NCBI GenBank assembly: GCA_003216895.1
Contig: QCID01000002.1
Location: 1 to 64,000 of the forward strand
Source of the DNA: Prochlorococcus sp. AG-402-K04
GTDB lineage: Bacteria; Cyanobacteriota; Cyanobacteriia; PCC-6307; Cyanobiaceae
Reading direction: 5' to 3'
Length of the DNA: 64,000 nt
This document shows positions 1-64,000 of the stretch, piece by piece. The notes under the pieces were generated by a model, which did no database searches, had not been told where the DNA came from, and was given only the letters and a program-made list of their open reading frames with translations. Position 1 is the stretch's first letter, and every line of letters starts with the position of its first letter. Made by a program: the position numbers and the translations under genes.

Positions 1-403
1 AATTCCTTTTGCAAAATTCTTTTTCTTTACACAGTTGCTCTAGAGATGGACGTCTAGTCAGAGGTAGACGCCATTGTGCCCATACTTTATAAACTTGATT
101 TATCAATTCACCTAATACTGGCCATCTTGTTGGAGCGTATATCCACCCCAGTCCAACTAACCTATATGCTTCTCTGAAAACAGTGACATCTCTAAGGATT
201 TCACCTGATTCATTAATTGCATGAATTCGACCCATTGCATCTTTGTAACTTATTCCTGAATAAATATCTGGCTCATAATCTGATGAATCAATATCTACAA
301 AACTAATATTTTTAAGTGTATCTCTAGATTTTAGGAATTCGACCTCTCTTAAGCAAAGAGGGCAACCACCATCAAAAAGTAATGTGAGCTTCGCTTTAGT
401 CAA
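1..403 (-). CDS. DCC-family (DUF393) thiol-disulfide oxidoreductase-like protein, 3' end cut by window
   Basis: Hand translation of the minus strand gives a protein beginning MTKAKLTLLFDGGCPLC and open to the window edge (134 codons seen). The DGGCPLC segment at residues 11-17 is the defining DxxCxxC signature of the DCC/DUF393 family, small thioredoxin-like proteins of uncertain substrate. The later hydrophobic and tryptophan-rich stretch (VGLGWIYAPTRWP) is also usual for the family. The start is a TTG; an in-frame TGA lies eight codons upstream and there is no ATG or GTG between, so TTG is the only normal start. The C-terminus lies outside the window. Confidence 0.85.
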   Translation of the reverse strand, partial: MTKAKLTLLFDGGCPLCLREVEFLKSRDTLKNISFVDIDSSDYEPDIYSGISYKDAMGRIHAINESGEILRDVTVFREAYRLVGLGWIYAPTRWPVLGELINQVYKVWAQWRLPLTRRPSLEQLCKEKEFCKRN

Positions 404-512
404 ATTTAAATCAGATGTTCTTCAATACAATTTATCTAATTAATGCGGCAAATGGGGTTCAAGAATCGGGTGTAGAAATACTTTAGCAATGTCTTTTTTT
501 CTACTTGATTAA

Positions 513-608
513 ATGCAAAAAGAAGATGATTGTATCTCTTTAGCACTTATCGGTTTCTGTGAAATACAAGTAGAAGCAACCGATCTCCGTCGTAGATACC
601 GTATCTAA
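513..608 (+). CDS. Small ORF, 31 residues, unknown
   Basis: ATG-to-TAA frame encoding a 31-residue peptide with a hydrophobic centre (SLALIGFCEI) and a very basic end (DLRRRYRI). No family was recognised and no strong ribosome binding site is visible. It lies just upstream of the coiled-coil gene on the same strand. Coding potential is plausible but unproven. Confidence 0.3.
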   Translation: MQKEDDCISLALIGFCEIQVEATDLRRRYRI

Positions 609-679
609 TTCTTCGGTTTGCAACATTTTATATTCCAATTAGTCGAGTCAAAGTAGATATGTTCTTTGAAATAAACGTA

Positions 680-940
680 ATGTATTCATCTTTATTTGAC
701 GCAGTATTCGCTGATTCTTTCTTCTCTCCTATGAGAACAGTTTATGTTGTCTCTAATAGTCAGCTAGAAGAAATTAAGCGTAACCAAAGAGAAGAAGAAC
801 TCGAAAATATCGAGGCTTCTCGTAGGAGGTTGGAAGAGAGTTATCAAGCTCGAGTCAAGGTGCTAGATGAACGTGAGCAAGAACTCCAAGAAGAGATCAA
901 AGCCCTTGCTCCAGCCAAGAAGGAGAAGGTCACTGCTTAA
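680..940 (+). CDS. Small coiled-coil protein, 86 residues, unknown function
   Basis: From the chosen ATG the protein begins MYSSLFDAVFADSFF, followed by a YVVSNSQLEEIKRNQ segment and then about 50 residues of charged heptad-like sequence rich in Glu, Arg, Gln and Leu (a predicted coiled coil), ending in a Lys/Ala tail. A start seven codons upstream (659) is possible; the inner Met is preferred because the hydrophobic MYSSLFDA segment looks like a natural N-terminus, and neither has a clear Shine-Dalgarno. I have an impression that similar short proteins occur in marine picocyanobacteria, but no function can be assigned. It is cytosolic by appearance. Confidence 0.65.
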   Translation: MYSSLFDAVFADSFFSPMRTVYVVSNSQLEEIKRNQREEELENIEASRRRLEESYQARVKVLDEREQELQEEIKALAPAKKEKVTA

Positions 941-1148
941 TTAACAACTTGAGGACATTGTGTAAGCATAAATTTTTCGGAAGTCTCTTTCCTTGATACC
1001 TGATTCGATTATTGCTTCGTCGGTTGTAAAGAACCTTTCATTAGAAAGACTATTTGTCCAACTTCTAAGCGGTTCATCACCAAAGTCTCCTTTTACCAAT
1101 CCAGTTATATAGCAACCAAATTACAAACCCCACCATAAACAAAGGCAT
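941..1148 (-). pseudogene. Small membrane protein gene with a one-base frameshift
   Basis: The minus strand opens with MPLFMVGFVIWLLYNWIGK, a single membrane segment, and then stops at RRLW. Shifting the frame by one base at the AAAA run near 1092-1096 gives a continuous protein-like tail (GDFGDEPLRSWTNSL, then FFTTDEAIIESGIKERDF) ending at 941. The 208-base length is one base more than a multiple of three, as expected for a single indel. The joined product would be about 69 residues. It may be a true pseudogene or a sequencing error in a short homopolymer. It converges tail to tail with the coiled-coil gene. Confidence 0.5.
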
Positions 1149-1266
1149 AAAACTATCGAGTAATAAATAGGCTGAATAGAAGATTAATGGAAAAAGATGA
1201 CACGTTTTATATTGAGACGTCTACCTCTAGATAATTTTTTGAATGGTTTAAGGAAGAAGCGGTTCA

Positions 1267-1659
1267 TTATTTACCTTTTAGTAATCCATAAGTACACAAA
1301 ACTGGGTTTGTAATTAGAACAACCCAAAATGGTGGAGGTGGACCAGCATCAACAATGACTCCTGCATTTAGAGTATTGAATATAGCAACTATTAAGAAGC
1401 AAGACATTAATGCCAATTCACCTAGTAAAACTTTCTTTGCAGATTCGTGATCTCTGATGGCGCTAGAAATTATCAATAAGAAACCAATACCTATATTTGT
1501 TGCTGCAACAACACCTGCTGTCCCTCTAATAAATAACAATGTTTCTGCTGAGACTGATGGGGCAATGGTATCAATAGAAAAAATCAACAGGTTTATTAGC
1601 AGTGCGCCCAATAACAAGTGAAGAGATCCAACAGTTTTTAGGATTGTTTTTATTTTCAT
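1267..1659 (-). CDS. Four-helix integral membrane protein, 130 residues, unknown
   Basis: Starts at the inner ATG (MKIKTILKTVGSLHLL); the longer 145-residue frame reads into the 45-nt leader repeat just upstream, so the inner Met is preferred. Four hydrophobic segments are visible (about residues 6-27, 42-65, 80-98 and 106-124), with a proline run (GPPPP) before the last. It was not recognised as a named family. The leader at 1675-1719 suggests shared control with the lipoprotein gene at 21561-21854. Confidence 0.6.
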   Translation of the reverse strand: MKIKTILKTVGSLHLLLGALLINLLIFSIDTIAPSVSAETLLFIRGTAGVVAATNIGIGFLLIISSAIRDHESAKKVLLGELALMSCFLIVAIFNTLNAGVIVDAGPPPPFWVVLITNPVLCTYGLLKGK

Positions 1660-1674
1660 TAATAGAATCCGAAA

Positions 1675-1719
1675 GTCGAAGTCGCAGAACTTGTTGGTTC
1701 TCACTCGGTATTAAAGCAT
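1675..1719 (-). repeat. 45-nt leader repeat, copy 1 (hairpin in the 5' region of a membrane protein gene)
   Basis: This segment recurs at 14204-14248 and 21866-21910 with few changes. On the minus strand it holds an AGAAC / GTTCT inverted repeat separated by about six bases, followed by TGCGACTTCGAC. In copies 1 and 3 it ends 12-16 nt before a start codon of a membrane or lipoprotein gene, so it is probably part of the promoter or mRNA leader. Function unknown. Confidence 0.6.
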
Positions 1720-1986
1720 CTAATATTCAACAAGCTCAATTCCATATACGGTATCTTTGTAGTTAATAGCTTTATTCCACTCCGTGCATTCGTCAGAAGT
1801 CATTTTTTTTTTGCAAAGTTCATCCATAGCTAAGACATTCATAAATAAATGAGATTTATGCTCGTCAACTTTCACGTACTCATGATCTGAAACTACTACC
1901 TTAGCCATGTCTGTAATAAACCCCGTAATGTCTTTTTTAAAAGATTCAAAAATACAGCTAAAGTTGGAGATGGTCAGGGTATTCAA
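1720..1986 (-). CDS. Small ferredoxin-like-fold protein, paralogue A of a three-member family
   Basis: This 88-residue protein begins MNTLTISNFSCIFESFKKD and is clearly related to the tandem proteins at 6213-6473 and 6476-6739. Shared blocks are the MNTL start, KVDEHKSHL in the middle and an acidic end with TVYGIELV. Length and layout suggest a small alpha/beta dimeric-barrel type domain, possibly the DUF3764 family of marine cyanobacteria; that assignment is tentative. The role is unknown. Confidence 0.65.
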   Translation of the reverse strand: MNTLTISNFSCIFESFKKDITGFITDMAKVVVSDHEYVKVDEHKSHLFMNVLAMDELCKKKMTSDECTEWNKAINYKDTVYGIELVEY

Positions 1987-2165
1987 TAAAAAGTGGTGAC
2001 ATTGATAAAAGGATTATCAACAAGCTTCAAAAAGAAGGGTGACAAAAGTGTATTTAAATACACTTAAATATTCCCTTTAGCTACCTTTAAATGTTTTTTG
2101 TATTTTTAGCTACCTAAAAAAAACATATCTTGATTCATATTTTAATTAGTTAATTGGAGGTTGAT

Positions 2166-3599
2166 GTGTTTACAGATTATCAACCTAAAAAAGGATATGA
2201 TGAATACTTTTCTTCTGACGATTTTTCACCAAGAACAACACTTGAGCCTCTCCTCTCCTCTCTAGGGGAGATAGGTTTAGATCAGTTAAATATTAGTCAT
2301 GAAATTGCGAGGAAACTACTTCTTCGTCATGGAGCAACCTTTCTTCTTAACGACTCTGGAAAAAAAGGATCTGAAAGGATTCTTCCTTTTGATCCTTTAC
2401 CCCGAGTCATTAGTTCTTCTGAATGGCTAAATTTAGAGAAAGGATTGATCCAGAGACTTGAAGCAATAGATTTATTTTTAGCTGATGTCTATGGGAAGCA
2501 ACTAATAATTAAAGATGGGATTATTCCTAGAGATCTAATCGAGAGTTCTGATGGTTGGCGACCACAAATGCAAGGTTTTGTCCTGCCGTTAGGAAGATGG
2601 TGCCATATCTCTGGCCTAGATCTTATTAGGGATGGGAAAGGAGACTGGCACGTTCTAGAAGACAATCTTCGCTGTCCTTCCGGAGTTGCATATTTCCTTG
2701 AAAATAGATTAGTTATGAAAAGAATTTTCCCCAGTCTTTTTACTGGCAGAATTGTTAGACCTATTGATGATTATCCTTCTTATTTATTGAAATGCCTTCA
2801 GGAATTAGCAGTTTGGACTGATAATCCAAAAGTTGTTTTATTGACACCTGGAGTTTTCAATAGTGCATATTTTGAACATAGCTATTTAGCTCAACAAATG
2901 GGAGTTCAATTAGTTGAGGGAAATGATTTAGTTTGTCAAGATGATAATGTTTACTTAAAAACTACTTCTGGTATCAGGAAAGTAGATGTTATCTATCGTC
3001 GTATAGATGATGATTTTTTAGATCCTACATTCTTTCGAAAAGATTCAATGTTAGGAGTTCCAGGACTTCTTAAAGTTATGAGTAAAGGTAGAGTAGCGAT
3101 TGCGAATGCTCCTGGGACAGGATTGGCTGATGATAAATTAATTTATACTTTCGTACCTGAGATGATTAAATATTATTTAAAAGAGGAACCACTAATTAAT
3201 AATGTTAAGACATATCTATGTGCAAAAGTCAATGATCTTAATTTTGTACTTAATAACCTTAAAGATCTTGTTGTCAAAAGCGTTTCCGAGGCTGGTGGCT
3301 ATGGAATGTTGATTGGTCCACATTCATCTCAAATAGAAATAGATAACTTTTCAGCAAAAATAAAAGCAAATCCAAGAAATTATATAGCTCAACCAACTTT
3401 AGACTTGTCTACTGTTCCATCACTTAGCGATGGTGAGGTTTATCCCTGCCATGTTGATTTAAGACCCTATGTTCTTAGAGGGAAAAATACTTGGGTAAGC
3501 CCTGGAGGGCTAACAAGAGTTGCTTTGAAACGAGATTCCTTAATTGTTAATTCCTCTCAAGGTGGAGGTTGTAAAGACACTTGGGTAGTCACCCAATAA
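2166..3599 (+). CDS. Circularly permuted ATP-grasp protein (DUF404/DUF407 type)
   Basis: This 477-residue protein is a circularly permuted ATP-grasp enzyme, a group predicted to make peptide-like bonds with ATP. Visible family blocks are RVISSSEWLNLEKGL near residue 83, VLEDNLRCPSGVAYF near 165, YRRIDDDFLDP near 280, SEAGGYGMLIGP near 375 and the C-terminal VDLRPYV with GGLTRVALK. The frame extends to a TTG at 2154, but GGAGG at 2156-2160 lies five bases before the GTG at 2166, which therefore decides the start. It is followed after five bases by an alpha-E gene and then a transglutaminase, the widely conserved triad. Substrate unknown. Confidence 0.9.
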   Translation: MFTDYQPKKGYDEYFSSDDFSPRTTLEPLLSSLGEIGLDQLNISHEIARKLLLRHGATFLLNDSGKKGSERILPFDPLPRVISSSEWLNLEKGLIQRLEAIDLFLADVYGKQLIIKDGIIPRDLIESSDGWRPQMQGFVLPLGRWCHISGLDLIRDGKGDWHVLEDNLRCPSGVAYFLENRLVMKRIFPSLFTGRIVRPIDDYPSYLLKCLQELAVWTDNPKVVLLTPGVFNSAYFEHSYLAQQMGVQLVEGNDLVCQDDNVYLKTTSGIRKVDVIYRRIDDDFLDPTFFRKDSMLGVPGLLKVMSKGRVAIANAPGTGLADDKLIYTFVPEMIKYYLKEEPLINNVKTYLCAKVNDLNFVLNNLKDLVVKSVSEAGGYGMLIGPHSSQIEIDNFSAKIKANPRNYIAQPTLDLSTVPSLSDGEVYPCHVDLRPYVLRGKNTWVSPGGLTRVALKRDSLIVNSSQGGGCKDTWVVTQ

Positions 3600-3604
3600 T
3601 ATAA

Positions 3605-4579
3605 ATGCTACTAAGCAGAGTTGCTGAATCACTTTACTGGATTAATAGATATTTAGAACGTGCAGAAAATATTTCTAGATTTGTTGAAGTTAGCGAATCT
3701 ATGGCTCTTGATTGTCCTCCTGGCAGTGCAGAGCCATGGTTACCTTTAGTTGATGCAAGTGGAGATAGAAAGGACTTTGATAAGAAGTATATAAATAAAA
3801 CTCCTAGTGATGTAATAAGCTTTCTTATTAAAGATCGAGAAAATCCAAATAGCATAATAAGTTGTATTTGCATAGCAAGAGAAAATGCAAGACAAATAAG
3901 AGACGTTATTACTTCTGAGATGTGGGAACAAATTAATAGTTTATATTGGAGTATTCAAGAAGGGGAGGCACTCTGGCATCAACCAGCACAAGAACAATTA
4001 TTTGAGATAAGAAGAGGTTGTCAATTATTTTATGGAGTGACAGATGCTACTTTTAGTCATGATATTGCATGGCATTTCAGTAAATTAGGGAGACATCTCG
4101 AGAGAGCTGATAAGACATCTAGAATATTAGATGTAAAATATTTTTTGCTTCTACCAAATTTACAAGAAATAGGCGGAGCGATAGATGAGCTTCAGTGGAT
4201 TTCTTTATTACGATCGGCTGGGGCTTATCAAATGTTTAGGAGATCTGAGCAAGGTTCAATAAATCCTAATGCAATTGCTAGCTTTTTATTATTAGATCCT
4301 ATCTTTCCAAGATCTGTTAGATTTTGCCTTGAAAGTGTTAACCAGTCATTAGGGAAAATTCAAAATTCTCCTATTTCGGGAAAGCCAAATGATCTTGAAT
4401 GTTTAATAGGTTTATTACTATCTAAATGGAGTTTTATAAGTATCGATCAACTAGTTAAAAATGGTTTACATGAAGCTATAGATAGTCTTCAAATTGAGTT
4501 AAATAAGTTACATAATCTAATACATGATTTTTACTTCATCAATGAAAAGAGATCTATTAGTCAATCTCTACAAGAATGA
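3605..4579 (+). CDS. Alpha-E domain protein (DUF403)
   Basis: A 324-residue, mostly helical protein. The N-terminal block LLSRVAESLYWINRYLERAEN is diagnostic of the alpha-E family; a later GRHLERADKTSRILDVKYF block repeats the ERA-type motif. Alpha-E proteins occur with permuted ATP-grasp enzymes and transglutaminases and are thought to be partners in making or modifying a peptide-like product. It starts five bases after the ATP-grasp stop, and its end overlaps the transglutaminase start by four bases, so the three are almost certainly co-translated. Confidence 0.9.
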   Translation: MLLSRVAESLYWINRYLERAENISRFVEVSESMALDCPPGSAEPWLPLVDASGDRKDFDKKYINKTPSDVISFLIKDRENPNSIISCICIARENARQIRDVITSEMWEQINSLYWSIQEGEALWHQPAQEQLFEIRRGCQLFYGVTDATFSHDIAWHFSKLGRHLERADKTSRILDVKYFLLLPNLQEIGGAIDELQWISLLRSAGAYQMFRRSEQGSINPNAIASFLLLDPIFPRSVRFCLESVNQSLGKIQNSPISGKPNDLECLIGLLLSKWSFISIDQLVKNGLHEAIDSLQIELNKLHNLIHDFYFINEKRSISQSLQE

Positions 4580-5424
4580 AAAAGAAAATAATTCATAAAC
4601 TTTCTTATTCTTATGAAAGTAATGTATCACTCAATGAGCATTTAATTTGTCTTAAGCCTAGGTCTAACTGTTTCCAAAAATTATATAAATTTGAACTTGA
4701 AATTCTTCCTGATTCTCATTCAATACTTCCTTTCATCTCGGCCAGTGGTGATGATATGTATAAAGTATGTTTTACAGAACCAACCCAATCTCTTGTTATC
4801 AGGTCAGAGAGTGAAATAGAAACAAAGAATCACCCAAATATATATCAATTGAAGAATGACAATGATTTAAGTTTGCCCTTCAATATTGATAGTATTAATA
4901 GTTCATTAAATGGATTTGTAGAAGGTTGGTTCCCAAATGGACAGCATGATCCATCTGCTATTAAAATTGCTCAAGATGCACTCATAGGAATAGAGAATAA
5001 TGTTTTGGAGTTTTTATATCAATTAATTAAACTAATAAAGGAAAGAGTTAAATATACGCCAAGGCATCTTGGACCTGCATGGCCCTCAGGAAGAACTCTT
5101 AGCGAGAGAGTTGGCTCTTGCAGAGATTTAGCGATCTTATTAATGGAGACTTGTAGATGTGTTGGTATCCCTAGTCGATTTGTTAGTGGTTATCAATTCA
5201 TGGATCAACCTACAGAAAAATATGAACTTCATGCTTGGACTGAAATTTTCATACCTGGTTTTGGATGGAGAGGTTTTGATCCAAGCGGTTGTGGACTAAT
5301 TAATGACAAATATGTCACCTTGGCTTCAGATTCCAATGCTGATCTTGTGGCGCCAGTTAGAGGGAGCTTCGTTGGCACTCCTAATTTAAAAAGTGAATTA
5401 AAGTGGAATATTCAAATCATCTGA
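4576..5424 (+). CDS. Transglutaminase-like cysteine protease family protein
   Basis: This 282-residue protein has an N-terminal beta-rich domain (residues 1-110) and a C-terminal transglutaminase core. The catalytic triad is visible: Cys in GSCRDLAIL (about 180), His in ELHAWTEIF (about 218) and Asp in RGFDPSGCG (about 235). Members act as peptidases or acyl transferases. The ATGA overlap with the alpha-E gene places it last in the operon. The product of the whole pathway is not known; a small peptide-ligation and processing system is the usual proposal. Confidence 0.9.
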   Translation: MKKKIIHKLSYSYESNVSLNEHLICLKPRSNCFQKLYKFELEILPDSHSILPFISASGDDMYKVCFTEPTQSLVIRSESEIETKNHPNIYQLKNDNDLSLPFNIDSINSSLNGFVEGWFPNGQHDPSAIKIAQDALIGIENNVLEFLYQLIKLIKERVKYTPRHLGPAWPSGRTLSERVGSCRDLAILLMETCRCVGIPSRFVSGYQFMDQPTEKYELHAWTEIFIPGFGWRGFDPSGCGLINDKYVTLASDSNADLVAPVRGSFVGTPNLKSELKWNIQII

Positions 5425-5614
5425 ATTTAATAAAAATTGTTGAATTAGTAGACGTTCATAAAAATATTGATCCTCATATCTTGAAGCATCATGGAAATAG
5501 GCTCATTTTATTCTTCCTTTTGGCTCTTGCATCTAGCTTTGATCTGAGTGCAAACATCTTCCATTACTTCTCATCCTTCGTCTTAAAGCTGAACTGCTAG
5601 ACGACTATATAGAG

Positions 5615-5836
5615 ATGTATAAAGGACAGGTGCTACTGAGGATGGGGGCTAAAGGTAAAAGTCCAATACTTGCTAAGCGAGTTAGGTCATTAGTGAACTT
5701 TAGAAGTGGGAATGAACTATTCATGTTTGCCCCTAAAATGAGGATTCCTTGCAAAAAATCAGGGATAGATGGAAAGAAAAAAGCAACAGAAATTAACCGA
5801 AGAAAGTCAATAGAAGTTAACCTTAACTTTCCTTAA
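5615..5836 (+). pseudogene. Decayed copy of the small HTH-like gene at 21147-21419
   Basis: The frame encodes 73 residues, of which MGAKGKSPILAKRVRSLVNF aligns with MGGKGRKPTLARHVMTLVNW of the intact 90-residue protein at 21147-21419. The N-terminal half is not recognisable upstream, and the tail diverges into low-complexity Lys/Arg sequence. The DNA just downstream (5895-5938) also matches the DNA downstream of the intact gene (21497-21539), so the whole gene-plus-tail unit was once duplicated. The preceding stretch 5425-5614 holds only a weak possible signal-peptide frame. Confidence 0.6.
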
Positions 5837-5894
5837 AAGCCCTTAAACACTCTTATTCTTCCTTAATCTTTTCTACAAGATATTCTCAAAATTT

Positions 5895-5938
5895 GAAGTT
5901 CTGACCCTAGAGAAATCGAGAGCCTTCAGACGAACTAC
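5895..5938. repeat. Conserved segment downstream of the HTH-like gene, copy 1
   Basis: The segment starting GAAGTTCTGACCCTAG and containing GAGAGCCTTCAGACGA resembles 21497-21539 (GAAGCCCGACTCTAG, then CGAGCCTTCGGATGA). Both lie about 60-80 bases after the stop of related genes. It may be a 3' untranslated element or small RNA region; no clear terminator is visible. Confidence 0.4.
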
Positions 5939-5959
5939 AGAGAAAATTCTTAGAAGAAC

Positions 5960-6211
5960 TTAATTTGTATCAGCAACGTTTTTAAAAAAGTCACAATATA
6001 TCCTAAGATCCGCCTCCTTTTTATTCTTGATATTTAATTCAGTAATTGCTTCAGCTGTATCTATTCTGTAGGCATACCAATCGAGACAAACCTCTCTTTG
6101 CCTTTGGGTATCAGAAATCTCGTTTGGTGTTAAAGTCTCTAATTTTGTTGTGGTCTTAGTACAAGCACTAATCAAAACCAGAAAGGGGATCAATAAAAAT
6201 AAGCGATTCAT
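5960..6211 (-). CDS. Small lipoprotein, 83 residues, unknown
   Basis: From the inner ATG the protein begins MNRLFLLIPFLVLISACTK, a signal peptide ending in an ISAC lipobox, so it should be lipidated at the Cys at residue 17. The mature part (about 67 residues) is hydrophilic with a second Cys and was not recognised. The longer 98-residue frame overlaps the upstream gene, and the inner Met sits two bases after that gene's stop, which fixes the start. It is last in a three-gene minus-strand run with the two MNTL proteins. Confidence 0.65.
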   Translation of the reverse strand: MNRLFLLIPFLVLISACTKTTTKLETLTPNEISDTQRQREVCLDWYAYRIDTAEAITELNIKNKKEADLRIYCDFFKNVADTN

Positions 6212-6212
6212 G

Positions 6213-6473
6213 TCACTTAATAAGCTCAAGAGCATAAACAGAATCTTCGTATCCATTGGCCTTGTCCCACTCTTTCATCTCTGGCGAACTTGTCGCCGCA
6301 CCAAAACCTTCGAGATCTGTTACTTTAAGTATTAAGTGACTTTTACAATCATTTACTTTGATGAGTTCATATTCTTTGACGTATTTATGACCTTCCTTTT
6401 CATGAAAGTCAGCAACAAATTTCTCAAAAACTTCAAAAGTACAGGTAAATGTGGAAACGATAAGAGTATTCAT
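6213..6473 (-). CDS. Small ferredoxin-like-fold protein, paralogue B
   Basis: This 86-residue protein begins MNTLIVSTFTCTFEVFEKF and is a tandem duplicate of 6476-6739, and more distantly of 1720-1986. It keeps the KSHLILKVTDLEG middle and the DSVYALELIK end. It starts two bases after the upstream copy stops and ends just before the lipoprotein start, so all three form one transcription unit. A DUF3764-like domain is possible but not certain. Confidence 0.65.
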   Translation of the reverse strand: MNTLIVSTFTCTFEVFEKFVADFHEKEGHKYVKEYELIKVNDCKSHLILKVTDLEGFGAATSSPEMKEWDKANGYEDSVYALELIK

Positions 6474-6475
6474 TT

Positions 6476-6739
6476 TTAATCAACAAGCTCAATTTTATAA
6501 ACAGTATCTTGGCAATTATTCTTTTTATCCCATTCAGTAGCAACTGGATCAGCCATCGCAGCTCCCAATTTTCCTAAGTCAGTGACATTCATAAGTAAAT
6601 GGGATTTATGCTCGTCAACTTTCACGAACTCGTAAGCCGTTACAAATTCCTTGCACATATCTTCGAGAAATAATTCAGTAACATCTTTTTTAAAAGAATC
6701 AAAACTACAGCTAAAAGTGGAAACGATCAGGGTATTCAT
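6476..6739 (-). CDS. Small ferredoxin-like-fold protein, paralogue C
   Basis: This 87-residue protein begins MNTLIVSTFSCSFDSFKKD. It shares KVDEHKSHLLMNV with paralogue A and the DPVATEWDKK region with paralogue B. It is the first gene of the minus-strand unit 6739 to 5960. No catalytic residues stand out. The three copies probably arose by local duplication, with one copy now 4 kb away. Confidence 0.65.
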   Translation of the reverse strand: MNTLIVSTFSCSFDSFKKDVTELFLEDMCKEFVTAYEFVKVDEHKSHLLMNVTDLGKLGAAMADPVATEWDKKNNCQDTVYKIELVD

Positions 6740-6851
6740 AAAAAGGTGCTGACAATTTAATCACCATTGCACAATTAGCATTACATTTCTGTTCAGTAAG
6801 CCATCTCTTCAGCCTTTTCAAACAAAAATCTTTAAAAACTAATGACATCTT

Positions 6852-7115
6852 TTACATATTTATTTTTTGATTACTTCTCTTAAGTTTCCAAGAGTTATAT
6901 AAGGATTGTCTATTCTTCTCTTCTCTAAGAATTAAACTATCTGCCGCAATCATGGGATTATCATTTGGTTCGAAAGGGGCTCTTATAGAAACACCTAGGC
7001 CTTTAGCTTCAATATGAATACCACCTTCCATATGAACTATTTGAAAAGTCCAATTTTTTTTCCAATATAGTTTGAAAGGATTGCTTATATGAACATCACG
7101 ACTTTTAAAGAACAC
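6852..7115 (-). CDS. Hypothetical protein, 87 residues
   Basis: A continuous frame beginning MFFKSRDVHISNPFKLYW with mixed beta-like composition and a basic end (KLKRSNQKINM). No family, membrane segment or signal peptide is seen. It stands alone on the minus strand between the MNTL unit and a Yfr2-like RNA. The balanced composition argues for a real gene, but support is limited to the open frame. Confidence 0.4.
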   Translation of the reverse strand: MFFKSRDVHISNPFKLYWKKNWTFQIVHMEGGIHIEAKGLGVSIRAPFEPNDNPMIAADSLILREEKNRQSLYNSWKLKRSNQKINM

Positions 7116-7229
7116 GACATATTGAATATCTAATTTATAGTTAGCAAAAACAATTAAACGTAAAAGGATTAACCGCTACTTTTTTTATCTTTGGCCCTAA
7201 AAAGAATCTTCTCTGTTTACAGAGTAAGT

Positions 7230-7261
7230 CCTACAACTATTAGTCAGTGGTCTATGGTTTA
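7230..7261. repeat. 32-nt repeat, copy A
   Basis: A 32-base segment (CCTACAACTATTAGTCAGTG onward) aligned without gaps to 14416-14447 and 18712-18743. This copy is the most diverged. It lies just before a Yfr2-like RNA. The other two copies coincide with the 3' ends of minus-strand genes. Function unknown. Confidence 0.4.
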
Positions 7262-7271
7262 AAGACTAGGC

Positions 7272-7325
7272 AAAAGAAAACCCTCTTTTTAGGGAGGGTT
7301 TCTAAAGATTGTGTGAGGAAATTAT
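7272..7325 (+). ncRNA. yfr2: Yfr2-like small RNA, copy 1
   Basis: A hairpin with AAACCCTC pairing to GAGGGTTT (7278-7301) is followed by a single-stranded CTAAAGATT and then GTGTGAGGA at 7311-7319. Yfr2-family RNAs of cyanobacteria carry a motif nearly complementary to the ACTCCTCACAC loop of Yfr1, and GTGTGAGGA fits this. A second hairpin (ATCGAAG with CTTCGAT, 7324-7359) follows. A matching unit lies at 14662-14717. The ends of the transcript are estimated; no clear T-run follows this copy. Confidence 0.65.
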
Positions 7326-7390
7326 CGAAGAAACAAGCTCAAACATTCTAGCCTTCGATGCAATAAAGACAAAAAGGATTGATTCAAAAC

Positions 7391-7446
7391 TGATGTTCGG
7401 TTTAGGTAGGGCTTTCCTACTCCCTTTTCACAAATAGGAGGAGTAG
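7391..7446 (+). promoter_or_regulatory. Structured leader element, copy 1, upstream of a CxxC microprotein
   Basis: The conserved core TGATGTTCGGTTT is followed by a hairpin GTAGG-GCTTT-CCTAC (7406-7420). The strand CTACTCC (7417-7423) can instead pair with GGAGTAG (7440-7446), so two exclusive folds are possible. The element lies upstream of a strong ribosome binding site and a 29-residue ORF. Copies are at 14899-14954 and 19510-19570 (+) and 10184-10239 (-). It could be a cis-regulatory RNA such as a riboswitch or attenuator; it was not matched to a known class from memory. Confidence 0.55.
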
Positions 7447-7471
7447 ACAGGAGGTGTAGCAAGGAGGTCTT

Positions 7472-7561
7472 ATGAAACTATTTACTCCTTTCACTATCCC
7501 ACAAAAGGGAAACTGCGACTTATGCAGGGTTAGAAAGAATAATAAGAAGAGGGGCAAATAG
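7472..7561 (+). CDS. CxxC microprotein, 29 residues, copy 1
   Basis: ATG at 7472 follows a perfect GGAGG at 7463-7467 with five bases between. The peptide begins MKLFTPFTIPQKGNCDLC and ends in a basic tail rich in Lys, Arg and Asn. Two other copies in the window (14981-15070 and 10003-10155) keep the LFTPFTIP start and the CDLCR motif, with mostly conservative changes, which supports coding. The paired Cys could bind metal or be redox active. It ends inside a rho-independent terminator. Confidence 0.6.
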   Translation: MKLFTPFTIPQKGNCDLCRVRKNNKKRGK

Positions 7562-7573
7562 CCTCTCTTTTTT
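7546..7573 (+). terminator. Rho-independent terminator overlapping the microprotein stop
   Basis: The AGAGG / CCTCT stem with GGCAAATAG between, followed by CTTTTTT. The same structure is at 15055-15082. The region to 7751 after it holds the decayed 3' end of a DUF3104-like gene (TTATTGCTG repeat) and a weak 33-codon frame at 7595-7696. Confidence 0.7.
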
Positions 7574-7751
7574 ATTGCTGTTACTGCTGCAAAAATGTAT
7601 CGGTGGATGCGGCAGTCTAAACATACCTGCGATACAAATAAATCAAGAGTTACCACTCCACAATGGCAAAAGAACTTAAGTTTTCTTCGTCCTTGATAAC
7701 GGTTGGTGTAAGCGTGCTTATGTCTTTGGAACAGCTACATTTTTTAACTAT

Positions 7752-8916
7752 CTAAGCAACGGCTTTTACCAAGAGTGAGGTTTCGTCAAAAGCACTAGCA
7801 AAATCTTTTGTTTGGAATCTTGAGTGGCTCAAAAGGTGAGTGTCCAAAGCGTGGCCCATCGCATCCGAAATTTGTTTTGGTGCTCTATAACTACCATCCG
7901 CTTTAGGTCGATTGTGACCGCAATAGGCATATCTATGGTGAAAACTGTAAGCAGTTAATTCTTGTTCTTCTCTGGAAACTTCTTTCCTGATTGCTCCCAA
8001 ACTTTTCTGCGACTTAAATAAGTTTTGCAAGCATCGCCAGCATTACCCTCTTTACCAAGGGGAGGGAGGAGGTTCAAACCTTCTTTCTCGCAAATAGCTA
8101 ATTGTTCTTTTAGATGCCAGTTAATGGGACCATCAATGTCATGAACCAGTAAAGGATATAAACGTCTAGCCTCTGTTTTTTCTCCTTTCTTACCACCTCT
8201 GGACTTTTGGTAATTAGTCCAAATTTCATGTCCACAATTACGGGTGTGAATTGTTCGGAGGTCTTCTGGTCTTAGGCCATAAACAGCTATTCATTGAAAA
8301 ACAAATCTCCATTTATTGCCAATTTCATCTACGGGGAATGAATCTAATAATCGAAGAATTTGTGAATCTGTTAATGGATAACCAATTCTCTTTTTAGTGG
8401 TGACTAAATCTTTATCTGTTACGGATGGGGCCAACCACGTGGACTCGAACTGCTGTTCCTGAACACAAAACCGAAGAAACCCAAAAAGGGCTAGGCGCTT
8501 GTGTCTTCTTATTGGTGTTCCTTGTTGCCATTGATTAATTGCAACCTTGCAAGTGATGAACCATTTAAAGGTGCTTTGGAGGTATTTCTAGTGGCCTTGA
8601 TTACGTTCTTAAAGACAGGGTGATATTTGCTACGCCAAGTCGAATCTTTTATACGATCGTTTTTAAATTCCCTATAAGCCTCGATTGCTTCTTCCCAGTT
8701 AATTTCAGTTTTGCTTGAAACTGTATGAGCAATATTGAAGCAAGCTTTTATTTCTAATCTCTGGTTTGACTCTTCAAAAGCTTTTGCTGCTGCACTAATT
8801 CTCATTAATGCGACAGGCCAGTATTGTTCTTCCCATTTGTATGGGATAGATACATCACCAATAACTTTTTTATTCTTCCAAACTTTAACTCTCAGGCTTT
8901 CCTTTCTGCCAGCCAT
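7752..8916 (-). pseudogene. Decayed tyrosine recombinase (integrase)
   Basis: Minus-strand remnants of a protein homologous along its length to the intact recombinase at 15913-17145. The N-terminal part (8509-8916) begins MAGRKESLRVKVWKNKK. The middle contains GYPLTDSQILRLLDS, then a stop TGA at about 8291, then VYGLRPEDLRTIH with the first catalytic Arg. The C-terminal part (from about 8030) holds YSFHHRYAY (HxxR) and MGHALDTHLLSHSRF. At least one stop and two frame changes break it. It lies beside a decayed tRNA-Pro fragment at 9001-9079, mirroring the intact element. Confidence 0.85.
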
Positions 8917-9000
8917 GACGAGCCAACCTTTTGGGCATGAAGCTTTAACAGATTGCTAAAATCCTTTACCCAACTTTCTGAGGCTGCTTTCGGCAATTAA

Positions 9001-9079
9001 GAGAGCACTAGATCGCAACTTCTAATCCTGGCACCCTGATCAGTCAGACACAGGTTTCCCCAGTCTGTCTTTTTAATGC
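9001..9079 (+). other. Decayed tRNA-Pro 3' fragment with terminator (old attachment site)
   Basis: The segment from GAGAGCACTAGATCGCAACT through CTAATCCTG and GATCAGTCAGACACAGG to TCTGTCTTTTTAATGC aligns along its length with the minus strand of tRNA-Pro(TGG) and its terminator (23132-23207), at roughly 80 percent identity by eye. It is therefore a tRNA 3' end plus flank, inverted relative to the living tRNA. It sits about 85 bases from the start of the decayed recombinase, the same layout as the intact integrase and its tRNA fragment. Confidence 0.75.
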
Positions 9080-9242
9080 CTAAATGTCGGTTATAAATAA
9101 GGGGAATGATCGCCATACCTTCAGCAGCGATTTAGGTTGAGGCTGTTATGTTAAGAAAGTGCGAGCTTTAGTATTTGATTCTCTGATATTTCTATCCAAA
9201 CAAGATGGAGTATGTAAAATCTTTTAAATTGATTTTTATTTA

Positions 9243-9539
9243 ATGGCTAAGGGTTTTTGGCTCGTTACTACAACAATTACGAATCCAGCTTTTGCTGAAT
9301 ATGTTGAAGCCTTTCAACCCTGGATTGAATCAGTAGGTGGTTCAGTTTTCGCGAAGGATATGGAGGGACAAACTGTCGAAGGAAAGGGTGGAAAATTAGC
9401 AGTAATCATTGAGTTCCCATCAAAGCAAACTGCCATTGATGCTTACAAAAGTTCGAAATATCAAGAACTAAGCAAGTTACGCTGGGCCAATTCAACCGAT
9501 ACTAATATCACCATAATGGATGGCGATGTAACTCATTAA
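9243..9539 (+). CDS. DUF1330-like small alpha/beta protein, 98 residues
   Basis: The protein begins MAKGFWLVTTTITNPAFAEY and includes FQPWIESVGGSVFAKD, LAVIIEFPSKQTAIDAYKS and a C-terminal SKYQELSKLR block. This pattern (an initial beta strand, a YxxxFxPWIxxxGG helix turn, then a FPS-type strand and AIDAY helix) is characteristic of the DUF1330 ferredoxin-like fold. Function is unknown in general. It has no near neighbour on its strand and could be an independent unit. Confidence 0.75.
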   Translation: MAKGFWLVTTTITNPAFAEYVEAFQPWIESVGGSVFAKDMEGQTVEGKGGKLAVIIEFPSKQTAIDAYKSSKYQELSKLRWANSTDTNITIMDGDVTH

Positions 9540-9565
9540 AACATCAAATTTTTATAAGCCAAAGC

Positions 9566-9655
9566 ATGTCCATTAACAAACCCATTCCTGATTCTGGTAT
9601 TGAATACTGGAAAAATGTATTTAAGGATTATCAGGTAAAAATTAGTGGTCATTAA
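9566..9655 (+). CDS. Small ORF, 29 residues, unknown
   Basis: ATG-to-TAA frame encoding MSINKPIPDSGIEYW and a short Lys-rich end, 26 bases after the DUF1330-like gene. No family, no clear ribosome binding site. It could be a real microprotein downstream in the same transcript or a chance frame. Confidence 0.3.
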   Translation: MSINKPIPDSGIEYWKNVFKDYQVKISGH

Positions 9656-9814
9656 AAACCAGTCTGAAATGGTTGTAAGAAACAATAATTAATGGCTAAT
9701 GAGCGACCTTATCCATAACCTTTTAGCTCCTTGGCATCTTTATCTTGATACAACCTTGCTAATTGGCTTTTCCCCTTAGGCTTATTTTTTTAGAGAAAAT
9801 AAGACTTGTAGCTA

Positions 9815-9904
9815 ATGGGAATAGCAATTACTTATTCCATTGCAAATCTTGCAATACTTGGATTGTTCTTTTATGCCACCTATCGAACGACTAGAAAAAA
9901 CTAA
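9815..9904 (+). CDS. Single-span membrane microprotein, 29 residues
   Basis: The peptide begins MGIAITYSIANLAILGLFFY and ends in a basic TYRTTRKN tail, a typical single membrane helix with a cytoplasmic positive end. Its TAA stop overlaps the ATG of the next small gene (TAATG), a translational-coupling arrangement that supports both frames as genes. No family recognised. Confidence 0.5.
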   Translation: MGIAITYSIANLAILGLFFYATYRTTRKN

Positions 9905-10050
9905 TGAATCAATTAAAAGGTGTTTTCCCATTTTTTGCGGCAATTGGTATTTACTACTTGGCTCTTAATTCGCCGATGTATCAAAAAATGAAGCAACCCC
10001 ACTCAGTCGAAAACGAAATCAAATCTATCCCTGTAGAGAGTTTTAAATAG
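9904..10050 (+). CDS. Single-span membrane microprotein, 48 residues
   Basis: The peptide begins MNQLKGVFPFFAAIGIYYLA (one membrane helix) followed by a hydrophilic tail (SPMYQKMKQPHSVENEIKS). It is translationally coupled to the preceding 29-residue gene. Its 3' end overlaps, on the other strand, the extended C-terminus of CxxC microprotein copy 3, which suggests that copy lost its normal stop codon. Confidence 0.5.
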   Translation: MNQLKGVFPFFAAIGIYYLALNSPMYQKMKQPHSVENEIKSIPVESFK

Positions 10051-10155
10051 TTTTTCTAAAAATGGGTTTTCAGCTTCTCTTCTTTTATTAATTTTGATCC
10101 TGCAAAGGTCGCAGTTTTCCTTTTTAGGGATGGTGAAGGGAGTGAAAAGTCTCAT
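10003..10155 (-). CDS. CxxC microprotein, copy 3, C-terminally extended to 50 residues
   Basis: Begins MRLFTPFTIPKKENCDLCRI, matching copy 2 over the first 20 residues. The other copies stop after 29 residues; here the stop and terminator hairpin are gone and the frame runs on into DNA that is antisense to the membrane microprotein at 9904-10050. A clear AGGAGG precedes the ATG and the structured leader is complete. The extension probably reflects decay or truncation of the 3' end of the unit. Confidence 0.5.
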   Translation of the reverse strand: MRLFTPFTIPKKENCDLCRIKINKRREAENPFLEKLFKTLYRDRFDFVFD

Positions 10156-10183
10156 AAAGACCTCCTATTGCTACATCTTTGGT

Positions 10184-10239
10184 CTACTCCTCCTCTTCGT
10201 AAGAGGGTAGTAGGGAAGCACTACCTCAACCGAACATCA
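10184..10239 (-). promoter_or_regulatory. Structured leader element, copy 3 (minus strand)
   Basis: Same core as copies 1 and 2 (TGATGTTCGG, then AGGTAGTGCTTCCC). The second hairpin differs in sequence but keeps pairing: CTACT with AGTAG and, inside it, CCTCTT with AAGAGG around an ACG loop. Different bases with preserved pairing compared with copy 1 argue for a selected RNA structure. It lies 28 bases upstream of the microprotein start. Confidence 0.55.
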
Positions 10240-10317
10240 TCAAGAAAGAAATACTTTATAAACTTTTAGAAAGTGAATCATTTTTAAGTTTCACATAAAA
10301 TTTATTAACTACTTGCT

Positions 10318-10428
10318 ATGAGTTCAATAATTAATTCCTCAGCAGTTAAGTTCCTAGCTCTTTTCTGCATCCCTGCGCTAATTCTTGCATCAGGTTCATT
10401 TGATGTTGGTACTTCAGTAATCGTTTAA
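10318..10428 (+). CDS. SVIV-family membrane microprotein, 36 residues, copy 1
   Basis: Begins MSSIINSSAVKFLALFCIPA, one membrane segment, and ends GTSVIV. Two relatives lie on the minus strand at 19311-19421 and 18072-18185, all 36-37 residues and all ending in SVIV followed by TAA. Substitutions are mostly conservative, supporting coding. It heads a run of four plus-strand microgenes (10318-10774), just as the 19311-19421 copy heads the minus-strand run. Confidence 0.6.
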   Translation: MSSIINSSAVKFLALFCIPALILASGSFDVGTSVIV

Positions 10429-10437
10429 GATAAAAAA

Positions 10438-10563
10438 ATGGGAATGAATCCTTTCAAGCCGTTAGTTCAACATTTCTCAGATTTCTACGGAAAAATACTT
10501 TCTACTAAAGATCCACTAAAAATAAGTTATTTAAAACTACGACTAAGCAAAGCAAACGCTTAA
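10438..10563 (+). CDS. Small basic protein, 41 residues (MNPxKP family)
   Basis: Begins MGMNPFKPLVQHFSDFYGK and ends in a Lys/Arg-rich helix. A shorter relative at 30377-30442 begins MEMNPYKPFMQALKK, so a MxMNPxKP start is shared. It starts nine bases after the SVIV peptide. No function known. Confidence 0.5.
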   Translation: MGMNPFKPLVQHFSDFYGKILSTKDPLKISYLKLRLSKANA

Positions 10564-10568
10564 AACTT

Positions 10569-10676
10569 ATGTACGGATTTAACGAAGCAACAATCATTGC
10601 AAGCTTGGCTATTCCTGCAGGTTTGTTCATTGGCTTTTCAACAATACTTGTTAAAAGACTTCGCCAGTGCATGTGA
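10569..10676 (+). CDS. Single-span membrane microprotein, 35 residues
   Basis: Begins MYGFNEATIIASLAIPAG, continues through a hydrophobic FIGFSTILV and ends VKRLRQCM. It is five bases after the preceding small gene, and its TGA shares one base with the next ATG (TGATG), indicating coupled translation. No family recognised. Confidence 0.5.
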   Translation: MYGFNEATIIASLAIPAGLFIGFSTILVKRLRQCM

Positions 10677-10774
10677 TGACTACTTCTGTTCAAGCTAAAA
10701 CAAATAAAAAGCCAAAATTCGACCTGGGCGAATTAATAGGTCAACTTTTGTTTGATTTTTATGCTCGTTACTAA
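10676..10774 (+). CDS. Small soluble protein, 32 residues
   Basis: Begins MTTSVQAKTNKKPKFDLGEL and ends GQLLFDFYARY. Coupled to the membrane microprotein before it by a one-base stop/start overlap. Last of the four microgenes. Unknown function. Confidence 0.4.
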   Translation: MTTSVQAKTNKKPKFDLGELIGQLLFDFYARY

Positions 10775-10801
10775 GTATTAGTTTGCCGTTTAGTAGTGAT
10801 T

Positions 10802-10945
10802 TTAGCTCAATAGTTTCTGCAATCTTCCACCTCCGTACATAACTTCTATACCTATTAATTGTTGTCTTTCCCGCCGAAACATCTCAGCCATTTCCCTGGT
10901 TGAGTCGAAGTCTAGTCGCCCCAAGGAACGACACAAAGCAATCAA
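10802..10945 (-). CDS. Small basic protein, 47 residues, TTG start
   Basis: The frame starts at a TTG that overlaps the TGA of the upstream gene (TTGA), a coupled arrangement. The protein contains LGRLDFDSTREMAEMF and IGIEVMYGGGRLQKLLS, well-formed amphipathic sequence. No ATG is available until codon 19, so a shorter 29-residue product is the alternative. Unknown function; last gene of the minus-strand unit 12046 to 10802. Confidence 0.45.
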   Translation of the reverse strand: MIALCRSLGRLDFDSTREMAEMFRRERQQLIGIEVMYGGGRLQKLLS

Positions 10946-11367
10946 GTATCGTTAGCTAAAAATTCAATATATTTTTTCAATGTATAGCCATGACAATCGA
11001 ATGGGTATTTAGCCTGTAGACCTACAGCATTATCTTGACCTCTAAATCTTCGACAATTACAAACAAGATCAATATCTGTTCCAGCTTTAAACTCTTTCAC
11101 TCTTGCTTCAAACCACTTTTTAGCTGCTTTTGGAATATTTTCATCTTCATGCCAACTCTGCCAAACCAAACTATCAAACATTTTTATTCCCTCTTCCCTT
11201 ATAACCCCATCGATTCTGTCAAAGGGGTTTCTTACAGGGCATTTTGGTTCATTTATAAAGAATCTCTTTGGTGACTTTGGGCCATGGATCCATGAACGCT
11301 TTTCCATGGATCCAAATACCTCTATTTGGTCAAAATATTTCTTTGGATGGACTTCAGCTTCAGTCAT
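10942..11367 (-). CDS. DUF4326-like protein, 141 residues
   Basis: The C-terminal part has a C-x-C...C-H-G pattern (VCNCRRFRGQ, later FDCHGYTLKKYIEFLA), and the middle has PVRNPFDRIDGVIREEGIKM, resembling the NPF...LxCxCxPxxCHG layout of DUF4326 proteins, which are common in phages and of unknown activity. The match is from memory and only moderate. It lies in a minus-strand run of short genes. The 20-base gap upstream contains a fragment of the structured leader (AGGTAGTGCTTCCCTA, 11371-11386). Confidence 0.5.
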   Translation of the reverse strand: MTEAEVHPKKYFDQIEVFGSMEKRSWIHGPKSPKRFFINEPKCPVRNPFDRIDGVIREEGIKMFDSLVWQSWHEDENIPKAAKKWFEARVKEFKAGTDIDLVCNCRRFRGQDNAVGLQAKYPFDCHGYTLKKYIEFLANDT

Positions 11368-11387
11368 ATGAGGTAGTGCTTCCCTAT

Positions 11388-11615
11388 CTATTTTTTCTTT
11401 GGCTTGTCGTAATTAAATTTGGTAGAAACTTTGTTGCCTAGCCAAGAAAGAGTTCCTTGATACATGTCCTCACTCAGTAAGTAATTGAGTGCGTCTTCTG
11501 AAGATGCTGCTTCAGCTATTTCCTCTTGGGGTATTAGCTCTACATCTTCCGCTTGAACTGCAAAAGGGCAAAAAACCAAAAAAAGACCAAGAATAAGCGA
11601 AAAGAATTTGTTCAT
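11388..11615 (-). CDS. Small secreted protein, 75 residues
   Basis: Begins MNKFFSLILGLFLVFCPFAV with an A-Q-A cleavage site before EDVELIPQ, a typical Sec signal peptide. The mature part of about 52 residues is acidic, then basic at the end (DKPKKK). It starts immediately after the stop codon of the 38-residue gene upstream (TAGATG). Unknown function. Confidence 0.6.
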   Translation of the reverse strand: MNKFFSLILGLFLVFCPFAVQAEDVELIPQEEIAEAASSEDALNYLLSEDMYQGTLSWLGNKVSTKFNYDKPKKK

Positions 11616-11732
11616 CTAATCCAGCCTATCTGCATAATCTCTAAGAATTTCTGCGATCACATTTGGGGGGATTTCCTCTTGAGCTTCCTTGCATAAATCA
11701 AAGAACTTATCAATAAACTCTTTTCTGGTCAT
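11616..11732 (-). CDS. Small helical protein, 38 residues
   Basis: Minus-strand ATG-to-TAG frame, MTRKEFIDKFFDLCKEAQEE onward, ending DYADRLD, strongly amphipathic and acidic. The stop is directly followed by the ATG of the secreted protein, so the two are probably translated in sequence. It is missed by length-limited gene callers. Unknown function. Confidence 0.5.
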   Translation of the reverse strand: MTRKEFIDKFFDLCKEAQEEIPPNVIAEILRDYADRLD

Positions 11733-11779
11733 ATTTCTGAATGGGCCTATTTATTCTATTAAAGGCTAAAATTTTCTTT

Positions 11780-12046
11780 TTATTGCTCTTGCTTCTGCTG
11801 TTGTTGTATTTGCTCGTAAAAAGAAGATGGCTTTTTAATTGTTGTCCGATATTCACTAACAATCTCTGTAACTTCCTCTCCATGAATCCAGCGAATTTCA
11901 CCAGAATCTACATTTGCGATCTGGAAGAGTGTCGGTGCGTTTGGATCTCTTGAGCCACCAATAAAAGTAAGGACTTTTCCTATCTGATCTTTTTCATAGA
12001 GAACAGCGTCTCCTGGTCTGACTTTTAAAAATAGAGGTTCATCCAT
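11780..12046 (-). CDS. DUF3104-family protein, 88 residues, Gln-rich tail (copy 1)
   Basis: Begins MDEPLFLKVRPGDAVLYEKD and contains GGSRDPNAPTLFQIANVDSG and a WIHGEEVTEIV block. A GGxRDP...LFQ(I/V)A.VD(T/S)G pattern is typical of DUF3104 proteins of marine picocyanobacteria, of unknown function. It is a near-identical paralogue of 15081-15347. The C-terminus is a run of Gln with Lys and Glu (QQQQKQEQ), encoded by a CAA/CAG repeat that probably expands and contracts. Confidence 0.75.
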   Translation of the reverse strand: MDEPLFLKVRPGDAVLYEKDQIGKVLTFIGGSRDPNAPTLFQIANVDSGEIRWIHGEEVTEIVSEYRTTIKKPSSFYEQIQQQQKQEQ

Positions 12047-12091
12047 ATATACTTTCTAGCTAAATCCATAGGACAGGGGAAGTATTTTTAA

Positions 12092-12199
12092 TTACCAATC
12101 GGGATACTCCCCTTGGACTGGTTCCTCGTAGAAATCACCTTTTTTTATACCAGCAAAATATTCAGTTAAAAATTCTTTCTGGTTGGCTTGGTCTTCCAA
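12092..12199 (-). CDS. Small acidic protein, 35 residues, TTG start
   Basis: The frame reads MEDQANQKEFLTEYFAGIKK and ends QGEYPDW. It starts two bases after the stop of the secreted GWGEGG protein. No ATG is available; TTG is the only normal start before an upstream in-frame stop. Sequence quality suggests a real microprotein, but nothing else supports it. Confidence 0.4.
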   Translation of the reverse strand: MEDQANQKEFLTEYFAGIKKGDFYEEPVQGEYPDW

Positions 12200-12200
12200 C

Positions 12201-12374
12201 TTAAGCGTCAGTTTCTTTTACTTGCTCAGTATTTGCTTCTTGGTTTCTTTTGTCTTTTGAATAAGAGCAACCACCTTCACCCCAACCCCATGCAAGGGAA
12301 GGACTTGCAATAACTGAAAGAGCAAAAACAAATGCAATAATCTTTTTCACTTTGAACTTAAAAGTAGGTTTCAT
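12201..12374 (-). CDS. Small secreted GWGEGGC protein, 57 residues
   Basis: Begins with a basic region and hydrophobic core (KKIIAFVFALSVIASPSLA), then WGWGEGGCSYSKDKRN, and an acidic end. This is a clear Sec signal peptide of about 28 residues with ASPSLA cleavage; a Gly-Trp-Gly-Glu-Gly-Gly-Cys start to the mature protein is, from memory, a recurring pattern in marine cyanobacterial small exported proteins. It is the first gene of the minus-strand unit. Its upstream region holds the 18-nt repeat at 12391-12408. Confidence 0.6.
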   Translation of the reverse strand: MKPTFKFKVKKIIAFVFALSVIASPSLAWGWGEGGCSYSKDKRNQEANTEQVKETDA

Positions 12375-12390
12375 ATCTTAAGAGCATTTT

Positions 12391-12408
12391 CCTAAGTTCG
12401 TTAAATCC
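12391..12408. repeat. 18-nt repeat also found next to tRNA-Pro ends
   Basis: CCTAAGTTCGTTAAATCC differs by one base from CCTAAGTCCGTTAAATCC at 23052-23069 and resembles CCAAGTCTGTTAAATCC at 15404-15420. The last two lie about 100 bases from tRNA-Pro 3' ends (intact and fragment), so this may mark another old element boundary, here just before tenA. Confidence 0.4.
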
Positions 12409-12529
12409 AGTTAAATAAAACTGAACATTCATTAATGATTGACTCCGCCATCAAGGATGGTGATATTAGTATCTGTTGAATCTATAATAAAAAGAGGCAT
12501 GATGTGTTTACGAAACAATTGCTTAATCA

Positions 12530-13156
12530 ATGCTGATAACTCAAAAATTATGGGAACGCAATTATAATCTTGCATCACTAAGCCTTAATACTAAATTCGT
12601 CCAGGGGATAAAAAATGGAGATCTTCCTAAAACAAAATTCCAAGAATATTTAGCTCAAGATTATTTTTTTTTAGAAAGTTTCGCTCGGGCATACGGTTTA
12701 GCAGTTTCTAAGTCACGCAATAAAAAAAATATCAAAACTTTAAGCGTACTGTTATCAGGAGTATCAGAGGAGTTGATTATGCATGAAACTTATGCAAAAG
12801 AATGGGATATTGATTTAACTAAAAATTCAATAGAACCAGCTACAAAAAAATATACTGATTTTTTAGAAGAAATCTCCTTAAACTTAAGTTTAATTGAAAT
12901 AATGAGCGCAATGACACCATGTATGCGTTTATATTCTTGGCTTGGAAAAAAATTATTAAATATGATTTCCGATAATCCTTATAAAGAATGGATCTTAACT
13001 TACTCTGATGAAAGTTTTGACAATCTTGCAAAATCACTAGAAAATCTAATAGATGAATATGATGAATCTTATGATATTGACCAAGTTAATTTTCTATATA
13101 AAAGAGCTATGGAATTGGAACTAGATTTTTTCAATGCCTATTCTTCCTTCTCTTAA
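12530..13156 (+). CDS. tenA: TenA/thiaminase-II family protein
   Basis: A 208-residue all-helical protein of normal TenA length. Family features are the N-terminal LWERNYNL..F, FQEYLAQDYFFLESFARAYGLA near residue 38, SEELIMHETYAKEWDI near 80, AMTPCMRLYSWLGKKL near 129 and the C-terminal FLYKRAMELELDFFNAY. TenA enzymes hydrolyse or salvage pyrimidine moieties of thiamine. It precedes thiD by 32 bases, so the pair is a thiamine-pyrimidine salvage unit. It lies within the island between element ends, so it may be carried cargo or chromosomal DNA trapped between insertions. Confidence 0.85.
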   Translation: MLITQKLWERNYNLASLSLNTKFVQGIKNGDLPKTKFQEYLAQDYFFLESFARAYGLAVSKSRNKKNIKTLSVLLSGVSEELIMHETYAKEWDIDLTKNSIEPATKKYTDFLEEISLNLSLIEIMSAMTPCMRLYSWLGKKLLNMISDNPYKEWILTYSDESFDNLAKSLENLIDEYDESYDIDQVNFLYKRAMELELDFFNAYSSFS

Positions 13157-13188
13157 ATTAGAAAATATTTACCTTATAAGAGGAGATT

Positions 13189-13971
13189 ATGTATTCTAAA
13201 ATTGTTCTCTCAATCGGCGGTAGTGATTCGAGTGGAGGTGCAGGAATTCAAGCAGATCTAAGAACTTTCATGTCTATGAAAGTCCATGGGTGCATTGTAA
13301 TTACATGTATTACAGCGCAAAATAGTATAGGAGTAACTGGCGTAGAGGCTGTTGAAAGTAATATATTAATCAATCAGATTGATTCTTTATTCTCGGATTT
13401 CGAGATACAGTGTTTAAAGACTGGAATGCTCTTAAATGAAAGAATCATTATAAATACTGGTACAAAATTGAAGGAATTCGCTATCCCTAAAATTATTGAT
13501 CCAGTCATGGTTTCAAGAACTGGATCAAAATTACTTGAAGATAGTGCAATTAATGCTTATAAAAAATTACTTTTTCCTCAGGCAGAAATAGTAACTCCAA
13601 ATATTTATGAAGCTAATTTACTTTCAAATGTTCAAATAAAAAATGAAGAAGATATTGAAATTTCTGCTCAAGAAATTTTAAAGCTTGGCCCTAAAGCTGT
13701 ACTAATAAAAGGAGGAGGATTAAATTCCTTGAAAGGTAAAGATTTTTATATTGATAGAGAAGGTAAAAGAGATTGGTTAATTAATAAATTTATTAATACC
13801 TCAAATACACATGGTAGTGGATGTACATTAAGTGCTGCTATTTGTAGTTATATTGCTTTAGGATTTAACTTAATTGAATCAATCAAAAAGGCAAAGTCTT
13901 TTATTGAGAAATCATTAGAAAAATCCTATAAGATTGGAGCTGGTCCTGGACCTCTTGGCCATCACCAATAA
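13189..13971 (+). CDS. thiD: Hydroxymethylpyrimidine/phosphomethylpyrimidine kinase
   Basis: A 260-residue ribokinase-fold enzyme that phosphorylates hydroxymethylpyrimidine twice for thiamine synthesis. Visible motifs are IGGSDSSGGAGIQADLRTF near residue 8, MVSRTGSKLLEDSA near 105, TPNIYEANLLSN near 137, KGGG near 175 and the catalytic NTHGSGCTLSAAI near 205. AGGAG lies just before the ATG. Its partner tenA lies upstream in the same orientation. Confidence 0.95.
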   Translation: MYSKIVLSIGGSDSSGGAGIQADLRTFMSMKVHGCIVITCITAQNSIGVTGVEAVESNILINQIDSLFSDFEIQCLKTGMLLNERIIINTGTKLKEFAIPKIIDPVMVSRTGSKLLEDSAINAYKKLLFPQAEIVTPNIYEANLLSNVQIKNEEDIEISAQEILKLGPKAVLIKGGGLNSLKGKDFYIDREGKRDWLINKFINTSNTHGSGCTLSAAICSYIALGFNLIESIKKAKSFIEKSLEKSYKIGAGPGPLGHHQ

Positions 13972-14203
13972 AAGATATGCTGACGTTTAAAGCAATTTTC
14001 TTAAGTTAATAAAAAATATAACTCTTAGGACTAAAAAATTTAAAACAAATTAATTCATTAAAAGAAACATTTAAAATTAAGAATTCTAATTGATAATTGT
14101 CTTTAAAGAAAGTTAATCTATGAATCATTTTAAAGAATATTTTGAATTAAAAAATTAAAAAAAGAAAAATTAGAAATCCTACAACTTCCATTAAAGTGAA
14201 TAT

Positions 14204-14248
14204 GTCGATTTCGCAGAACTTGTGGGTTCTCTCTCGGCATTAAAGCAT
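14204..14248 (-). repeat. 45-nt leader repeat, copy 2
   Basis: On the minus strand keeps the AGAAC / GTTCT hairpin and the TGCGA that follows. Only a 14-codon frame lies downstream, so its gene has been lost or the copy is solitary. See 1675-1719 and 21866-21910. Confidence 0.6.
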
Positions 14249-14261
14249 TTTAAGAACCTAT

Positions 14262-14330
14262 TACTTTTACATGAGCTTTCGCATGGATTTGTGCTGTGCT
14301 CATGGTTCCTCTAATGCTGTTCATCTGGGC
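14262..14330 (+). pseudogene. Decayed membrane microprotein (paralogue of 21923-22066)
   Basis: Reading FAWICAVLMVPLMLFIWA matches FAWLCAVLMVPLMLFI of the relative at 21923. Here the start codon is lost and a TGA replaces the Tyr codon before the helix; a frame change follows, after which KKPELTDIEV matches KKPESTDIEV. Both copies lie just after a 45-nt leader repeat, so leader and gene were duplicated together. Confidence 0.6.
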
Positions 14331-14415
14331 ATAAGACACTAAGAAAACCAGAATTAACAGATATAGAAGTTACGGCTGGAGTAGGAAAAAGATCGCTGAT
14401 AAATATAAGGTTTAT

Positions 14416-14447
14416 CCTACTACTGTCAGGCGGTGGTCTATGGCTTA
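14416..14447. repeat. 32-nt repeat, copy B
   Basis: CCTACTACTGTCAGGCGGTG onward; closest to copy C (18712-18743). The 3' end of the 43-residue minus-strand gene falls inside it. Unknown function. Confidence 0.45.
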
Positions 14448-14569
14448 GAAAGTTTATGGATAGCCTTATCAGACTTTTTTAAAATTTTTAGAGCCTCTTT
14501 TCTTGAAGTACAAGCATCCGCTTTGGCTTGAAGTTTTAAAAGTTTGGCGTGTTGTTTCTCTAAGTTCAT
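14438..14569 (-). CDS. Small basic helical protein, 43 residues
   Basis: Begins MNLEKQHAKLLKLQAKADAC and continues TSRKEALKILKKSDKAIHKL; strongly amphipathic and Lys-rich, with one Cys. It stands alone on the minus strand and its stop lies within the 32-nt repeat. No family recognised. Sequence quality favours a real gene. Confidence 0.5.
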   Translation of the reverse strand: MNLEKQHAKLLKLQAKADACTSRKEALKILKKSDKAIHKLSKP

Positions 14570-14661
14570 CCAACATTGGATAAAAACGAAGTCAGCAAAC
14601 TAACAGCTTTAGGCCCTAACCGAGGAAAAAGGTTCTCTAATTTGTATATTTTGAGCTTTGC

Positions 14662-14717
14662 AATAGAAAACCCTCACGATGGAGGGTTAACTAAAAATTG
14701 TGTGAGGAAGTTTTTTT
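14662..14717 (+). ncRNA. yfr2: Yfr2-like small RNA, copy 2
   Basis: AACCCTC pairs with GAGGGTT (14669-14688), then CTAAAAATT and GTGTGAGGA at 14700-14708, followed by a T-run (GTTTTTTT) that could end transcription. It shares stem, spacing and motif with copy 1 at 7272-7325. The motif is nearly complementary to the conserved Yfr1 loop, the hallmark of this cyanobacterial RNA family. Endpoints are estimated. Confidence 0.7.
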
Positions 14718-14898
14718 GAAGGGAAAAGATTGAACATTCCACCCCTTGGGTTCTCAGAAAAAGTGCAGGCCTAATGAACTTTTTTTGAATTTGCGAAGAG
14801 AGGACAGGATTTCGACGACCGTCCCCCGATCTGGCTTGATGATGCTTCCGTATTACGCCATCAACTTGGGCTTAGTTTAAAAAGAACTATTCCTGACC

Positions 14899-14954
14899 TG
14901 ATGTTCGGTTGAGGTAGTGCTTCCCTACTCCCATCCAATAAAAAGAAGGATTAG
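14899..14954 (+). promoter_or_regulatory. Structured leader element, copy 2
   Basis: TGATGTTCGGTTGAGGTAGT core with GTAG/CTAC hairpin (14914-14928). The alternative pairing here uses ATCC (14933-14936) with GGAT (14948-14951) plus CTA with TAG, different bases from copies 1 and 3 but the same place. It lies 26 bases before the CxxC microprotein start. Confidence 0.55.
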
Positions 14955-14980
14955 ACCAAAGGTGTAAGAAAGTAGGCTTT

Positions 14981-15070
14981 ATGAGACTATTCACTCCCTT
15001 CACCATCCCTAAAAAGGAAAACTGCGATCTTTGCAGGATTAAAAGGAATAATCAGAAGAGGGGCAAATAG
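14981..15070 (+). CDS. CxxC microprotein, 29 residues, copy 2
   Basis: Begins MRLFTPFTIPKKENCDLCRI and ends with a basic KRGK. Between this copy and copy 1 most changes are synonymous or conservative (Lys/Arg, Ile/Val), which supports translation. The ribosome binding site (AGTAGGC) is weaker than in copies 1 and 3. It ends in a terminator hairpin shared with the 3' end of the opposing DUF3104 gene. Confidence 0.6.
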   Translation: MRLFTPFTIPKKENCDLCRIKRNNQKRGK

Positions 15071-15082
15071 CCTCTCTTTTTT
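15055..15082 (+). terminator. Rho-independent terminator after microprotein copy 2
   Basis: AGAGG / CCTCT stem followed by CTTTTTT; the same structure as 7546-7573. The T-run abuts the stop codon of the opposing DUF3104 gene. Confidence 0.7.
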
Positions 15083-15347
15083 ATTGCTGCTGCTGTTGTT
15101 GCTGCTGAATTTGCTCGTAGAAAGTAGAAGGCTTTTTTATTGTTGTCCGATATTCGGCAACTATCTCGGTAACTTCCTCACCATGAATCCAGCGGATCTC
15201 TCCAGAATCTACGTTGGCAATTTGGAAGAGTGAGGGTGCATCAGGATCACGAGAGCCGCCAACAAAAGTAAGAACTTTTCCAATTTGGTCCTTTTCATAT
15301 AGAACAGCGTCACCCGGTCTGACTTTTAAAAATAGAGGCTCATCCAT
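15081..15347 (-). CDS. DUF3104-family protein, 88 residues, polyglutamine tail (copy 2)
   Basis: Near-identical to 11780-12046 from MDEPLFLKVRPGDAVLYEKD onward; it ends in eight consecutive Gln encoded by CAG/CAA repeats. The frame stays open for 40 more codons to a GTG at 15467, but that extension lies in DNA homologous to the flank of tRNA-Pro, so the ATG at 15347 is preferred. It converges with the CxxC microprotein. It lies immediately inside the tRNA-fragment boundary at 15475. Function unknown. Confidence 0.75.
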   Translation of the reverse strand: MDEPLFLKVRPGDAVLYEKDQIGKVLTFVGGSRDPDAPSLFQIANVDSGEIRWIHGEEVTEIVAEYRTTIKKPSTFYEQIQQQQQQQQ

Positions 15348-15474
15348 AAGTTCATTTTGTCCAAATTCATCAACCAATGGAAGTATCCCTTTTGACCAAT
15401 TTTCCAAGTCTGTTAAATCCATTATTTCCAGTGGTTTTAAGTAATCTTTGGGCACTTTTTTGGGCACCTCTAAA

Positions 15475-15546
15475 AATAAGCATTAAAAAAGACAGGCTGG
15501 GAAACCTGTGGGGCGACAGGATTCGAACGTGCGACCTAGTGCTCCC
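15475..15546 (-). other. Attachment-site remnant: tRNA-Pro 3' fragment plus its terminator
   Basis: 15475-15509 (AATAAGCATTAAAAAAGACA onward) is identical to 23125-23159, the terminator flank of tRNA-Pro, and 15510-15546 matches the 3' 37 bases of the tRNA with one mismatch. Twelve bases between tRNA and hairpin are missing here. The match ends at the anticodon arm (TGCTCCC), the same point where the 5' fragment at 24231 begins. This is the expected scar of recombinase-mediated insertion into the tRNA. Confidence 0.9.
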
Positions 15547-15704
15547 TAATCACTTGGTCTCTGCAAAGCTATTAATAACTTCTCAGCCATAACACTTGAT
15601 TTAGCAATATATAGAGATCCATATCAACCCAGAATAATCCATTAAGTATTGACTTTTTCCCACAACTTTCCCACAATAAAAGGAACAAGCGACCAAGTGC
15701 TTTT

Positions 15705-15923
15705 TTGACTGAAAAATGGCAACCGACTCAAGATCAGCAAACAGGTCCAATATCACGGGTCTTTGATTTCTTCACTGAAGAATTAAACGAATTACAGGAA
15801 GAATTGGATTGTCCTGATGAATTTATTTATGACTTCTTAGAAGTAATTAGAAATCGATGGTCACCAGATAGCTGCCACGCAAAAGCAAGACAAAACAAAA
15901 GAGATAACCCAGATGCCTATTAA
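15705..15923 (+). CDS. Small acidic protein coupled to the integrase, 72 residues
   Basis: Starts at TTG (no ATG in frame) and reads MTEKWQPTQDQQTGPISRVF, then a Glu-rich helix and a VIRNRWSPDSCHAKARQNK tail. It overlaps the recombinase start by 11 bases, so the two are coupled and it may be a recombination accessory or control protein. No family recognised. It lies between the tRNA fragment and the integrase. Confidence 0.6.
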   Translation: MTEKWQPTQDQQTGPISRVFDFFTEELNELQEELDCPDEFIYDFLEVIRNRWSPDSCHAKARQNKRDNPDAY

Positions 15924-17145
15924 GAAAGAAACTGAACCTTGGGTTATTAATTTCAGGCAGCTTCTAAAAGATTCGCTGCATCCTGGTGCTCAATGGTTTG
16001 TTTCTAATAGTCGAGGTCAGATGAGGTTAGAGATTAGAGAAGAAGGTCATAAGCAATCAAGGATCTTACCTTTTGAGTGGAACCAAAAAGCTGCTGCAAA
16101 AGCATTACCAAGGATCCAACAAATATATAAAAACTACATTCAAGCAAAAGGACAAAAAACACTCAGTCAAGCCTGTGAGATTACAGAAGTATCAAGTTCT
16201 AGGCATCAGATCGATTGGGATGGACTTATAGATGAGTTCAGGAAATTCGTGCCTAACGCAAGTGAGAAGACTTGGAGCAAAAGTTATTTACCAGTTTTAA
16301 ATAGAGCAGGTTTATTAATTCAGAAATCAAAAGGGAAACCTCATAATGGGGAAGAACTGATGATGAAATCACTTAACAAAAAAGGATGGGAACAAGGGAA
16401 AAGATCTAGACAGATTGCAAGAAGATCGCTAACTGCATTTCTTAATTGGGCTGTATTACGTGGAAAGTTAATTGCTGATTATGCTCCACCAGCTCATATT
16501 CCAGAGACAAGAAAAGCTAAGGCCATTGGATATGCAATTTCAGACGAACAAATTCTTGGACTTCTTAATTCAATACCTGAAGGTATACATGCCGCAGAAA
16601 TAAAAACCTATAACTCATGGAGATTTGCCATTCAACTTTGTAGTGTATATGGATTAAGACCTGAAGAGCTAAGACATCTATCAATCAAGGAAGGTTCCCA
16701 GGGAAAAGAGCTATGGACCATTTATCAAAAAAGCAAAGGAGGAAAAAAAGGAGAAAAGACTGAGCCAAGACAATTACATCCTTTGTTAATCAAAGATCCT
16801 GATGGAAAATCAATAGATTGGAACCTACAGAACAGAATTGAGATAGGAGAAAAGCTTCCACCGTTAGGTCAACTTGGGCATGGCGGTGAAGCATTAGGAA
16901 CATTCCTCAAACGACGTAAGCATTGGCAATCATTAAGGTCTTTAGCTACAGCAACTGGAGAAGTATTAAAGCCTTATGCCTTTAGACATCGTTATGCAAA
17001 AGAGTCTCATGCAGAAGGTTTCCCAATGGCCAATATCTGCAAAGCGATGGGTCACACCATCGAAGTTCATTTAGGAAACTACGCAAGATTCACACCTGAT
17101 GGAACAGCTGATCTGTATGCCAAGCGCAACGCGAGGGTCGCTTAA
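15913..17145 (+). CDS. Tyrosine recombinase (integrase) of a tRNA-targeting element
   Basis: A 410-residue site-specific recombinase. The N-terminal half (to about 190) is the DNA-binding region. The catalytic half shows the first Arg in YGLRPEELRHL, Lys-rich KGGKKGEKTEPRQLHP, HxxR in YAFRHRYAK and the His/Tyr end in MGHTIEVHLGNYARF, so all catalytic residues appear present. It starts about 370 bases from the tRNA-Pro 3' fragment, the normal place for an integrase acting on that tRNA. A decayed homologue is at 7752-8916. The arrangement fits tycheposon-type elements of Prochlorococcus. Confidence 0.92.
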   Translation: MPIKKETEPWVINFRQLLKDSLHPGAQWFVSNSRGQMRLEIREEGHKQSRILPFEWNQKAAAKALPRIQQIYKNYIQAKGQKTLSQACEITEVSSSRHQIDWDGLIDEFRKFVPNASEKTWSKSYLPVLNRAGLLIQKSKGKPHNGEELMMKSLNKKGWEQGKRSRQIARRSLTAFLNWAVLRGKLIADYAPPAHIPETRKAKAIGYAISDEQILGLLNSIPEGIHAAEIKTYNSWRFAIQLCSVYGLRPEELRHLSIKEGSQGKELWTIYQKSKGGKKGEKTEPRQLHPLLIKDPDGKSIDWNLQNRIEIGEKLPPLGQLGHGGEALGTFLKRRKHWQSLRSLATATGEVLKPYAFRHRYAKESHAEGFPMANICKAMGHTIEVHLGNYARFTPDGTADLYAKRNARVA

Positions 17146-17147
17146 AT

Positions 17148-17294
17148 ATGGAAAAAAGACTCAACTCTCTCAAATACTTTGCTCCTCTAGTTCAGATGGC
17201 CCTGTGCCCTGTGACTATTCTGTTTTTATGGACTGTGTTTACAGGTCCTGAAGTAATCCCTGAAGTAAATGAAGAATTAGTTCGCAAGGAATAG
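17148..17294 (+). CDS. Small membrane protein downstream of the integrase, 48 residues
   Basis: The ATG lies two bases after the integrase stop. The peptide begins MEKRLNSLKYFAPLVQMALC and continues through PVTILFLWTVFTG (one membrane helix), ending in an acidic PEVNEELVRKE tail. Tight spacing suggests co-transcription with the recombinase. Unknown function. Confidence 0.5.
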   Translation: MEKRLNSLKYFAPLVQMALCPVTILFLWTVFTGPEVIPEVNEELVRKE

Positions 17295-17407
17295 ACAAAG
17301 GTCTAATGTTTACATCTCATCAAGTTTGACATGATAGACGTATGAAAAGTTTGTTTAGTTATGCCATAGCATTTCTATCTATAAGAATAAAAGTAAGTTC
17401 TTTAAAA

Positions 17408-17436
17408 CTGAAGTTCGGTCGAAGTAGGGCTTTCCA
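17408..17436 (+). repeat. Fragment of the structured leader element
   Basis: AAGTTCGGTCGAAGTAGGGC followed by TTTCC resembles the core of the leader copies, without a clear second hairpin or CxxC frame. It is probably a decayed copy. The surrounding 17295-17563 has no supported gene. Confidence 0.35.
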
Positions 17437-17563
17437 ATCTTTTCTAAACCACTTTAGTAATAACTAAGCAACTTTTTTTACATGCTGGGCAAATTGAGTA
17501 ATTTTCTCGATTCACAAATGATTATCGTTTCGACATCGTATTAAAACTATTCCTACTTCGACT

Positions 17564-17728
17564 ATGGGTTCATTACCAAAAGATACGCATAAATATGCTT
17601 TCGCAATGGTTGAAGCAGCAAGGATAATGCCAGCGGATAGAGCAGAGAAACTAGATCACATAAAGCAATTAAGATTCAATGTTCAATTAAAGAATTTAAG
17701 AAAAAGAATCAACAGAAGAATCACTTAG
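17564..17728 (+). CDS. Small basic protein, 54 residues
   Basis: Begins MGSLPKDTHKYAFAMVEAAR and ends in a strongly basic helix (LRKRINRRIT). The composition suggests a nucleic-acid-binding peptide, but no family is recognised. It stands alone between the integrase region and the microgene cluster. Confidence 0.4.
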   Translation: MGSLPKDTHKYAFAMVEAARIMPADRAEKLDHIKQLRFNVQLKNLRKRINRRIT

Positions 17729-17921
17729 AAGTGAACTTTTGTACGAAGACTATGTCTATTTTGACAAAGGATAATTAGTAGACTTTTTTCTATTACTTAA
17801 CTCAGTAGGTATATGTGGATAAGCTTTGATGTTTCTCCTTAAGCCATTACGCCTGAATAAGCAATGGCTGTGAATATCGTTATCTTTGAAATCAAAAAGA
17901 ACTGTATACGCTTATTCACTT

Positions 17922-18065
17922 TTAGGACATTGGATGGAATAAAAGATCTGGAAAAAAGTAATTAAAAATAATGATGTTGGTAGCTGTAATCGACATATAA
18001 ATTGTTGCAACAACTGGGGCTGATCTAATCCATTTAGTTCGAAATATCTTGAATAACGATTTCAT
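17922..18065 (-). CDS. PsaJ-like photosystem I subunit, 47 residues, island copy
   Basis: Begins [20 protein letters not shown] and ends [14 protein letters not shown]. The SAPVVA start of the helix, the ITA and the [10 protein letters not shown] end are characteristic of PsaJ, a single-span subunit of photosystem I. PsaJ normally sits beside psaF; here it is last in a run of unknown small genes in an island, so it is likely a second copy. Where PsaJ usually has Glu before FNRF, this copy has Ile, and the Arg is Tyr; the His near the C-terminus is kept. It starts seven bases after the SVIV-family gene. Confidence 0.75.
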
Positions 18066-18071
18066 AATCTT

Positions 18072-18185
18072 TTAAACGATTACAGAGGAACCAACTTGAA
18101 ATGCACCAGCAAGTAAAAGTAATGCGGGCAGATTCCAAAGAATCAAAACTTTTAAAGCAGTAGATTTATAACTTGCAGCAGTCAT
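18072..18185 (-). CDS. SVIV-family membrane microprotein, 37 residues, copy 3
   Basis: Begins MTAASYKSTALKVLILWNLP, one hydrophobic helix, and ends GSSVIV. Related to 10318-10428 and 19311-19421, the most diverged of the three. It lies seven bases before the PsaJ-like gene, so it is probably co-translated with it. Unknown function. Confidence 0.6.
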   Translation of the reverse strand: MTAASYKSTALKVLILWNLPALLLLAGAFQVGSSVIV

Positions 18186-18319
18186 TTCTGATAAGTGGAG
18201 AGAATGTTTTTCAGTGAAACTCAGACCAGAATCACTGATGAATTGAATCTAAAAGCTGCATTCTTTTTTTGTGATTAGATCGGAGTAGGGCTAACCGTTG
18301 AATAAATTCTTCTTATGAA

Positions 18320-18460
18320 TCAAAATGTTCCTTGGAACTCAGGAAAAGTCATCCCATCTCCATCATTGTCATCATCATCATCAAAACCAGAGATTAAAAC
18401 CCATATACCACCAAGAGCAAGCAAAGCTGCTGCACAAATTACAATTACTTGGCTTGGCAT
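18320..18460 (-). CDS. Single-span membrane protein with polyaspartate stretch, 46 residues
   Basis: Begins MPSQVIVICAAALLALGGIW, a membrane helix, then SGFDDDDDNDGDG and FPEFQGTF. The opposite strand is also open, but this frame has a coherent membrane-plus-acidic layout. It lies 13 bases after the preceding gene of the cluster. The Asp run could bind cations. Unknown function. Confidence 0.55.
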   Translation of the reverse strand: MPSQVIVICAAALLALGGIWVLISGFDDDDDNDGDGMTFPEFQGTF

Positions 18461-18473
18461 TTTTAGATTTTGT

Positions 18474-18626
18474 TTAGTAGGTGTTTAAGTCGAATTTTGA
18501 TTCAGTAGCCTTAACTGGAATTGGATTATTTGCTAAAGAATCATCTCCTGAGGAGGCTTGAAAAATAACTCCAGCCCCACCTATCAATAAAACTGAGAAC
18601 ATGATTGCGTGATATGCAGTAAACAT
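18474..18626 (-). CDS. Small membrane-anchored protein, 50 residues
   Basis: Begins MFTAYHAIMFSVLLIGGAGV with one hydrophobic segment, then QASSGDDSLANNPIPVK and ESKFDLNTY. Could be a signal anchor or an exported peptide. In the minus-strand microgene cluster; unknown family. Confidence 0.55.
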   Translation of the reverse strand: MFTAYHAIMFSVLLIGGAGVIFQASSGDDSLANNPIPVKATESKFDLNTY

Positions 18627-18711
18627 TTTCTAAATACTATGTTTATAAAAATCTAGTCAATTGAGATATAGCAGTGATGTAGTACAAAGCGAATGTTTTT
18701 GGGGTGTTTCT

Positions 18712-18743
18712 GCTACTACTGCTAGGCGGTGGTCAATTGCTTA
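18712..18743. repeat. 32-nt repeat, copy C
   Basis: GCTACTACTGCTAGGCGGTG onward. It overlaps the true stop codon of the frameshifted gene 18741-18970. See 7230-7261 and 14416-14447. Confidence 0.45.
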
Positions 18744-18970
18744 GTTCTTATCCTTTGATTGATTTGAGGCATTATCAAGAAACTCGACAAACTCTTTTTG
18801 TTTAGGAGTAAGTTTCTGTTGTTTTTGGTCTTCTTGTTCCCACGCTTGAAATTGAAATAAAATATTGCGGCTAACGCTACTAAAATCGAAAGAAGTCCAG
18901 CCCAACCCCAAAATTTATGTTCAGTCAAAAGATTAGTTAATGATGACTGTTCTACATATCGTGCATTCAT
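18741..18970 (-). pseudogene. Membrane protein gene with a frameshift in the cluster
   Basis: The frame from the ATG at 18970 reads MNARYVEQSSLTNLLTEHKF and a membrane helix (WGWAGLLSILVALAA), then turns basic and unlike protein. The +1 frame from near the end of the helix gives FQFQAWEQEDQKQQKLTPKQ and a KEFVEFLDNAS end stopping at 18741, clearly the original C-terminus. Upstream of the ATG the frame is open for about 30 codons (ADPWLGRIQSE) without a normal start, so the N-terminus may also be damaged. Sequencing error is possible. Confidence 0.6.
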
Positions 18971-19061
18971 TTCGCTTTGAATACGCCCAAGCCATGGGTC
19001 AGCAGTAATTAAAAAATTTCCAATTAGATCATTAATCGCATCAACAGTAGGTTGAGAAAAG

Positions 19062-19181
19062 TTAGAGTTTCACCAAGTAGGAAATAAAAAACCAAGCGGC
19101 AAAAATAATTTTTCCCAAAATGAGAAATGGAACAAACTTAAAAGCCTTCTTTTCGAATGCTGCCTTATCAGCTGAAGTCAT
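19062..19181 (-). CDS. Single-span membrane protein, 39 residues
   Basis: Begins MTSADKAAFEKKAFKFVPFL and continues through ILGKIIFAAWFFISYL. One membrane helix preceded by a charged N-terminus. Its start overlaps the end of the 44-residue gene by 14 bases, indicating coupling. Unknown function. Confidence 0.55.
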   Translation of the reverse strand: MTSADKAAFEKKAFKFVPFLILGKIIFAAWFFISYLVKL

Positions 19182-19302
19182 AAGAAAGAAGCAAATGTAT
19201 TTCTAGCGGGGTTAAATCACTATTTTCTATTCCCCAAAGTTTTCCCTTGTCTGAAGCTTCAAGAATAGATTCGTAAAAATCAGGTGAAAAATTTTTAGGC
19301 AT
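19168..19302 (-). CDS. Small soluble protein, 44 residues
   Basis: Begins MPKNFSPDFYESILEASDKG and includes LWGIENSDLTPLEIHLLL. Acidic and soluble, the only clearly non-membrane product in the cluster. It lies eight bases after the SVIV peptide and overlaps the next gene. Unknown family. Confidence 0.55.
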   Translation of the reverse strand: MPKNFSPDFYESILEASDKGKLWGIENSDLTPLEIHLLLSYDFS

Positions 19303-19310
19303 TGCGCTAT

Positions 19311-19421
19311 TTAAACGATTACAGAAGTAGAGACATCAAATGAACCTGATGCAAGGATTAGCGCAGGGATACAAAAAAGAACTAGGAACTTCGCTGCTGA
19401 AGAATTATTGATTGAAGTCAT
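19311..19421 (-). CDS. SVIV-family membrane microprotein, 36 residues, copy 2
   Basis: Begins MTSINNSSAAKFLVLFCIPA and ends STSVIV; near-identical in layout to 10318-10428. It is the first gene of the eight-gene minus-strand cluster ending in the PsaJ-like gene. The two close copies differ at many third positions, supporting protein-level selection. Confidence 0.6.
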   Translation of the reverse strand: MTSINNSSAAKFLVLFCIPALILASGSFDVSTSVIV

Positions 19422-19509
19422 TACGGTATGGGGTGAAATTTTTCGGTGAGACAGGGGTTGAACATTCCATTCACCGGTGCGGTAAATATAAAAAATACTC
19501 TTGAAGTAA

Positions 19510-19570
19510 TGATGTTCGGTTGGGGTAGTGCTTCCCTACTCCCATCCAATAAAAAAAGGATTAACAAGTA
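19510..19570 (+). promoter_or_regulatory. Structured leader element, copy 4
   Basis: TGATGTTCGGTTGGGGTAGT core, GTAG/CTAC hairpin, then ATCC with GGAT and an outer CTAC with GTAG. No CxxC microprotein follows. A GTG-initiated frame of 52 residues (19528-19686), containing YLDLHPRGNSPLDQYLKGIL, overlaps it and may be the tail of a truncated gene. Confidence 0.5.
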
Positions 19571-19793
19571 GAAAATACCTTGATTTACATCCACGAGGTA
19601 ACTCACCATTAGATCAATATCTCAAAGGAATCTTGCAATGGCGTCCAAGTAATCCGATTAGAAAGATGAAATATATGGACGCTTAGGTTAATTGTCTACA
19701 AGTTTGAGAGGTTTACGCTAAACAACAAACCACCCTTCCGATAACTCACAGCAGTTTTTCCTACAAAGAACCTATATAACCGCAATAGACGTT

Positions 19794-20045
19794 TTACTTA
19801 CCTTTTAAGCAAATACCGCTGATGCTTTGCTGGCTAATTTTTGTCCAGTTCTTCCAATTTTCTCTGGCTACTACTTTGGCATTTGCGGCATTGCATTCTG
19901 CCTCTGAAGTCGTAGGAATCTTCCAGCTATAACTTCTTCCTTTAGTACCTTCAGCAGCTTTAATAACAAGCCACCATGTCTCAGAATTAGCAGCGATAGG
20001 GGAGAGAAGCCCAGCGGTTAGGGCAAGTAGTAAAAAGCGTTTCAT
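19794..20045 (-). CDS. Small secreted protein, 83 residues
   Basis: Begins MKRFLLLALTAGLLSPIAAN, a Sec signal peptide, then ETWWLVIKAAEGTKGRSYSW and a C-terminal Cys. The first 15 residues are identical to those of the gene upstream and the DNA is nearly identical too, while the mature parts differ. The ATG overlaps the upstream stop (ATGA). Possibly a small periplasmic protein with a disulfide (two Cys). Unknown family. Confidence 0.65.
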   Translation of the reverse strand: MKRFLLLALTAGLLSPIAANSETWWLVIKAAEGTKGRSYSWKIPTTSEAECNAANAKVVARENWKNWTKISQQSISGICLKGK

Positions 20046-20386
20046 GGACATAGATCGATGTAATCATTTGAAGAGGCCACAGAAATATCTACATCGTTAT
20101 CCGCTAAAAGTTGGATTAATTCTTCATGAAGAAGTAAATCAACCCATACTATTTTCCCATCTCTTTGATGAATTTGGGCTCTTCTGCTTGATGGTGCGAT
20201 AATTACTCTGCTCACCTGCTTTTGTTGAACAGCTTCAATAAATTGGCTATATCTTATCTTGCATTTTTCAATAGCCTCTTCAATAACCTGTTGTTTTTTT
20301 GACTGGAGCCTTTTGTATGAAGAGTAATAACCACCACAAGAGGAAAGAAGCCCTGCGGTTAGGGCGAGTAGTAAAAAGCGTTTCAT
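20042..20386 (-). CDS. Lipoprotein resembling the FtsH extracytoplasmic domain, 114 residues
   Basis: Begins MKRFLLLALTAGLLSSCGGY with a LSSC lipobox, so it should be lipid-anchored at residue 17. The mature part, from about residue 46, has YSQFIEAVQQKQVSRVIIAP, then a beta strand with RAQIHQRDG and ELIQLLADNDVDISV. That is the layout of the N-terminal periplasmic domain of FtsH proteases, without membrane helices, AAA or protease domains. It might modulate FtsH, or be a free-standing relic domain. Overlaps the next gene by four bases. Confidence 0.65.
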   Translation of the reverse strand: MKRFLLLALTAGLLSSCGGYYSSYKRLQSKKQQVIEEAIEKCKIRYSQFIEAVQQKQVSRVIIAPSSRRAQIHQRDGKIVWVDLLLHEELIQLLADNDVDISVASSNDYIDLCP

Positions 20387-20695
20387 TTAGAACTTCATAA
20401 ATTCGCAGCCAGAAGACAAACCTTCGTTCCAACCAACAAAAAATTCAGGCCAATTCTTATTTGAATGTCTAAGTAACCAAGTAGAAGAAAAATCTTTAGC
20501 AATTCTCTTCTTTATTTTTCCATAGCTATATAAATTGCAAATCATTGCAGCTGATCCATAGCCATGTCCATATGTCATGACTTCATGCTTGTCTAAATTA
20601 TAAATGTAATAATCTATAGGATCAAAATGATCATTGCCATAAACGAAAGTTGGCATTGCAAGTGCAGCGAGTAAAGGAAGTAGTAAACGTTTCAT
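20387..20695 (-). CDS. Small secreted protein, 102 residues
   Basis: Begins MKRLLLPLLAALAMPTFVYG, a signal peptide, then NDHFDPIDYYIYNLDKHEVM and a Gly/Tyr-rich segment (TYGHGYGSAAMIC), ending in SSGCEFMKF. Two Cys could form a disulfide. First of three adjacent exported proteins sharing a MKR(F/L)LL start. Unknown family. Confidence 0.6.
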   Translation of the reverse strand: MKRLLLPLLAALAMPTFVYGNDHFDPIDYYIYNLDKHEVMTYGHGYGSAAMICNLYSYGKIKKRIAKDFSSTWLLRHSNKNWPEFFVGWNEGLSSGCEFMKF

Positions 20696-20776
20696 AATTT
20701 CTTTTTTTACCTTTCTAGCTGATCTAGTTCAACTCATCTTCTTGCTGTAAACAAAGTTATGCTGATATTTCTGGAG

Positions 20777-20950
20777 TCATTCCAATTTCATACCAGATCT
20801 ATCAGGGAAACCAGCTTCGGCCCATTCCTCATATAAATCACTCAGTCTTTCGCCTTCTGTTGTCACGCTGCAGAGTTGGTGGTGCGAGGTTGGCCGTAGC
20901 GTTAAAGGGTAAGTAGGTTTCTCCATCACTTGCTTGCCCTCTAACACCAT
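20777..20950 (-). CDS. Small soluble protein, 57 (or 49) residues
   Basis: Reads EKPTYPLTLRPTSHHQLCSV and then GERLSDLYEEWAEAGFPDRS. The first ATG (20950) overlaps the upstream stop by one base (TAATG); a second in-frame ATG at 20926 would give 49 residues. Sequence looks protein-like with a well-formed helix at the end. Unknown function. Confidence 0.45.
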   Translation of the reverse strand: MVLEGKQVMEKPTYPLTLRPTSHHQLCSVTTEGERLSDLYEEWAEAGFPDRSGMKLE

Positions 20951-21114
20951 TAACAACCACTAACGCATTCGATTTTTATGGGTGTTGCGTACAGCACACC
21001 GTCTACATACATTTTCGTTGATGCTTTTGCGATGAATGGCAAAGTGAAAATGCTAATTGCCAAAGCAAATGTGGCAGCAGGTTGAGCAAGTCTTACAAGA
21101 GTTTCTTTATCCAT
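20950..21114 (-). CDS. Small exported or membrane protein, 54 residues
   Basis: Begins MDKETLVRLAQPAATFALAI and continues SIFTLPFIAKAS, a signal peptide or anchor, then MYVDGVLYATPIKIECVSGC with two Cys near the end. Coupled to the downstream small gene. Unknown family. Confidence 0.5.
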   Translation of the reverse strand: MDKETLVRLAQPAATFALAISIFTLPFIAKASTKMYVDGVLYATPIKIECVSGC

Positions 21115-21146
21115 TAAAAGATTGTTTCTATCTTCATTATTAGCAA

Positions 21147-21419
21147 ATGCTTTGCACTATCAAACAAGCATCAACATTTCTTGGTTATAGATCTACAAGC
21201 ACAATGTATCGTCTTCTCCATAGTGGAATGCTTGATGATTACGTCGAACGAATAGAGGATAAAACTTATTTAGATATGGGTGGAAAAGGAAGAAAACCAA
21301 CTCTTGCACGCCATGTCATGACCTTAGTGAACTGGCAAGCAGACTTTCAGGTGATCGATTTTGACCCTAAGCAATACATAAAAGAAGAAGCGAGCAGACT
21401 AAAAGAGTCAACCAAATAG
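21147..21419 (+). CDS. Small helix-turn-helix / excisionase-like protein, 90 residues
   Basis: Begins MLCTIKQASTFLGYRSTSTM and continues YRLLHSGMLDDYVERIED, the layout of a MerR/excisionase-type winged helix (IKQA..FLGY...YRLL..G.L). The C-terminal part is GGKGRKPTLARHVMTLVNWQ and a charged tail. It could be the directionality factor or regulator of an element whose integrase is at 15913. A decayed copy is at 5615-5836 with the same downstream DNA. Confidence 0.6.
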   Translation: MLCTIKQASTFLGYRSTSTMYRLLHSGMLDDYVERIEDKTYLDMGGKGRKPTLARHVMTLVNWQADFQVIDFDPKQYIKEEASRLKESTK

Positions 21420-21496
21420 TTAACCTCTCCTAAGCCTTAAACGCTGTTATATCAGCTTATTTGTGCTTATTAAGCTATAACGCTCTCCCAAAAACT

Positions 21497-21539
21497 GAAG
21501 CCCGACTCTAGAAAACTTTCGAGCCTTCGGATGACCCAC
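21497..21539. repeat. Conserved segment downstream of the HTH-like gene, copy 2
   Basis: Matches 5895-5938. CTCTAGAAAACTTTCGAG within it might form a weak hairpin. It lies between the HTH-like gene and the convergent lipoprotein gene. Confidence 0.4.
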
Positions 21540-21560
21540 GGTGATTAGCCCAGAAAGAAC

Positions 21561-21854
21561 CTAATACTTGAATCTTTTTATAATTTTCCATTTGCTGGCA
21601 GGTTTCGAGTCCGCCTTGTAATAAGCGCCTTTCCTTTTGCTTGTATCTACCCTTCCAAGAATTTGATTTGTCTTGTCTTCCTCAAAGCAATCTCTTAAAA
21701 GTGATTCAACATCTTTTTCATAAAGGGAATAAAACCAAGAATAAGTTCCACCTGCATCTTCCCATTTGTCGCATGCCCTCTCTGCTTCGTAATACGAGCC
21801 ATAACCACATGAAGAAAGCACAAGTATTAATGGTGCAAGTAATAAAAGTCGCAT
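21561..21854 (-). CDS. Small lipoprotein, 97 residues
   Basis: From the inner ATG it begins MRLLLLAPLILVLSSCGYGS with a lipobox LSSC. The mature part contains EAERACDKWEDAGGTYSWFY, CFEEDKTNQIL and a basic end. The longer 122-residue frame runs into the 45-nt leader repeat (21866-21910), so the inner Met is chosen. Unknown family; predicted lipid-anchored. Confidence 0.65.
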   Translation of the reverse strand: MRLLLLAPLILVLSSCGYGSYYEAERACDKWEDAGGTYSWFYSLYEKDVESLLRDCFEEDKTNQILGRVDTSKRKGAYYKADSKPASKWKIIKRFKY

Positions 21855-21865
21855 AAAATAAACGA

Positions 21866-21910
21866 GTCGAAGTCGCAGAACTTGTTTGTTCTCACTAGGC
21901 ATTAAAGCAT
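21866..21910 (-). repeat. 45-nt leader repeat, copy 3
   Basis: On the minus strand carries the AGAAC / GTTCT hairpin and TGCGACTTCGAC, 12 bases before the lipoprotein start codon. Nearly identical to 1675-1719. A decayed membrane microprotein follows on the other side, as at 14204-14330. Confidence 0.6.
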
Positions 21911-21922
21911 TTCTAAAAACTA

Positions 21923-22066
21923 ATGACATCTCTTACATATGCTTTCGCATGGCTTTGCGCTGTGCTTATGGTTCCACTAATGCTTTTTATCTAAGCGTTG
22001 TATACAAAAAAACCAGAATCAACAGATATAGAAGTTAAGGTAATGAGTTCAGAATACATTGTTTAA
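21923..22066 (+). pseudogene. Membrane microprotein with premature stop
   Basis: Reads MTSLTYAFAWLCAVLMVPLM then LFI and TAA; past the stop the frame continues ALYTKKPESTDIEVKVMSSE to 22066. The copy at 14262-14330 has TGG at the place of this stop, so the ancestral protein was about 47 residues with one membrane helix and a hydrophilic tail. The 23-residue product might still be made. Confidence 0.55.
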
Positions 22067-22195
22067 AAGCAGAAGAATTATCTCCATCCAACTTGCTACA
22101 TTCTCTATGTATTGATAGACCTCCATCTTTACTTGTGAACAATCTGTTTAGAGGATCTTTTATGTAAGAGGGCGTATAAACTATTGGTAAAAAAC
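22035..22195 (-). pseudogene. Possible protein remnant without a start codon
   Basis: An open minus-strand frame reads FLPIVYTPSYIKDPLNRLFT, then HRECSKLDGDNSSAFKQCIL and ends NSLP. It looks like protein, but there is no ATG, GTG or TTG after the preceding in-frame stop. It may be a truncated gene. Low confidence. Confidence 0.3.
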
Positions 22196-22228
22196 TTTTT
22201 AGTTCTATTTGTAATTACTTTAAAGTTG

Positions 22229-22555
22229 TTATTTTTTACAAAGTTTGGAAATTTCATTAGATTTTATCTCTTCAAATTGAGAAACTATGCCATTCATGTA
22301 TTCATAATAATTACTAGGATCAGTAAACCCTGAAGTTATTCCAGGCACAATTGACTCGGAAATGCTTTCCCTCATAGAACCTAGTTTATTAAGATCATCT
22401 TTGTGGTATCTTATTTTTCCAGTTCTGCAATCAAATTGTTCTCTTATTTCACTATAAAATTCACCTTCTAAAGTTATTATTTTGCCTCCTGCTTTTGCAC
22501 ATCCAACATTAAAAAAAAACGGGATAGTCAAGAACATGAAAATAGTTTTTTTCAT
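22229..22555 (-). CDS. Small secreted protein, 108 residues
   Basis: Begins MKKTIFMFLTIPFFFNVGCA: hydrophobic signal followed by NVGC, which could be a lipobox (G-C), then KAGGKIITLEGEFYSEIREQ. The remainder is hydrophilic with two more Cys. Predicted exported or lipid-anchored; unknown family. Confidence 0.6.
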   Translation of the reverse strand: MKKTIFMFLTIPFFFNVGCAKAGGKIITLEGEFYSEIREQFDCRTGKIRYHKDDLNKLGSMRESISESIVPGITSGFTDPSNYYEYMNGIVSQFEEIKSNEISKLCKK

Positions 22556-22581
22556 TCTTCTGAAAATTGCTTATTTACTAA

Positions 22582-22725
22582 TTATAGAGGAGGGTGAAAG
22601 TAGGAAAAATACAATCCCCCTCTATGAAACCCCGCCAAATAAAAATCTTCGCTCGTCTCTCTCCTATTGGCTAGCACTGGAGAAGAGATTGCAAGTATTA
22701 GCGGTACAAGCAGTAAGCGTTTCAT
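22582..22725 (-). CDS. Small secreted peptide, 47 residues
   Basis: Begins MKRLLLVPLILAISSPVLAN, a complete signal peptide with VLA-N cleavage and an MKRLLL start like the cluster at 19794-20695. The mature part is only about 27 residues (ETSEDFYLAGFHRGGLYFSY), so the gene may be truncated. The ATG immediately follows the stop of the TM2-like gene. Confidence 0.5.
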   Translation of the reverse strand: MKRLLLVPLILAISSPVLANRRETSEDFYLAGFHRGGLYFSYFHPPL

Positions 22726-23022
22726 TTAGTCATCAGCCTCAACAAAAGCTCTTAACAATTTCACTAATTTGACAGTGGCAAGTACACCACCAACAATTGA
22801 TGCAGTAGCAAACATGACTAAAATCCCAATTCCAACTTCGTTATCATAGCGACCTAAATTTCTAACACCCAAAAACAGCATAACTAGTGTGAGGATCCAA
22901 CCAACGATAATTGCAAGTCCTTTTTCATTGTTCCCTTCAACAAATTGATCTAGTCCTACGGGCCATCCAATCAACAAGGCAATCATTGAAGCGATAGTTT
23001 TTTTCTCTTTCTTTCTAAGCAT
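22726..23022 (-). CDS. TM2-domain-like membrane protein, 98 residues
   Basis: Basic N-terminus (MLRKKEKKTIASM) followed by IALLIGWPVGLDQFVEGNNE and KGLAIIVGWILTLVMLF: the two-helix layout with a G-x-x-G-x-x-x-F turn and G-N...G-L is that of TM2 domains. A third helix (IGILVMFATASIVGGVLA) follows. Function of TM2 proteins in bacteria is generally unknown. It lies closest to the tRNA-Pro 3' side. Confidence 0.65.
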   Translation of the reverse strand: MLRKKEKKTIASMIALLIGWPVGLDQFVEGNNEKGLAIIVGWILTLVMLFLGVRNLGRYDNEVGIGILVMFATASIVGGVLATVKLVKLLRAFVEADD

Positions 23023-23051
23023 TTTGGAAAGTGGTGCTTAGCTCCATTATG

Positions 23052-23069
23052 CCTAAGTCCGTTAAATCC
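23052..23069. repeat. 18-nt repeat on the flank of intact tRNA-Pro
   Basis: CCTAAGTCCGTTAAATCC; see 12391-12408 and 15404-15420. The flank homology between this site and 15404-15509 runs about 100 bases up to the terminator hairpin. Confidence 0.5.
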
Positions 23070-23129
23070 CATTAGATCCCTTTATTTCAGGTACTTCTTG
23101 GACGCAGTATGGACGCAAGAAAAAATAAG

Positions 23130-23160
23130 CATTAAAAAAGACAGGCTGGGAAACCTGTCT
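23130..23160 (-). terminator. Terminator of tRNA-Pro
   Basis: On the minus strand AGACAGG pairs with CCTGTCT around TTTCCCAG, followed by TTTTTTAATG, an ordinary intrinsic terminator. Copies persist at 15481-15509 and, decayed, at 9046-9079. Confidence 0.8.
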
Positions 23161-23168
23161 CTGACTGA

Positions 23169-23242
23169 TCGGGGCGACAGGATTCGAACCTGCGACCTAG
23201 TGCTCCCAAAGCACCCGCGCTACCAAGCTGCGCCACGCCCCG
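23169..23242 (-). tRNA. tRNA-Pro(TGG), intact
   Basis: Cloverleaf by eye: acceptor CGGGGCG with CGCCCCG, D-arm GCGCAGCTTGGTAGCGC, anticodon loop TTTGGGA giving anticodon TGG, and T-arm with GGTTCGAATCC. 74 bases with discriminator A and no encoded CCA. It is the target of the integrative elements: a 3' fragment is at 15510-15546 and a 5' fragment at 24231-24272, each ending at the anticodon arm. Confidence 0.95.
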
Positions 23243-23498
23243 ACAACTAAGATTGTAGCCCCTGAAAGCTGCTTAGAAAATATAAATTCCCTAAAGCTTG
23301 ACTCAATAATGCTCAAATTGAATCATTTAGAGCGTTTTGTCACTCGTTTGTCACTCGCCATAACCCTTTAGAAATTTCTTGAATAGCAAAGATAGAAATC
23401 AGTAATTTTAAAAAACCTCATTTAAAGAGGAAACTATTCAGTTATTGATGTCTTATTGAACTAGATCAACTAGAAAGGAGATTAGATAATGATTGTTT

Positions 23499-23993
23499 AT
23501 GGAAGGTTTATTTGCAACTTACCTTTTTGCTCTATTAATTAGTGCAGTGATAATTGGATACCTAACTAGAGCAGTAGCAAAAGATAAAGGTCATGATGCA
23601 ACTCCTTGGTTTTGGGGTGGATTTCTCCTCGGTCCACTTGGTTTATTAGCGGCTGTAGGTTTATCTGATAGAAGATTGCGTAATTACATAAGGCAAATCG
23701 GAGAGTCACAAGGCGCTATTAAAGAGGAAATAAAATCATTAAGTAGCTCAACTGATCAAACAAAAACTCTCAAAATCACCAACACTGCTGATGAAGATGA
23801 AATCTGGGAAACTCTTATGTTTCTTTTAAGTGAAAAGAATTTAGCTTTAGCTGATAAATCAAAATCAAAATTCATTTCCTCCAAGACAGATCCAAGATAT
23901 TCAATCTGCAGAAAAGACTCTATGGAAATCGCTAAAGGTAATGTTGTGGATCCTTATGCTGAAAAATGGGAATGGAGAGTTGTTGAATTTTAA
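23499..23993 (+). CDS. Membrane protein with hydrophilic C-terminal domain, 164 residues
   Basis: Begins MEGLFATYLFALLISAVIIG with a first membrane helix; a second hydrophobic stretch follows (WFWGGFLLGPLGLLAAVGL). From about residue 70 it is hydrophilic, with a C-terminal region containing DEDEIWETLMFLLSEKNLAL. The frame reaches a TTG six bases upstream (23493); the ATG is preferred. No family recognised. It is one of few genes in the second element between the intact tRNA and the 5' fragment. Confidence 0.6.
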   Translation: MEGLFATYLFALLISAVIIGYLTRAVAKDKGHDATPWFWGGFLLGPLGLLAAVGLSDRRLRNYIRQIGESQGAIKEEIKSLSSSTDQTKTLKITNTADEDEIWETLMFLLSEKNLALADKSKSKFISSKTDPRYSICRKDSMEIAKGNVVDPYAEKWEWRVVEF

Positions 23994-24061
23994 AAAGATA
24001 ATTTCACCGCCTGAAATGCTTTAGTAAAAATGGTTGACAGCCGATTGCTATCGGGACCAGT

Positions 24062-24090
24062 GGGGCTGACTTAGGTCAGTCCTTTTTTAT
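24062..24090 (+). terminator. Rho-independent terminator
   Basis: CTGAC TTAG GTCAG stem-loop followed by TCCTTTTTT, about 70 bases after the membrane protein gene at 23499-23993, which it probably ends. Confidence 0.7.
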
Positions 24091-24230
24091 GAAGGGTGAG
24101 TGCTTTCTATACACCCGCACTATTCGAGGCACCCCGTTCTATCAATATTTTGTCACTCGATATCACTCATTAAGGGTTTACCGCATTAAAAAAGCCCTGC
24201 TATCACAGGACAGTTGCTTGTCTCAAGTTC

Positions 24231-24272
24231 TGCTCCCAAAGCACCCGCGCTACCAAGCTGCGCCACGCCCCG
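24231..24272 (-). other. Attachment-site remnant: tRNA-Pro 5' fragment
   Basis: 42 bases identical to 23201-23242, the 5' half of tRNA-Pro from its first base to the anticodon arm (TGCTCCC on the plus strand). The next bases also resemble the upstream flank of the intact tRNA (ATTGTAGC followed by CCT). Together with the 3' fragment at 15510 it would rebuild one complete tRNA, so these two pieces are the original gene split by insertion. The rest of 23994-24546 has no supported gene. Confidence 0.9.
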
Positions 24273-24546
24273 CCAAATATAATTGTAGCTCCTCATAGTT
24301 TATAAGCGAAAATAAATTGCATAAATAAGATCTTTAATTTTGATAAAAGTATTTCATGTAGATTTTGATTAAGTTAAAACAAAAACACCAAGAATAATGT
24401 GAGCAGTTGTGATTATGCACCAACAGCTCCAAATAAACCAAGCTTTGCCGCCCAATCCTTAAACATTTGAGTTTTAGGACTAGTTTATGACTTGAGCTAA
24501 TGAAAGGAATTAACAACTCAACTGGCTAAGAACTATAAAATCTATT

Positions 24547-24630
24547 TTGCAAGTATCGGCCAAAGCATGGGCAATAGCATTTATCTCAATCGATGCCTAT
24601 GAACTCGTGGGAATCCTCCTATATAGCTAG
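24547..24630 (+). CDS. Possible membrane microprotein, 27 residues, TTG start
   Basis: Frame MQVSAKAWAIAFISIDAYEL ending VGILLYS. Hydrophobic and protein-like, but short and dependent on a TTG start. A nearby MKGINNS fragment in another frame may be its true, frameshifted start. Low confidence. Confidence 0.25.
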   Translation: MQVSAKAWAIAFISIDAYELVGILLYS

Positions 24631-24650
24631 GATATGAAATATTCATAGTT

Positions 24651-24821
24651 ATGAATCCTTTGACCCCTCATTTAGATCACCCTTTTTTAATATTAATTTG
24701 GCACTTACTCGTTGGGTACTTACTTACTGTTAGTTGTGACTGGAACTGGATTCCTCTAACTAAAGAGGAGAAGAATAGAGGTCCATCTCTTGATCAAATC
24801 AGAGGTAAAATATTTGGCTAA
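24651..24821 (+). CDS. Small single-span membrane protein, 56 residues
   Basis: Begins MNPLTPHLDHPFLILIWHLL, one membrane helix, then CDWNWIPLTKEEKNRGPSLD and QIRGKIFG. Coherent layout with a hydrophilic tail. Unknown family. Confidence 0.5.
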   Translation: MNPLTPHLDHPFLILIWHLLVGYLLTVSCDWNWIPLTKEEKNRGPSLDQIRGKIFG

Positions 24822-25541
24822 TAATTTAATCTGTTAATATTTAATTCATTAATGTGAATTTGAAATAAGTAGAAATAATAAAAGTACGGTAGATGTCACT
24901 AAATACTATCTCGATAAAAAAATATATATTAAACTTTCGGCCGCGATTATATTGTTAAATGCCCCAAAGAATTAATGTTGGATTAAGTTCTATCCCTTAA
25001 GTAAATAGGGAATTATTTGAGTTTATTTTCTTTTGCGCTGTAGGCTTTACGGCAGGAATCTTAGGCCTCATATAGCAAATCGATATTTTCTTTGAACCTG
25101 ATCTTCCAAATTTATGCTGAGAAGAATTTGGATTAAAAATATTTTTCTAATCAAGTGAAAAATACAAACTTATCTATCAATCTGAAAAATAATTAGTACT
25201 TAGTAAAAATCTAATAAATCGAATAAAAATACTAAGCAAACGATTAATATAATAAATATGATTAAAACTAATAAGAATAAATATCTAGTGACTAATGGAT
25301 TAAATAAATGTTATTCATAGTAAATGAAGGAGAATCGGAAATTAATCTCCATTCTTCTTTCAGTCAGTAAAATAAAGGCAGTTTTTTATTTGATTTTAAC
25401 TGCCTTTTTTTTAATATTCATAAGATAATTTTATAAGATCTTCAATTCAAATTGAATATATTACACGTGTTTCACTTCAATTTCCTTCACGAAAAGAAGA
25501 AAAATATTTCATAATTCATATATATTTATTCTAATTGGTTA
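24822..25541. other. AT-rich stretch with an orphan terminator
   Basis: No convincing gene in 720 bases. A short hydrophobic frame (FFCAVGFTAGILGLI) around 25020-25075 lacks a start codon, and a 20-codon frame starts at 25308. The one firm signal is the strong hairpin at 25374-25412, so an unannotated transcript, perhaps a small RNA, may end there. Confidence 0.5.
25374..25412 (+). terminator. Strong orphan rho-independent terminator
   Basis: AAAGGCAGTT pairs perfectly with AACTGCCTTT (10 bp) around a 14-base loop, followed by a run of T. No supported gene lies just upstream on this strand, so it may end a small RNA or very short ORF transcript. Confidence 0.75.
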
Positions 25542-25940
25542 GTGAAACTCATACCTAATTTCGCTGAGTTACTTCATGAGATCAAGTTACCATCTGCTGA
25601 AAACTGCTTTTTTATTGAAGAAGGAGATGAAAAGTACATAGAAAAATGGATAAAGAGCGGAGAAATCTCATGTGACTTGGAAAAACTTTTCGAATGGATC
25701 AACGTCGAGTATAAACTCAAGAAAAAAAATCTAAATCCAGAAGAAAGACAACTGGCTGAAGATGTAAAAAAAAGATTTCCTATTGATCAATGGCGTGTTA
25801 TTAAAATTTTCAGCGATCATCAAAGAAAATATCGATACTACAAAAAAGCAATAGAAGACGTTAAAAGTCGAACTACTCCTCGGATGAACGAACAAACATT
25901 AATGACTATCTTTAGCCCAGGTTGGAGTACAAATACCTAG
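25542..25940 (+). CDS. Hypothetical soluble protein, 132 residues, GTG start
   Basis: Begins MKLIPNFAELLHEIKLPSAE and is rich in charged residues, with helical segments (LEKLFEWINVEYKLKKKNLN, RQLAEDVKKRFPIDQWR). Ends in NEQTLMTIFSPGW. No signal peptide or membrane segment. Family unknown; possibly restricted to this lineage. Confidence 0.6.
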   Translation: MKLIPNFAELLHEIKLPSAENCFFIEEGDEKYIEKWIKSGEISCDLEKLFEWINVEYKLKKKNLNPEERQLAEDVKKRFPIDQWRVIKIFSDHQRKYRYYKKAIEDVKSRTTPRMNEQTLMTIFSPGWSTNT

Positions 25941-25982
25941 TATGGTATAATTACCTATACAACCTGAATGACTCAACGTATT

Positions 25983-26075
25983 ATGATTAAAAACTACCCC
26001 TTGCTTCCTCTCCTAATCTTTGCAGGAGCATTAATAAGCACAGCCACGATAGGCTTACCAGTATTTGCTGGATGA
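25983..26075 (+). CDS. Hydrophobic microprotein, 30 residues
   Basis: MIKNYPLLPLLIFAGALIST followed by ATIGLPVFAG: a membrane helix or signal-peptide-like peptide ending in VFA-G. It could be exported and cleaved to almost nothing or remain as a helix. Short orphan; unknown. Confidence 0.4.
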   Translation: MIKNYPLLPLLIFAGALISTATIGLPVFAG

Positions 26076-26460
26076 TTATGCATAAACAAAATTACATTAA
26101 CTAAATATTATTTTTTCAATTAAAGATAGAATCGAAAATCAAATAAAAATTCAATCCTAGAGATAATTAAAATATTATATCTTTATTAAAAGAAAGATAA
26201 TTTATTTAATTTTATAAAATATTTATTTATTTAAAATAGATGTCCAATAATTAAATAAAAAATAAGAAGAATATAAAAATATTCCTAGGTATAACCAGTT
26301 AAGCCATGCTGGACGTGTATTACCTTTAGTCATTAACTGTAATGAATATATTCTCTGTATATTATACTTATTTAGATATAAGCTTTGACTCTAAGCTGCC
26401 AAACCTTTACTTTAATTCTAAAGGTTAAAAACAAAAATAATTAAATAATAGAATGTATTT
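26076..26460. other. AT-rich intergenic stretch, nothing seen
   Basis: 385 bases of very AT-rich DNA without a supported frame, hairpin or repeat. Confidence 0.5.
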
Positions 26461-26961
26461 ATGAAAAAACGATATAAGTTTCTCCAAAAGCATACGGATG
26501 AATTCATCAAAACATACAAAAGTTTACAAGGTAAGATATGGTCATTAAATTTTCCCGTTTTTCTTTTTGATAGAAATTGGTTCAGGCTAAAAAAAATAAC
26601 CCTCTATGACTTAGCCAGAGAACTTAAGCCAGACAACTCACAAGAAGCCCCTGAATTAATTCAATATCAACAATTACTGAAAGAAGGACACGATCATTTG
26701 CTTGCAATTCAAGAATGTTGGAACGAATTTGGAATCGAAGATTTTCATCGATCCCTTAGAAACTCTTCTGAATGGAAATCAAAAGGAAACAACGGATGGA
26801 CATTCAAAAAATATACTGAACTTCTAATTGGATATAGAAATATTATTGAGAACAAAGAACTTCGAATACCAATAATTATTTTAGGCAGAAACCCAAATGA
26901 AGATCACAAACTTGAATGGATAAGCGAAGAATACATTTCTCAACTAACAATCGAAGATTAA
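26461..26961 (+). CDS. Hypothetical soluble protein, 166 residues
   Basis: Begins MKKRYKFLQKHTDEFIKTYK; rich in aromatic and charged residues with WNEFGIEDFHRSLRNSSEW and YTELLIGYRNIIENKEL segments. No motif or membrane segment identified. Together with the gene at 25542 it is among the larger orphans in this AT-rich tract. Confidence 0.6.
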   Translation: MKKRYKFLQKHTDEFIKTYKSLQGKIWSLNFPVFLFDRNWFRLKKITLYDLARELKPDNSQEAPELIQYQQLLKEGHDHLLAIQECWNEFGIEDFHRSLRNSSEWKSKGNNGWTFKKYTELLIGYRNIIENKELRIPIIILGRNPNEDHKLEWISEEYISQLTIED

Positions 26962-26990
26962 AACATATAAACAGCTCTATCAAAAGGAGT

Positions 26991-27167
26991 TCAAGCAATA
27001 GTTAAATCATCAGATCTAGTTCCCCACTCTGTATCTTCTAAAAGATCTGAATAACAAGAAGCATTAACTAGATTGTATTTCTGAAATTTCCAATCTGAAT
27101 CTTCAAGGTAATCTGAGTACTCAAATGTTTTGGCAAGAAGAGAGAATTCCTTACTAAAAGGGCACAT
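26991..27167 (-). CDS. Small acidic protein, 58 residues
   Basis: Minus-strand frame beginning MCPFSKEFSLLAKTFEYSDY and continuing LEDSDWKFQKYNL, then DLLEDTEWGTRSDDLTIA. Composition is protein-like and acidic; there are two DxxW motifs. It converges with the 166-residue gene. Unknown family. Confidence 0.45.
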   Translation of the reverse strand: MCPFSKEFSLLAKTFEYSDYLEDSDWKFQKYNLVNASCYSDLLEDTEWGTRSDDLTIA

Positions 27168-27332
27168 AGTGGTTATGTATTTTTTTAATCATTCACACGA
27201 CTAAGAACAAAAGCAACTAAAAATTATAATTCCTAAATATTTAGATAGAAGATTTAGTAGCAAAAACAAGAAATGAATTCGATTTGATTTTTGTTATAGG
27301 ATATTTTAATGTGAAAAACCTTTTAGGCACGA

Positions 27333-27623
27333 ATGGGTTACATCAGAAAGGAAAAGGAAGGAGAGTTTGATTTCAACAAGCTTCCTGAAGGTGTTTATTT
27401 CTTTTCAGGACAAGAAGGATTTGTAAAAGTTAAAGTAGATAAAGATGGAAATCAATCCTGGGATCTACAAAATTGGTTTTCCTCTTTAGATCCAGACAAA
27501 AATGAGGAGGAGCACCAAAAAACAATTCAGGAAATAAAAAGAAGACTAAATGCAGATACCGGAACGATTAATCCACCTAAAAATTTAGCAAAAAGAATTT
27601 CTACTAACCCTTTTAAACAATAA
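27333..27623 (+). CDS. Hypothetical soluble protein, 96 residues
   Basis: Begins MGYIRKEKEGEFDFNKLPEG; beta-rich first half (VYFFSGQEGFVKVKVDKDGN) and a charged second half with EEHQKTIQEIKRRLNADTG. No family recognised. Single gene, convergent with the membrane protein at 27643-28065. Confidence 0.55.
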   Translation: MGYIRKEKEGEFDFNKLPEGVYFFSGQEGFVKVKVDKDGNQSWDLQNWFSSLDPDKNEEEHQKTIQEIKRRLNADTGTINPPKNLAKRISTNPFKQ

Positions 27624-27642
27624 GTTAACCACAAAAACTTAT

Positions 27643-28065
27643 CTAAAAAAACAAAAATATTTGATTTGCTGCAAATCCAATTAGAGCATATCTTAATAAT
27701 GTACACCATGCATATAAATAAACACATTCATAATCTGACTTAGAGATTTCTTCACCTTTTAGATTCAACAAAAGTTTAAATCGATAATTTGAATTATTTT
27801 TAATAATAAATACTAAACATAATAGTATTAAAATCATTAAATTTGTTTTAATAAGAAAAAAGAAAGAAACAACAAAAGAAATATTTGATATGAAGTCAAA
27901 AGAAGGAATTAATGTAGCAGGTAAAACAAACAAATTAGATAAAATATAAACAACTCTGCTTTGATTAATCCAAGAAAACATCTTTGAATAATATTCTAAA
28001 TATTTATATCTTAAGCAAACAATTACAGAGATGGCAATTGGCAAATTAAAATTTAATAAAAGCAA
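27643..28065 (-). CDS. Integral membrane protein, 140 residues
   Basis: About four hydrophobic segments (LPIAISVIVCL, VVYILSNLFVLPATLIP, FVVSFFFLIKTNLMILILL and a C-terminal YALIGFAANQIFLFF). Layout resembles small copper-resistance (CopD) or heme-biosynthesis type membrane proteins, but no His ligands are clear; treat as unknown. Confidence 0.55.
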   Translation of the reverse strand: MLLLNFNLPIAISVIVCLRYKYLEYYSKMFSWINQSRVVYILSNLFVLPATLIPSFDFISNISFVVSFFFLIKTNLMILILLCLVFIIKNNSNYRFKLLLNLKGEEISKSDYECVYLYAWCTLLRYALIGFAANQIFLFF

Positions 28066-28250
28066 AAATGAAAGCTTAGAAATAAGCTTATCAAAAGTGG
28101 GATATTTTTGAGCTCAAAAGACATCAAGGCGAACAGGCAAGTAGATATTTCGATGATATAGCAAAAATTTATATATTTTTTTTTCATCTTCCAACATATT
28201 ATTTCTAAAAAGCTATCATAAATAAATATACATTAAATTAGTAATTAAAA

Positions 28251-28496
28251 ATGAGAATGGTTCTTATCCTTTCTATATTTATATTAGCTATTTTCTTAAT
28301 TTCAAAAAAAATAATTTATTTAGCAAAAATCAATCTTTTCAAAGATCAAGCAGCATGGTCTAATAAAAATATAAAAATAAAATATAGTAACGCAGAAGAA
28401 ACCCCAAAAACAATAGAAATTGATAACTATCTTAAAATAATTTCTGATGAATCGAAATTGTATTTGGAAGATCAGTCAAATGAAGAGGAAGAATGA
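28251..28496 (+). CDS. Membrane-anchored protein, 81 residues
   Basis: N-terminal anchor MRMVLILSIFILAIFLISKK, then a hydrophilic domain with an acidic end (LEDQSNEEEE). Single span. Unknown family. Confidence 0.5.
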   Translation: MRMVLILSIFILAIFLISKKIIYLAKINLFKDQAAWSNKNIKIKYSNAEETPKTIEIDNYLKIISDESKLYLEDQSNEEEE

Positions 28497-28654
28497 AACA
28501 AGCTAAATCAAACTGGAACAAAGAAGACAGCTACTGATTAAATAAAAACAATTAATTTACACTTACACTAAGCTTAATCATTAAAAAAATGTACTATCAA
28601 TTATTTTTCATCAATAATATATTTTTTCTAGTAATAAAGACTACTATACTTAAT

Positions 28655-28816
28655 ATGACTGTAAACAATCCTCTGTTTATTTTTTCTTTAATAACAGTCA
28701 TTTGGTTCATTCCAGGAATTATAGTTAGAAGATATAATGAATTCCAACAGATAAAGAAAAAAGAAAAAAATCAAGCTGCTGCCATTAAAAAACTATACCC
28801 CAATTCTAAAGATTAA
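28655..28816 (+). CDS. Small single-span membrane protein, 53 residues
   Basis: From the inner ATG begins MTVNNPLFIFSLITVIWFIP, then GIIVRRYNEFQQIKKKEKNQ and AAAIKKLYPNSKD: one helix followed by a basic amphipathic tail. The frame extends 22 codons upstream, but the MTVNNP start gives the cleaner protein. From memory, similar short proteins occur in picocyanobacteria. Confidence 0.55.
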   Translation: MTVNNPLFIFSLITVIWFIPGIIVRRYNEFQQIKKKEKNQAAAIKKLYPNSKD

Positions 28817-29010
28817 TATGATTAATACTTGTAAATATAATTGAAGTAATAACCTTTCAAAAATTGATAACTAAATGTCAATTTAGACCCTAAGATATTT
28901 GATAAAGCAGTCCTAACTGTTACTTCAACTTCACAATAAGTAATCATATTAATACCTTTTAGTATTAGGAGTATTATTTTAGATACAATGAGTTAGTCTT
29001 AAAAAAGCCT

Positions 29011-29286
29011 TTGATGATAAAGAAACTGGGGCAATATGGTGGCTATTTACTAAGTGGAATATTGATAGCATGGCTAATAAATCCAATTGCAGCGCTAGAA
29101 TTCCTTGAGATTTTTTTTAAAATGAGTTTATTAATATTTATCCCCATTGGCGGAGCTTATTTACTTGATAAAATTATACTTTTAAAATATCAAAAAGTGT
29201 GGACTATCCTTTTGCCAACGTGGATAATAGTAAGTATCTACTATACTTTTAGGCTAGTTAAATTAATAGAAAGACTTATTGATTAA
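29011..29286 (+). CDS. Integral membrane protein, 91 residues
   Basis: Three hydrophobic segments: YGGYLLSGILIAWLINPI, FFKMSLLIFIPIGGAYLL and VWTILLPTWIIVSIYYTF. Ends LVKLIERLID. No family recognised. Confidence 0.5.
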   Translation: MMIKKLGQYGGYLLSGILIAWLINPIAALEFLEIFFKMSLLIFIPIGGAYLLDKIILLKYQKVWTILLPTWIIVSIYYTFRLVKLIERLID

Positions 29287-29528
29287 ACATTTAAGAATTT
29301 ACTAAAAACATAAAATAACTATAGAATAATTTTTACTAATTTTTGTTACCTAAAGTGTTGAAATCAATTAATAATACATTCATAACTTAATTCAAAAAGC
29401 TTAGGAAGCGAGACCTTATAATCTGCTCTTCCAAAATAATTAGCATTTCTAGAAGTTAAAATATCCAGCCTTATCGAAAAAATTAATGCTTTATGGATAA
29501 TGATTAATGCAGTTGATACTTGAACAAC

Positions 29529-29774
29529 ATGGTACTCCCTTTCCTTACTGCGATATTTTTCCCTGATTATGGTTACCAAGGGATACCTTGGGATTTGTAT
29601 TTACTTCATTTCTTCTTTTTTGCAATTGTAATTCCATTTCATGTAATTATTTTTGCTGCTCGTAGTGCTCAGAAGGTAAAGCCTAACGGAGTAAAAGACT
29701 GGCTCAAGTGGGAAACCAATGCTAGTCAAGACGATTTAGCTTCAAGATTTCCAAATAATTTCCCTACCGCTTAA
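29529..29774 (+). CDS. Membrane protein, 81 residues
   Basis: From the ATG at 29529 begins MVLPFLTAIFFPDYGYQGIP, with a second segment LLHFFFFAIVIPFHVIIFAA and a hydrophilic tail (DWLKWETNASQDDLASRFP). The ORF reaches a TTG three codons earlier. Unknown family; the tail suggests a real, folded protein. Confidence 0.55.
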   Translation: MVLPFLTAIFFPDYGYQGIPWDLYLLHFFFFAIVIPFHVIIFAARSAQKVKPNGVKDWLKWETNASQDDLASRFPNNFPTA

Positions 29775-29878
29775 CTCTCGCTAAAGCCTTTTAAAAATGT
29801 CTGAATTTATCAAGGTGCTACAACTTCATTAAATTTGGGCAATTTTAGGTTTATATATATACCTGCATCTAAAAAAAA

Positions 29879-30022
29879 ATGCTTCATTTGCCATTCTTAA
29901 CCTTTGCTTTGGGAGGAGGAAGCCTCTCAGCAACAATTGTCGGTGTTGGATCCCTTGTTCTTTTTGGACTAGTTGGTGTAATTGCTGGTCCTAATCTATC
30001 TAAATTTGATTCTGAAGCTTAG
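29879..30022 (+). CDS. Hydrophobic Gly-rich membrane microprotein, 47 residues
   Basis: Begins MLHLPFLTFALGGGSLSATI and continues VGVGSLVLFGLVGVIAGP, one or two short helices, ending NLSKFDSEA. Short orphan in the AT-rich tract. It could be a photosystem-type small subunit, but nothing recognised. Confidence 0.45.
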   Translation: MLHLPFLTFALGGGSLSATIVGVGSLVLFGLVGVIAGPNLSKFDSEA

Positions 30023-30123
30023 GAAGAGAGCTTTTAGAAAAATCTATTAGCTAAATTTCCTAACTAAATTACTAGTTTAGATTTTTAAAAATCTATCCAG
30101 CTAATCAAACTCTTAACTAAAAG

Positions 30124-30172
30124 ATCTAAATCCCTCAGTAGTCATAACTATTGATGGATTTAGATTTTTTTT
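30124..30172 (+). terminator. Rho-independent terminator with long stem
   Basis: ATCTAAATCC (30124-30133) pairs with GGATTTAGAT (30156-30165), with further imperfect pairing inside, followed by a long T-run. It probably ends transcription of the 29879-30022 microgene. Confidence 0.75.
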
Positions 30173-30376
30173 TACTTAATTCAAATTACAAAAAAAAATC
30201 AAAACAATGACTAAAGCCATAAAAACTATCTACAAAAATAGAGTTAATAGGAACAATCAAGACGAGCTAATACATAAGTAAAGCTTATGACTTGTATGAC
30301 CATAAGATATGAGGCTTGATTAGTTGTAGCTCTGGCTTATACATTTAAATGTATAAAATTTACAAACTACAGTCAA

Positions 30377-30442
30377 ATGGAAATGAATCCATACAAGCCT
30401 TTTATGCAAGCTCTTAAAAAAATCTGCAAAAATTTCAAGTAG
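30377..30442 (+). CDS. Small basic peptide, 21 residues (MNPxKP family)
   Basis: MEMNPYKPFMQALKKICKNF plus Lys. Shares its MxMNPxKP start with the 41-residue protein at 10438-10563, the main reason to think it is real. Convergent with the SulP gene. Confidence 0.4.
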   Translation: MEMNPYKPFMQALKKICKNFK

Positions 30443-30454
30443 AAGTTTAGTTTT

Positions 30455-32014
30455 TTAATGTGCAGATTTAAATTCTCCTCCCCTTCCTCCAGCTTCTGAT
30501 GCTTGCCCTATTCGAGAAAATAAATTCAAGCTTTCATCATTTAAATTAATCACTTCAACCTCAGATCCACCTAATTTGATTCTTCTAATTACTTGATCAA
30601 GAACCGTTACACCACTTTGATCCCAAATATGAGCTTCGGCCATATCAATAGTAATTTTCTTAGGATGTTCGTGAAGTTCAAATCCTTGCCTAAAGTAAAT
30701 ACTGCTTACAAAGAATAACTGACCTTTAACTTTGTAAATTCTGTGGTCTTCCCCATTTAAAGAAGATTCAACCTTGATAACTTTAGCAACCTTTCTACTA
30801 AATAGTATTGCGGCAAGTCCCACCCCCGCAAGTAGACCCAATGCAAGATTATGAGTAATAACAGTTACAAATACAGTTAAAATCATAACTGAACTATCAC
30901 TTCTAGGAATACGACGTATATATTTTATTGAGTTCCAATTTGCAGTATTAATTGCAATCATTATCATTACACCCACTAATGTTGCCATTGGAATTTGATT
31001 CACCCAATCTTTAGCAGCAAGAATCATTGCTATTAAGCAAACCCCTGAACTTAATGTTGAAAGTCGCGTTCTTCCCCCATAGCCCACATTCATAACCGAT
31101 TGGCCCACTAGAGCACATCCAGACATACCTCCAAAAAGAGAACTAACAATATTCCCTATGCCTTGACCTCGAGCCTCAACATCTTTATTTGTACTTTTAT
31201 CAGTCATATCATCAAGAATATCTTGAGTAAGAAATGTCTCCATAAGACCTACTAAAGAAATCGCCAAAGCTGTTGGAAGTATTAAACCAAGAGTTTCAAA
31301 ATTAAACGGAACTTCTGGGAAACCAAAGCCAGGTAATCCATCTGGAAGAGTGCCAAGTTTAGATACAGTTGGAACTTGAAATTTAAAACCAATTGAAATT
31401 GCAGTGCAAACAAAAATCGCAACCAATGCTGAAGGTAAGAGCTTGGTAACTTTTGGTAGCAAATAGATAATTAACAAAGTAAGTATGGTTAATCCCCAAA
31501 CCTCCGGTAATTGAATTGCATTTGGGAATTGCCCCTCAGTAAAATCTTTTGCAGAATGAGCTATGTCAATACCCAAATGAGGCAATTGAGCAAGGAAGAT
31601 CAATATAGCCAAGCCATTCACAAAGCCATCCATAACAGGTTGAGGTACAAATCTCATCTGATGTGCAAGTCTTAGATAACCCCAAGCGATCTGAAGGACT
31701 CCCGTAAGCAATCCAGCAGCTAAAAGATATTGAAGACCAAGACCAGGGCTAATATTTTCTCCTTGTTGAACAATACCAGTCATCAAAAGAGCAGTTGATC
31801 CAGTTACCGAGGTAATCATGGCCATTCTGCCCCCAAATATAGCGAGGCTGACAGAAAGCAAAAAAGCGCCAAACAGTCCAACTCTTGGATCAACACCTGC
31901 AATTCCTGAAAAAGCTATCGCCTCTGGAATCATTGCGAAGGCAACCACAAGACCGGCTAGAACATCTCGAGAGGGCGAAAGAATTCTTTTTGCTAATAAA
32001 TTGTTCAATTTCAA
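30455..32014 (-). CDS. SulP-family anion transporter with STAS domain (sulfate or bicarbonate, BicA-like)
   Basis: A 519-residue SulP protein. About 10-12 membrane helices cover residues 15-415, with the family start [20 protein letters not shown] and the [14 protein letters not shown] region. A STAS domain fills the C-terminus ([20 protein letters not shown] near 455). SulP members carry sulfate or, as BicA in cyanobacteria, bicarbonate with sodium. In a marine cyanobacterium bicarbonate uptake is an attractive role, but substrate cannot be read from the sequence. Confidence 0.9.
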
Positions 32015-32093
32015 AACTACTCTTCTACTATCCTGCCTTATTAAATAAGAGAATTCATATTAGTAATAAGATCTTCTTACTAATATGAATAAA

Positions 32094-32273
32094 TCAATCA
32101 GATTCCTCTTTCCTTTCAATAAATGAATCCATTAATTTTTTGTATTCATTCTCTCTTGAGCTTTTTGCAAAACCAACAATAAAAACGATAGATGAAACTA
32201 CTATTAAGGCTAGTATTGTAGGACTTAAACCCATTTCACTAGCAGTCAAAGCAAAGATAAAATCAGCTATCAT
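32094..32273 (-). CDS. Small single-span membrane protein, 59 residues
   Basis: Begins MIADFIFALTASEMGLSPTI, then a helix ALIVVSSIVFIVGFAKSS and a charged tail ENEYKKLMDSFIERKEESD. Lies upstream of the SulP gene on the same strand with about 80 bases between. Too short for routine calling; layout supports a real gene. Unknown family. Confidence 0.55.
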   Translation of the reverse strand: MIADFIFALTASEMGLSPTILALIVVSSIVFIVGFAKSSRENEYKKLMDSFIERKEESD

Positions 32274-32386
32274 TAAATTTACAGATAATTTTAAAGAATA
32301 AGTTGAACAACGCTATCTTGAAGGTATTTTAGACAGAAGTTTATTTTTTATATAAAATAAATATAGAAAATACAAAAAAATTATAT

Positions 32387-32683
32387 CTATTTTTCTTTGA
32401 TTAAACTAACAAACTCCTCAGTAGTTAAGGCGGGTTTATACTCCCAAGTCATTCCATATTTATCTCTCCAGGATCCAAAGACTTTAAATAAAATTGATGC
32501 ACATGAAGCTCTGCAAATAATTACTCCTGTCCCATCTTGCGGTGTATGAGCCCAAGCAATTCTCTCATAGCCATCAATAAGATTCTCAGATTTTCCACTT
32601 TCGACATAATCTACAAATGCTTCAGATGAATAATTTTGATCCTCAGATGATTCGAATTTCCAAGTAACTACATAAAGCTGCAT
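32387..32683 (-). CDS. DUF3303-family protein, 98 residues
   Basis: Begins MQLYVVTWKFESSEDQNYSS and contains IAWAHTPQDGTGVIICRASC, FKVFGSWRDKYGMTWEYKPA and a C-terminal LTTEEF. This matches the DUF3303 pattern (a small ferredoxin-like fold with an initial LYVVxW strand and a G.GxxIC turn). Function unknown. Confidence 0.75.
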   Translation of the reverse strand: MQLYVVTWKFESSEDQNYSSEAFVDYVESGKSENLIDGYERIAWAHTPQDGTGVIICRASCASILFKVFGSWRDKYGMTWEYKPALTTEEFVSLIKEK

Positions 32684-32718
32684 TTTTATTTTAATAGGGC
32701 TTTTATTCTATCTGAAAA

Positions 32719-33042
32719 TTATTTTTTATTCCTAAAACCAGGCTCAAATTGCCTTCTTGCTGCCTGCGTTCTTAGGATTAACTGCCTTCCAGAACTAGAA
32801 ATTGTAAACCTTAATGCTTTGCCAGACTTAAACATCGCTTCTCCGATTGCCTTTGTTCTAGATAATTCAATTTGGTATGCACGACTAACTGCCCTCTCCG
32901 CATCAACATTTGCTAACTTTGCCTGTTGAGCTAAACGTTTGGTTTTTGATTTAGGGATTACTGAGAGTTCGCTTTCAGGTTCTGCCCACCTCCATAGCCA
33001 ATTAGAATTGGATTTTGTAATTGAAGAAGATTTCTTAACCAT
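32719..33042 (-). CDS. Hypothetical basic protein, 107 residues
   Basis: From the inner Met begins MVKKSSSITKSNSNWLWRWA and includes LAQQAKLANVDAERAVSRAY and a basic C-terminus (RTQAARRQFEPGFRNKK). The longer frame (to 33075) adds only 11 residues. No family recognised; high Arg/Lys content might indicate nucleic-acid binding. Confidence 0.5.
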   Translation of the reverse strand: MVKKSSSITKSNSNWLWRWAEPESELSVIPKSKTKRLAQQAKLANVDAERAVSRAYQIELSRTKAIGEAMFKSGKALRFTISSSGRQLILRTQAARRQFEPGFRNKK

Positions 33043-33304
33043 ACCCCCATTTCCATAAGACAAAGAGGCTTCCACCTCATAAAGACCCTAACCGCTTCAG
33101 GTAAAAAAAAAGGATTGAGAATGAAAAAAAAAAATGAAAGTTAAAAAAGTGCTTCAGAATACAAAAACTAAAAATCGAATTATTTTAGACCTATTAATTT
33201 TTTGTACTGCTAATAATTAGAAGAATTAAGAAAATCGAAAAGAAAGTTTTTTATATATTTAAAAAATTAAATATATAAATAAATTGTTAGCCTTTAATTA
33301 CTTG

Positions 33305-33391
33305 TTAAAAATTGAAAGGTAGTTCCATTAAAGCCCAAACATACAAAGATATGTTTATTACTATGGCAGCGCCTACTGTCAATTTTTTCAT
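33305..33391 (-). CDS. Single-span membrane microprotein, 28 residues
   Basis: MKKLTVGAAIVINISLYVWA followed by LMELPFNF: one membrane helix with a basic start. Alone in the intergenic region. Plausible but short. Confidence 0.4.
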   Translation of the reverse strand: MKKLTVGAAIVINISLYVWALMELPFNF

Positions 33392-33481
33392 ACTAAAGTA
33401 AATTACTTCTTTTTTAATTCAGCAATAAAATTTCTTTTGAGAAAGTATTTATACTCTCATCAACACATTGGGCCTAAACCT

Positions 33482-33814
33482 TTATAGATTTTCAGGAAGG
33501 AAAAGAAGACCTGACCTGCATTCATAAAGAAGTTCTTTGATTTTAGTTAATTTTGAATCATTCACTTGGTCAGCCTTAACAGATATCCAAATAGGTTTTA
33601 TCAATTCATCATTGGGACCAAGTCTTACCCGAGCTCCAAACCAATTTGCATGCGAAGGTATTGAGGCTCTGCATTTTGTCTCATTAATAATTAAATCAAC
33701 CTTCCTCTCTATAAGCCAATCTTCAACAAAAATTAAATTAGTAAAACTATTTAACCCAGCATTAACCGAGGTAAAGCTAGTAATCAAAAGGGTCCAAAAA
33801 AAATAATTCTTCAA
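33482..33814 (-). CDS. Secreted protein, 110 residues
   Basis: Begins MKNYFFWTLLITSFTSVNAG, a Sec signal peptide with VNA-G cleavage. The mature part includes INETKCRASIPSHANWFGAR and a second Cys near the end (LLYECRSGLLFLPENL). Probably periplasmic with one disulfide. Unknown family. Confidence 0.6.
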   Translation of the reverse strand: MKNYFFWTLLITSFTSVNAGLNSFTNLIFVEDWLIERKVDLIINETKCRASIPSHANWFGARVRLGPNDELIKPIWISVKADQVNDSKLTKIKELLYECRSGLLFLPENL

Positions 33815-33868
33815 AAATTCAGAACTTGTAATAAGTTCATTTTATCTAGAAACAGTCTTATGCAAAAA

Positions 33869-33940
33869 TGGGTCGCCTGAGATTCGAACTCAGGACCAGC
33901 CGGTTAAAAGCCGGATGCTCTACCACTGAGCTAGCGACCC
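33869..33940 (-). tRNA. tRNA-Lys(TTT)
   Basis: Cloverleaf: acceptor GGGTCGC with GCGACCC, D-arm GCTCAGTGGTAGAGC, anticodon stem CCGG with loop CTTTTAA and CCGG (anticodon TTT), T-arm with GAGTTCGAATCTC. 72 bases with discriminator A. No tRNA-Lys fragments were seen elsewhere in the window, so there is no sign of insertion here. It marks the start of core chromosome to the right. Confidence 0.95.
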
Positions 33941-34156
33941 CCTTTAATAGACCAATACTAATAGTCCAATATGAAAAATATCACGTTATCGAAGCATTAA
34001 CGGCCTTAATGTTCCTTTTTGAGGACTAAAAAACAATTTAAAGATATTTTTTTTCCTTCCTCATTGAATTTTTAGAGATTTTTGAAGTCTTAATAAATAG
34101 TTGAGGGACATGACAATATTATTTATCTAAGCTTCTTAGAAGATAAAAACGACAGT

Positions 34157-35530
34157 TTGACAGAAGATCCATCGGTAACCGTAATAGGCGCTGGTCTCGC
34201 AGGCTCAGAAGCAGCATGGCAAATTGCAAGTGCTGGAGTCAAAGTAACTCTCTTTGAAATGCGACCAAAGAAGAAGTCTCCAGCTCATCACTCACCTGAA
34301 TTCGCAGAACTTGTTTGCAGTAATAGCTTTGGAGCGCTCAGTAGTGAGAGAGCAGCAGGACTTTTACAAGAAGAGTTAAGAAAATTAAAATCTATTGTTA
34401 TCGCAAAAGCTGATCAGCACTCTGTTCCTGCAGGAGGTGCACTTGCCGTAGACAGAAGTCAATTCAGCCTATCAATCACAAATGAACTTTCCTCTCATCC
34501 CCTAATAAGAATCATTAGAGATGAATGTCCGTGTCTACCAGATGCTCAACAAATAACAATTTTGGCAACAGGTCCTTTAACAAGCGAATCGCTGGCTGAA
34601 GACATCAAAAAATTTACTGGAGAAAATGAATGCCATTTTTTTGATGCTGCCAGTCCGATAATTACTGGAGAAAGCATTGATTTTACAACAGCATTTCGGG
34701 CAAGTAGATACGACAAGGGCGACGCTGATTATATAAATTGCCCGATGAATGAAGATTCATATCTAAAATTTCACTCAGAGTTAATCAAAGCGGAACAAGC
34801 TGAATTAAAGGATTTTGAAAAAGAATCGGCTCTTTTTTTTGAAGGCTGCCTTCCGATAGAAGAGCTTGCAAGAAGAGGGCTGGAGACTATGCGTTTTGGC
34901 CCATTAAAGCCAATAGGGCTATGGGATCCAAGGTGGGGAGATGTAAACGACAAAAGCCTAAGAAGGCTCAAAAGAGCTCATGCTGTCGTTCAATTAAGAC
35001 AAGAGGATAAAGCTGGTCAACTATGGAATCTCGTTGGTTTTCAAACAAATTTAAAATGGGGCGAGCAAAAACGTGTATTCAAAATGATTCCTGGCTTGTC
35101 GAATGCAGAATTTATTCGTTTAGGAGTAATGCATAGAAATACTTTTCTTGATTCTCCAAAGCTATTAGAGCCAACACTTCAGTTCATAAATAGAAAAACT
35201 TTATTCGCCGCTGGACAGCTCACTGGTACAGAGGGGTATGCTGCTGCTATCGCTGGAGGCTGGTTGGCTGGCACTAATGCAGCATTGTTGGCAAAGGGAT
35301 TAAATACAATTTCTTTGCCATCATCTACCATGATTGGGGCATTGACAAACTTTGTCAGTAATAGTCAGACAAGCTTACGAGTTCAAAATAAAAAAAACTT
35401 TCAACCTATGCCAGTTAATTTCGGATTACTACCTGAACTCGAGAATAAAATTCATAACAAACGAGAAAGATACAAAGAATATAGAGATAGAGCTTTGAGT
35501 CAAATAAAAAAGTTAAGAGAAAATTTTTAG
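34157..35530 (+). CDS. trmFO: Methylenetetrahydrofolate--tRNA (uracil-54-C5) methyltransferase TrmFO
   Basis: A 457-residue FAD enzyme that makes 5-methyluridine at position 54 of tRNA using methylenetetrahydrofolate. The N-terminal FAD motif is [19 protein letters not shown], followed by [20 protein letters not shown], a family signature. The C-terminal [20 protein letters not shown] is also conserved. Start is TTG at 34157. Length is normal. Confidence 0.97.
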
Positions 35531-35576
35531 ATAAAAACTCTTCTCAAAAGTCCATTTAAAAAATTTCTTTTACATC

Positions 35577-37139
35577 ATGACTCAACTAACAACAAAAACT
35601 AAAGCTTCTTACAACTGGGATTCGATAGTCATCGGGTCCGGTCTTGGTGGATTAGTGACTGCCAGTCAACTAGCAAGCAAGGGTGCAAAAGTTCTTGTGC
35701 TGGAACAGTACAAAATCCCTGGTGGAAGTGGTGGTTCTTTTAAAAGAAAAGGATTTACTTTTGATGTTGGAGCATCAATGATTTTTGGCTTTGGTAAAAA
35801 GGGGTACACCAATTTACTAACACGAGCTCTCAAAGATGTTGGACAAGAATGTGAAACGATTCCTGACCCAACACAATTGGCATATCATCTACCTAATGAT
35901 TTAGAAATTACAGTTGATAGAGATTACAAAAAATTCATTACTAAGCTAATTGATTTATTTCCCCATGAAGAGAAAGGAATAAATCATTTCTACGAAACAT
36001 GTTGGGATGTGTTTAATTGTCTGAACTCGATGCCCTTACTTTCAATAGAGGATCCCGAATATCTAATGAAAGTTTTTTTTAAATCACCCTTATCTTGTCT
36101 AGGACTCGCTAGATGGCTACCAGTTAATGCCGGAGATGTTGCTAGACGATATATCAAAGATCCTGCTCTTTTAAAATTTATAGACATTGAATGTTTTTGC
36201 TGGTCAGTCATGCCTGCCGACTTAACACCTATGATTAATGCAGGAATGGTCTTTTCCGATAGACATTATGGTGGTATTAACTATCCTAAAGGAGGTGTTG
36301 GAGTAATTGCTGAAAAGTTAGTAAAAGGAATTGAAAATTTCAAGGGAGAAATTAGATATAAAGCTAGAGTAAAAAAAATAATTTTTGAGAACAAAAAGGC
36401 AATAGGTGTCACACTAGATAATGGTGAAAAATTTTTTGGTAAAACAATAGTCTCTAACTCAACAAGATGGGATACATTTGGTGGGCAAGGAATCAATGAT
36501 CCACTGGTGGAGTCAGATAAGACTCCACCAGCCGAGACAAAATGGCAAAATAGATATATTCCCTCTCCTTCATTTTTATCTTTACATTTGGGAGTAAGTA
36601 AAGATTCAATCCCTTCAAATACACATTGCCATCACTTACTTCTCGATGCATGGGAAGAAATGGAAGATGAACAAGGAGTTACTTTTCTGTCTATCCCAAC
36701 TCTATTAGATCCATCATTAGCGCCTGATGATAATCATATTGTTCATGCTTTTACTCCTTCCTCAATGGATTATTGGGAGGGATTAAGCAACAAAGAATAT
36801 CTTAAAAAGAAAAAGGAAGATGGAGATAAACTTATTTCAAAGTTAGAAAAATTATTTCCAAATCTTAGTCAAAATATTTTACACACGGAAATAGGCAGTC
36901 CAAGGACACATAAAAGGTTTCTTTCTAGAAACAAAGGAAGTTATGGACCAATTCCTTCAATGAGATTACCTGGACTTCTTCCTATGCCATTTAATACTAC
37001 AAAGATAAAAGGACTTTATTGTGTTGGTGATTCATCTTTTCCGGGGCAAGGGTTAAATGCGGTGGCGTTTAGCGGGTATGCATGTGCTCACAAAATTGGG
37101 ACAAAGCTGGGAATCAACAAATGGAAACTTCCAGATTAA
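35577..37139 (+). CDS. crtH: Carotenoid (prolycopene) isomerase CrtH
   Basis: A 520-residue FAD-dependent isomerase related to phytoene desaturase that converts poly-cis lycopene to the all-trans form. FAD motif VIGSGLGGLVTASQLASKGA at residues 17-36, then EQYKIPGGSGGSFKRKGFTF; C-terminal GLYCVGDSSFPGQGLNAVAF. It is 46 bases after trmFO on the same strand. The length matches cyanobacterial CrtH rather than the bacterial desaturase CrtI. Confidence 0.93.
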   Translation: MTQLTTKTKASYNWDSIVIGSGLGGLVTASQLASKGAKVLVLEQYKIPGGSGGSFKRKGFTFDVGASMIFGFGKKGYTNLLTRALKDVGQECETIPDPTQLAYHLPNDLEITVDRDYKKFITKLIDLFPHEEKGINHFYETCWDVFNCLNSMPLLSIEDPEYLMKVFFKSPLSCLGLARWLPVNAGDVARRYIKDPALLKFIDIECFCWSVMPADLTPMINAGMVFSDRHYGGINYPKGGVGVIAEKLVKGIENFKGEIRYKARVKKIIFENKKAIGVTLDNGEKFFGKTIVSNSTRWDTFGGQGINDPLVESDKTPPAETKWQNRYIPSPSFLSLHLGVSKDSIPSNTHCHHLLLDAWEEMEDEQGVTFLSIPTLLDPSLAPDDNHIVHAFTPSSMDYWEGLSNKEYLKKKKEDGDKLISKLEKLFPNLSQNILHTEIGSPRTHKRFLSRNKGSYGPIPSMRLPGLLPMPFNTTKIKGLYCVGDSSFPGQGLNAVAFSGYACAHKIGTKLGINKWKLPD

Positions 37140-37161
37140 CTTATAAAAATCAAACTAAAAG

Positions 37162-37926
37162 CTATGAAGGCAAATTATCAAGACTAAATCTATAACCTTG
37201 CTGTCGAACTGTTGTAATTCCTCCGCCATCACCAAGGCCTGCTTGTTCTAGTTTTCTTCTAAGCGTCAAAACCTGAGTATCAACAGAACGGGGACCTCCA
37301 CTAAATGGAGGCCAAGCCATTCGAAGCAACTCATGACGACTTCTTACCATGCCAGGTGGCATCAACAAGGCACACAACAAAGCAAATTCCCTAGGGCTTA
37401 GCTCTACTGGTTTTTCTCGCAAGGTGACCTGTCTGAGAAGAAGATGAACCTCAAGTGGACCAACCGCGACACGTTCCTGTAAACCAATTCTTCCTCGTTT
37501 AAGTAATGTCCTGCATCTAGCAGCTAATTCTTCTAGGCCAAAAGGTTTTCTTAAAACATCATCAGCCCCATCATCTAAAAGTCCTACTACCGGCTCAACT
37601 CCTGTTCTTGCTGTTAGAACAATCACTGAACAGCCCAACTGTTGTGCAAGTCGAAGGGCTGAACTTTTTTCCAATATCTCTGCACTAACTAATAAATCTG
37701 GTGATTGATCCCGACAAAGATCAACTGCCTCCTCAGCAGAACCTACTGCTGCGGCCAGCTGTCCATCTTGCCTGAGCCTCTGCACCAAAACAGTTCTGAG
37801 GGTTGGATGTGGTTCTACAACAAGCACCTTTGAAGGTGATTGCGTGGTTGCTTGAATAGGGGAAGAACCTGAGGAGGATCCTTGAATTTGCTCAGTAGCA
37901 AGCTGATCTGCAGGTATTGATGTCAC
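37162..37926 (-). CDS. OmpR/PhoB-type response regulator with atypical receiver domain
   Basis: A 254-residue protein with a Ser/Gln-rich leader (1-32), a receiver domain (33-145) and a winged-helix DNA-binding domain (155-250; VELSPREFALLCALLM, SVDTQVLTLRRKLEQAG, TTVRQQGYRF). The receiver lacks normal phosphorylation residues: the usual DD pair is VVEPH (Glu38-Pro39) and the position of the phosphorylated Asp in PDLLVSAE is Ala82. The conserved Thr105 and Lys127 remain. It may therefore act without phosphorylation. Identity among cyanobacterial regulators was not determined. Confidence 0.88.
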   Translation of the reverse strand: MTSIPADQLATEQIQGSSSGSSPIQATTQSPSKVLVVEPHPTLRTVLVQRLRQDGQLAAAVGSAEEAVDLCRDQSPDLLVSAEILEKSSALRLAQQLGCSVIVLTARTGVEPVVGLLDDGADDVLRKPFGLEELAARCRTLLKRGRIGLQERVAVGPLEVHLLLRQVTLREKPVELSPREFALLCALLMPPGMVRSRHELLRMAWPPFSGGPRSVDTQVLTLRRKLEQAGLGDGGGITTVRQQGYRFSLDNLPS

Positions 37927-38014
37927 AAGTCGGAAATGTAGACCCTTAGACTGGAGAAGATATTAAAGCAAACTGTTCGCTGACTACCAAGAATAGTCTG
38001 TGTCTTAGCAAACC

Positions 38015-38281
38015 ATGACATCTTTTGATGCTCCAGAAGCAATAAAACACTTCCAATCAATTTGTGATGCCTGTCAAGAGCTAACAAGTCGATACCACAG
38101 TCCTTCTGAACTCAGGATCTATGCAGATGGATACTTGCATTCCCTCAGGAATTGCAAGAGATTAGGCTCTAGGGATCAAGAAAAGTTAGAAGCATTAATT
38201 GATAGATGGATAATGGATCCTTCAAGCTTTATTGGTCCTGATGGCGATATTAATAACCTCTTTTTTCAAAAAGAAGCCTAA
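38015..38281 (+). CDS. Conserved cyanobacterial protein (DUF6761-like), 88 residues
   Basis: Begins MTSFDAPEAIKHFQSICDAC; contains ELRIYADGYLHSLRNCKRLG and LIDRWIMDPSSFIGPDGD. This resembles a small helical family widespread in cyanobacteria (an LRLYxDGYxxALR block and an RFIxDPSNF end). The name DUF6761 is from memory. Unknown function; divergent from the response regulator gene. Confidence 0.65.
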   Translation: MTSFDAPEAIKHFQSICDACQELTSRYHSPSELRIYADGYLHSLRNCKRLGSRDQEKLEALIDRWIMDPSSFIGPDGDINNLFFQKEA

Positions 38282-38304
38282 ATATTAATTAAAAAAGTAA
38301 CAAG

Positions 38305-38628
38305 TTATGAAGCTAGTGCGATTTCTAACTTTTCTTTCAATTCCCCAGAGTTATACATGCTTATCAAAATATCGGAGCCTCCAATAAATTCACCCTTCAC
38401 ATAAACTTGGGGTATTGTTGGCCAATTTGAAAATTCCTTAATGCCTTCTCGAATTTCCATATCTGAAAGAACATCAAAAGTGTCAAAGCTCATTCCCAAT
38501 GAATTAAGAATTTGAACAACATTGTTGGAAAAACCACATTGTGGCATCAACTTATTACCCTTCATGAAAACAAATATTGGTTTTGAATTAATTAAGAGTT
38601 CAATTTTTGAACGAGTTGCGGAATCCAT
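38305..38628 (-). CDS. grxD: Monothiol glutaredoxin Grx4/GrxD type
   Basis: A 107-residue CGFS-type glutaredoxin. The CGFS motif is at residues 31-34 (MPQCGFSNN), with WPTIPQVYVKGEFIGGSDIL providing the cis-Pro and glutathione-binding region. Such proteins bind a 2Fe-2S cluster with BolA partners and serve iron-sulfur trafficking. The adjacent upstream gene is bolA, an expected pairing. Confidence 0.95.
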   Translation of the reverse strand: MDSATRSKIELLINSKPIFVFMKGNKLMPQCGFSNNVVQILNSLGMSFDTFDVLSDMEIREGIKEFSNWPTIPQVYVKGEFIGGSDILISMYNSGELKEKLEIALAS

Positions 38629-38638
38629 ATCTGAGAAG

Positions 38639-38875
38639 TTATTGAGGAGTTGAGGTTTTCAAGGCCAAAGCATGAATTGTTTCTGTTTTCAATTCATTTT
38701 TTAACGCACCATAAACAAGTTGATGTTGTTGTACAAGAGATAAGCCAGAAAATTCTTCAGATACAACATTGACTTCAAGATGATCACCACCGCCCATATC
38801 TATTACATCAATTTGAGCATCGGGAAGTGATTGCTTAATTAAAAGAGTAACCTCTTTGGCTGTAATCATTTTCAA
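38639..38875 (-). CDS. bolA: BolA-family protein
   Basis: A 78-residue BolA: VTLLIKQSLPDAQIDVIDMG, GDHLEVNVVSEEF and LVQQHQLVYGALKNEL with the conserved His in the alpha2 region. BolA proteins bind CGFS glutaredoxins to form a 2Fe-2S heterodimer. It lies ten bases before grxD. Confidence 0.93.
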   Translation of the reverse strand: MKMITAKEVTLLIKQSLPDAQIDVIDMGGGDHLEVNVVSEEFSGLSLVQQHQLVYGALKNELKTETIHALALKTSTPQ

Positions 38876-38948
38876 ATAAGGAATTAAAGTGAATTTAGAG
38901 AAAATAAATTCAATGTGAGTGCTAAAGATTCAACTAAGTAAAATCATA

Positions 38949-39629
38949 TTATCTTCTACCAACAGCTATCAAAGCTGATTGTTCCGCACTTTTCATACTT
39001 TTGGAAAGTTCAATATTAAATTCATTTGTAGATTGCTTAAAATCCCTCGAAATAATTATTGGTTTAGAGAAACAAATTGATGCCGACCCATAAAACTTCG
39101 GGATAACATCGCTGTAGGCCAAACCTACTGGAACAATTTTAATTTCTAATCCTTTGTTAGAAGCTAGTTGAGCTAAGCGAATCAAGCCTTTTTTAAGTTT
39201 TACAGGCTCGCCAAATCGATTTATCTTACCTTCTGGGAATACAACTAATTGCTGACTTGAAATCAACAAATCCACTGCATATCTAAGAGTTGTTAAAGAA
39301 GGTTTTCCTTGATCAATAGGGAAACAACCCAATCTGTTTAAGAACCAACCTTGTAACCCTCTCATCTCTGATCGGGTAACCATGTATCTACAATCTCTAT
39401 TTGTAATTCTTCTCCCAGCAGCCATAGTCAACATCAAAGCATCCCATCTAGATCTATGAGTGGGAGCAAGTACAACAGAACCACTTAAAGGTAAATGTTC
39501 TCCACCAATAACTATTCTTCTTCGAAAAAAATTGTTCAACGCAAAATCTTGCGTTGCAAACATAGCTAATCGACTCAAGAGAGGATCAACCCCGCGGCAT
39601 ATTTTTTTTTCTCTATTAAGAAGGGGCAA
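38949..39629 (-). CDS. plsC: 1-acylglycerol-3-phosphate acyltransferase (PlsC family)
   Basis: A 226-residue acyltransferase of phospholipid synthesis. The catalytic HX4D is at residues 58-63 (APTHRSRWDALML), and FPEGKINRFGEPVKLKKGL provides the second conserved block for glycerol-phosphate binding. Length and motifs are normal; membrane association is expected. Confidence 0.9.
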   Translation of the reverse strand: MPLLNREKKICRGVDPLLSRLAMFATQDFALNNFFRRRIVIGGEHLPLSGSVVLAPTHRSRWDALMLTMAAGRRITNRDCRYMVTRSEMRGLQGWFLNRLGCFPIDQGKPSLTTLRYAVDLLISSQQLVVFPEGKINRFGEPVKLKKGLIRLAQLASNKGLEIKIVPVGLAYSDVIPKFYGSASICFSKPIIISRDFKQSTNEFNIELSKSMKSAEQSALIAVGRR

Positions 39630-39767
39630 AAAATCCCTCTTTAAAAAACTATATAATGAAGTTAACTCCGAAAGCTTTATTATTAACAGTCAGACTGGGC
39701 AGTTACTCCAGCGGCTAAACCTTATTTTGCTTTTGATGAATACAATCAAACTATATTTTAAATACCT

Positions 39768-40505
39768 ATGGCAAGTCTTGGAGTAAACATTGATCACATA
39801 GCAAATGTCCGAGAAGCTCGTAAGACATTTGAACCTGACCCAGTAAAAATGGTTCTTTTAGCGGAATTAGGTGGTGCTGACGGTATAACTGTTCATCTAA
39901 GAGAAGATAGAAGGCATATTCAAGATAGAGATCTAAATCTTTTAAAAGAGACTGTGCATACTCGACTAAATCTGGAAATGGCTGCAACTGAAGAAATGAC
40001 TTCAATAGCACTTAATCTCAGGCCAGATTTGGTTACACTTGTTCCTGAAAAAAGGGAAGAGGTAACTACAGAAGGAGGACTCGATGTCATTAAATACAAA
40101 ACCAAACTAAAGGAAATAATCCAACGTCTTTCAGATGAGGATATTCCAGTTAGTCTTTTTGTTGATCCAGTCCAAGCTCAATTAGAAAATTGTGCTGAGA
40201 TAAAGGCAGCCTGGATTGAACTGCACACAGGTAAATATGCAATCACAAAAAGCAAGGTAAGAAATTTGGAATTATCCATTCTTAAAGAGAGCACAGCCAA
40301 AGCAAGATCTTATGGGTTGAGAGTAAACGCAGGGCATGGATTGACATATCAAAACGTTGAACCGATTGCAGCTATTGAAGGGATTGAAGAATTAAATATT
40401 GGCCATACAATTATTTCTAGAGCTCTTTCAGTAGGTCTATCTCAGGCTGTTAAGGAAATGAAAAGCCTAATTATCAATCCAAGAAAAGACAACTTCTTAC
40501 TTTAA
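39768..40505 (+). CDS. pdxJ: Pyridoxine 5'-phosphate synthase
   Basis: A 245-residue TIM barrel that condenses 1-deoxy-D-xylulose 5-phosphate with 3-amino-2-oxopropyl phosphate to pyridoxine phosphate. [18 protein letters not shown] is the family start; [20 protein letters not shown] and [12 protein letters not shown] are also conserved. Length normal. Confidence 0.96.
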
Positions 40506-40532
40506 AAATATCTTTAAATCGCATTTCGACTC

Positions 40533-43500
40533 TTGCTAACAATTTATCGAAGTAACAAAGCTGAATGGTTAGCAGAGATACTGGGACAGGAACTCCGATT
40601 AAATCCTCCTGAAATAACTGAAGAAGTTAATATTATCGTAAGTACATGGCCATCAAGCAGATGGCTAAGTGAAAAACTTTCAATAATTAATAATATCAAT
40701 GCATTAGTTAAATACACTTTTCCTGGTACATATTTAAAAAGGTTAGTCAAGAAAATTATTGATATTGATCCTAATGAAAAAGATCCATGGGAAAAGAATC
40801 ATCTTGTTTGGAATATTTTAGAATTACTACCAGAATTAATAAAAGAGAAAGAAGCAGATATAATTCTGTCCTGGCTAAAAATTAGCGAGAAAGGAAATGA
40901 GGAAATCAATCTAAATTTATGGGATCTAGCAAACAATATTGCAGAGATATTTGATGATTACATACTTTATAGACCTGAAATTATCAAGAAATGGTTAAGC
41001 AAAAAAGTAACGGAAACGTCCCGAAAAATTAGTGTTAATAAAAACATCCTTTGGCAGGAAAGATTATTTAATTTACTATATAAAAAGATAGACAAAGATC
41101 CGTTCTGTATACAAGTCGAAAAAGCTATTAAACTTTTAAAGAAAGATGATATTTCTAAACTAGATTATCCAAAAAATTTATATATCTATGGAATTAGCAG
41201 TCTGGCACCATTGCAAATAGATTTAATTCAAGCATTTTCAAAAGTAATAAATATAAAAATTTATCTAATTTCACCTTGCAATGATCTTTGGCAAAGATGT
41301 GAAACAAGAAGATTGCAATTTAGAGATAAATGGAATACTCCTCCTGACAGGCAGTGGTTACTAGAATCTCCAAGACTTGAAGCCTTCCTTGGACGGATGG
41401 GGGCAGAATTTCAACAGTTGCTAGAGGGGAGTGGTGAATATCAATTGGGAGAAAGAAATGAGGAAGATATTTTTTCTCTTACAGCAGATATCGCTACTAA
41501 TAAAGGGTGCAAACCAAATTTATTAGAACAACTACAACAAGAATTGTTATCCACAAAAAGTGAAAATATTTTAACTAAAAAAAAATCTGACAAATCACTT
41601 CTTTTCCTTAAATCTCCAGGAAAGTATAGGCAAGTGGAATTAATACGGGACCACATATTACAACTCTTCACCAATGACAAGGGACTTCAACCTAGAGACA
41701 TTCTAATAATAACACCGCAAGTTGATAGCTATGCACCAATATTCACCTCAGTGTTTAACAATATAGATTACAATACTACTCAATTACCCTGGGTAATCAC
41801 AGATAGGAGTCAAGAAGATAAAGTAGGTTTAATACATTTTATATTAAACCTGCTAGAGATTTCTGCATCTCGTCTAACCACATCAATTTTTGAAAACTTA
41901 TTAACTAATCCAGCATTACAAACACAACAGCATATAAGTAATGACGAGGTGTGTGACATAACCAAAAGCCTTCAATCCGCTGGCTTTACTTGGGGACTTG
42001 ATTCTTCAGAAAGATTTGGGGAAGAAACTCATAGCCTATGTTGGTGTCTAGAAAGATTTCTACTTGGTCTTGTTTTACCAGATGATCCAATTAATGGAAT
42101 AAGCAATATCTCACCTTATTCCGGGAATATTTCAAGTGCAGAGCTTATAAAAGCTTGGGGTATACTTTCAAAGCTTTGCAATTATATCGATGCGATTCGC
42201 CGTAACCGTTCATGTAAAGAATGGATAAAACTTATAACATCGCTCGTAAAGGACTTGTTTGGGGATGGTGGAGAATGGGCATGGGAAGAGCAACAACTAC
42301 TAACTATTGTTAATAATTTGGGTCTCATATCAGATAATTGTGAGCTAGAAATTGATTGCTTAGTAGTCAAAGACATTATCAGCAAATCATTAAGTTCTAC
42401 AAATGGCAAATTTGGTCATAGGACAGGGAAAATTACGATCAGTGCCTTAGAACCAATGAGAGCAATCCCTCATAAAATCATCATCGTCATGGGACTAGAA
42501 AGTCGAACTTTTCCAAGAATAGACAACAGAAGAAGTTTTAATCTTCTAGAAAGGAAAAGAGAGATTGGAGACCCTAACCAATATGACAAAGACCGCTACT
42601 CATTGTTAGAAGCGTTAATCTCAACTCGTCAAAATCTTTTAATTTCTTGGAATTGCAAAGATGAAAAGACCGGAGAAGAGCTCGAACCTCCAAGCCCTAT
42701 TCAACAATGGCTGAATTACTTAAAAATCAAATTAGGAACCAACACATTACAAGAGATTCTCATTGAGCCACCAGCGAATCCTCTTGATCAATTCAACTTT
42801 ATAAAAACGGAAAATTCACAAATCATGAGTTGTGATAGGAAGAATCTAGAAGCTAGAGAATGGATTAAAAAAGGAATAGCGACTAAAAATGTCTCACTAG
42901 CATTACCGATAAAGTGGGAAGAAATAAACCTAAGCGAATTAAAATCTTATTCCTTAGAGAAAACCAAAGAATGGTTACTCAATCCACAAATCACATGGTT
43001 AAAAGAGAATGAAATCCAATCAAAAGAATTTGTCAATCTTATTGAAGACAATGATTTACTCGAGCTTTCAGAATTAGAAAGATATAAACTTATTAAACAT
43101 CGACTTGAAAATAGTGATCTCAGAAAAAATAACGACACAAATGATCATAATAGAAACTATTGGAGAGAGACCTTTTCTGGCAAAGGTGTTTTCCCCCCCA
43201 AAGGTTCTGGATTAATAGAGGAGGCTATTCTAGAGGAGCGATGGAATAATTTAATATCCGCAATATACGCTACCGGTCTAATCACGAAAAGGAATATTGA
43301 GATGCAAGAGTTAGAGGGTGAATTTTACTTTAGTGGGAAGGATTTAATACAGATTGAAGTTGGAAGTTTAAAATATAAAGCTCTTATGAATGGATGGCTA
43401 AATCATTTATATTTGTCTGCAAATAGTTCATTTAATTACAAAACACTAATAATTTCTAAAAAAACTGATTATAGCAAAAAGATTAATTTCGAAGTAAGCA

Positions 43501-43829
43501 AAGAGATTTTACCAATAAATACTAAAGAAGCGATTAAGACACTAAGACAAATACATCAATTAGCAATCGCAGGAAGAAATAGTTGTTGGCCCATACCGCC
43601 AGAAAGTGGCCTGGTTTATGCCCTAGCTACAAAAGACAAGAATAAGAATGAGCAGGATTTATTTCAAAAGCAATGGGAAGGTGATTTATATATGCAAGGA
43701 GAAAGAGAAACTCTAACAATGGAACTTTGCTTTGGCAAAAAATGTAAAGCCTCTACTTTTTTAGACTATGAATCATTTAATGATGTATTAATGAGTCTCT
43801 ATGAACCACTACTAAAAAATACCAACTAA
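40533..43829 (+). CDS. recC: Exodeoxyribonuclease V gamma chain
   Basis: A 1098-residue RecC. The N-terminal MLTIYRSNKAEWLAEIL with VSTWPSSRWLSEKL and YGISSLAPLQIDLIQAFSK are family blocks; CNDLWQRC follows and KITISALEPMRAIPHKIIIV, NLLERKREIGDPNQYDKDR and LLEALISTRQNLLISW are conserved. RecC recognises Chi and works with RecB and RecD in double-strand-break repair. It starts at TTG 27 bases after pdxJ. A small methyltransferase-like gene separates it from recB. Confidence 0.93.
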   Translation: MLTIYRSNKAEWLAEILGQELRLNPPEITEEVNIIVSTWPSSRWLSEKLSIINNINALVKYTFPGTYLKRLVKKIIDIDPNEKDPWEKNHLVWNILELLPELIKEKEADIILSWLKISEKGNEEINLNLWDLANNIAEIFDDYILYRPEIIKKWLSKKVTETSRKISVNKNILWQERLFNLLYKKIDKDPFCIQVEKAIKLLKKDDISKLDYPKNLYIYGISSLAPLQIDLIQAFSKVINIKIYLISPCNDLWQRCETRRLQFRDKWNTPPDRQWLLESPRLEAFLGRMGAEFQQLLEGSGEYQLGERNEEDIFSLTADIATNKGCKPNLLEQLQQELLSTKSENILTKKKSDKSLLFLKSPGKYRQVELIRDHILQLFTNDKGLQPRDILIITPQVDSYAPIFTSVFNNIDYNTTQLPWVITDRSQEDKVGLIHFILNLLEISASRLTTSIFENLLTNPALQTQQHISNDEVCDITKSLQSAGFTWGLDSSERFGEETHSLCWCLERFLLGLVLPDDPINGISNISPYSGNISSAELIKAWGILSKLCNYIDAIRRNRSCKEWIKLITSLVKDLFGDGGEWAWEEQQLLTIVNNLGLISDNCELEIDCLVVKDIISKSLSSTNGKFGHRTGKITISALEPMRAIPHKIIIVMGLESRTFPRIDNRRSFNLLERKREIGDPNQYDKDRYSLLEALISTRQNLLISWNCKDEKTGEELEPPSPIQQWLNYLKIKLGTNTLQEILIEPPANPLDQFNFIKTENSQIMSCDRKNLEAREWIKKGIATKNVSLALPIKWEEINLSELKSYSLEKTKEWLLNPQITWLKENEIQSKEFVNLIEDNDLLELSELERYKLIKHRLENSDLRKNNDTNDHNRNYWRETFSGKGVFPPKGSGLIEEAILEERWNNLISAIYATGLITKRNIEMQELEGEFYFSGKDLIQIEVGSLKYKALMNGWLNHLYLSANSSFNYKTLIISKKTDYSKKINFEVSKEILPINTKEAIKTLRQIHQLAIAGRNSCWPIPPESGLVYALATKDKNKNEQDLFQKQWEGDLYMQGERETLTMELCFGKKCKASTFLDYESFNDVLMSLYEPLLKNTN

Positions 43830-43842
43830 TCAAGAAACTAAA

Positions 43843-44403
43843 ATGAAGCTAAATAAAAGCAATCACATTAAGGATTTTATAACGCTCCTATCAAAATGGG
43901 GATTTAGCAAGCAGGGGCTATTTAATAATTCCAAAGGAGAATGGTATTTATTTTCTCAAATATTTTTAATCCTATTACATTTAATACCTCCCTACCCAAA
44001 AATTGAGCAAGTAGCATATTCAATAAATACTTTTTGTATAATTATTGGATTATCAATTTCAATTCTAGGTCTATTCATTGTCATTAAAGCATTCATAGAT
44101 TTAGGCGAAAATCTTACACCACTTCCTTATCCAATGAATAACTCGAGTCTAATAAAAAACAATTCATACCAAAATGTTCGGCACCCCCTTTACAAGGGAT
44201 TATTAATTATTTCATTAGGAATATGTATTTATTCATTGAGTCTAATACATTTATCACTACTAATATCATTAGCTTACATTTTAAAAATAAAAGCCTTAAA
44301 GGAAGAAGAAAACCTAAAAATTAAATTTCCTGAATACAAAAGATATATCAAAGAAGTACCAGCTATCATAAAAGAAATAAAATATTTAGATTGGAGATCC
44401 TAA
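43843..44403 (+). CDS. Membrane methyltransferase-like protein (ICMT/PEMT family), 186 residues
   Basis: About four membrane segments and the family C-terminus: YQNVRHPLYKGLLIISLG (RHPxYxG) and KEEENLKIKFPEYKRYI, which bind S-adenosylmethionine in isoprenylcysteine carboxyl methyltransferase and related proteins. The substrate in cyanobacteria is unknown. It lies between recC (13 bases) and recB (95 bases), splitting the recBCD group. Confidence 0.8.
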   Translation: MKLNKSNHIKDFITLLSKWGFSKQGLFNNSKGEWYLFSQIFLILLHLIPPYPKIEQVAYSINTFCIIIGLSISILGLFIVIKAFIDLGENLTPLPYPMNNSSLIKNNSYQNVRHPLYKGLLIISLGICIYSLSLIHLSLLISLAYILKIKALKEEENLKIKFPEYKRYIKEVPAIIKEIKYLDWRS

Positions 44404-44498
44404 AATGTTAATTATAATAAATTTTAAATATCAAAAAAAAGAGATAATAGAAAGAAAAAAAATTAGTTCATATTTATTTGATATACTATTAAATAAAT

Positions 44499-47400
44499 AT
44501 GACTAATATAGAATTATTTCAAGCAAATAAATACCCTTTAACAAATGGAATGCGTCTAATAGAAGCAAGTGCTGGGACAGGGAAAACCTTTTCTCTTTCT
44601 CATCTTGTCTTAAGGTTATTAACTGAACAAGAATATTCAATAAACGAAATACTAGTTGTTAGCTTTACAGAAGCAACAGCATCAGAAATCAAAGCAAGAA
44701 TTATTGAAAGATTAATTTTAGCATTAAAGATAATTGAATCAATAAATACAAACGTAAAACAATATCAAATTGACAAAGTATTAAATGAATGGATCGAATT
44801 AAATATAACTTCTAAAGAAAGAGCTTTATATATAGCCTCCTTACTCTTAGAAGCATTAGAGAGAATTGATACTGCAGATATAACAACAATTCATGGATTT
44901 TGTAGTAAAACAATTCGTAGAGAAGCTTTAGAAAATGGAAATAATTTAAATTACACAATTGAAAAAGATTCAGAATCATTAATAAATGAAATTGTTGAAG
45001 AATATTGGAAAAAAGAAATATTAGAAATAGAAATTTCAGAATTAAAAGGGATATTTAAGACTAATTTCAATCGTAAGAATTTAATTCAAGTTATTAGTTC
45101 TTTGGATAATGATCCAAATAATATTTTCAAACAAACAATTAATTCCATAAAAATAGAAGAAAGTCTTTCAAATCAATTAAAAGACTATATTGATTCATTA
45201 TGGATAGAATTTACGACTATATGGGAAGAAAGGGGCCAGGGAGTTGAAGACGGCTTCATAGAGATTGCTAAGGATCTAAGGTCTAAAGGTATTAAAGAGA
45301 CAAAGCCATACTCATCCAAGCCCAGAAAAAATCGATATGAGCTTTTAACTAACTGGATTGAAGAATATAAAGAGAGAAATAGACGTCCATCATATGAAGA
45401 TATTCAAAATCAAACCCTTATAAATAAATATTTTCACCCTAAAAATATTTACCAATTAGATTTGAAGTATAGAATTGATTCTTGTTCAGAAGAAATGAAA
45501 TCAACTCTTGATATTATAGGAGATTTATTTGACAGTCCAGGTGAATTCGTTTGGGAACATGCTATATTATGGACTAAGAGAGAACTTGAAAAAAGAAAAT
45601 CTAAAAAGGGTTTAATAAATTATTCAGATCTACTTAAATTATTAGATCCCGAAAAACTTAATAGTAATGAAATCAAAGATGAAATTAATCCTAATAATAT
45701 CTATAAAAACTTAAAACTTAGGTATAAAGTAGCTTTAATCGATGAGTTCCAAGATACTGATCCAGTCCAGTTAAGATTATTAAAAGAAGCCTTTGGTAAT
45801 TCATCAACACATCTATTACTAATGATTGGAGATCCAAAACAGGCAATCTATAGTTTCAGAGGTGGAAGCTTAAATACATATATGAAAGCCAGAGAAGCTT
45901 GTGATCAAATTCATTTAATGAATGCTAATTATAGAAGTACAAAATCGCTAATTTTAATACTCAATAAATTATTTCTTTATGGTTTAATAAGATCAAATCT
46001 ATCAACTCAAGAACTTAATCCATGTTCACAAGAAGATTTACTAAAACTGAATGGAATAAAAGAACCATTTAAAATAATAAATCTAATAGATAATCATCAA
46101 AAAGAAAAAATACAAAAAATAAAATTAGAATCAAAAAGCAAAATAGAGGATAAAGTTCCTAAAGTCATTGGATATTATTTGTTAGAACTATTAAGTAATA
46201 ATCCTAAAGATTTAAACCCCTCAGATATTTGCATACTAGTCAATAGACATGATCAAGCTAAAAACATTCATAGCTATTTATCAAAAATAAAAATTCCTTC
46301 ACAACTACAAAGCAATGAAAATATATTTACTAGAGAAGGTGCTCAAATCCTACAGATTTTCATTAACTGTATCGTCAGTCCATATAACCAACAAAAACTT
46401 GCTCTACTAGCTTGTTCTGAACTAATGCAATGGAAAAAGGAAACACTTATTGAATCAAAAATCAATGGCGATTTTGATTCATTATCTTCTAAGTTCTATG
46501 AACTTTCAAAATTATTTCCAAGGATTGGATTATTGGGTTGTTTATCAAACTTTCTAGAAGGGAAATCAATAGCTGATCTTTCCAATAGAGGAACTTTATT
46601 AAGTGATCTTTATCAAAGCTCTCAGTTAGTAGACGAACAGATACATCGACAGAAATTTAATGCTTTAAGAGCATCAAAATGGCTTAGTTATCAACGGTTC
46701 CAGCCCATTGAACCAATACCTGAAGAGTATCAACCTAACAGTGCCATTAGTAATAGTTCCGTGAATATAATTACAATTCACAAGAGCAAAGGACTTCAAT
46801 TTAAGATTGTAATTTGTCCATACTTATGGCAAAAGCCTCCAAATAAAAAAAGTCATTTATGGAAAGATAATCAAAATCTATTAATTTCTAAAAAGCATAA
46901 ATGGCATAAAAAATATAGTTCATATCAAGATTTCATTAGAAAAGAATCATTAAATGAAGCGGAGCGGTTGGCTTACGTTGCTTTTACAAGAGCTAAAAAA
47001 CAAGTAATAGTCCTTTGGGCAAAGGCTTCTGGTCAAGAAGGGAACCCTCTTTCAGGATTTTTATTTGGATCTGAATCAATAAATATAAACATAGAAGACC
47101 ATACAAAAGAAATGATGGAAAAGTCATTCAAGGAAAGGGAACTAAAAGTTGATATTCAAGATATAAAAGTAATTGAAACTAATAAAACATGGACTCAACC
47201 TAAATGTGAAGTCAAATTATCACTTGGTGCAATTCCTAACCATCAGTTTGAGAATAGTTGGGGAAGGTATAGTTTTTCAAAATGGATAACAAAAAAACAT
47301 GACGGATTAATACTAAAAGACATATCAGATGAGTTAAATGAAGATCATGCATTTAAAGATGAAATTGAGAATATATCTCTCCAAAAAATCGATCAAGTAT

Positions 47401-48287
47401 ATATAGAGAAAGATCACAGTATCGACAAAGTAGAAGATCCTAGATGGTCTAAAGAAAGTCCTATTGCTCAGTTTCCTAGAGGTCCTATAGCAGGGACTTG
47501 TCTTCATAAAATACTTGAAAGAATTGATTTCAATGATATTGATAATCAACTAAAAGTTTCAACTATAATAGAAGAAGAATTAAATATAGTTAATATAAGT
47601 AAGTCATTTATTGAACCTATTAATATTTTATTAAAGAGAATTGCAAATATCCCTTTAGGAGGTCCTTTAGGTAAATTTAAAATGAAAAATTTAAATTCTA
47701 AAAGCTCTATCAAAGAATTAAAATTTGATATTCCAATTTGTAATGAAGCTAATCCAATTAATACTCTCGAATTATCATCAATATTTAGAGAAGATGTTCA
47801 AAATAAATATGGCTCAGACTATATAAATAAACTAATGGATCTAAATATCTATAGCAGCGGTTTCCTAACCGGATCCATAGACCTAGTTTTTGCAGACAAA
47901 CCAAATCATGAATTTGCTAAATGGTGGGTTTTAGATTGGAAAAGTAACTGGATAGGAAATCCGCTATTAAAAGAGGATGGTTCATCATGTTGTCCCTCAA
48001 ATTATTCAATTTCCAGAATGGATGAAGAAATGTACCATCATCACTATCCACTACAAGCCCATATATATTTACTTGCTTTACATAGATTCTTAAAGTGGAG
48101 GCTCCCCAATTATTCACCTCAAAAACATCTTGGAGGTTACATTTACGTGTTTTTGAGAGGGCTACCAGATAAAGAAGATATAGAGGAAAAGAATTTAGCT
48201 CAAAGGACCCCCGGTTTAATCGTCGAACCTGCACCTATTGACAGAATTAAAAAATTAGATTTCTTGATTAAAAGACAACACAAATGA
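44499..48287 (+). CDS. recB: Exodeoxyribonuclease V beta chain
   Basis: A 1262-residue UvrD-family helicase-nuclease. Walker A is IEASAGTGKTFSLSHL (about 21-36), with ITTIHGFCSK, LIDEFQDTDPVQLRLL, GDPKQAIYSFRGGSL and YVAFTRAKKQVIVLW further along. The C-terminal nuclease domain keeps GSIDLVFADKPN and WWVLDWKSNW, so both helicase and nuclease are predicted active. Its end overlaps recD by four bases. Confidence 0.95.
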   Translation: MTNIELFQANKYPLTNGMRLIEASAGTGKTFSLSHLVLRLLTEQEYSINEILVVSFTEATASEIKARIIERLILALKIIESINTNVKQYQIDKVLNEWIELNITSKERALYIASLLLEALERIDTADITTIHGFCSKTIRREALENGNNLNYTIEKDSESLINEIVEEYWKKEILEIEISELKGIFKTNFNRKNLIQVISSLDNDPNNIFKQTINSIKIEESLSNQLKDYIDSLWIEFTTIWEERGQGVEDGFIEIAKDLRSKGIKETKPYSSKPRKNRYELLTNWIEEYKERNRRPSYEDIQNQTLINKYFHPKNIYQLDLKYRIDSCSEEMKSTLDIIGDLFDSPGEFVWEHAILWTKRELEKRKSKKGLINYSDLLKLLDPEKLNSNEIKDEINPNNIYKNLKLRYKVALIDEFQDTDPVQLRLLKEAFGNSSTHLLLMIGDPKQAIYSFRGGSLNTYMKAREACDQIHLMNANYRSTKSLILILNKLFLYGLIRSNLSTQELNPCSQEDLLKLNGIKEPFKIINLIDNHQKEKIQKIKLESKSKIEDKVPKVIGYYLLELLSNNPKDLNPSDICILVNRHDQAKNIHSYLSKIKIPSQLQSNENIFTREGAQILQIFINCIVSPYNQQKLALLACSELMQWKKETLIESKINGDFDSLSSKFYELSKLFPRIGLLGCLSNFLEGKSIADLSNRGTLLSDLYQSSQLVDEQIHRQKFNALRASKWLSYQRFQPIEPIPEEYQPNSAISNSSVNIITIHKSKGLQFKIVICPYLWQKPPNKKSHLWKDNQNLLISKKHKWHKKYSSYQDFIRKESLNEAERLAYVAFTRAKKQVIVLWAKASGQEGNPLSGFLFGSESININIEDHTKEMMEKSFKERELKVDIQDIKVIETNKTWTQPKCEVKLSLGAIPNHQFENSWGRYSFSKWITKKHDGLILKDISDELNEDHAFKDEIENISLQKIDQVYIEKDHSIDKVEDPRWSKESPIAQFPRGPIAGTCLHKILERIDFNDIDNQLKVSTIIEEELNIVNISKSFIEPINILLKRIANIPLGGPLGKFKMKNLNSKSSIKELKFDIPICNEANPINTLELSSIFREDVQNKYGSDYINKLMDLNIYSSGFLTGSIDLVFADKPNHEFAKWWVLDWKSNWIGNPLLKEDGSSCCPSNYSISRMDEEMYHHHYPLQAHIYLLALHRFLKWRLPNYSPQKHLGGYIYVFLRGLPDKEDIEEKNLAQRTPGLIVEPAPIDRIKKLDFLIKRQHK

Positions 48288-50005
48288 AAGGACCCTCGAA
48301 AAATAAATTTTCAACAGATTTAAATCAATCATTATTAGCTACTCTAATTCGCTATTTTCCACCCATAGAGTTTAATGAGGTATTAATTGATGTTGTAAAT
48401 GTATTAATGGATGGATTATCAAGAGGTGATGTTTATATAGACATGAAGAAAATCCCTAAAAATCTTGAACTTAAATATAAAGGTTGGCCCAGCCGTCATA
48501 TAAAAGCCTTACTAGAAAGTGGCTGGACTAAAGGAGATAACTCCCCAATAGTTTTAAACGGGGATTTGGTCAGCTGGCGTCGAACACATAATGAAATAGT
48601 TAAGACCATTCATAAAATACTCTTAAGGAATCAACCTATTAATCACATATCAAAAGAATTACCTATTCGAATTGATCCTAAGAATCTTAAGCATCTAAAT
48701 ATTCAACAAAAAGAAGCTGTTAACCTTGTTAAAAGAGAACAAATCATCTTATTAAGTGGTGGTCCAGGTACAGGTAAGACTAGTACTATCCTTCAAATGC
48801 TTTTACAAGCACTAACAAGAAATCCCACTCTTAATATTGGAATGGCTGCTCCAACAGGGAAAGCCGCCAAAAAACTAAAAGATACTATTCAGGCGGGTAT
48901 TGAACATTTTGAAGATCCTTTAAAGGATAAGCTTTATAATATTCCTTCTAAAACTTTACATAAATGGTTAGAAGCAGGACCAAATGGCTTCAGAAGGAAC
49001 TCTCAACGTCTATTAAAATTAGATCTAATAGTCGTGGATGAGATGTCAATGGTTGACTTGTCAACCATTAATGGATTGCTCGATGCATTAACAAAATCAT
49101 GTCAAATAATCTTAGTAGGTGATCCTGACCAATTATTACCAATAGGAAGTGGTGGTATATGGCAAGTTTTGCAAGAGAAAGAAACGAAAACACACTTTCA
49201 ATCAAACTCAATCAATCTTAGAAAGTCATACCGAAACAAAGGAGATATCGCTTTTTTAAGAAATACACTAAAAAATGAAGGAGTAGATGCCTTTTGGCAG
49301 CTGCTTTCAATTAAAGAAGATTCATCAAATACAAGTCAGTACCTTTCATCCCTAAAAAGTATTCCAGATCCCGTAGTAAGGACTCTTTTGAGCTATAGAA
49401 AGAAGCTTAAAAAGTTAACAGATAATTGTATTGAACATATTCCTAATGATGCATGGCAGTCAAGCAAGATCGAGGTAGCACAGTCAGCTGAGATACTAAA
49501 ACTTTTTAAATTTATAGACAATCTTCTTATACTTTGTCCGCAAAGATACGGGCCCTGGGGTGTAAAAAAAATCCACGAGTTCCTTTTAGGAAATAGATTT
49601 GAAAAAGAAGTACACAGCTGGGAAGAGGGAACACCAATCATGGCAAAAAGTAATCAGCCTGAAATAGGTTTAGCGAATGGAGACGTTGGGATAATTATTG
49701 GCAATGGTGAGAAAAGACGTTTTTTATTTAATGTTTTTTCTGAGGAGCAAAGACTAGTAACTCGATTAATAAATCCATCAAGATTAAATATGTATGATGC
49801 GGCATATGCAATGACGATTCATAAAGCACAAGGAAGTGAAGCTGATCAAGTTCTTTTACTTTGGCCAAGTAGCTCAAAAATTTCAGAAGAGAATACTCTC
49901 AAAAAATATTATTCTGATGATTATGAAAAAAGAATGCTTTACACAGCAATAACTCGTGCAAAAAAACAATTAATAGTAATTACCAATAAAGAAGAAGACT
50001 TTTAA
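48284..50005 (+). CDS. recD: Exodeoxyribonuclease V alpha chain
   Basis: A 573-residue superfamily 1 helicase. Walker A ILLSGGPGTGKTSTIL near residue 155, VVDEMSMVDLSTINGLLDAL, VGDPDQLLPIGSGGIW, and motifs MTIHKAQGSEADQVLLL and YTAITRAKKQLIVIT near the end. Completes RecBCD; ATGA overlap with recB. Confidence 0.95.
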   Translation: MKGPSKNKFSTDLNQSLLATLIRYFPPIEFNEVLIDVVNVLMDGLSRGDVYIDMKKIPKNLELKYKGWPSRHIKALLESGWTKGDNSPIVLNGDLVSWRRTHNEIVKTIHKILLRNQPINHISKELPIRIDPKNLKHLNIQQKEAVNLVKREQIILLSGGPGTGKTSTILQMLLQALTRNPTLNIGMAAPTGKAAKKLKDTIQAGIEHFEDPLKDKLYNIPSKTLHKWLEAGPNGFRRNSQRLLKLDLIVVDEMSMVDLSTINGLLDALTKSCQIILVGDPDQLLPIGSGGIWQVLQEKETKTHFQSNSINLRKSYRNKGDIAFLRNTLKNEGVDAFWQLLSIKEDSSNTSQYLSSLKSIPDPVVRTLLSYRKKLKKLTDNCIEHIPNDAWQSSKIEVAQSAEILKLFKFIDNLLILCPQRYGPWGVKKIHEFLLGNRFEKEVHSWEEGTPIMAKSNQPEIGLANGDVGIIIGNGEKRRFLFNVFSEEQRLVTRLINPSRLNMYDAAYAMTIHKAQGSEADQVLLLWPSSSKISEENTLKKYYSDDYEKRMLYTAITRAKKQLIVITNKEEDF

Positions 50006-50038
50006 AGATGTGATCAACTTATTCCTAAAAGGATTTTT

Positions 50039-50070
50039 GGGATGATAAAATTAATTTTATCATCCCTTTA
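50039..50070. terminator. Perfect 28-base palindrome, likely bidirectional terminator
   Basis: GGGATGATAAAATT (50039-50052) is followed directly by its exact complement AATTTTATCATCCC, then TTTA. It can fold as a long hairpin between recD and the helicase gene. The T-run is short, so a regulatory role is not excluded. Confidence 0.55.
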
Positions 50071-50154
50071 ACAAGGCGAGTCAGCAAAGCACGGTTATAA
50101 ACCGATCGGAAGTTGTCTGCCTAATTTGAAGGACAAAAAGGCAACCACTATTAG

Positions 50155-51921
50155 ATGACAAATAAAAATCTACATGAGGATTCCTCATGTCCAGTAGATC
50201 AAGATGTTCTCGAAGAATCTACTAAGGAAATATTTGATGAAGGTAATCACAATTCAGAAAATGGATTTTCTGAATTTAATTTTAGCGAAGAACTAATTCG
50301 AACTATCTCTGATAAAGGCTACTCATCACCAACTCCGATTCAAAAAGCTGCGATACCTGAACTACTTCTTGGTAGAGATTTAGTTGGACAAGCTCAAACA
50401 GGCACAGGAAAAACAGCTGCTTTTGCGTTGCCAATACTTGAAAGACTGAAAAAGAATGTTGGACATCCACAAGTTTTAGTTCTTGCTCCAACTCGTGAGT
50501 TGGCTATGCAAGTGGCTGAATCATTTCGCACCTATTCAGCAGGACATCCTCATTTTAAAGTACTTGCAATATATGGGGGCTCTGATTTTCGCAATCAAAT
50601 AAATACTCTTAGAAGGGGGGTTGATGTAGTCGTAGGGACTCCGGGGAGAGTCATGGATCATATGCGTCAAAAGACTCTCAATACTAGTCATCTAAGTTGT
50701 TTAGTCCTAGATGAAGCTGATGAAATGTTAAGAATGGGCTTCATTGATGATGTCGAGTGGATTTTAGAACAATTACCAGAGGAGAGACAACTAGTTTTAT
50801 TCTCTGCGACAATGCCATCTGAGATAAGAAGATTATCAAAAAAATATTTAAATAGTCCTGCGGAAATAACTATAAAAGCGACTGAATTGAAGGAAAGACT
50901 GATCAGGCAAAGGTATATAAGCGTTCAAAATGTTTATAAAATTAATGCACTTCAAAGAGTACTTGAGGCTGTATCAGAAGAAGGAGTTATAATATTTGCT
51001 AGAACAAAAGCTATTACGATTGTAGTGGCTGAAAAATTAGAATCATATGGATATAACGTAGCTGTTTTAAATGGAGATATTCCTCAAAATCAAAGGGAAA
51101 GAACCGTTGAAAGATTAAGACAGGGTTCTATCAATATATTAGTAGCTACAGATGTAGCAGCAAGAGGCCTTGATGTAGATCGAATTGGTTTAGTAATAAA
51201 TTACGATATGCCATTTGATCGCGAAGCATATGTTCATAGAATAGGCAGAACTGGCCGTGCAGGTAGAAATGGGGAAGCTATTCTTTTTGTTAATCCAAGA
51301 GAAAGATCATTTTTAAGTAATCTTGAAAGAGCAGTAGGTCAGCCAATTGAGAAAATGGATATCCCAGATAATGAACTTATCAACAACAATCGAATTAAGA
51401 AGCTACAAACAAAATTAATAAAAGCCGCCTCAACAGAAAGAGACAACCCAGAAGAAGCTAAGATTTTAGAAAACTTAATAAAAAATGTTGAAAAAGAATT
51501 AGAGATAGATCAAAAAGAATTAACACTTGCCGCATTAAATTTAGCAGTTGGTTTTAATGCACTCCTTGAGAATGGGAATGAGGATTGGATCAGGCAATCA
51601 GCTCAAAGAAATACAAGAAATGATCGAAGAGATAATAAATTCAAACAACGCCGAAGAGGAGACTTTGAAAACAATAGACTTGATGATGAGATGGACAGGT
51701 TCAGGGTTGAAGTAGGGCACAGAGATAGAGTTAAACCTGGCAATCTTGTTGGAGCAATTGCCAACGAAGCCGGACTAAAAGGAAGGTCTATAGGCAGAAT
51801 AAGAATATTTGAAAATTACAGCCTAGTAGATTTACCAAAACAAATGCCCGATAAGGTTTTTCAAGCACTAAAGAAAGTCAAAGTAATGAATAGAGAATTA
51901 CAGATAAACAGAGCTGACTGA
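50155..51921 (+). CDS. deaD: DEAD-box RNA helicase (DeaD/CsdA type)
   Basis: A 588-residue ATP-dependent RNA helicase. Motifs in order: PTPIQKAAIPELLLG (Q motif), AQTGTGKT, PTRELAMQ, GTPGRVMD, VLDEADEML, SAT, FARTKA, DVAARGLDVDRI and HRIGRTGRAGR. The C-terminus has a basic stretch (residues 480-510, RNDRRDNKFKQRRRGD) and a DbpA-type RNA-binding domain (GAIANEAGLKGRSIGRIRI). Cold-shock and ribosome-assembly roles are typical. Confidence 0.95.
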   Translation: MTNKNLHEDSSCPVDQDVLEESTKEIFDEGNHNSENGFSEFNFSEELIRTISDKGYSSPTPIQKAAIPELLLGRDLVGQAQTGTGKTAAFALPILERLKKNVGHPQVLVLAPTRELAMQVAESFRTYSAGHPHFKVLAIYGGSDFRNQINTLRRGVDVVVGTPGRVMDHMRQKTLNTSHLSCLVLDEADEMLRMGFIDDVEWILEQLPEERQLVLFSATMPSEIRRLSKKYLNSPAEITIKATELKERLIRQRYISVQNVYKINALQRVLEAVSEEGVIIFARTKAITIVVAEKLESYGYNVAVLNGDIPQNQRERTVERLRQGSINILVATDVAARGLDVDRIGLVINYDMPFDREAYVHRIGRTGRAGRNGEAILFVNPRERSFLSNLERAVGQPIEKMDIPDNELINNNRIKKLQTKLIKAASTERDNPEEAKILENLIKNVEKELEIDQKELTLAALNLAVGFNALLENGNEDWIRQSAQRNTRNDRRDNKFKQRRRGDFENNRLDDEMDRFRVEVGHRDRVKPGNLVGAIANEAGLKGRSIGRIRIFENYSLVDLPKQMPDKVFQALKKVKVMNRELQINRAD

Positions 51922-51940
51922 TAGAAAAACCACCAATAAA

Positions 51941-52225
51941 ATGCTTAGTAAACTATTAGTCAGCAGCGTGATCACTTTTCTTATCATAGATATGGGTATC
52001 AACATGGAAGCTCAAGAAAGAAATATTAATCCGAAAAATAGTCTTATTAATAGATTTTGCATTGCAATATTAAAATCAAAACGTGAAATCAAAGACAAAC
52101 AAAATTTTACTGAAATTAGTAATTTTACATGTGAATGTTTTTCCAAAAAATACAATTCTGGAAATTCATTAAAAAGCTCTCGTGCTTACTGTAGAGATAA
52201 AGCTTCTGAAAAATATAATCTCTAA
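51941..52225 (+). CDS. Small exported protein, 94 residues
   Basis: Begins MLSKLLVSSVITFLIIDMGI, a signal-like hydrophobic stretch, then a hydrophilic part with five Cys (RFCIAILKSKREIKDKQ, FTCECFSKKYNSGNSLKSS, YCRDK). Probably periplasmic with disulfides. Follows deaD by 19 bases and precedes the ABC transporter by 21. Unknown family. Confidence 0.6.
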   Translation: MLSKLLVSSVITFLIIDMGINMEAQERNINPKNSLINRFCIAILKSKREIKDKQNFTEISNFTCECFSKKYNSGNSLKSSRAYCRDKASEKYNL

Positions 52226-52246
52226 AAGAATAGCAATCTAAATTAA

Positions 52247-54046
52247 ATGTATACATCAAATGCTAAGACAAATAGAAGCCCATTAGCAAGACTTTTAAGT
52301 AATCTTAAAAGTCAAAAGCGTCTTATTTACACAGCCATAACTTGCTCTATATTAAATAAATTTTTTGACCTTGCACCACCTGTATTAATTGGTATATCGG
52401 TTGATGTAGTAGTAAGAAAAGAGAGTTCATGGCTAGGTTCAATTGGATTTAATAGTGTCCCAGATCAGTTAATTGCACTTGCGATAATTTCTTTTCTAAT
52501 TTGGACAGCTGAGTCATTCTTTGAATATTTATATGGAGTATTGTGGAGAAATTTAGCTCAGAAGACACAACACTATTTAAGAATCAAAGCATATGACCAT
52601 TTACAAAAATTAGAGATGACATTTTTCGAATCAGATAATACAGGAAGGCTTATGACTGTACTGAATGACGATATCAATCAACTAGAAAGATTCTTGGATG
52701 AAGGAGCTAATAAAATTATTCAATTGATAATTACTGTTTTTATTGTTGGTGGGGCAATGATTTTATTAGCTCCCGGCATTGCATTTCTAGCATTTATCCC
52801 TATTCCATTTATTCTTTGGGGTTCTATTAATTTTCAAAAGAACCTGGCACCTCGTTACCGTGAAGTTAGAGATAGAGCTGGAGATTTAGCCTCAAGACTT
52901 AACAACAACCTTAGTGGAATGCTTACTATTAAAAGTTTCGCTACTGAGGATTGGGAACTTGAAAGATTAAGACTTGATAGCAATTTATATCAAGAAAGTA
53001 ATAGAAAGGCAATTAAACTATCAGCAGCATTTATCCCATTAATTAGATTCGCAATACTATTTGCATTCCTTGCAATATTAATTTCTGGAGGCTTCCAAAC
53101 TTGGAAAGGGTTAATGCCAGTGGGAACTTATAGTTTTTTAGTATTTATCACTCAAAGATTATTATGGCCGTTAACGACATTAGGGCATATTTTGGATGAT
53201 TATCAAAGATCAATGGCCTCAACAAATAGAGTTTTAGATTTAATAGATACTCCAATAAAAATTAAAACTGGAAAAATCAAATTAGATCCTAATAATATTC
53301 AAGGTGAAATCAAATTTAAAAATATTGATTTTACATATCAAGGTCGGTCACAAATTATCAAGAACTTTAATTTAGAGATTGGTTCTGGCAAAAAAATAGG
53401 CATTGTAGGTGCTACCGGTTCTGGCAAAAGTACACTTGTAAAACTATTATTAAGGCTATATAAAATCAATAAAGGTTCAATAGAAATTGATGGGAGATCA
53501 ATAGAATCATTGGATTTAAAAAGTCTACGAAGATGTATTGCATTAGTAAGCCAGGAAACATATTTATTCCAAGGCACAATTGAAGAAAATATTTCTTATG
53601 GATCACTGAATGTTGATAAATCAAAGATTAAAAATGCTGCAGACATTGCCGAAGCAACTGAATTTATTAATCAACTTCCAGAAGGGCTAAAAACAATAGT
53701 TGGAGAAAGAGGACAAAAGTTATCTGGTGGACAAAGACAAAGAATTGCTATCGCAAGGGCAATCTTAAAAAACGCCCCAATATTAATATTAGATGAGGCA
53801 ACTGCATCTGTAGATAATGAAACTGAAGCCGCGATTCAAAGGTCTCTAAATAAGATAACAAATAGTTGTACCACAATTGTTATTGCACATCGTTTAAGCA
53901 CAGTAATAGATGCCGACGAAATTATAGTTTTAGATAAAGGTAAAATTATCGAGAAAGGTACACATGCTTCTCTCCTGAAAAACAAAGACTTTTATTACTA
54001 CCTTTGGAAAATTCAAGCTGGTGAAAATAATATTCAAATTATATGA
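52247..54046 (+). CDS. ABC exporter, fused membrane and ATPase domains (MsbA-like)
   Basis: A 599-residue half-transporter: six-helix membrane domain (about 20-320) and ATPase domain (345-595). Walker A GIVGATGSGKSTLVKLLLRL, Q-loop ALVSQETYLFQG, signature LSGGQRQRIAIARAIL, Walker B ILILDEATASVDNETE and switch His AHRLSTV. It would work as a dimer. Substrate unknown (lipid or peptide are typical). Convergent with psbP, overlapping by eight bases. Confidence 0.93.
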   Translation: MYTSNAKTNRSPLARLLSNLKSQKRLIYTAITCSILNKFFDLAPPVLIGISVDVVVRKESSWLGSIGFNSVPDQLIALAIISFLIWTAESFFEYLYGVLWRNLAQKTQHYLRIKAYDHLQKLEMTFFESDNTGRLMTVLNDDINQLERFLDEGANKIIQLIITVFIVGGAMILLAPGIAFLAFIPIPFILWGSINFQKNLAPRYREVRDRAGDLASRLNNNLSGMLTIKSFATEDWELERLRLDSNLYQESNRKAIKLSAAFIPLIRFAILFAFLAILISGGFQTWKGLMPVGTYSFLVFITQRLLWPLTTLGHILDDYQRSMASTNRVLDLIDTPIKIKTGKIKLDPNNIQGEIKFKNIDFTYQGRSQIIKNFNLEIGSGKKIGIVGATGSGKSTLVKLLLRLYKINKGSIEIDGRSIESLDLKSLRRCIALVSQETYLFQGTIEENISYGSLNVDKSKIKNAADIAEATEFINQLPEGLKTIVGERGQKLSGGQRQRIAIARAILKNAPILILDEATASVDNETEAAIQRSLNKITNSCTTIVIAHRLSTVIDADEIIVLDKGKIIEKGTHASLLKNKDFYYYLWKIQAGENNIQII

Positions 54047-54585
54047 AAAAAGTAAAAGAGCTAACTACTCTTTTAAAAGTATCTTGCATTTTTGACCAGC
54101 GTTGTTCACTAGTGCTAGCAGCAAGTGTATATAAATAACCTCTGTCTACGACGACAGTAGCTATTTCGTGTCTACTATTTTCTTCTAAATCAACAGAGTA
54201 TTCAAGATCATAAAATTTGCGTTCATTAACTTCTCTCTCTGAAGCATCAATTAATTGAATAGGATTATTACTATTTTTCTCACCGAAAAGTCTTTCCCCT
54301 ACAGCATCCGCTCCACCCAAATCATCCAAATCTACATCATTTTCCAATTTAGAAATAACAAGACTTAGAGTTTCATCTGAGTTGATCAAATCATGGTAAA
54401 CAACTTCTGGCCCATTATCTACAGCTACTCTCGTCCACCCTGTTGGGAAAAGGAAACCATAACGTCCATCTTGACTTTTAAAAGGTTCCAACCCTGCGCC
54501 CCCCCCCTGCAGAGCAAGCGCCTAGCGTCAAGACCAACGCTATGGCTAAAAGGGATTTAAAAGATGTTCGAAAAAATTTGATCAT
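54039..54585 (-). pseudogene. psbP: PsbP-family photosystem II lipoprotein, frameshifted in a G9 tract
   Basis: The intact 150-codon part (54039-54491) is a PsbP domain: PFKSQDGRYGFLFPTGW, ALVISKL-like middle and YTLAASTSEQRWSKMQDTFK. Upstream, an ATG at 54585 starts MIKFFRTSFKSLLAIALVLT and LGACSAGG, a perfect lipoprotein signal, but nine G (54499-54507 as C) put it one base out of frame; eight G would join it to the domain. Cyanobacterial PsbP is normally a thylakoid-lumen lipoprotein of photosystem II, so the original gene covers both parts. True mutation, slippage-based variation or sequencing error are all possible. Confidence 0.8.
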
Positions 54586-54704
54586 TTTGAAGACTCAAGC
54601 ATCACTATTTTGATACATTTCTAATTTAACTGACGGTAATCTTCTTAAAATTAGCTCAACCCAGATAAAACTCTGACTACATTCAAGTTAATTGCTTTTG
54701 AACT

Positions 54705-55304
54705 CTGAGCGGCTTCACTAAACCATTATCAAAATTAATTGATCAGTTTGAGCAATTGCCTGGTATCGGCCCCAGAACTGCTCAAAGATTAGCTCTTCAT
54801 CTTTTGCGTCAGCCAGAAGACAAAATAAGATTGTTTTCAGAAGCTTTAGTTAATGCGAAAAGTCAAGTAGGTCAATGTAAGAAGTGCTTTCATTTAACTG
54901 CAGGAGAACACTGTGAAATTTGTTTAAACAAGCAAAGAAATCAAGAGCTCATTTGCGTTGTTTCTGAGTCAAGAGATTTGCTTGCTCTTGAACGCACTAG
55001 AGAATACAAAGGTCTTTATCATGTAATTGGTGGGTTGATTTCTCCAATGGATGGGATTGGACCAGAAATGCTTGAGATATCAAGTCTTATTAAAAGAGTC
55101 GATAAAGAAAATATCAAAGAAGTAATACTTGCCCTAACACCAAGTATCGAGGGGGATACCACTAGTCTTTATGTGGGTAGGTTATTAAAACCATTCACAA
55201 AAGTCACTCGTATCGCTTATGGACTTCCTGTTGGAAGTGAGTTGGAATATGCCGATGAGGTAACACTCTCTCGAGCTTTAGAAGGGCGTAGAGACTTAGA
55301 TTAA
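54705..55304 (+). CDS. recR: Recombination protein RecR
   Basis: RecR of the RecFOR pathway. The helix-hairpin-helix [17 protein letters not shown], a four-Cys zinc finger ([16 protein letters not shown]) and a Toprim domain ([16 protein letters not shown]) are all present. Homologues have about 18 residues before LPGIG, and here [14 protein letters not shown] is in frame back to an upstream TGA with no ATG, GTG or TTG; CTG at 54705 is the best start. The alternative TTG at 54756 would cut the N-terminal helix. Confidence 0.88.
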
Positions 55305-55315
55305 CCATCAAACAT

Positions 55316-56239
55316 ATGAAAACAACGACAAGAAAAACAACAAAATATAGTAGCTTCCTCCCAGAAAAGCGTTTACCTAATTGGATCAAGCCATCTATAG
55401 GTAACGCAACTCAACTGGAAAAAGTTCAAAAGCTAGTCAAGGAAAATAGGTTACATACGATCTGTGAGGAAGGTAGATGCCCGAACAGAGGTGAATGTTA
55501 TGCCGCTGGTACGGCTACTTTTTTATTAGGCGGCTCAATATGTACACGGAGCTGTGCCTTTTGCCAGGTAGAGAAAGGGAAGTCGCCCGAAAAAGTAAAT
55601 ATTTTTGAAGCAGAAAAAGTAGCAAATGCTGTTCAGGTATTGAATCTCAAATACGTGGTACTAACTGCAGTCGCAAGAGATGATTTACCAGATCACGGTG
55701 CAAGTCTATTCACGACAACAATGGATGCGATTAGATCATTGAATCCCGGTATCGCAATAGAGGTCCTAACACCAGATTTCTGGGGTGGCAACAATAAGGA
55801 CAATGTCGAAAAGCAAAGAGAGCGACTTAAGCTAGTTCTCTCAGCTAATCCTATTTGCTTCAACCATAATCTTGAAACTGTCAAGAGACTTCAAAGAGAA
55901 GTCAGGAGAGGTGCTACTTACGAACACTCACTAAACCTTCTCAAATTTGCCAGAGAAATCGATCCAAAGATTCCCACAAAATCAGGAATAATGCTTGGAC
56001 TGGGCGAAAAATTTCATGAGATAATTCAAACCCTTAAAGACCTTAGAGAAGTCGACTGTCAATATTTGACTATCGGTCAATATTTACGACCTTCACTTGC
56101 TCACATTCCAGTTTCTCATTATTGGTCACCAACAAAATTCAATGATTTTGCTGAAATAGCAAAGGGGTTAGGTTTTAAAAAAGTAAACAGCGGTCCTTTA
56201 GTTAGAAGCAGTTACCATGCGAATGAAACCTTAGATTAG
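55316..56239 (+). CDS. lipA: Lipoyl synthase
   Basis: A 307-residue radical SAM enzyme inserting two sulfurs into octanoyl groups. Both clusters are visible: [12 protein letters not shown] for the auxiliary cluster and [10 protein letters not shown] for the radical SAM cluster. [25 protein letters not shown] and the terminal [10 protein letters not shown] are conserved. Eleven bases after recR. Confidence 0.97.
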
Positions 56240-56260
56240 TCTCCTTAAAAAAAATTTCAT

Positions 56261-56761
56261 CTACTCCGACCAACTCCGATAACTTCTTGCAAATACATTC
56301 TCACAATTACCTACCATAAATGCACCTGCACCTCCCCAAACAAGTCTCAAAGGTAAATCCAAGGGAGAAGATCCAACTTTACGAACAGTATTAAATCCAC
56401 GCCTACGAAAATAACGTTGCAAGATTTTATGCTGATTGTTTTCATCATAAATAGCCAATAATCTCGCGCTACGACATGGAGTTTCTTCTAAAGCCCAGGC
56501 CATAGTTGCAGCCCATATTAAATCACCTACATTAGAGTTGGCGTCCTTACCAACCTTCATAGTATCAAGCTGAAGTCCTTTAGTATTTTGGTAGGCCCAT
56601 CCTTTCATTTCACCCAACAACTGGATTTTAGTATTACTTCTTATTTCGCCAACAACTAGCTTAAACGACCAAATATTTAAAGGTCTCCTTACTTGTATTC
56701 GCAGTAACAAACCCCTGTTAGAGGCTTCTTTTTCTAATTGAGTCAAGTTAGATTTAGTCAT
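56261..56761 (-). CDS. Conserved cyanobacterial protein, 166 residues
   Basis: Begins MTKSNLTQLEKEASNRGLLL; contains WAYQNTKGLQLDTMKV, ATMAWALEETPCRSARLLAI and YFRRRGFNTVRKVGSSP, ending MVGNCENVFARSYRSW. The AIYDENNQHKILQRYFRRRG stretch is reminiscent of GNAT acetyltransferases, but the acetyl-CoA loop is not clear. ATGA overlap with trhO upstream supports the start and co-translation. Confidence 0.7.
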   Translation of the reverse strand: MTKSNLTQLEKEASNRGLLLRIQVRRPLNIWSFKLVVGEIRSNTKIQLLGEMKGWAYQNTKGLQLDTMKVGKDANSNVGDLIWAATMAWALEETPCRSARLLAIYDENNQHKILQRYFRRRGFNTVRKVGSSPLDLPLRLVWGGAGAFMVGNCENVFARSYRSWSE

Positions 56762-57717
56762 AATGAAGGCCATATAGAGTTTTCTGGTAGACGTTTCATT
56801 AATTCATCAATTTGACGTTGTCTTTCAGCAAATCTAGCTCTATCGCTATCTGTGTATTTATTCACACAAGCCTCACACTGTAAGCCTTTTATATACGTCG
56901 GCTTTTTCAAATCCTCTGGCGAAATAGGCAATCCACAAGCATGACACATCCTGTGTGATCCTGGTGTTAGCTCATGATCTAAAGAGACACGTTGATCAAA
57001 GACAAAGCACTCACCTTCCCATAAACTCTTCTCAGGAGAAACATCTTCTAGATATTTAAGAATTCCACCCTCAAGATGATGGACATCAGAAAAGCCTTCA
57101 TCTATCAAATAAGAAGTGGCTTTTTCACATCTTATCCCTCCCGTACAATACATCCCTATTTTCAAAGAGGGATTCTCCTCTATTAAAGGTTTTAAATGCT
57201 TTTGAACCCATTCAGGAAATTCACGAAAAGAGCTTGTATGTGGATTTAGAGCTCCTGCAAAATTTCCAATTTTTATTTCATACTCATTGCGAGTATCAAT
57301 AACAATACTATCCGGATCTTCTAAGAAATCATTCCATTCACAAGCTTTTATATATTTACCTACAGATTTAGCAGGATTAACTTGTTTTAGCCCAATCGTG
57401 ACAATTTCTTTTTTCTGACGAGCCTTAAAGCGTCTAAATGCCTGTTTTTCGGTCCAACTATATTTGACATTAATATCCGATACCTTTAAAAGTTTCTCTA
57501 AGGTTTCAATGAATTGAACTATCGCATTTTCAGTTCCACAAACCGTACCGTTAACACCTTCAGAAGCTAATAAAATAGTGCCTTTTATTTCCTGATTTAT
57601 TGCTAAGTTCGTTAGTTCTTCTTTGATTAAAAGAATTTCTTGATCAACAATAGATATAAAATTGTAAAACGCAACAACTTTATATTTGAATTTCTTGAGG
57701 CTTTCCTCGGTTTTCAT
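56758..57717 (-). CDS. trhO: tRNA uridine 34 hydroxylase (rhodanese family)
   Basis: A 319-residue protein with an N-terminal acylphosphatase-like domain (VAFYNFISI; GTILLASEGVNGTVCG) and a rhodanese domain with the active Cys in MYCTGGIRCEKATSYL, followed by a C-terminal Cys-rich region (RMCHACGLPIS, CEACVNKY). This matches TrhO, which makes 5-hydroxyuridine at tRNA position 34. Six bases downstream of bioB. Confidence 0.93.
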   Translation of the reverse strand: MKTEESLKKFKYKVVAFYNFISIVDQEILLIKEELTNLAINQEIKGTILLASEGVNGTVCGTENAIVQFIETLEKLLKVSDINVKYSWTEKQAFRRFKARQKKEIVTIGLKQVNPAKSVGKYIKACEWNDFLEDPDSIVIDTRNEYEIKIGNFAGALNPHTSSFREFPEWVQKHLKPLIEENPSLKIGMYCTGGIRCEKATSYLIDEGFSDVHHLEGGILKYLEDVSPEKSLWEGECFVFDQRVSLDHELTPGSHRMCHACGLPISPEDLKKPTYIKGLQCEACVNKYTDSDRARFAERQRQIDELMKRLPENSIWPSL

Positions 57718-57723
57718 ACCTAC

Positions 57724-58767
57724 TTATTCTTGTGAGAAATTAGCAGTAATTCCAGCATCAGCTAAAAGTTTACGGTCTGCCTCCACCTCTGGATTGCTTG
57801 TAGTCAGAAGTGTATCTCCGTAAAATATAGAGTCAGCTCCGGATTGCAGACATAGTATCTGAGCTTCCCTCCCCAATTGTTGTCTTCCTGCGCTAAGTCT
57901 TATTCTACTTTTAGGCATAATGATCCTTGCTGTCGCGACCATGCGAACCATCTCTAATGGGTCAATAGAAGACAAATCCTCCATGGGTGTCCCCTCCACT
58001 GCAACTAAAGCATTAATAGGTACACTCTCAGGATGTGGATCTAAATTTGCTAAAACTTTAAGTAGAGATGCTCTATCAAAAACAGATTCGCCCATACCAA
58101 TAATCCCTCCACAGCACACTGTTATTCCAGCCATACGTACTCTTTTCAATGTTTCAAGTCGATCTTGATATGTTCTTGTTGAAATGATATTGGAATAATA
58201 TTCAGGACTAGTATCTAAATTGTGGTTATAGGCTGTTAAACCTGCTTCTGCCAATCTAGAGGCTTGAGAATCAGTAATCATTCCAGCTGTGACACATGCC
58301 TCAAGGCCAAGTTCTCTAACACCTCTGACCATTTCAAGCATTGAATCAAATGCCTTTCCGTCTTTGATCTCACGCCAAGCCCAACCCATACAAAATCTAT
58401 CTGCTCCTGCGTCTTTAGCCGCTCTTGCTCTATCAAGAACTGACTCAACTTGTAGTAAAGGATTAGGTTGAACCGTTGTTTCGTTGTGTACTGATTGGGG
58501 ACAGTATGAACAGTCTTCTGAGCATCCTCCTGTCTTCACACTTAGAAGGGAAGCAAGTTGAACTTTATAACCCGGATTGTAAGACCTATGAACTATTTGA
58601 GCTCTCCACAACAAATCCATTAATGTCAAATTAAGTATCTCTTTGATTTCATCTAAAGACCAATCATGTCTAATATCTCCACCTTTTATGGAATTAAAAT
58701 CTAAGTATAATTCATCTTTGAAAGTGAATTTATTAGATTCCTGAATATTAGGATTAATTAGCGTCAT
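57724..58767 (-). CDS. bioB: Biotin synthase
   Basis: A 347-residue radical SAM enzyme. [11 protein letters not shown] is the cluster motif (about 81-91), with [31 protein letters not shown] and [10 protein letters not shown] as further conserved blocks. Inserts sulfur into dethiobiotin. Length normal. Confidence 0.97.
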
Positions 58768-58860
58768 AAAAGAATTTGAATATAAAAAATTTAATTGCTA
58801 TTTAGTTTTAGCTGATAATCTATAAAAAATCATAGAACTCAAGATATTCAATTAATTTAG

Positions 58861-59631
58861 TTATACACCTCCAAATCTCCTTCTTCTAGATTGATAGTCA
58901 AGTAATGCCTTCTCAAGAGTATCGGCATTAAAATCTGGCCATAAGACATCTGTGACATGGATCTCAGCATAAGCTAATTGCCATAAAAGAAAATTACTTA
59001 TTCTTTTTTCGCCACTTGTTCTAATAAGTAAGTCTGGATCAACCTCACTAGCTGTAAATAACTCAGAGGCGAATACATTTTCATCTATCAAAGAAGGATC
59101 TAATTCACCTTTAACCGATCTTTCTGCCAACTTTTGAGCAGCTCGTACTAATTCCCGCCGTCCCCCATAATTAGTACAAACATTAAAATGGATACCTTTA
59201 TTCTTAGAAGTTGATTCAATCGAGTCTTTTATTAAGTCCTTTAATGCAATCGGTAATGGGTCAAGATCACCCAAGAAATTAATTTTCACTTCTTCGAGTT
59301 TTAAATTAGTCAATTCACGCTTAAGAACACTTTCAAAAAGTGTCATTAAGAAATTTACTTCTTCACTTGGTCTGGACCAATTTTCAGTTGAGAAGGCAAA
59401 AACAGTTAATGCTCCAATTCCCCAATGACTACATAAATGCAAAGTAGTTTTTAGCGCTTCAACCCCAGCCGTATGTCCAATAGTCCTTGGCAAACCCCTT
59501 GCTTTTGCCCACCTACCATTTCCATCCATAATTACCGCTATGTGATCGGGCATACGAAGACGATCTAAATCTTTAGGTAGCGGGGATACCTTTTTTGAAT
59601 TATCGGTGCTTATTACAGAAGGGTAGGTCAA
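58861..59631 (-). CDS. uppS: Isoprenyl transferase (undecaprenyl diphosphate synthase)
   Basis: A 256-residue cis-prenyltransferase. [20 protein letters not shown] near residue 30 carries the catalytic Asp; [20 protein letters not shown] and [20 protein letters not shown] are conserved. Makes the lipid carrier for peptidoglycan. Its ATG overlaps the cdaA stop (ATGA). Confidence 0.96.
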
Positions 59632-60530
59632 TTCAGAGACTCCTTGCTGTCATTAACTTTTCCAAGCTTAACTCTTGATTGAGCAACTTTAGTTTCAACA
59701 TTAGAGGAAGTTGTTTTCAAGGAAGAACTCATGCTATTGGACTTAGATCCTGATGCATTTGAAGGATCCATTAATTCTTTCAAAAGGTCAAGCAATCTAC
59801 TGCTTGTAATTGGTCTTTCCAGTCGTCCTTGACTAGCTAAAGATAAGGTACCTGATTCCTCTGAAACTACAACACAAATACATCGATCAAATCGTTCAGT
59901 TATCCCAAGAGCTGCCAAATGTCTAGTTCCGTATCTACTAATTCCTTGCCTTGAAAGAGGCAAAATAACCCCTGCTGAAATAATCCTATTTCCCTTTACT
60001 AAAACAGCTCCATCATGAAGAGGGGTATCAGCTGCAAAAAGATTTAATAATAATTCAGACGACAATTGTGCATCAATTGGAACTCCGGGAAAAAGGAAAT
60101 CTTCAGGGCGTAAGTCACTGCCCATATCAACAACAATTAATGCTCCTTTTCTATTTTGTGATAAACGACCTGAGGCTTCAGTTAATTGAGCGAAAGTATT
60201 AGAACTTGCTCTAAATTCTTTTTGAGTATTTCCAAGAATTACAGCCAATCGTCCAGTTCCTAACAACTCCATTAATCTCCTTAATTCACCTTGCCATAAA
60301 ATTGCTAAAGATAGTGAGCAAGCTAAAACCAAGGCGTCAACAAGTTTTGAAGTAATCGGTAAATTTGCAAACCTCTGAACGAACCACGCTAATGAAACTA
60401 AGAAGAGATAACCTCTCAAAAGCCATAATGTTCTTTGCTCCTTAACTCTTGTAAAAAGAAGCACACCAAGAGTAGAAGCAAACAAGACATCAAGGAGAAC
60501 ACGCAAGTTTATAAGCCACCAGAAATTCAC
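59628..60530 (-). CDS. cdaA: Diadenylate cyclase (c-di-AMP synthase)
   Basis: A 300-residue CdaA: about three N-terminal membrane helices (residues 1-85), a coiled linker, and the DAC domain with [16 protein letters not shown] and [16 protein letters not shown]; the second motif is usually GTRHRA, so the Leu is a small variation. The tail from 255 is Ser-rich. c-di-AMP has roles in osmotic and day/night control in cyanobacteria. Upstream of uppS, overlapping by four bases. Confidence 0.93.
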
Positions 60531-60559
60531 TCCTGCTCTCCAATGTTATTTCAACTTAC

Positions 60560-61924
60560 CTAATTCTTGGTAATAAAGCGATCAGGTAATACATCTAATT
60601 GCAATAGATCTTCAGGAAGTTCTCTCCGTTGAGTCAACTCGGCCGAACCTTTTGAGACCATAATTGTCGCAGGCCTAGGTATTCTGTTGTAATTGGAACT
60701 CATTGAATAGTTGTATGCACCTGTTCCAAACACAGCAAGAAAATCTCCACTCTTACAAGACGGAAGAAGAAAATCTTTCAATAAAACATCTCCTGACTCA
60801 CAATGTTTACCAGCGATAGTAACTTTTTCAAAATTTCTATCTAATGGTTTATCTACTAAACAAGCACTATATTGGGATTGGTAAGTAATTGGACGAGGGT
60901 TATCACTCATTCCTCCATCAACAGATAAATAAGTTCTCACACCAGGAACAACTTTTTTAGCTCCAATCTTGTAAAGAGTGAGTCCCGAATTAGCTACAAG
61001 AGATCTCCCAGGTTCACACATTAATCTTGGCAAATCCAGATTTCTTTCCATACAGGCCTTAACAACAGCATTACAAATAACTTCGACCCATTTCTCAATT
61101 GAGGGAGGATTGTCTTCTTGAACATATTTGATCCCGAGACCGCCACCTAAATTTAAATCAACTATGGGATGACCAACTTCCTTAGCAAGCTTTAGAGCAT
61201 CAGCCATAACACCAGCAAGATCAATATGTGGTTGAACCTCAAAAATTTGAGACCCTATGTGTGCATGTAAACCAATTAAATTTGCCCACTTATATGTTTT
61301 TAATTCTTCTAAAACTGACTTAAGTTCATCGGGATCAAAACCAAATTTGCTATCTAAATGTCCAGTCCTAATGTATTCATGAGTGTGGCATTCAATGCCA
61401 GGAGTAAACCTCAACATTAACTGTGCTGTTTTCTTATCAGAGGCAATATTTTTTAGCAACTCAATGTCGTGATAATTGTCTAAAACAATCGTTACATTAT
61501 TTTTGTAGGCAAAGTTCAATTCATTTTGAGATTTGTTATTCCCATGAAAAACAATATCTTTTCCTTTGACACCGCCCCTTAAGGCAGTTAGTAATTCACC
61601 TTCTGATACTGCATCAAGTCCAAACCCCTCAGAAGCAATAACTGCACAAATAGCTAGTGAGCTATTTGCTTTTGAAGCATATAAAGGAAGTGATTCTCCT
61701 GGATAATGTTTTTTTAAAGAAGAAATATATGTTTTGCAGGAAGTCCTAAGTGATAACTCATCAATAACATAAAGAGGTGTGCCATATTTTTTTGCTAGTT
61801 CACTAAGTTGACATCCCCCAACAACTAATTGTCCGTTCCCATTAATTTCTGAAGAGATGGGCGATATATTTCGATTTGGACTATCTATATCCTTATTTGG
61901 TTCAAAAGCCTTTGATCCCTGCAT
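60560..61924 (-). CDS. lysA: Diaminopimelate decarboxylase
   Basis: A 454-residue PLP enzyme for the last step of lysine synthesis. The PLP Lys lies in PLYASKANSSLA, GLDAVSEGE and HGNNKS follow, GGGLGIKY is the phosphate-binding loop, and CESGDVLLKD is the C-terminal substrate motif. Same strand as cdaA, 29 bases before it. Confidence 0.96.
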   Translation of the reverse strand: MQGSKAFEPNKDIDSPNRNISPISSEINGNGQLVVGGCQLSELAKKYGTPLYVIDELSLRTSCKTYISSLKKHYPGESLPLYASKANSSLAICAVIASEGFGLDAVSEGELLTALRGGVKGKDIVFHGNNKSQNELNFAYKNNVTIVLDNYHDIELLKNIASDKKTAQLMLRFTPGIECHTHEYIRTGHLDSKFGFDPDELKSVLEELKTYKWANLIGLHAHIGSQIFEVQPHIDLAGVMADALKLAKEVGHPIVDLNLGGGLGIKYVQEDNPPSIEKWVEVICNAVVKACMERNLDLPRLMCEPGRSLVANSGLTLYKIGAKKVVPGVRTYLSVDGGMSDNPRPITYQSQYSACLVDKPLDRNFEKVTIAGKHCESGDVLLKDFLLPSCKSGDFLAVFGTGAYNYSMSSNYNRIPRPATIMVSKGSAELTQRRELPEDLLQLDVLPDRFITKN

Positions 61925-62020
61925 AGAAATTTTTTATTTTAATATTTAGCCAATCTAGAGATCAATCAACCAATATGTATTCTTTTAAAGAAATAGGGGT
62001 TAACTAATTAATAGTTCCAT

Positions 62021-62476
62021 ATGAATCTCACAATAATTCAACTTCGGACTATGCATTTAAATGATTGCATAGATCTGGACCAAAAATCATTAAATGGTCT
62101 TTGGACAAGATCTCAATGGCAAAGAGAACTTACTGACCCTAAAAGGATTGCTTTAGGACTCATAGAGATTGAAACTAAAAAACTTTTAGGCTTATGTTCA
62201 GCCTGGTTAGTAATCGACGAGCTACAAATAACTTTTTTAGCTGTGCATCCCTTACACCAAAGGAAGGGACTAGGGAAATTTCTTTTATCAGACTTAATCA
62301 AACGTTCAAAATCACTTCAAACAAATCACATACATTTAGAAGTTAAAGAAAATAACGAACCAGCTAAAGCATTTTACAAAGCAATGGGCTTCAAAACAGT
62401 AGGTAATAGATCTAATTTTTATAAGGATGGAAGTGATGCTCTAATACTCAAAAAAGAAAGTCTTAACAAATCATAA
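62021..62476 (+). CDS. rimI: GNAT acetyltransferase, RimI-like
   Basis: A 151-residue GNAT: ITFLAVHPLHQRKGLGKFLL holds the acetyl-CoA loop (QRKGLG), and HLEVKENNEPAKAFYKAMGF is the typical RimI end. RimI acetylates the N-terminus of ribosomal protein S18. Start by ATG at 62021. Confidence 0.88.
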   Translation: MNLTIIQLRTMHLNDCIDLDQKSLNGLWTRSQWQRELTDPKRIALGLIEIETKKLLGLCSAWLVIDELQITFLAVHPLHQRKGLGKFLLSDLIKRSKSLQTNHIHLEVKENNEPAKAFYKAMGFKTVGNRSNFYKDGSDALILKKESLNKS

Positions 62477-62489
62477 AAACAATATTTAT

Positions 62490-62609
62490 GTACGGTTAAC
62501 CGAAATCCAAAAACAAATAAATAGTCTGTCATTGCATCAAATAATACTTTTAATTATTTTTCAATGAACACTTAATATTTATCCTTTATAAAAAAAAACC
62601 TAACCGTAC
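62490..62609. repeat. Inverted repeat between rimI and clpC
   Basis: GTACGGTTA (62490-62498) and TAACCGTAC (62601-62609) are exact complements 100 bases apart, upstream of clpC. Could be paired operators or chance. Confidence 0.35.
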
Positions 62610-62664
62610 ACATTTCACTCTTAACCCTGATAAATTAGACTAAATAGTTAATGGCAAAAGCTAA

Positions 62665-64000
62665 ATGTTTGAGAGGTTTACAGAAAAGGCAATAAAAGTG
62701 ATCATGCTTGCTCAGGAGGAGGCAAGGCGCCTTGGACATAATTTTGTTGGAACGGAACAAATCCTTTTGGGGCTTATAGGAGAAGGCACTGGTGTAGCGG
62801 CTAAAGTTCTTAAATCGATGGGGGTCAACCTTAAAGATTCAAGAGTAGAAGTTGAAAAAATAATTGGAAGAGGTTCAGGATTCGTTGCAGTAGAGATTCC
62901 CTTTACACCAAGAGCGAAAAGAGTACTAGAACTCTCACTAGAAGAAGCTCGTCAATTAGGTCACAATTATATTGGAACTGAACATTTATTACTAGGACTA
63001 ATCAGAGAAGGAGAGGGAGTCGCTGCAAGAGTTCTAGAAAATCTGGGAGTTGATTTAACTAAAGTCAGGACACAAGTTGTTCGAATGCTTGGTGAAACAG
63101 CTGAAGTTACAACAGGGGCAGGTTCGTCTAAAGGGTCGGCTAAAACGGCAACTCTTGACGAATTCGGAACTAACCTTACTCAACTAGCGACTGAATCAAA
63201 GCTTGACCCAGTAGTGGGAAGGCATTCAGAAATTGATCGTGTAATACAGATATTGGGAAGAAGGACAAAAAACAATCCTGTCTTAATTGGAGAGCCAGGA
63301 GTGGGCAAAACAGCTATTGCAGAAGGACTAGCTCAGAGAATTCAACAAGGTAATATTCCTGACATCCTTGAAGAAAAAAGAGTATTAACTCTTGATATAG
63401 GTTTACTTGTAGCTGGAACTAAATATAGAGGTGAATTTGAAGAAAGATTAAAAAAAATAATGGAAGAAATTAAATCTGCTGGAAACGTAATTTTAGTTAT
63501 AGACGAAGTTCATACACTAATTGGTGCAGGAGCTGCTGAGGGAGCAATTGACGCTGCAAACATATTAAAACCTGCTTTAGCTCGAGGAGAACTTCAATGT
63601 ATTGGAGCTACAACTCTTGATGAGTATCGAAAGCATATTGAAAGAGATGCTGCATTAGAGCGAAGATTCCAACCTGTAATGATTGGAGAGCCCTCAATCA
63701 AAGATACAATTGAAATTCTAAAAGGACTAAGAGAAAGATATGAGCAACATCACAGGTTGAAGATTACTGATGAAGCGCTGGATGCTGCAGCAAATCTTGG
63801 AGACAGGTACATCTCTGATCGTTTTTTGCCTGATAAAGCTATAGACCTAATAGACGAAGCAGGTAGTAGGGTCAGATTACTCAATTCCAAATTGCCTCCT
63901 GAAGCAAAAGAAGTTGATAAAGAATTAAGGCAAATACAAAAAAGTAAAGAAGAAGCAGTAAGAGATCAAAATTTCACCCAAGCAGGAGAACTTAGAGAAA
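62665..64000 (+). CDS. clpC: ClpC ATPase of the Clp protease, 3' end cut by window
   Basis: 445 codons to the window edge. Begins [20 protein letters not shown]; two Clp N-repeats ([18 protein letters not shown] and [18 protein letters not shown]), then the first AAA domain with Walker [17 protein letters not shown] and Walker [16 protein letters not shown], and the start of the UVR-containing middle region. This is the ClpC chaperone that feeds ClpP. The second AAA domain lies outside the window. Confidence 0.97.

Follow-up and report, generated by a model that had tools for sequence, protein, structure and literature searches.

A repeat of Prochlorococcus islands as the probable junction of an activator-type promoter site and a separate small-protein gene

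What is the role of a short repeat that occurs several times within a stretch of 64,000 nucleotides from Prochlorococcus sp. AG-402-K04 (the whole stretch being referred to here as the window) and that stands in front of reading frames for a small peptide with a CxxC motif? The initial annotation had described it as a multicopy structured leader of this peptide, with copies starting at 7391, 14899 and 19510 on the forward strand and at 10239 on the reverse strand, all of which are present. When up to three mismatches are allowed, a segment of 27 nt within the repeat is found at five sites of the window, compared to 0.00 sites expected from dinucleotide-preserving shuffles. The fifth of them is a diverged copy that corresponds to a fragment noted before at 17408–17436, so that this fragment is real, and another fragment at 11371–11386 is repeat sequence as well, namely the 12-bp repeat end, sitting at the start of a minus-strand reading frame of 141 amino acids. 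The first, the second and the minus-strand copy adjoin peptide reading frames as had been observed, and next to the copy at 19510 the peptide unit is truncated, with only a remnant left (Table 1). Further copies of the repeat are located on another contig of the AG-402-K04 genome.

Table 1: Positions of the repeat copies and of the features next to them in the window. Promoters, transcription start sites (TSS) and transcripts are predictions.
Feature	Position	Strand	Details
27-nt box, copy 1	7391..7417	-	upstream control site of leftward promoter; weak -10 TGTCTT 7371-7366; TSS ~7359
Predicted sRNA, copy 1	7272..7359	-	hairpin, Yfr1-like TTCCTCACAC 7320-7311 and intrinsic terminator; prediction only
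Peptide gene copy 1, 5' region	7406..7471	+	GTAG..AGGAGG; no conserved fold
Short peptide, copy 1	7472..7561	+	29 aa, MKLFTPFTIPQKGNCDLCRVRKNNKKRGK
Intrinsic terminator, copy 1	7544..7573	+	overlaps last codons and stop codon of the 29-aa ORF
27-nt box, minus copy of the initial annotation	10213..10239	+	rightward promoter; -10 TAAACT 10259-10264; TSS ~10271
Orphan gene	10318..10428	+	36 aa, MSSIINSSAVKFLALFCIPALILASGSFDVGTSVIV; downstream of the 10213..10239 promoter
Full-length peptide gene	10003..10155	-	50 aa, MRLFTPFTIPKKENCDLCRIKINKRREAENPFLEKLFKTLYRDRFDFVFD; 5' region 10224-10156
27-nt box, copy 2	14899..14925	-	leftward promoter; -10 TAAACT 14879-14874; TSS ~14867
Predicted structured transcript, copy 2	14660..14867	-	hairpins, conserved loop GTCGTCGAAATCC 14819-14807; terminator-like hairpin; Yfr1-like TTCCTCACAC 14709-14700; terminator
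Peptide gene copy 2, 5' region	14914..14980	+	
Short peptide, copy 2	14981..15070	+	29 aa, MRLFTPFTIPKKENCDLCRIKRNNQKRGK; terminator ~15053-15082
27-nt box, diverged solo copy	17409..17435	-	-10 TATTCT 17389-17384
27-nt box, copy 3	19510..19536	-	leftward promoter; -10 TATATT 19490-19485; TSS ~19478
Peptide-unit remnant	19525..19563	+	truncated, no ORF
Orphan gene	19311..19421	-	36 aa, MTSINNSSAAKFLVLFCIPALILASGSFDVSTSVIV; downstream of the copy-3 promoter

The conserved sequence upstream of the 27 nt makes sense solely on the opposite strand, on which the 27-nt box, pointing away from the peptide, reads GGAAAGCNCTACCTCAACCGAACATCA. At offset 46 from the box a TAnnnT motif is present in 59 of 88 distinct box copies, the maximum in shuffled sequences being 15, and the distance between the box and this -10 element is thus fixed, as it would be for a σ70 promoter of the activator type. 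From the composition at each position the likely start is at offset 58, where an A is found in 72% of 83 copies and where a purine would be expected. Relative to this predicted start the box lies between about -58 and -32 and the centre of its core is near -43, which is the usual position of an activator site, and no conserved -35 hexamer can be seen. The 27-nt box therefore looks like the upstream control site of an activator-dependent promoter that points away from the peptide. Promoters of the NtcA type share these features, having a site centred near -43, a TAnnnT -10 element and no -35 box, but the sequence of the box does not fit the NtcA site GTAN8TAC. A group II intron, an integron attC site, a REP element and a tRNA-like structure were set aside from the sequence alone as readings of the opposite-strand structure, as the fixed spacing between box and -10 element accounts better for the conservation. 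Two observations are less easily accommodated: the -10 element of copy 1, TGTCTT, is a poor one, which counts against the promoter, and a 12-bp edge, GTAGNGCTTTCC, is common to copies with only the box and copies with only the peptide, which a promoter explains incompletely.

The box is restricted to one genus, LLI-type Prochlorococcus, as we take the genus of the window to be, and is mostly clustered in islands. Its pattern was found in 36 of the 41 genomes of this genus, and all 359 genomes of other Cyanobiaceae lacked it. A reversed control pattern had zero matches in the same search, and all 20 exact matches with names belong to Prochlorococcus. Copies of the unit originally noted occur in 34 of the 41 genomes, often several per genome and clustered, and in seven near-complete genomes one island region houses most of the box copies. 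A phage origin was rejected, as phage records gave no match and viral contigs contained neither the box nor a relative of the peptide.

Among 89 box copies with enough flanking sequence, the predicted transcripts enter either structured RNAs or orphan genes that encode about 35–45 amino acids and belong to a few types, MTSINNSSAAKFLALFCIP..., MDMNPFKPLIQHC..., MYGVNEAVIIASLAIPAGLF..., MNLEKQHAKLLKLQAKADACTSRKEALK... and M.S.DKAAFEKKAFKFVPFLILG..., and a Pfam search with the neighbouring small proteins gave nothing above the cut-off. A MAFFT alignment of the whole element on the opposite strand yielded no structure with RNAalifold (0.0) because its 5' hairpin falls into different classes, and therefore only hairpin B with the loop GTCGTCGAAATCC was counted, which is present in 44 of the 89 copies. 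In its helix 89.6% of the cells are paired compared to 86.2% in shuffles, a value above all 500 of them, and four pairs are changed on both sides, a modest covariation whose support is weakened by the copies being interrelated. In addition, a Yfr1-like TTCCTCACAC is found in 17 of the 89 copies, usually followed by a terminator. Yfr1 has been described to contain the ultraconserved motif aCUCCUcACACAC (PMC2518516), and in Yfr10 sRNAs the same motif lies within a stem loop (PMC6778093). Some box-driven RNAs would likewise possess a similar TTCCTCACACA together with a terminator, and in the box RNA of locus L030 a stem is predicted to hold the motif in its loop, as in Yfr10. Both Yfr1 and Yfr10 have CUCC where the box RNAs have UUCC (the first C being replaced by U), with the 10-nt core UCCUCACACA in common, and the Rfam model for Yfr1 did not match the box-driven RNAs even at relaxed E-values. 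The resemblance is thus suggestive only.

On the other side of the repeat the small protein with its CxxC motif proved to be genuine. From the examined loci we gathered 56 distinct peptide units, in which two intact forms can be distinguished, a full one of 50 and a short one of 29 amino acids, and many of the other copies are decayed via frameshifts or stops. The peptide of 29 residues that had been annotated is correct for the copies at 7472 and 14981, but the minus-strand copy encodes 50 amino acids, the full-length form of the family. The short form consists of the first half in common with the 50-amino acid form followed by a terminator hairpin containing its stop codon, and the presence of this terminator, as first suggested, is borne out by a strong hairpin (-16 kcal/mol, z -4.45). 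The 29-amino acid peptide is therefore a C-terminally truncated form in which the terminator took the place of the 3' end. Mean dN and dS are 0.149 and 0.77 for 15 full copies and 0.048 and 0.73 for 23 short copies, of which the first 19 codons were compared, and the resulting dN/dS of about 0.07–0.19 corresponds to purifying selection on the reading frame, which argues for a true protein-coding gene. No family match was obtained in Pfam, NCBIfam or PHROGs, and the peptide represents a new small-protein family. Relatives were found in genomes that we assign to high-light Prochlorococcus (MKLITPFTILNQNFHEMDLIREAM...) by profile comparison (probability 92.8, E 4e-7, 41 columns), and LLI genomes also carry chromosomal paralogues of the type MKLFTPFSIPKPEITELCRIQK... 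The cysteine pair is present in most LLI copies but both cysteines are absent from the high-light relatives, so that CxxC is not the defining feature of the family, and a search for distant relatives with the cysteine pattern found nothing for the same reason. Binding of a metal or a redox function, as proposed for the peptide, becomes less likely for the family with relatives that do not have these cysteines.

How are the box and the peptide gene related? A peptide unit adjoins 34 of the 89 boxes, in a sample of loci that is enriched for the peptide unit, and most boxes are found without it. Conversely, box-free peptide units start at the same GTAG behind other left flanks, and in four loci (L040, L041, L054 and L057) a glutamine-II riboswitch is directly divergent from the peptide unit, which is hence not dependent on the 27-nt box. 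This riboswitch (Downstream-peptide, RF01704) is a structured RNA as well and precedes genes for small peptides in these islands. It lies on the strand opposite to the peptide unit, is distinct from the leader discussed here and was not found in the 64-kb window. As each of them is found without the other, box and peptide gene are best regarded as separate modules with the common 12-bp edge GTAGNGCTTTCC. This edge may be a regulator site used by both, a junction left by recombination, or a trace of an ancestral divergent pair from which both descend.

We consider it probable that the repeat is the junction of two divergent units, with an activator-type promoter site on one side and a separate peptide gene on the other. 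A putative activator would bind the 27 nt next to a promoter with the TAnnnT -10 element and no -35 hexamer, and this promoter would fire away from the peptide, giving rise to RNAs that are structured leaders or sRNAs and to transcripts of orphan genes in the LLI-type islands. The other side would be a gene of its own, encoding the 50-amino acid protein, or 29 amino acids where the terminator replaced the 3' end, which would be translated from an AGGAGG ribosome site with no switch in its leader.

One regulator site might also serve two divergent promoters, the peptide gene then being co-regulated with the opposite unit. The many divergent copies speak for such an arrangement, as does the fact that peptide copies without a box have often also lost the GC at the common edge (GTAGTGTTTTCC). 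However, box-free intact peptide genes occur, no promoter of the peptide gene was found, and the aligned leaders showed no conserved -10 element where the edge faces the peptide, so that co-regulation seems doubtful. It is quite unlikely that recombination or insertion takes place at the 27-nt repeat or its 12-bp edge, which could then be an attachment site of an island tyrosine recombinase, for example, and that the units are shuffled cassettes. The several different flanks on the left and right of the edge, the island clustering of the copies and a tyrosine recombinase with decayed relatives in the same stretch would fit, and this recombinase, together with the tRNA genes of the window, is also reminiscent of the tycheposons of Prochlorococcus islands, but the fixed spacing of TAnnnT and a conservation that reaches further on one side are features of a promoter. 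The idea that the whole moves as one cassette is supported in part, since the left neighbours of the peptide unit are of at least three different kinds while its 5' edge stays at GTAG.

Highly improbable is the model proposed first, in which a riboswitch or attenuator with two exclusive folds controls a metal- or redox-binding peptide. Individual copies do permit the proposed pairings, CTACTCC/GGAGTAG being possible in some of them, but they are not kept over 36 aligned peptide leaders, for which RNAalifold found no pairs (0 kcal/mol). The CTACTCC/GGAGTAG helix shows zero compensatory change and is broken at one pair in 20 of the 36 leaders, and in none of 500 shuffles did the partners pair less well. 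GTAG/CTAC is pairable in 96.5% of the cells with one double change, the shuffles being close behind. Three individual leaders did not fold better than shuffled sequence (z +0.64, -0.27 and +1.32), Rfam contains no described RNA family matching the leader, and the wider alignment, named beforehand as a test that could refute the model, revealed no covariation beyond chance. With no conserved fold and no compensatory change in the main proposed helix, a switch in the peptide leader is not supported, and the conserved part that had been assigned to it (TGATGTTCGGTT..AGGTAG) is more plausibly the upstream control site of the opposite-strand promoter.

The flexible islands of Prochlorococcus contain many tiny genes of unknown function. 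More tentatively, we propose that the 27-bp site may define an island-restricted regulon, in which a putative activator peculiar to LLI would drive orphan small proteins and structured sRNAs, some of them Yfr1-like, from several copies per genome and possibly together with the divergent 50-amino acid protein. The correction of the strand spares the study of a riboswitch that is probably absent. If true, a common promoter site present only in this genus would mean that many of the tiny island genes are expressed as one set, and it would provide a handle for finding both their regulator and the condition under which they are expressed.

At locus L030 (positions 2068-2180; L numbers denote loci compared with the window) and at similar loci, some copies have a terminator-like hairpin whose end abuts the start codon of a gene for a 38-aa membrane-like protein. 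GAGGG, the 3' arm of this hairpin, could serve as the ribosome site for the gene, and it is possible that the hairpin is a real attenuator on the box strand.

The islands that carry box copies also contain Yfr13 sRNA genes, several of them near box copies, and cobalamin riboswitches share neighbourhoods with box and peptide-unit loci. Glutamine-II riboswitches lie about 55 nt from the peptide-unit start in L040, L041, L054 and L057, and in L054 the next ORF starts with MNNLALTKKRIKKAERLH.

Among the repeats of the window we found one tyrosine recombinase gene and two decayed relatives. Two tRNA genes of the window are possible integration points for island elements.

Recombinase, tRNA and RNA features and variant edges (L coordinates are within each locus)
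Feature	Location	Remark
Tyrosine recombinase	window 15913-17145	
Decayed relative	window 8509-8916	BLASTP E 8e-10
Decayed relative	window 7752-8030	BLASTP E 3e-8
tRNA-Pro gene	window 23167-23243	
tRNA-Lys gene	window 33869-33940	
Yfr13 sRNA gene	L037:14194-14269	
Yfr13 sRNA gene	L044:17706-17779	
Yfr13 sRNA gene	L047:2739-2812	
Yfr13 sRNA gene	L047:5765-5838	
Yfr13 sRNA gene	L058:2549-2622	
Yfr13 sRNA gene	L062:788-863	
Cobalamin riboswitch	L040:7462-7608	
Cobalamin riboswitch	L033:2544-2690	
Cobalamin riboswitch	L063:2476-2622	
Glutamine-II riboswitch	L040:8538-8593	divergent from peptide unit
Glutamine-II riboswitch	L041:3722-3777	divergent from peptide unit
Glutamine-II riboswitch	L054:2989-3046	divergent from peptide unit
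Glutamine-II riboswitch	L057:1774-1829	divergent from peptide unit
Variant edge	L048:4209	
Variant edge	L047:15603	
Variant edge	L046:1454	
Variant edge	L040:2577	

At the four variant edges of the table, the edge takes another form, GTAGGGCTAACCAGTTCGG, which has an additional GTTCGG repeat and is followed by other genes. This form may be a variant binding site of the regulator proposed for the box.
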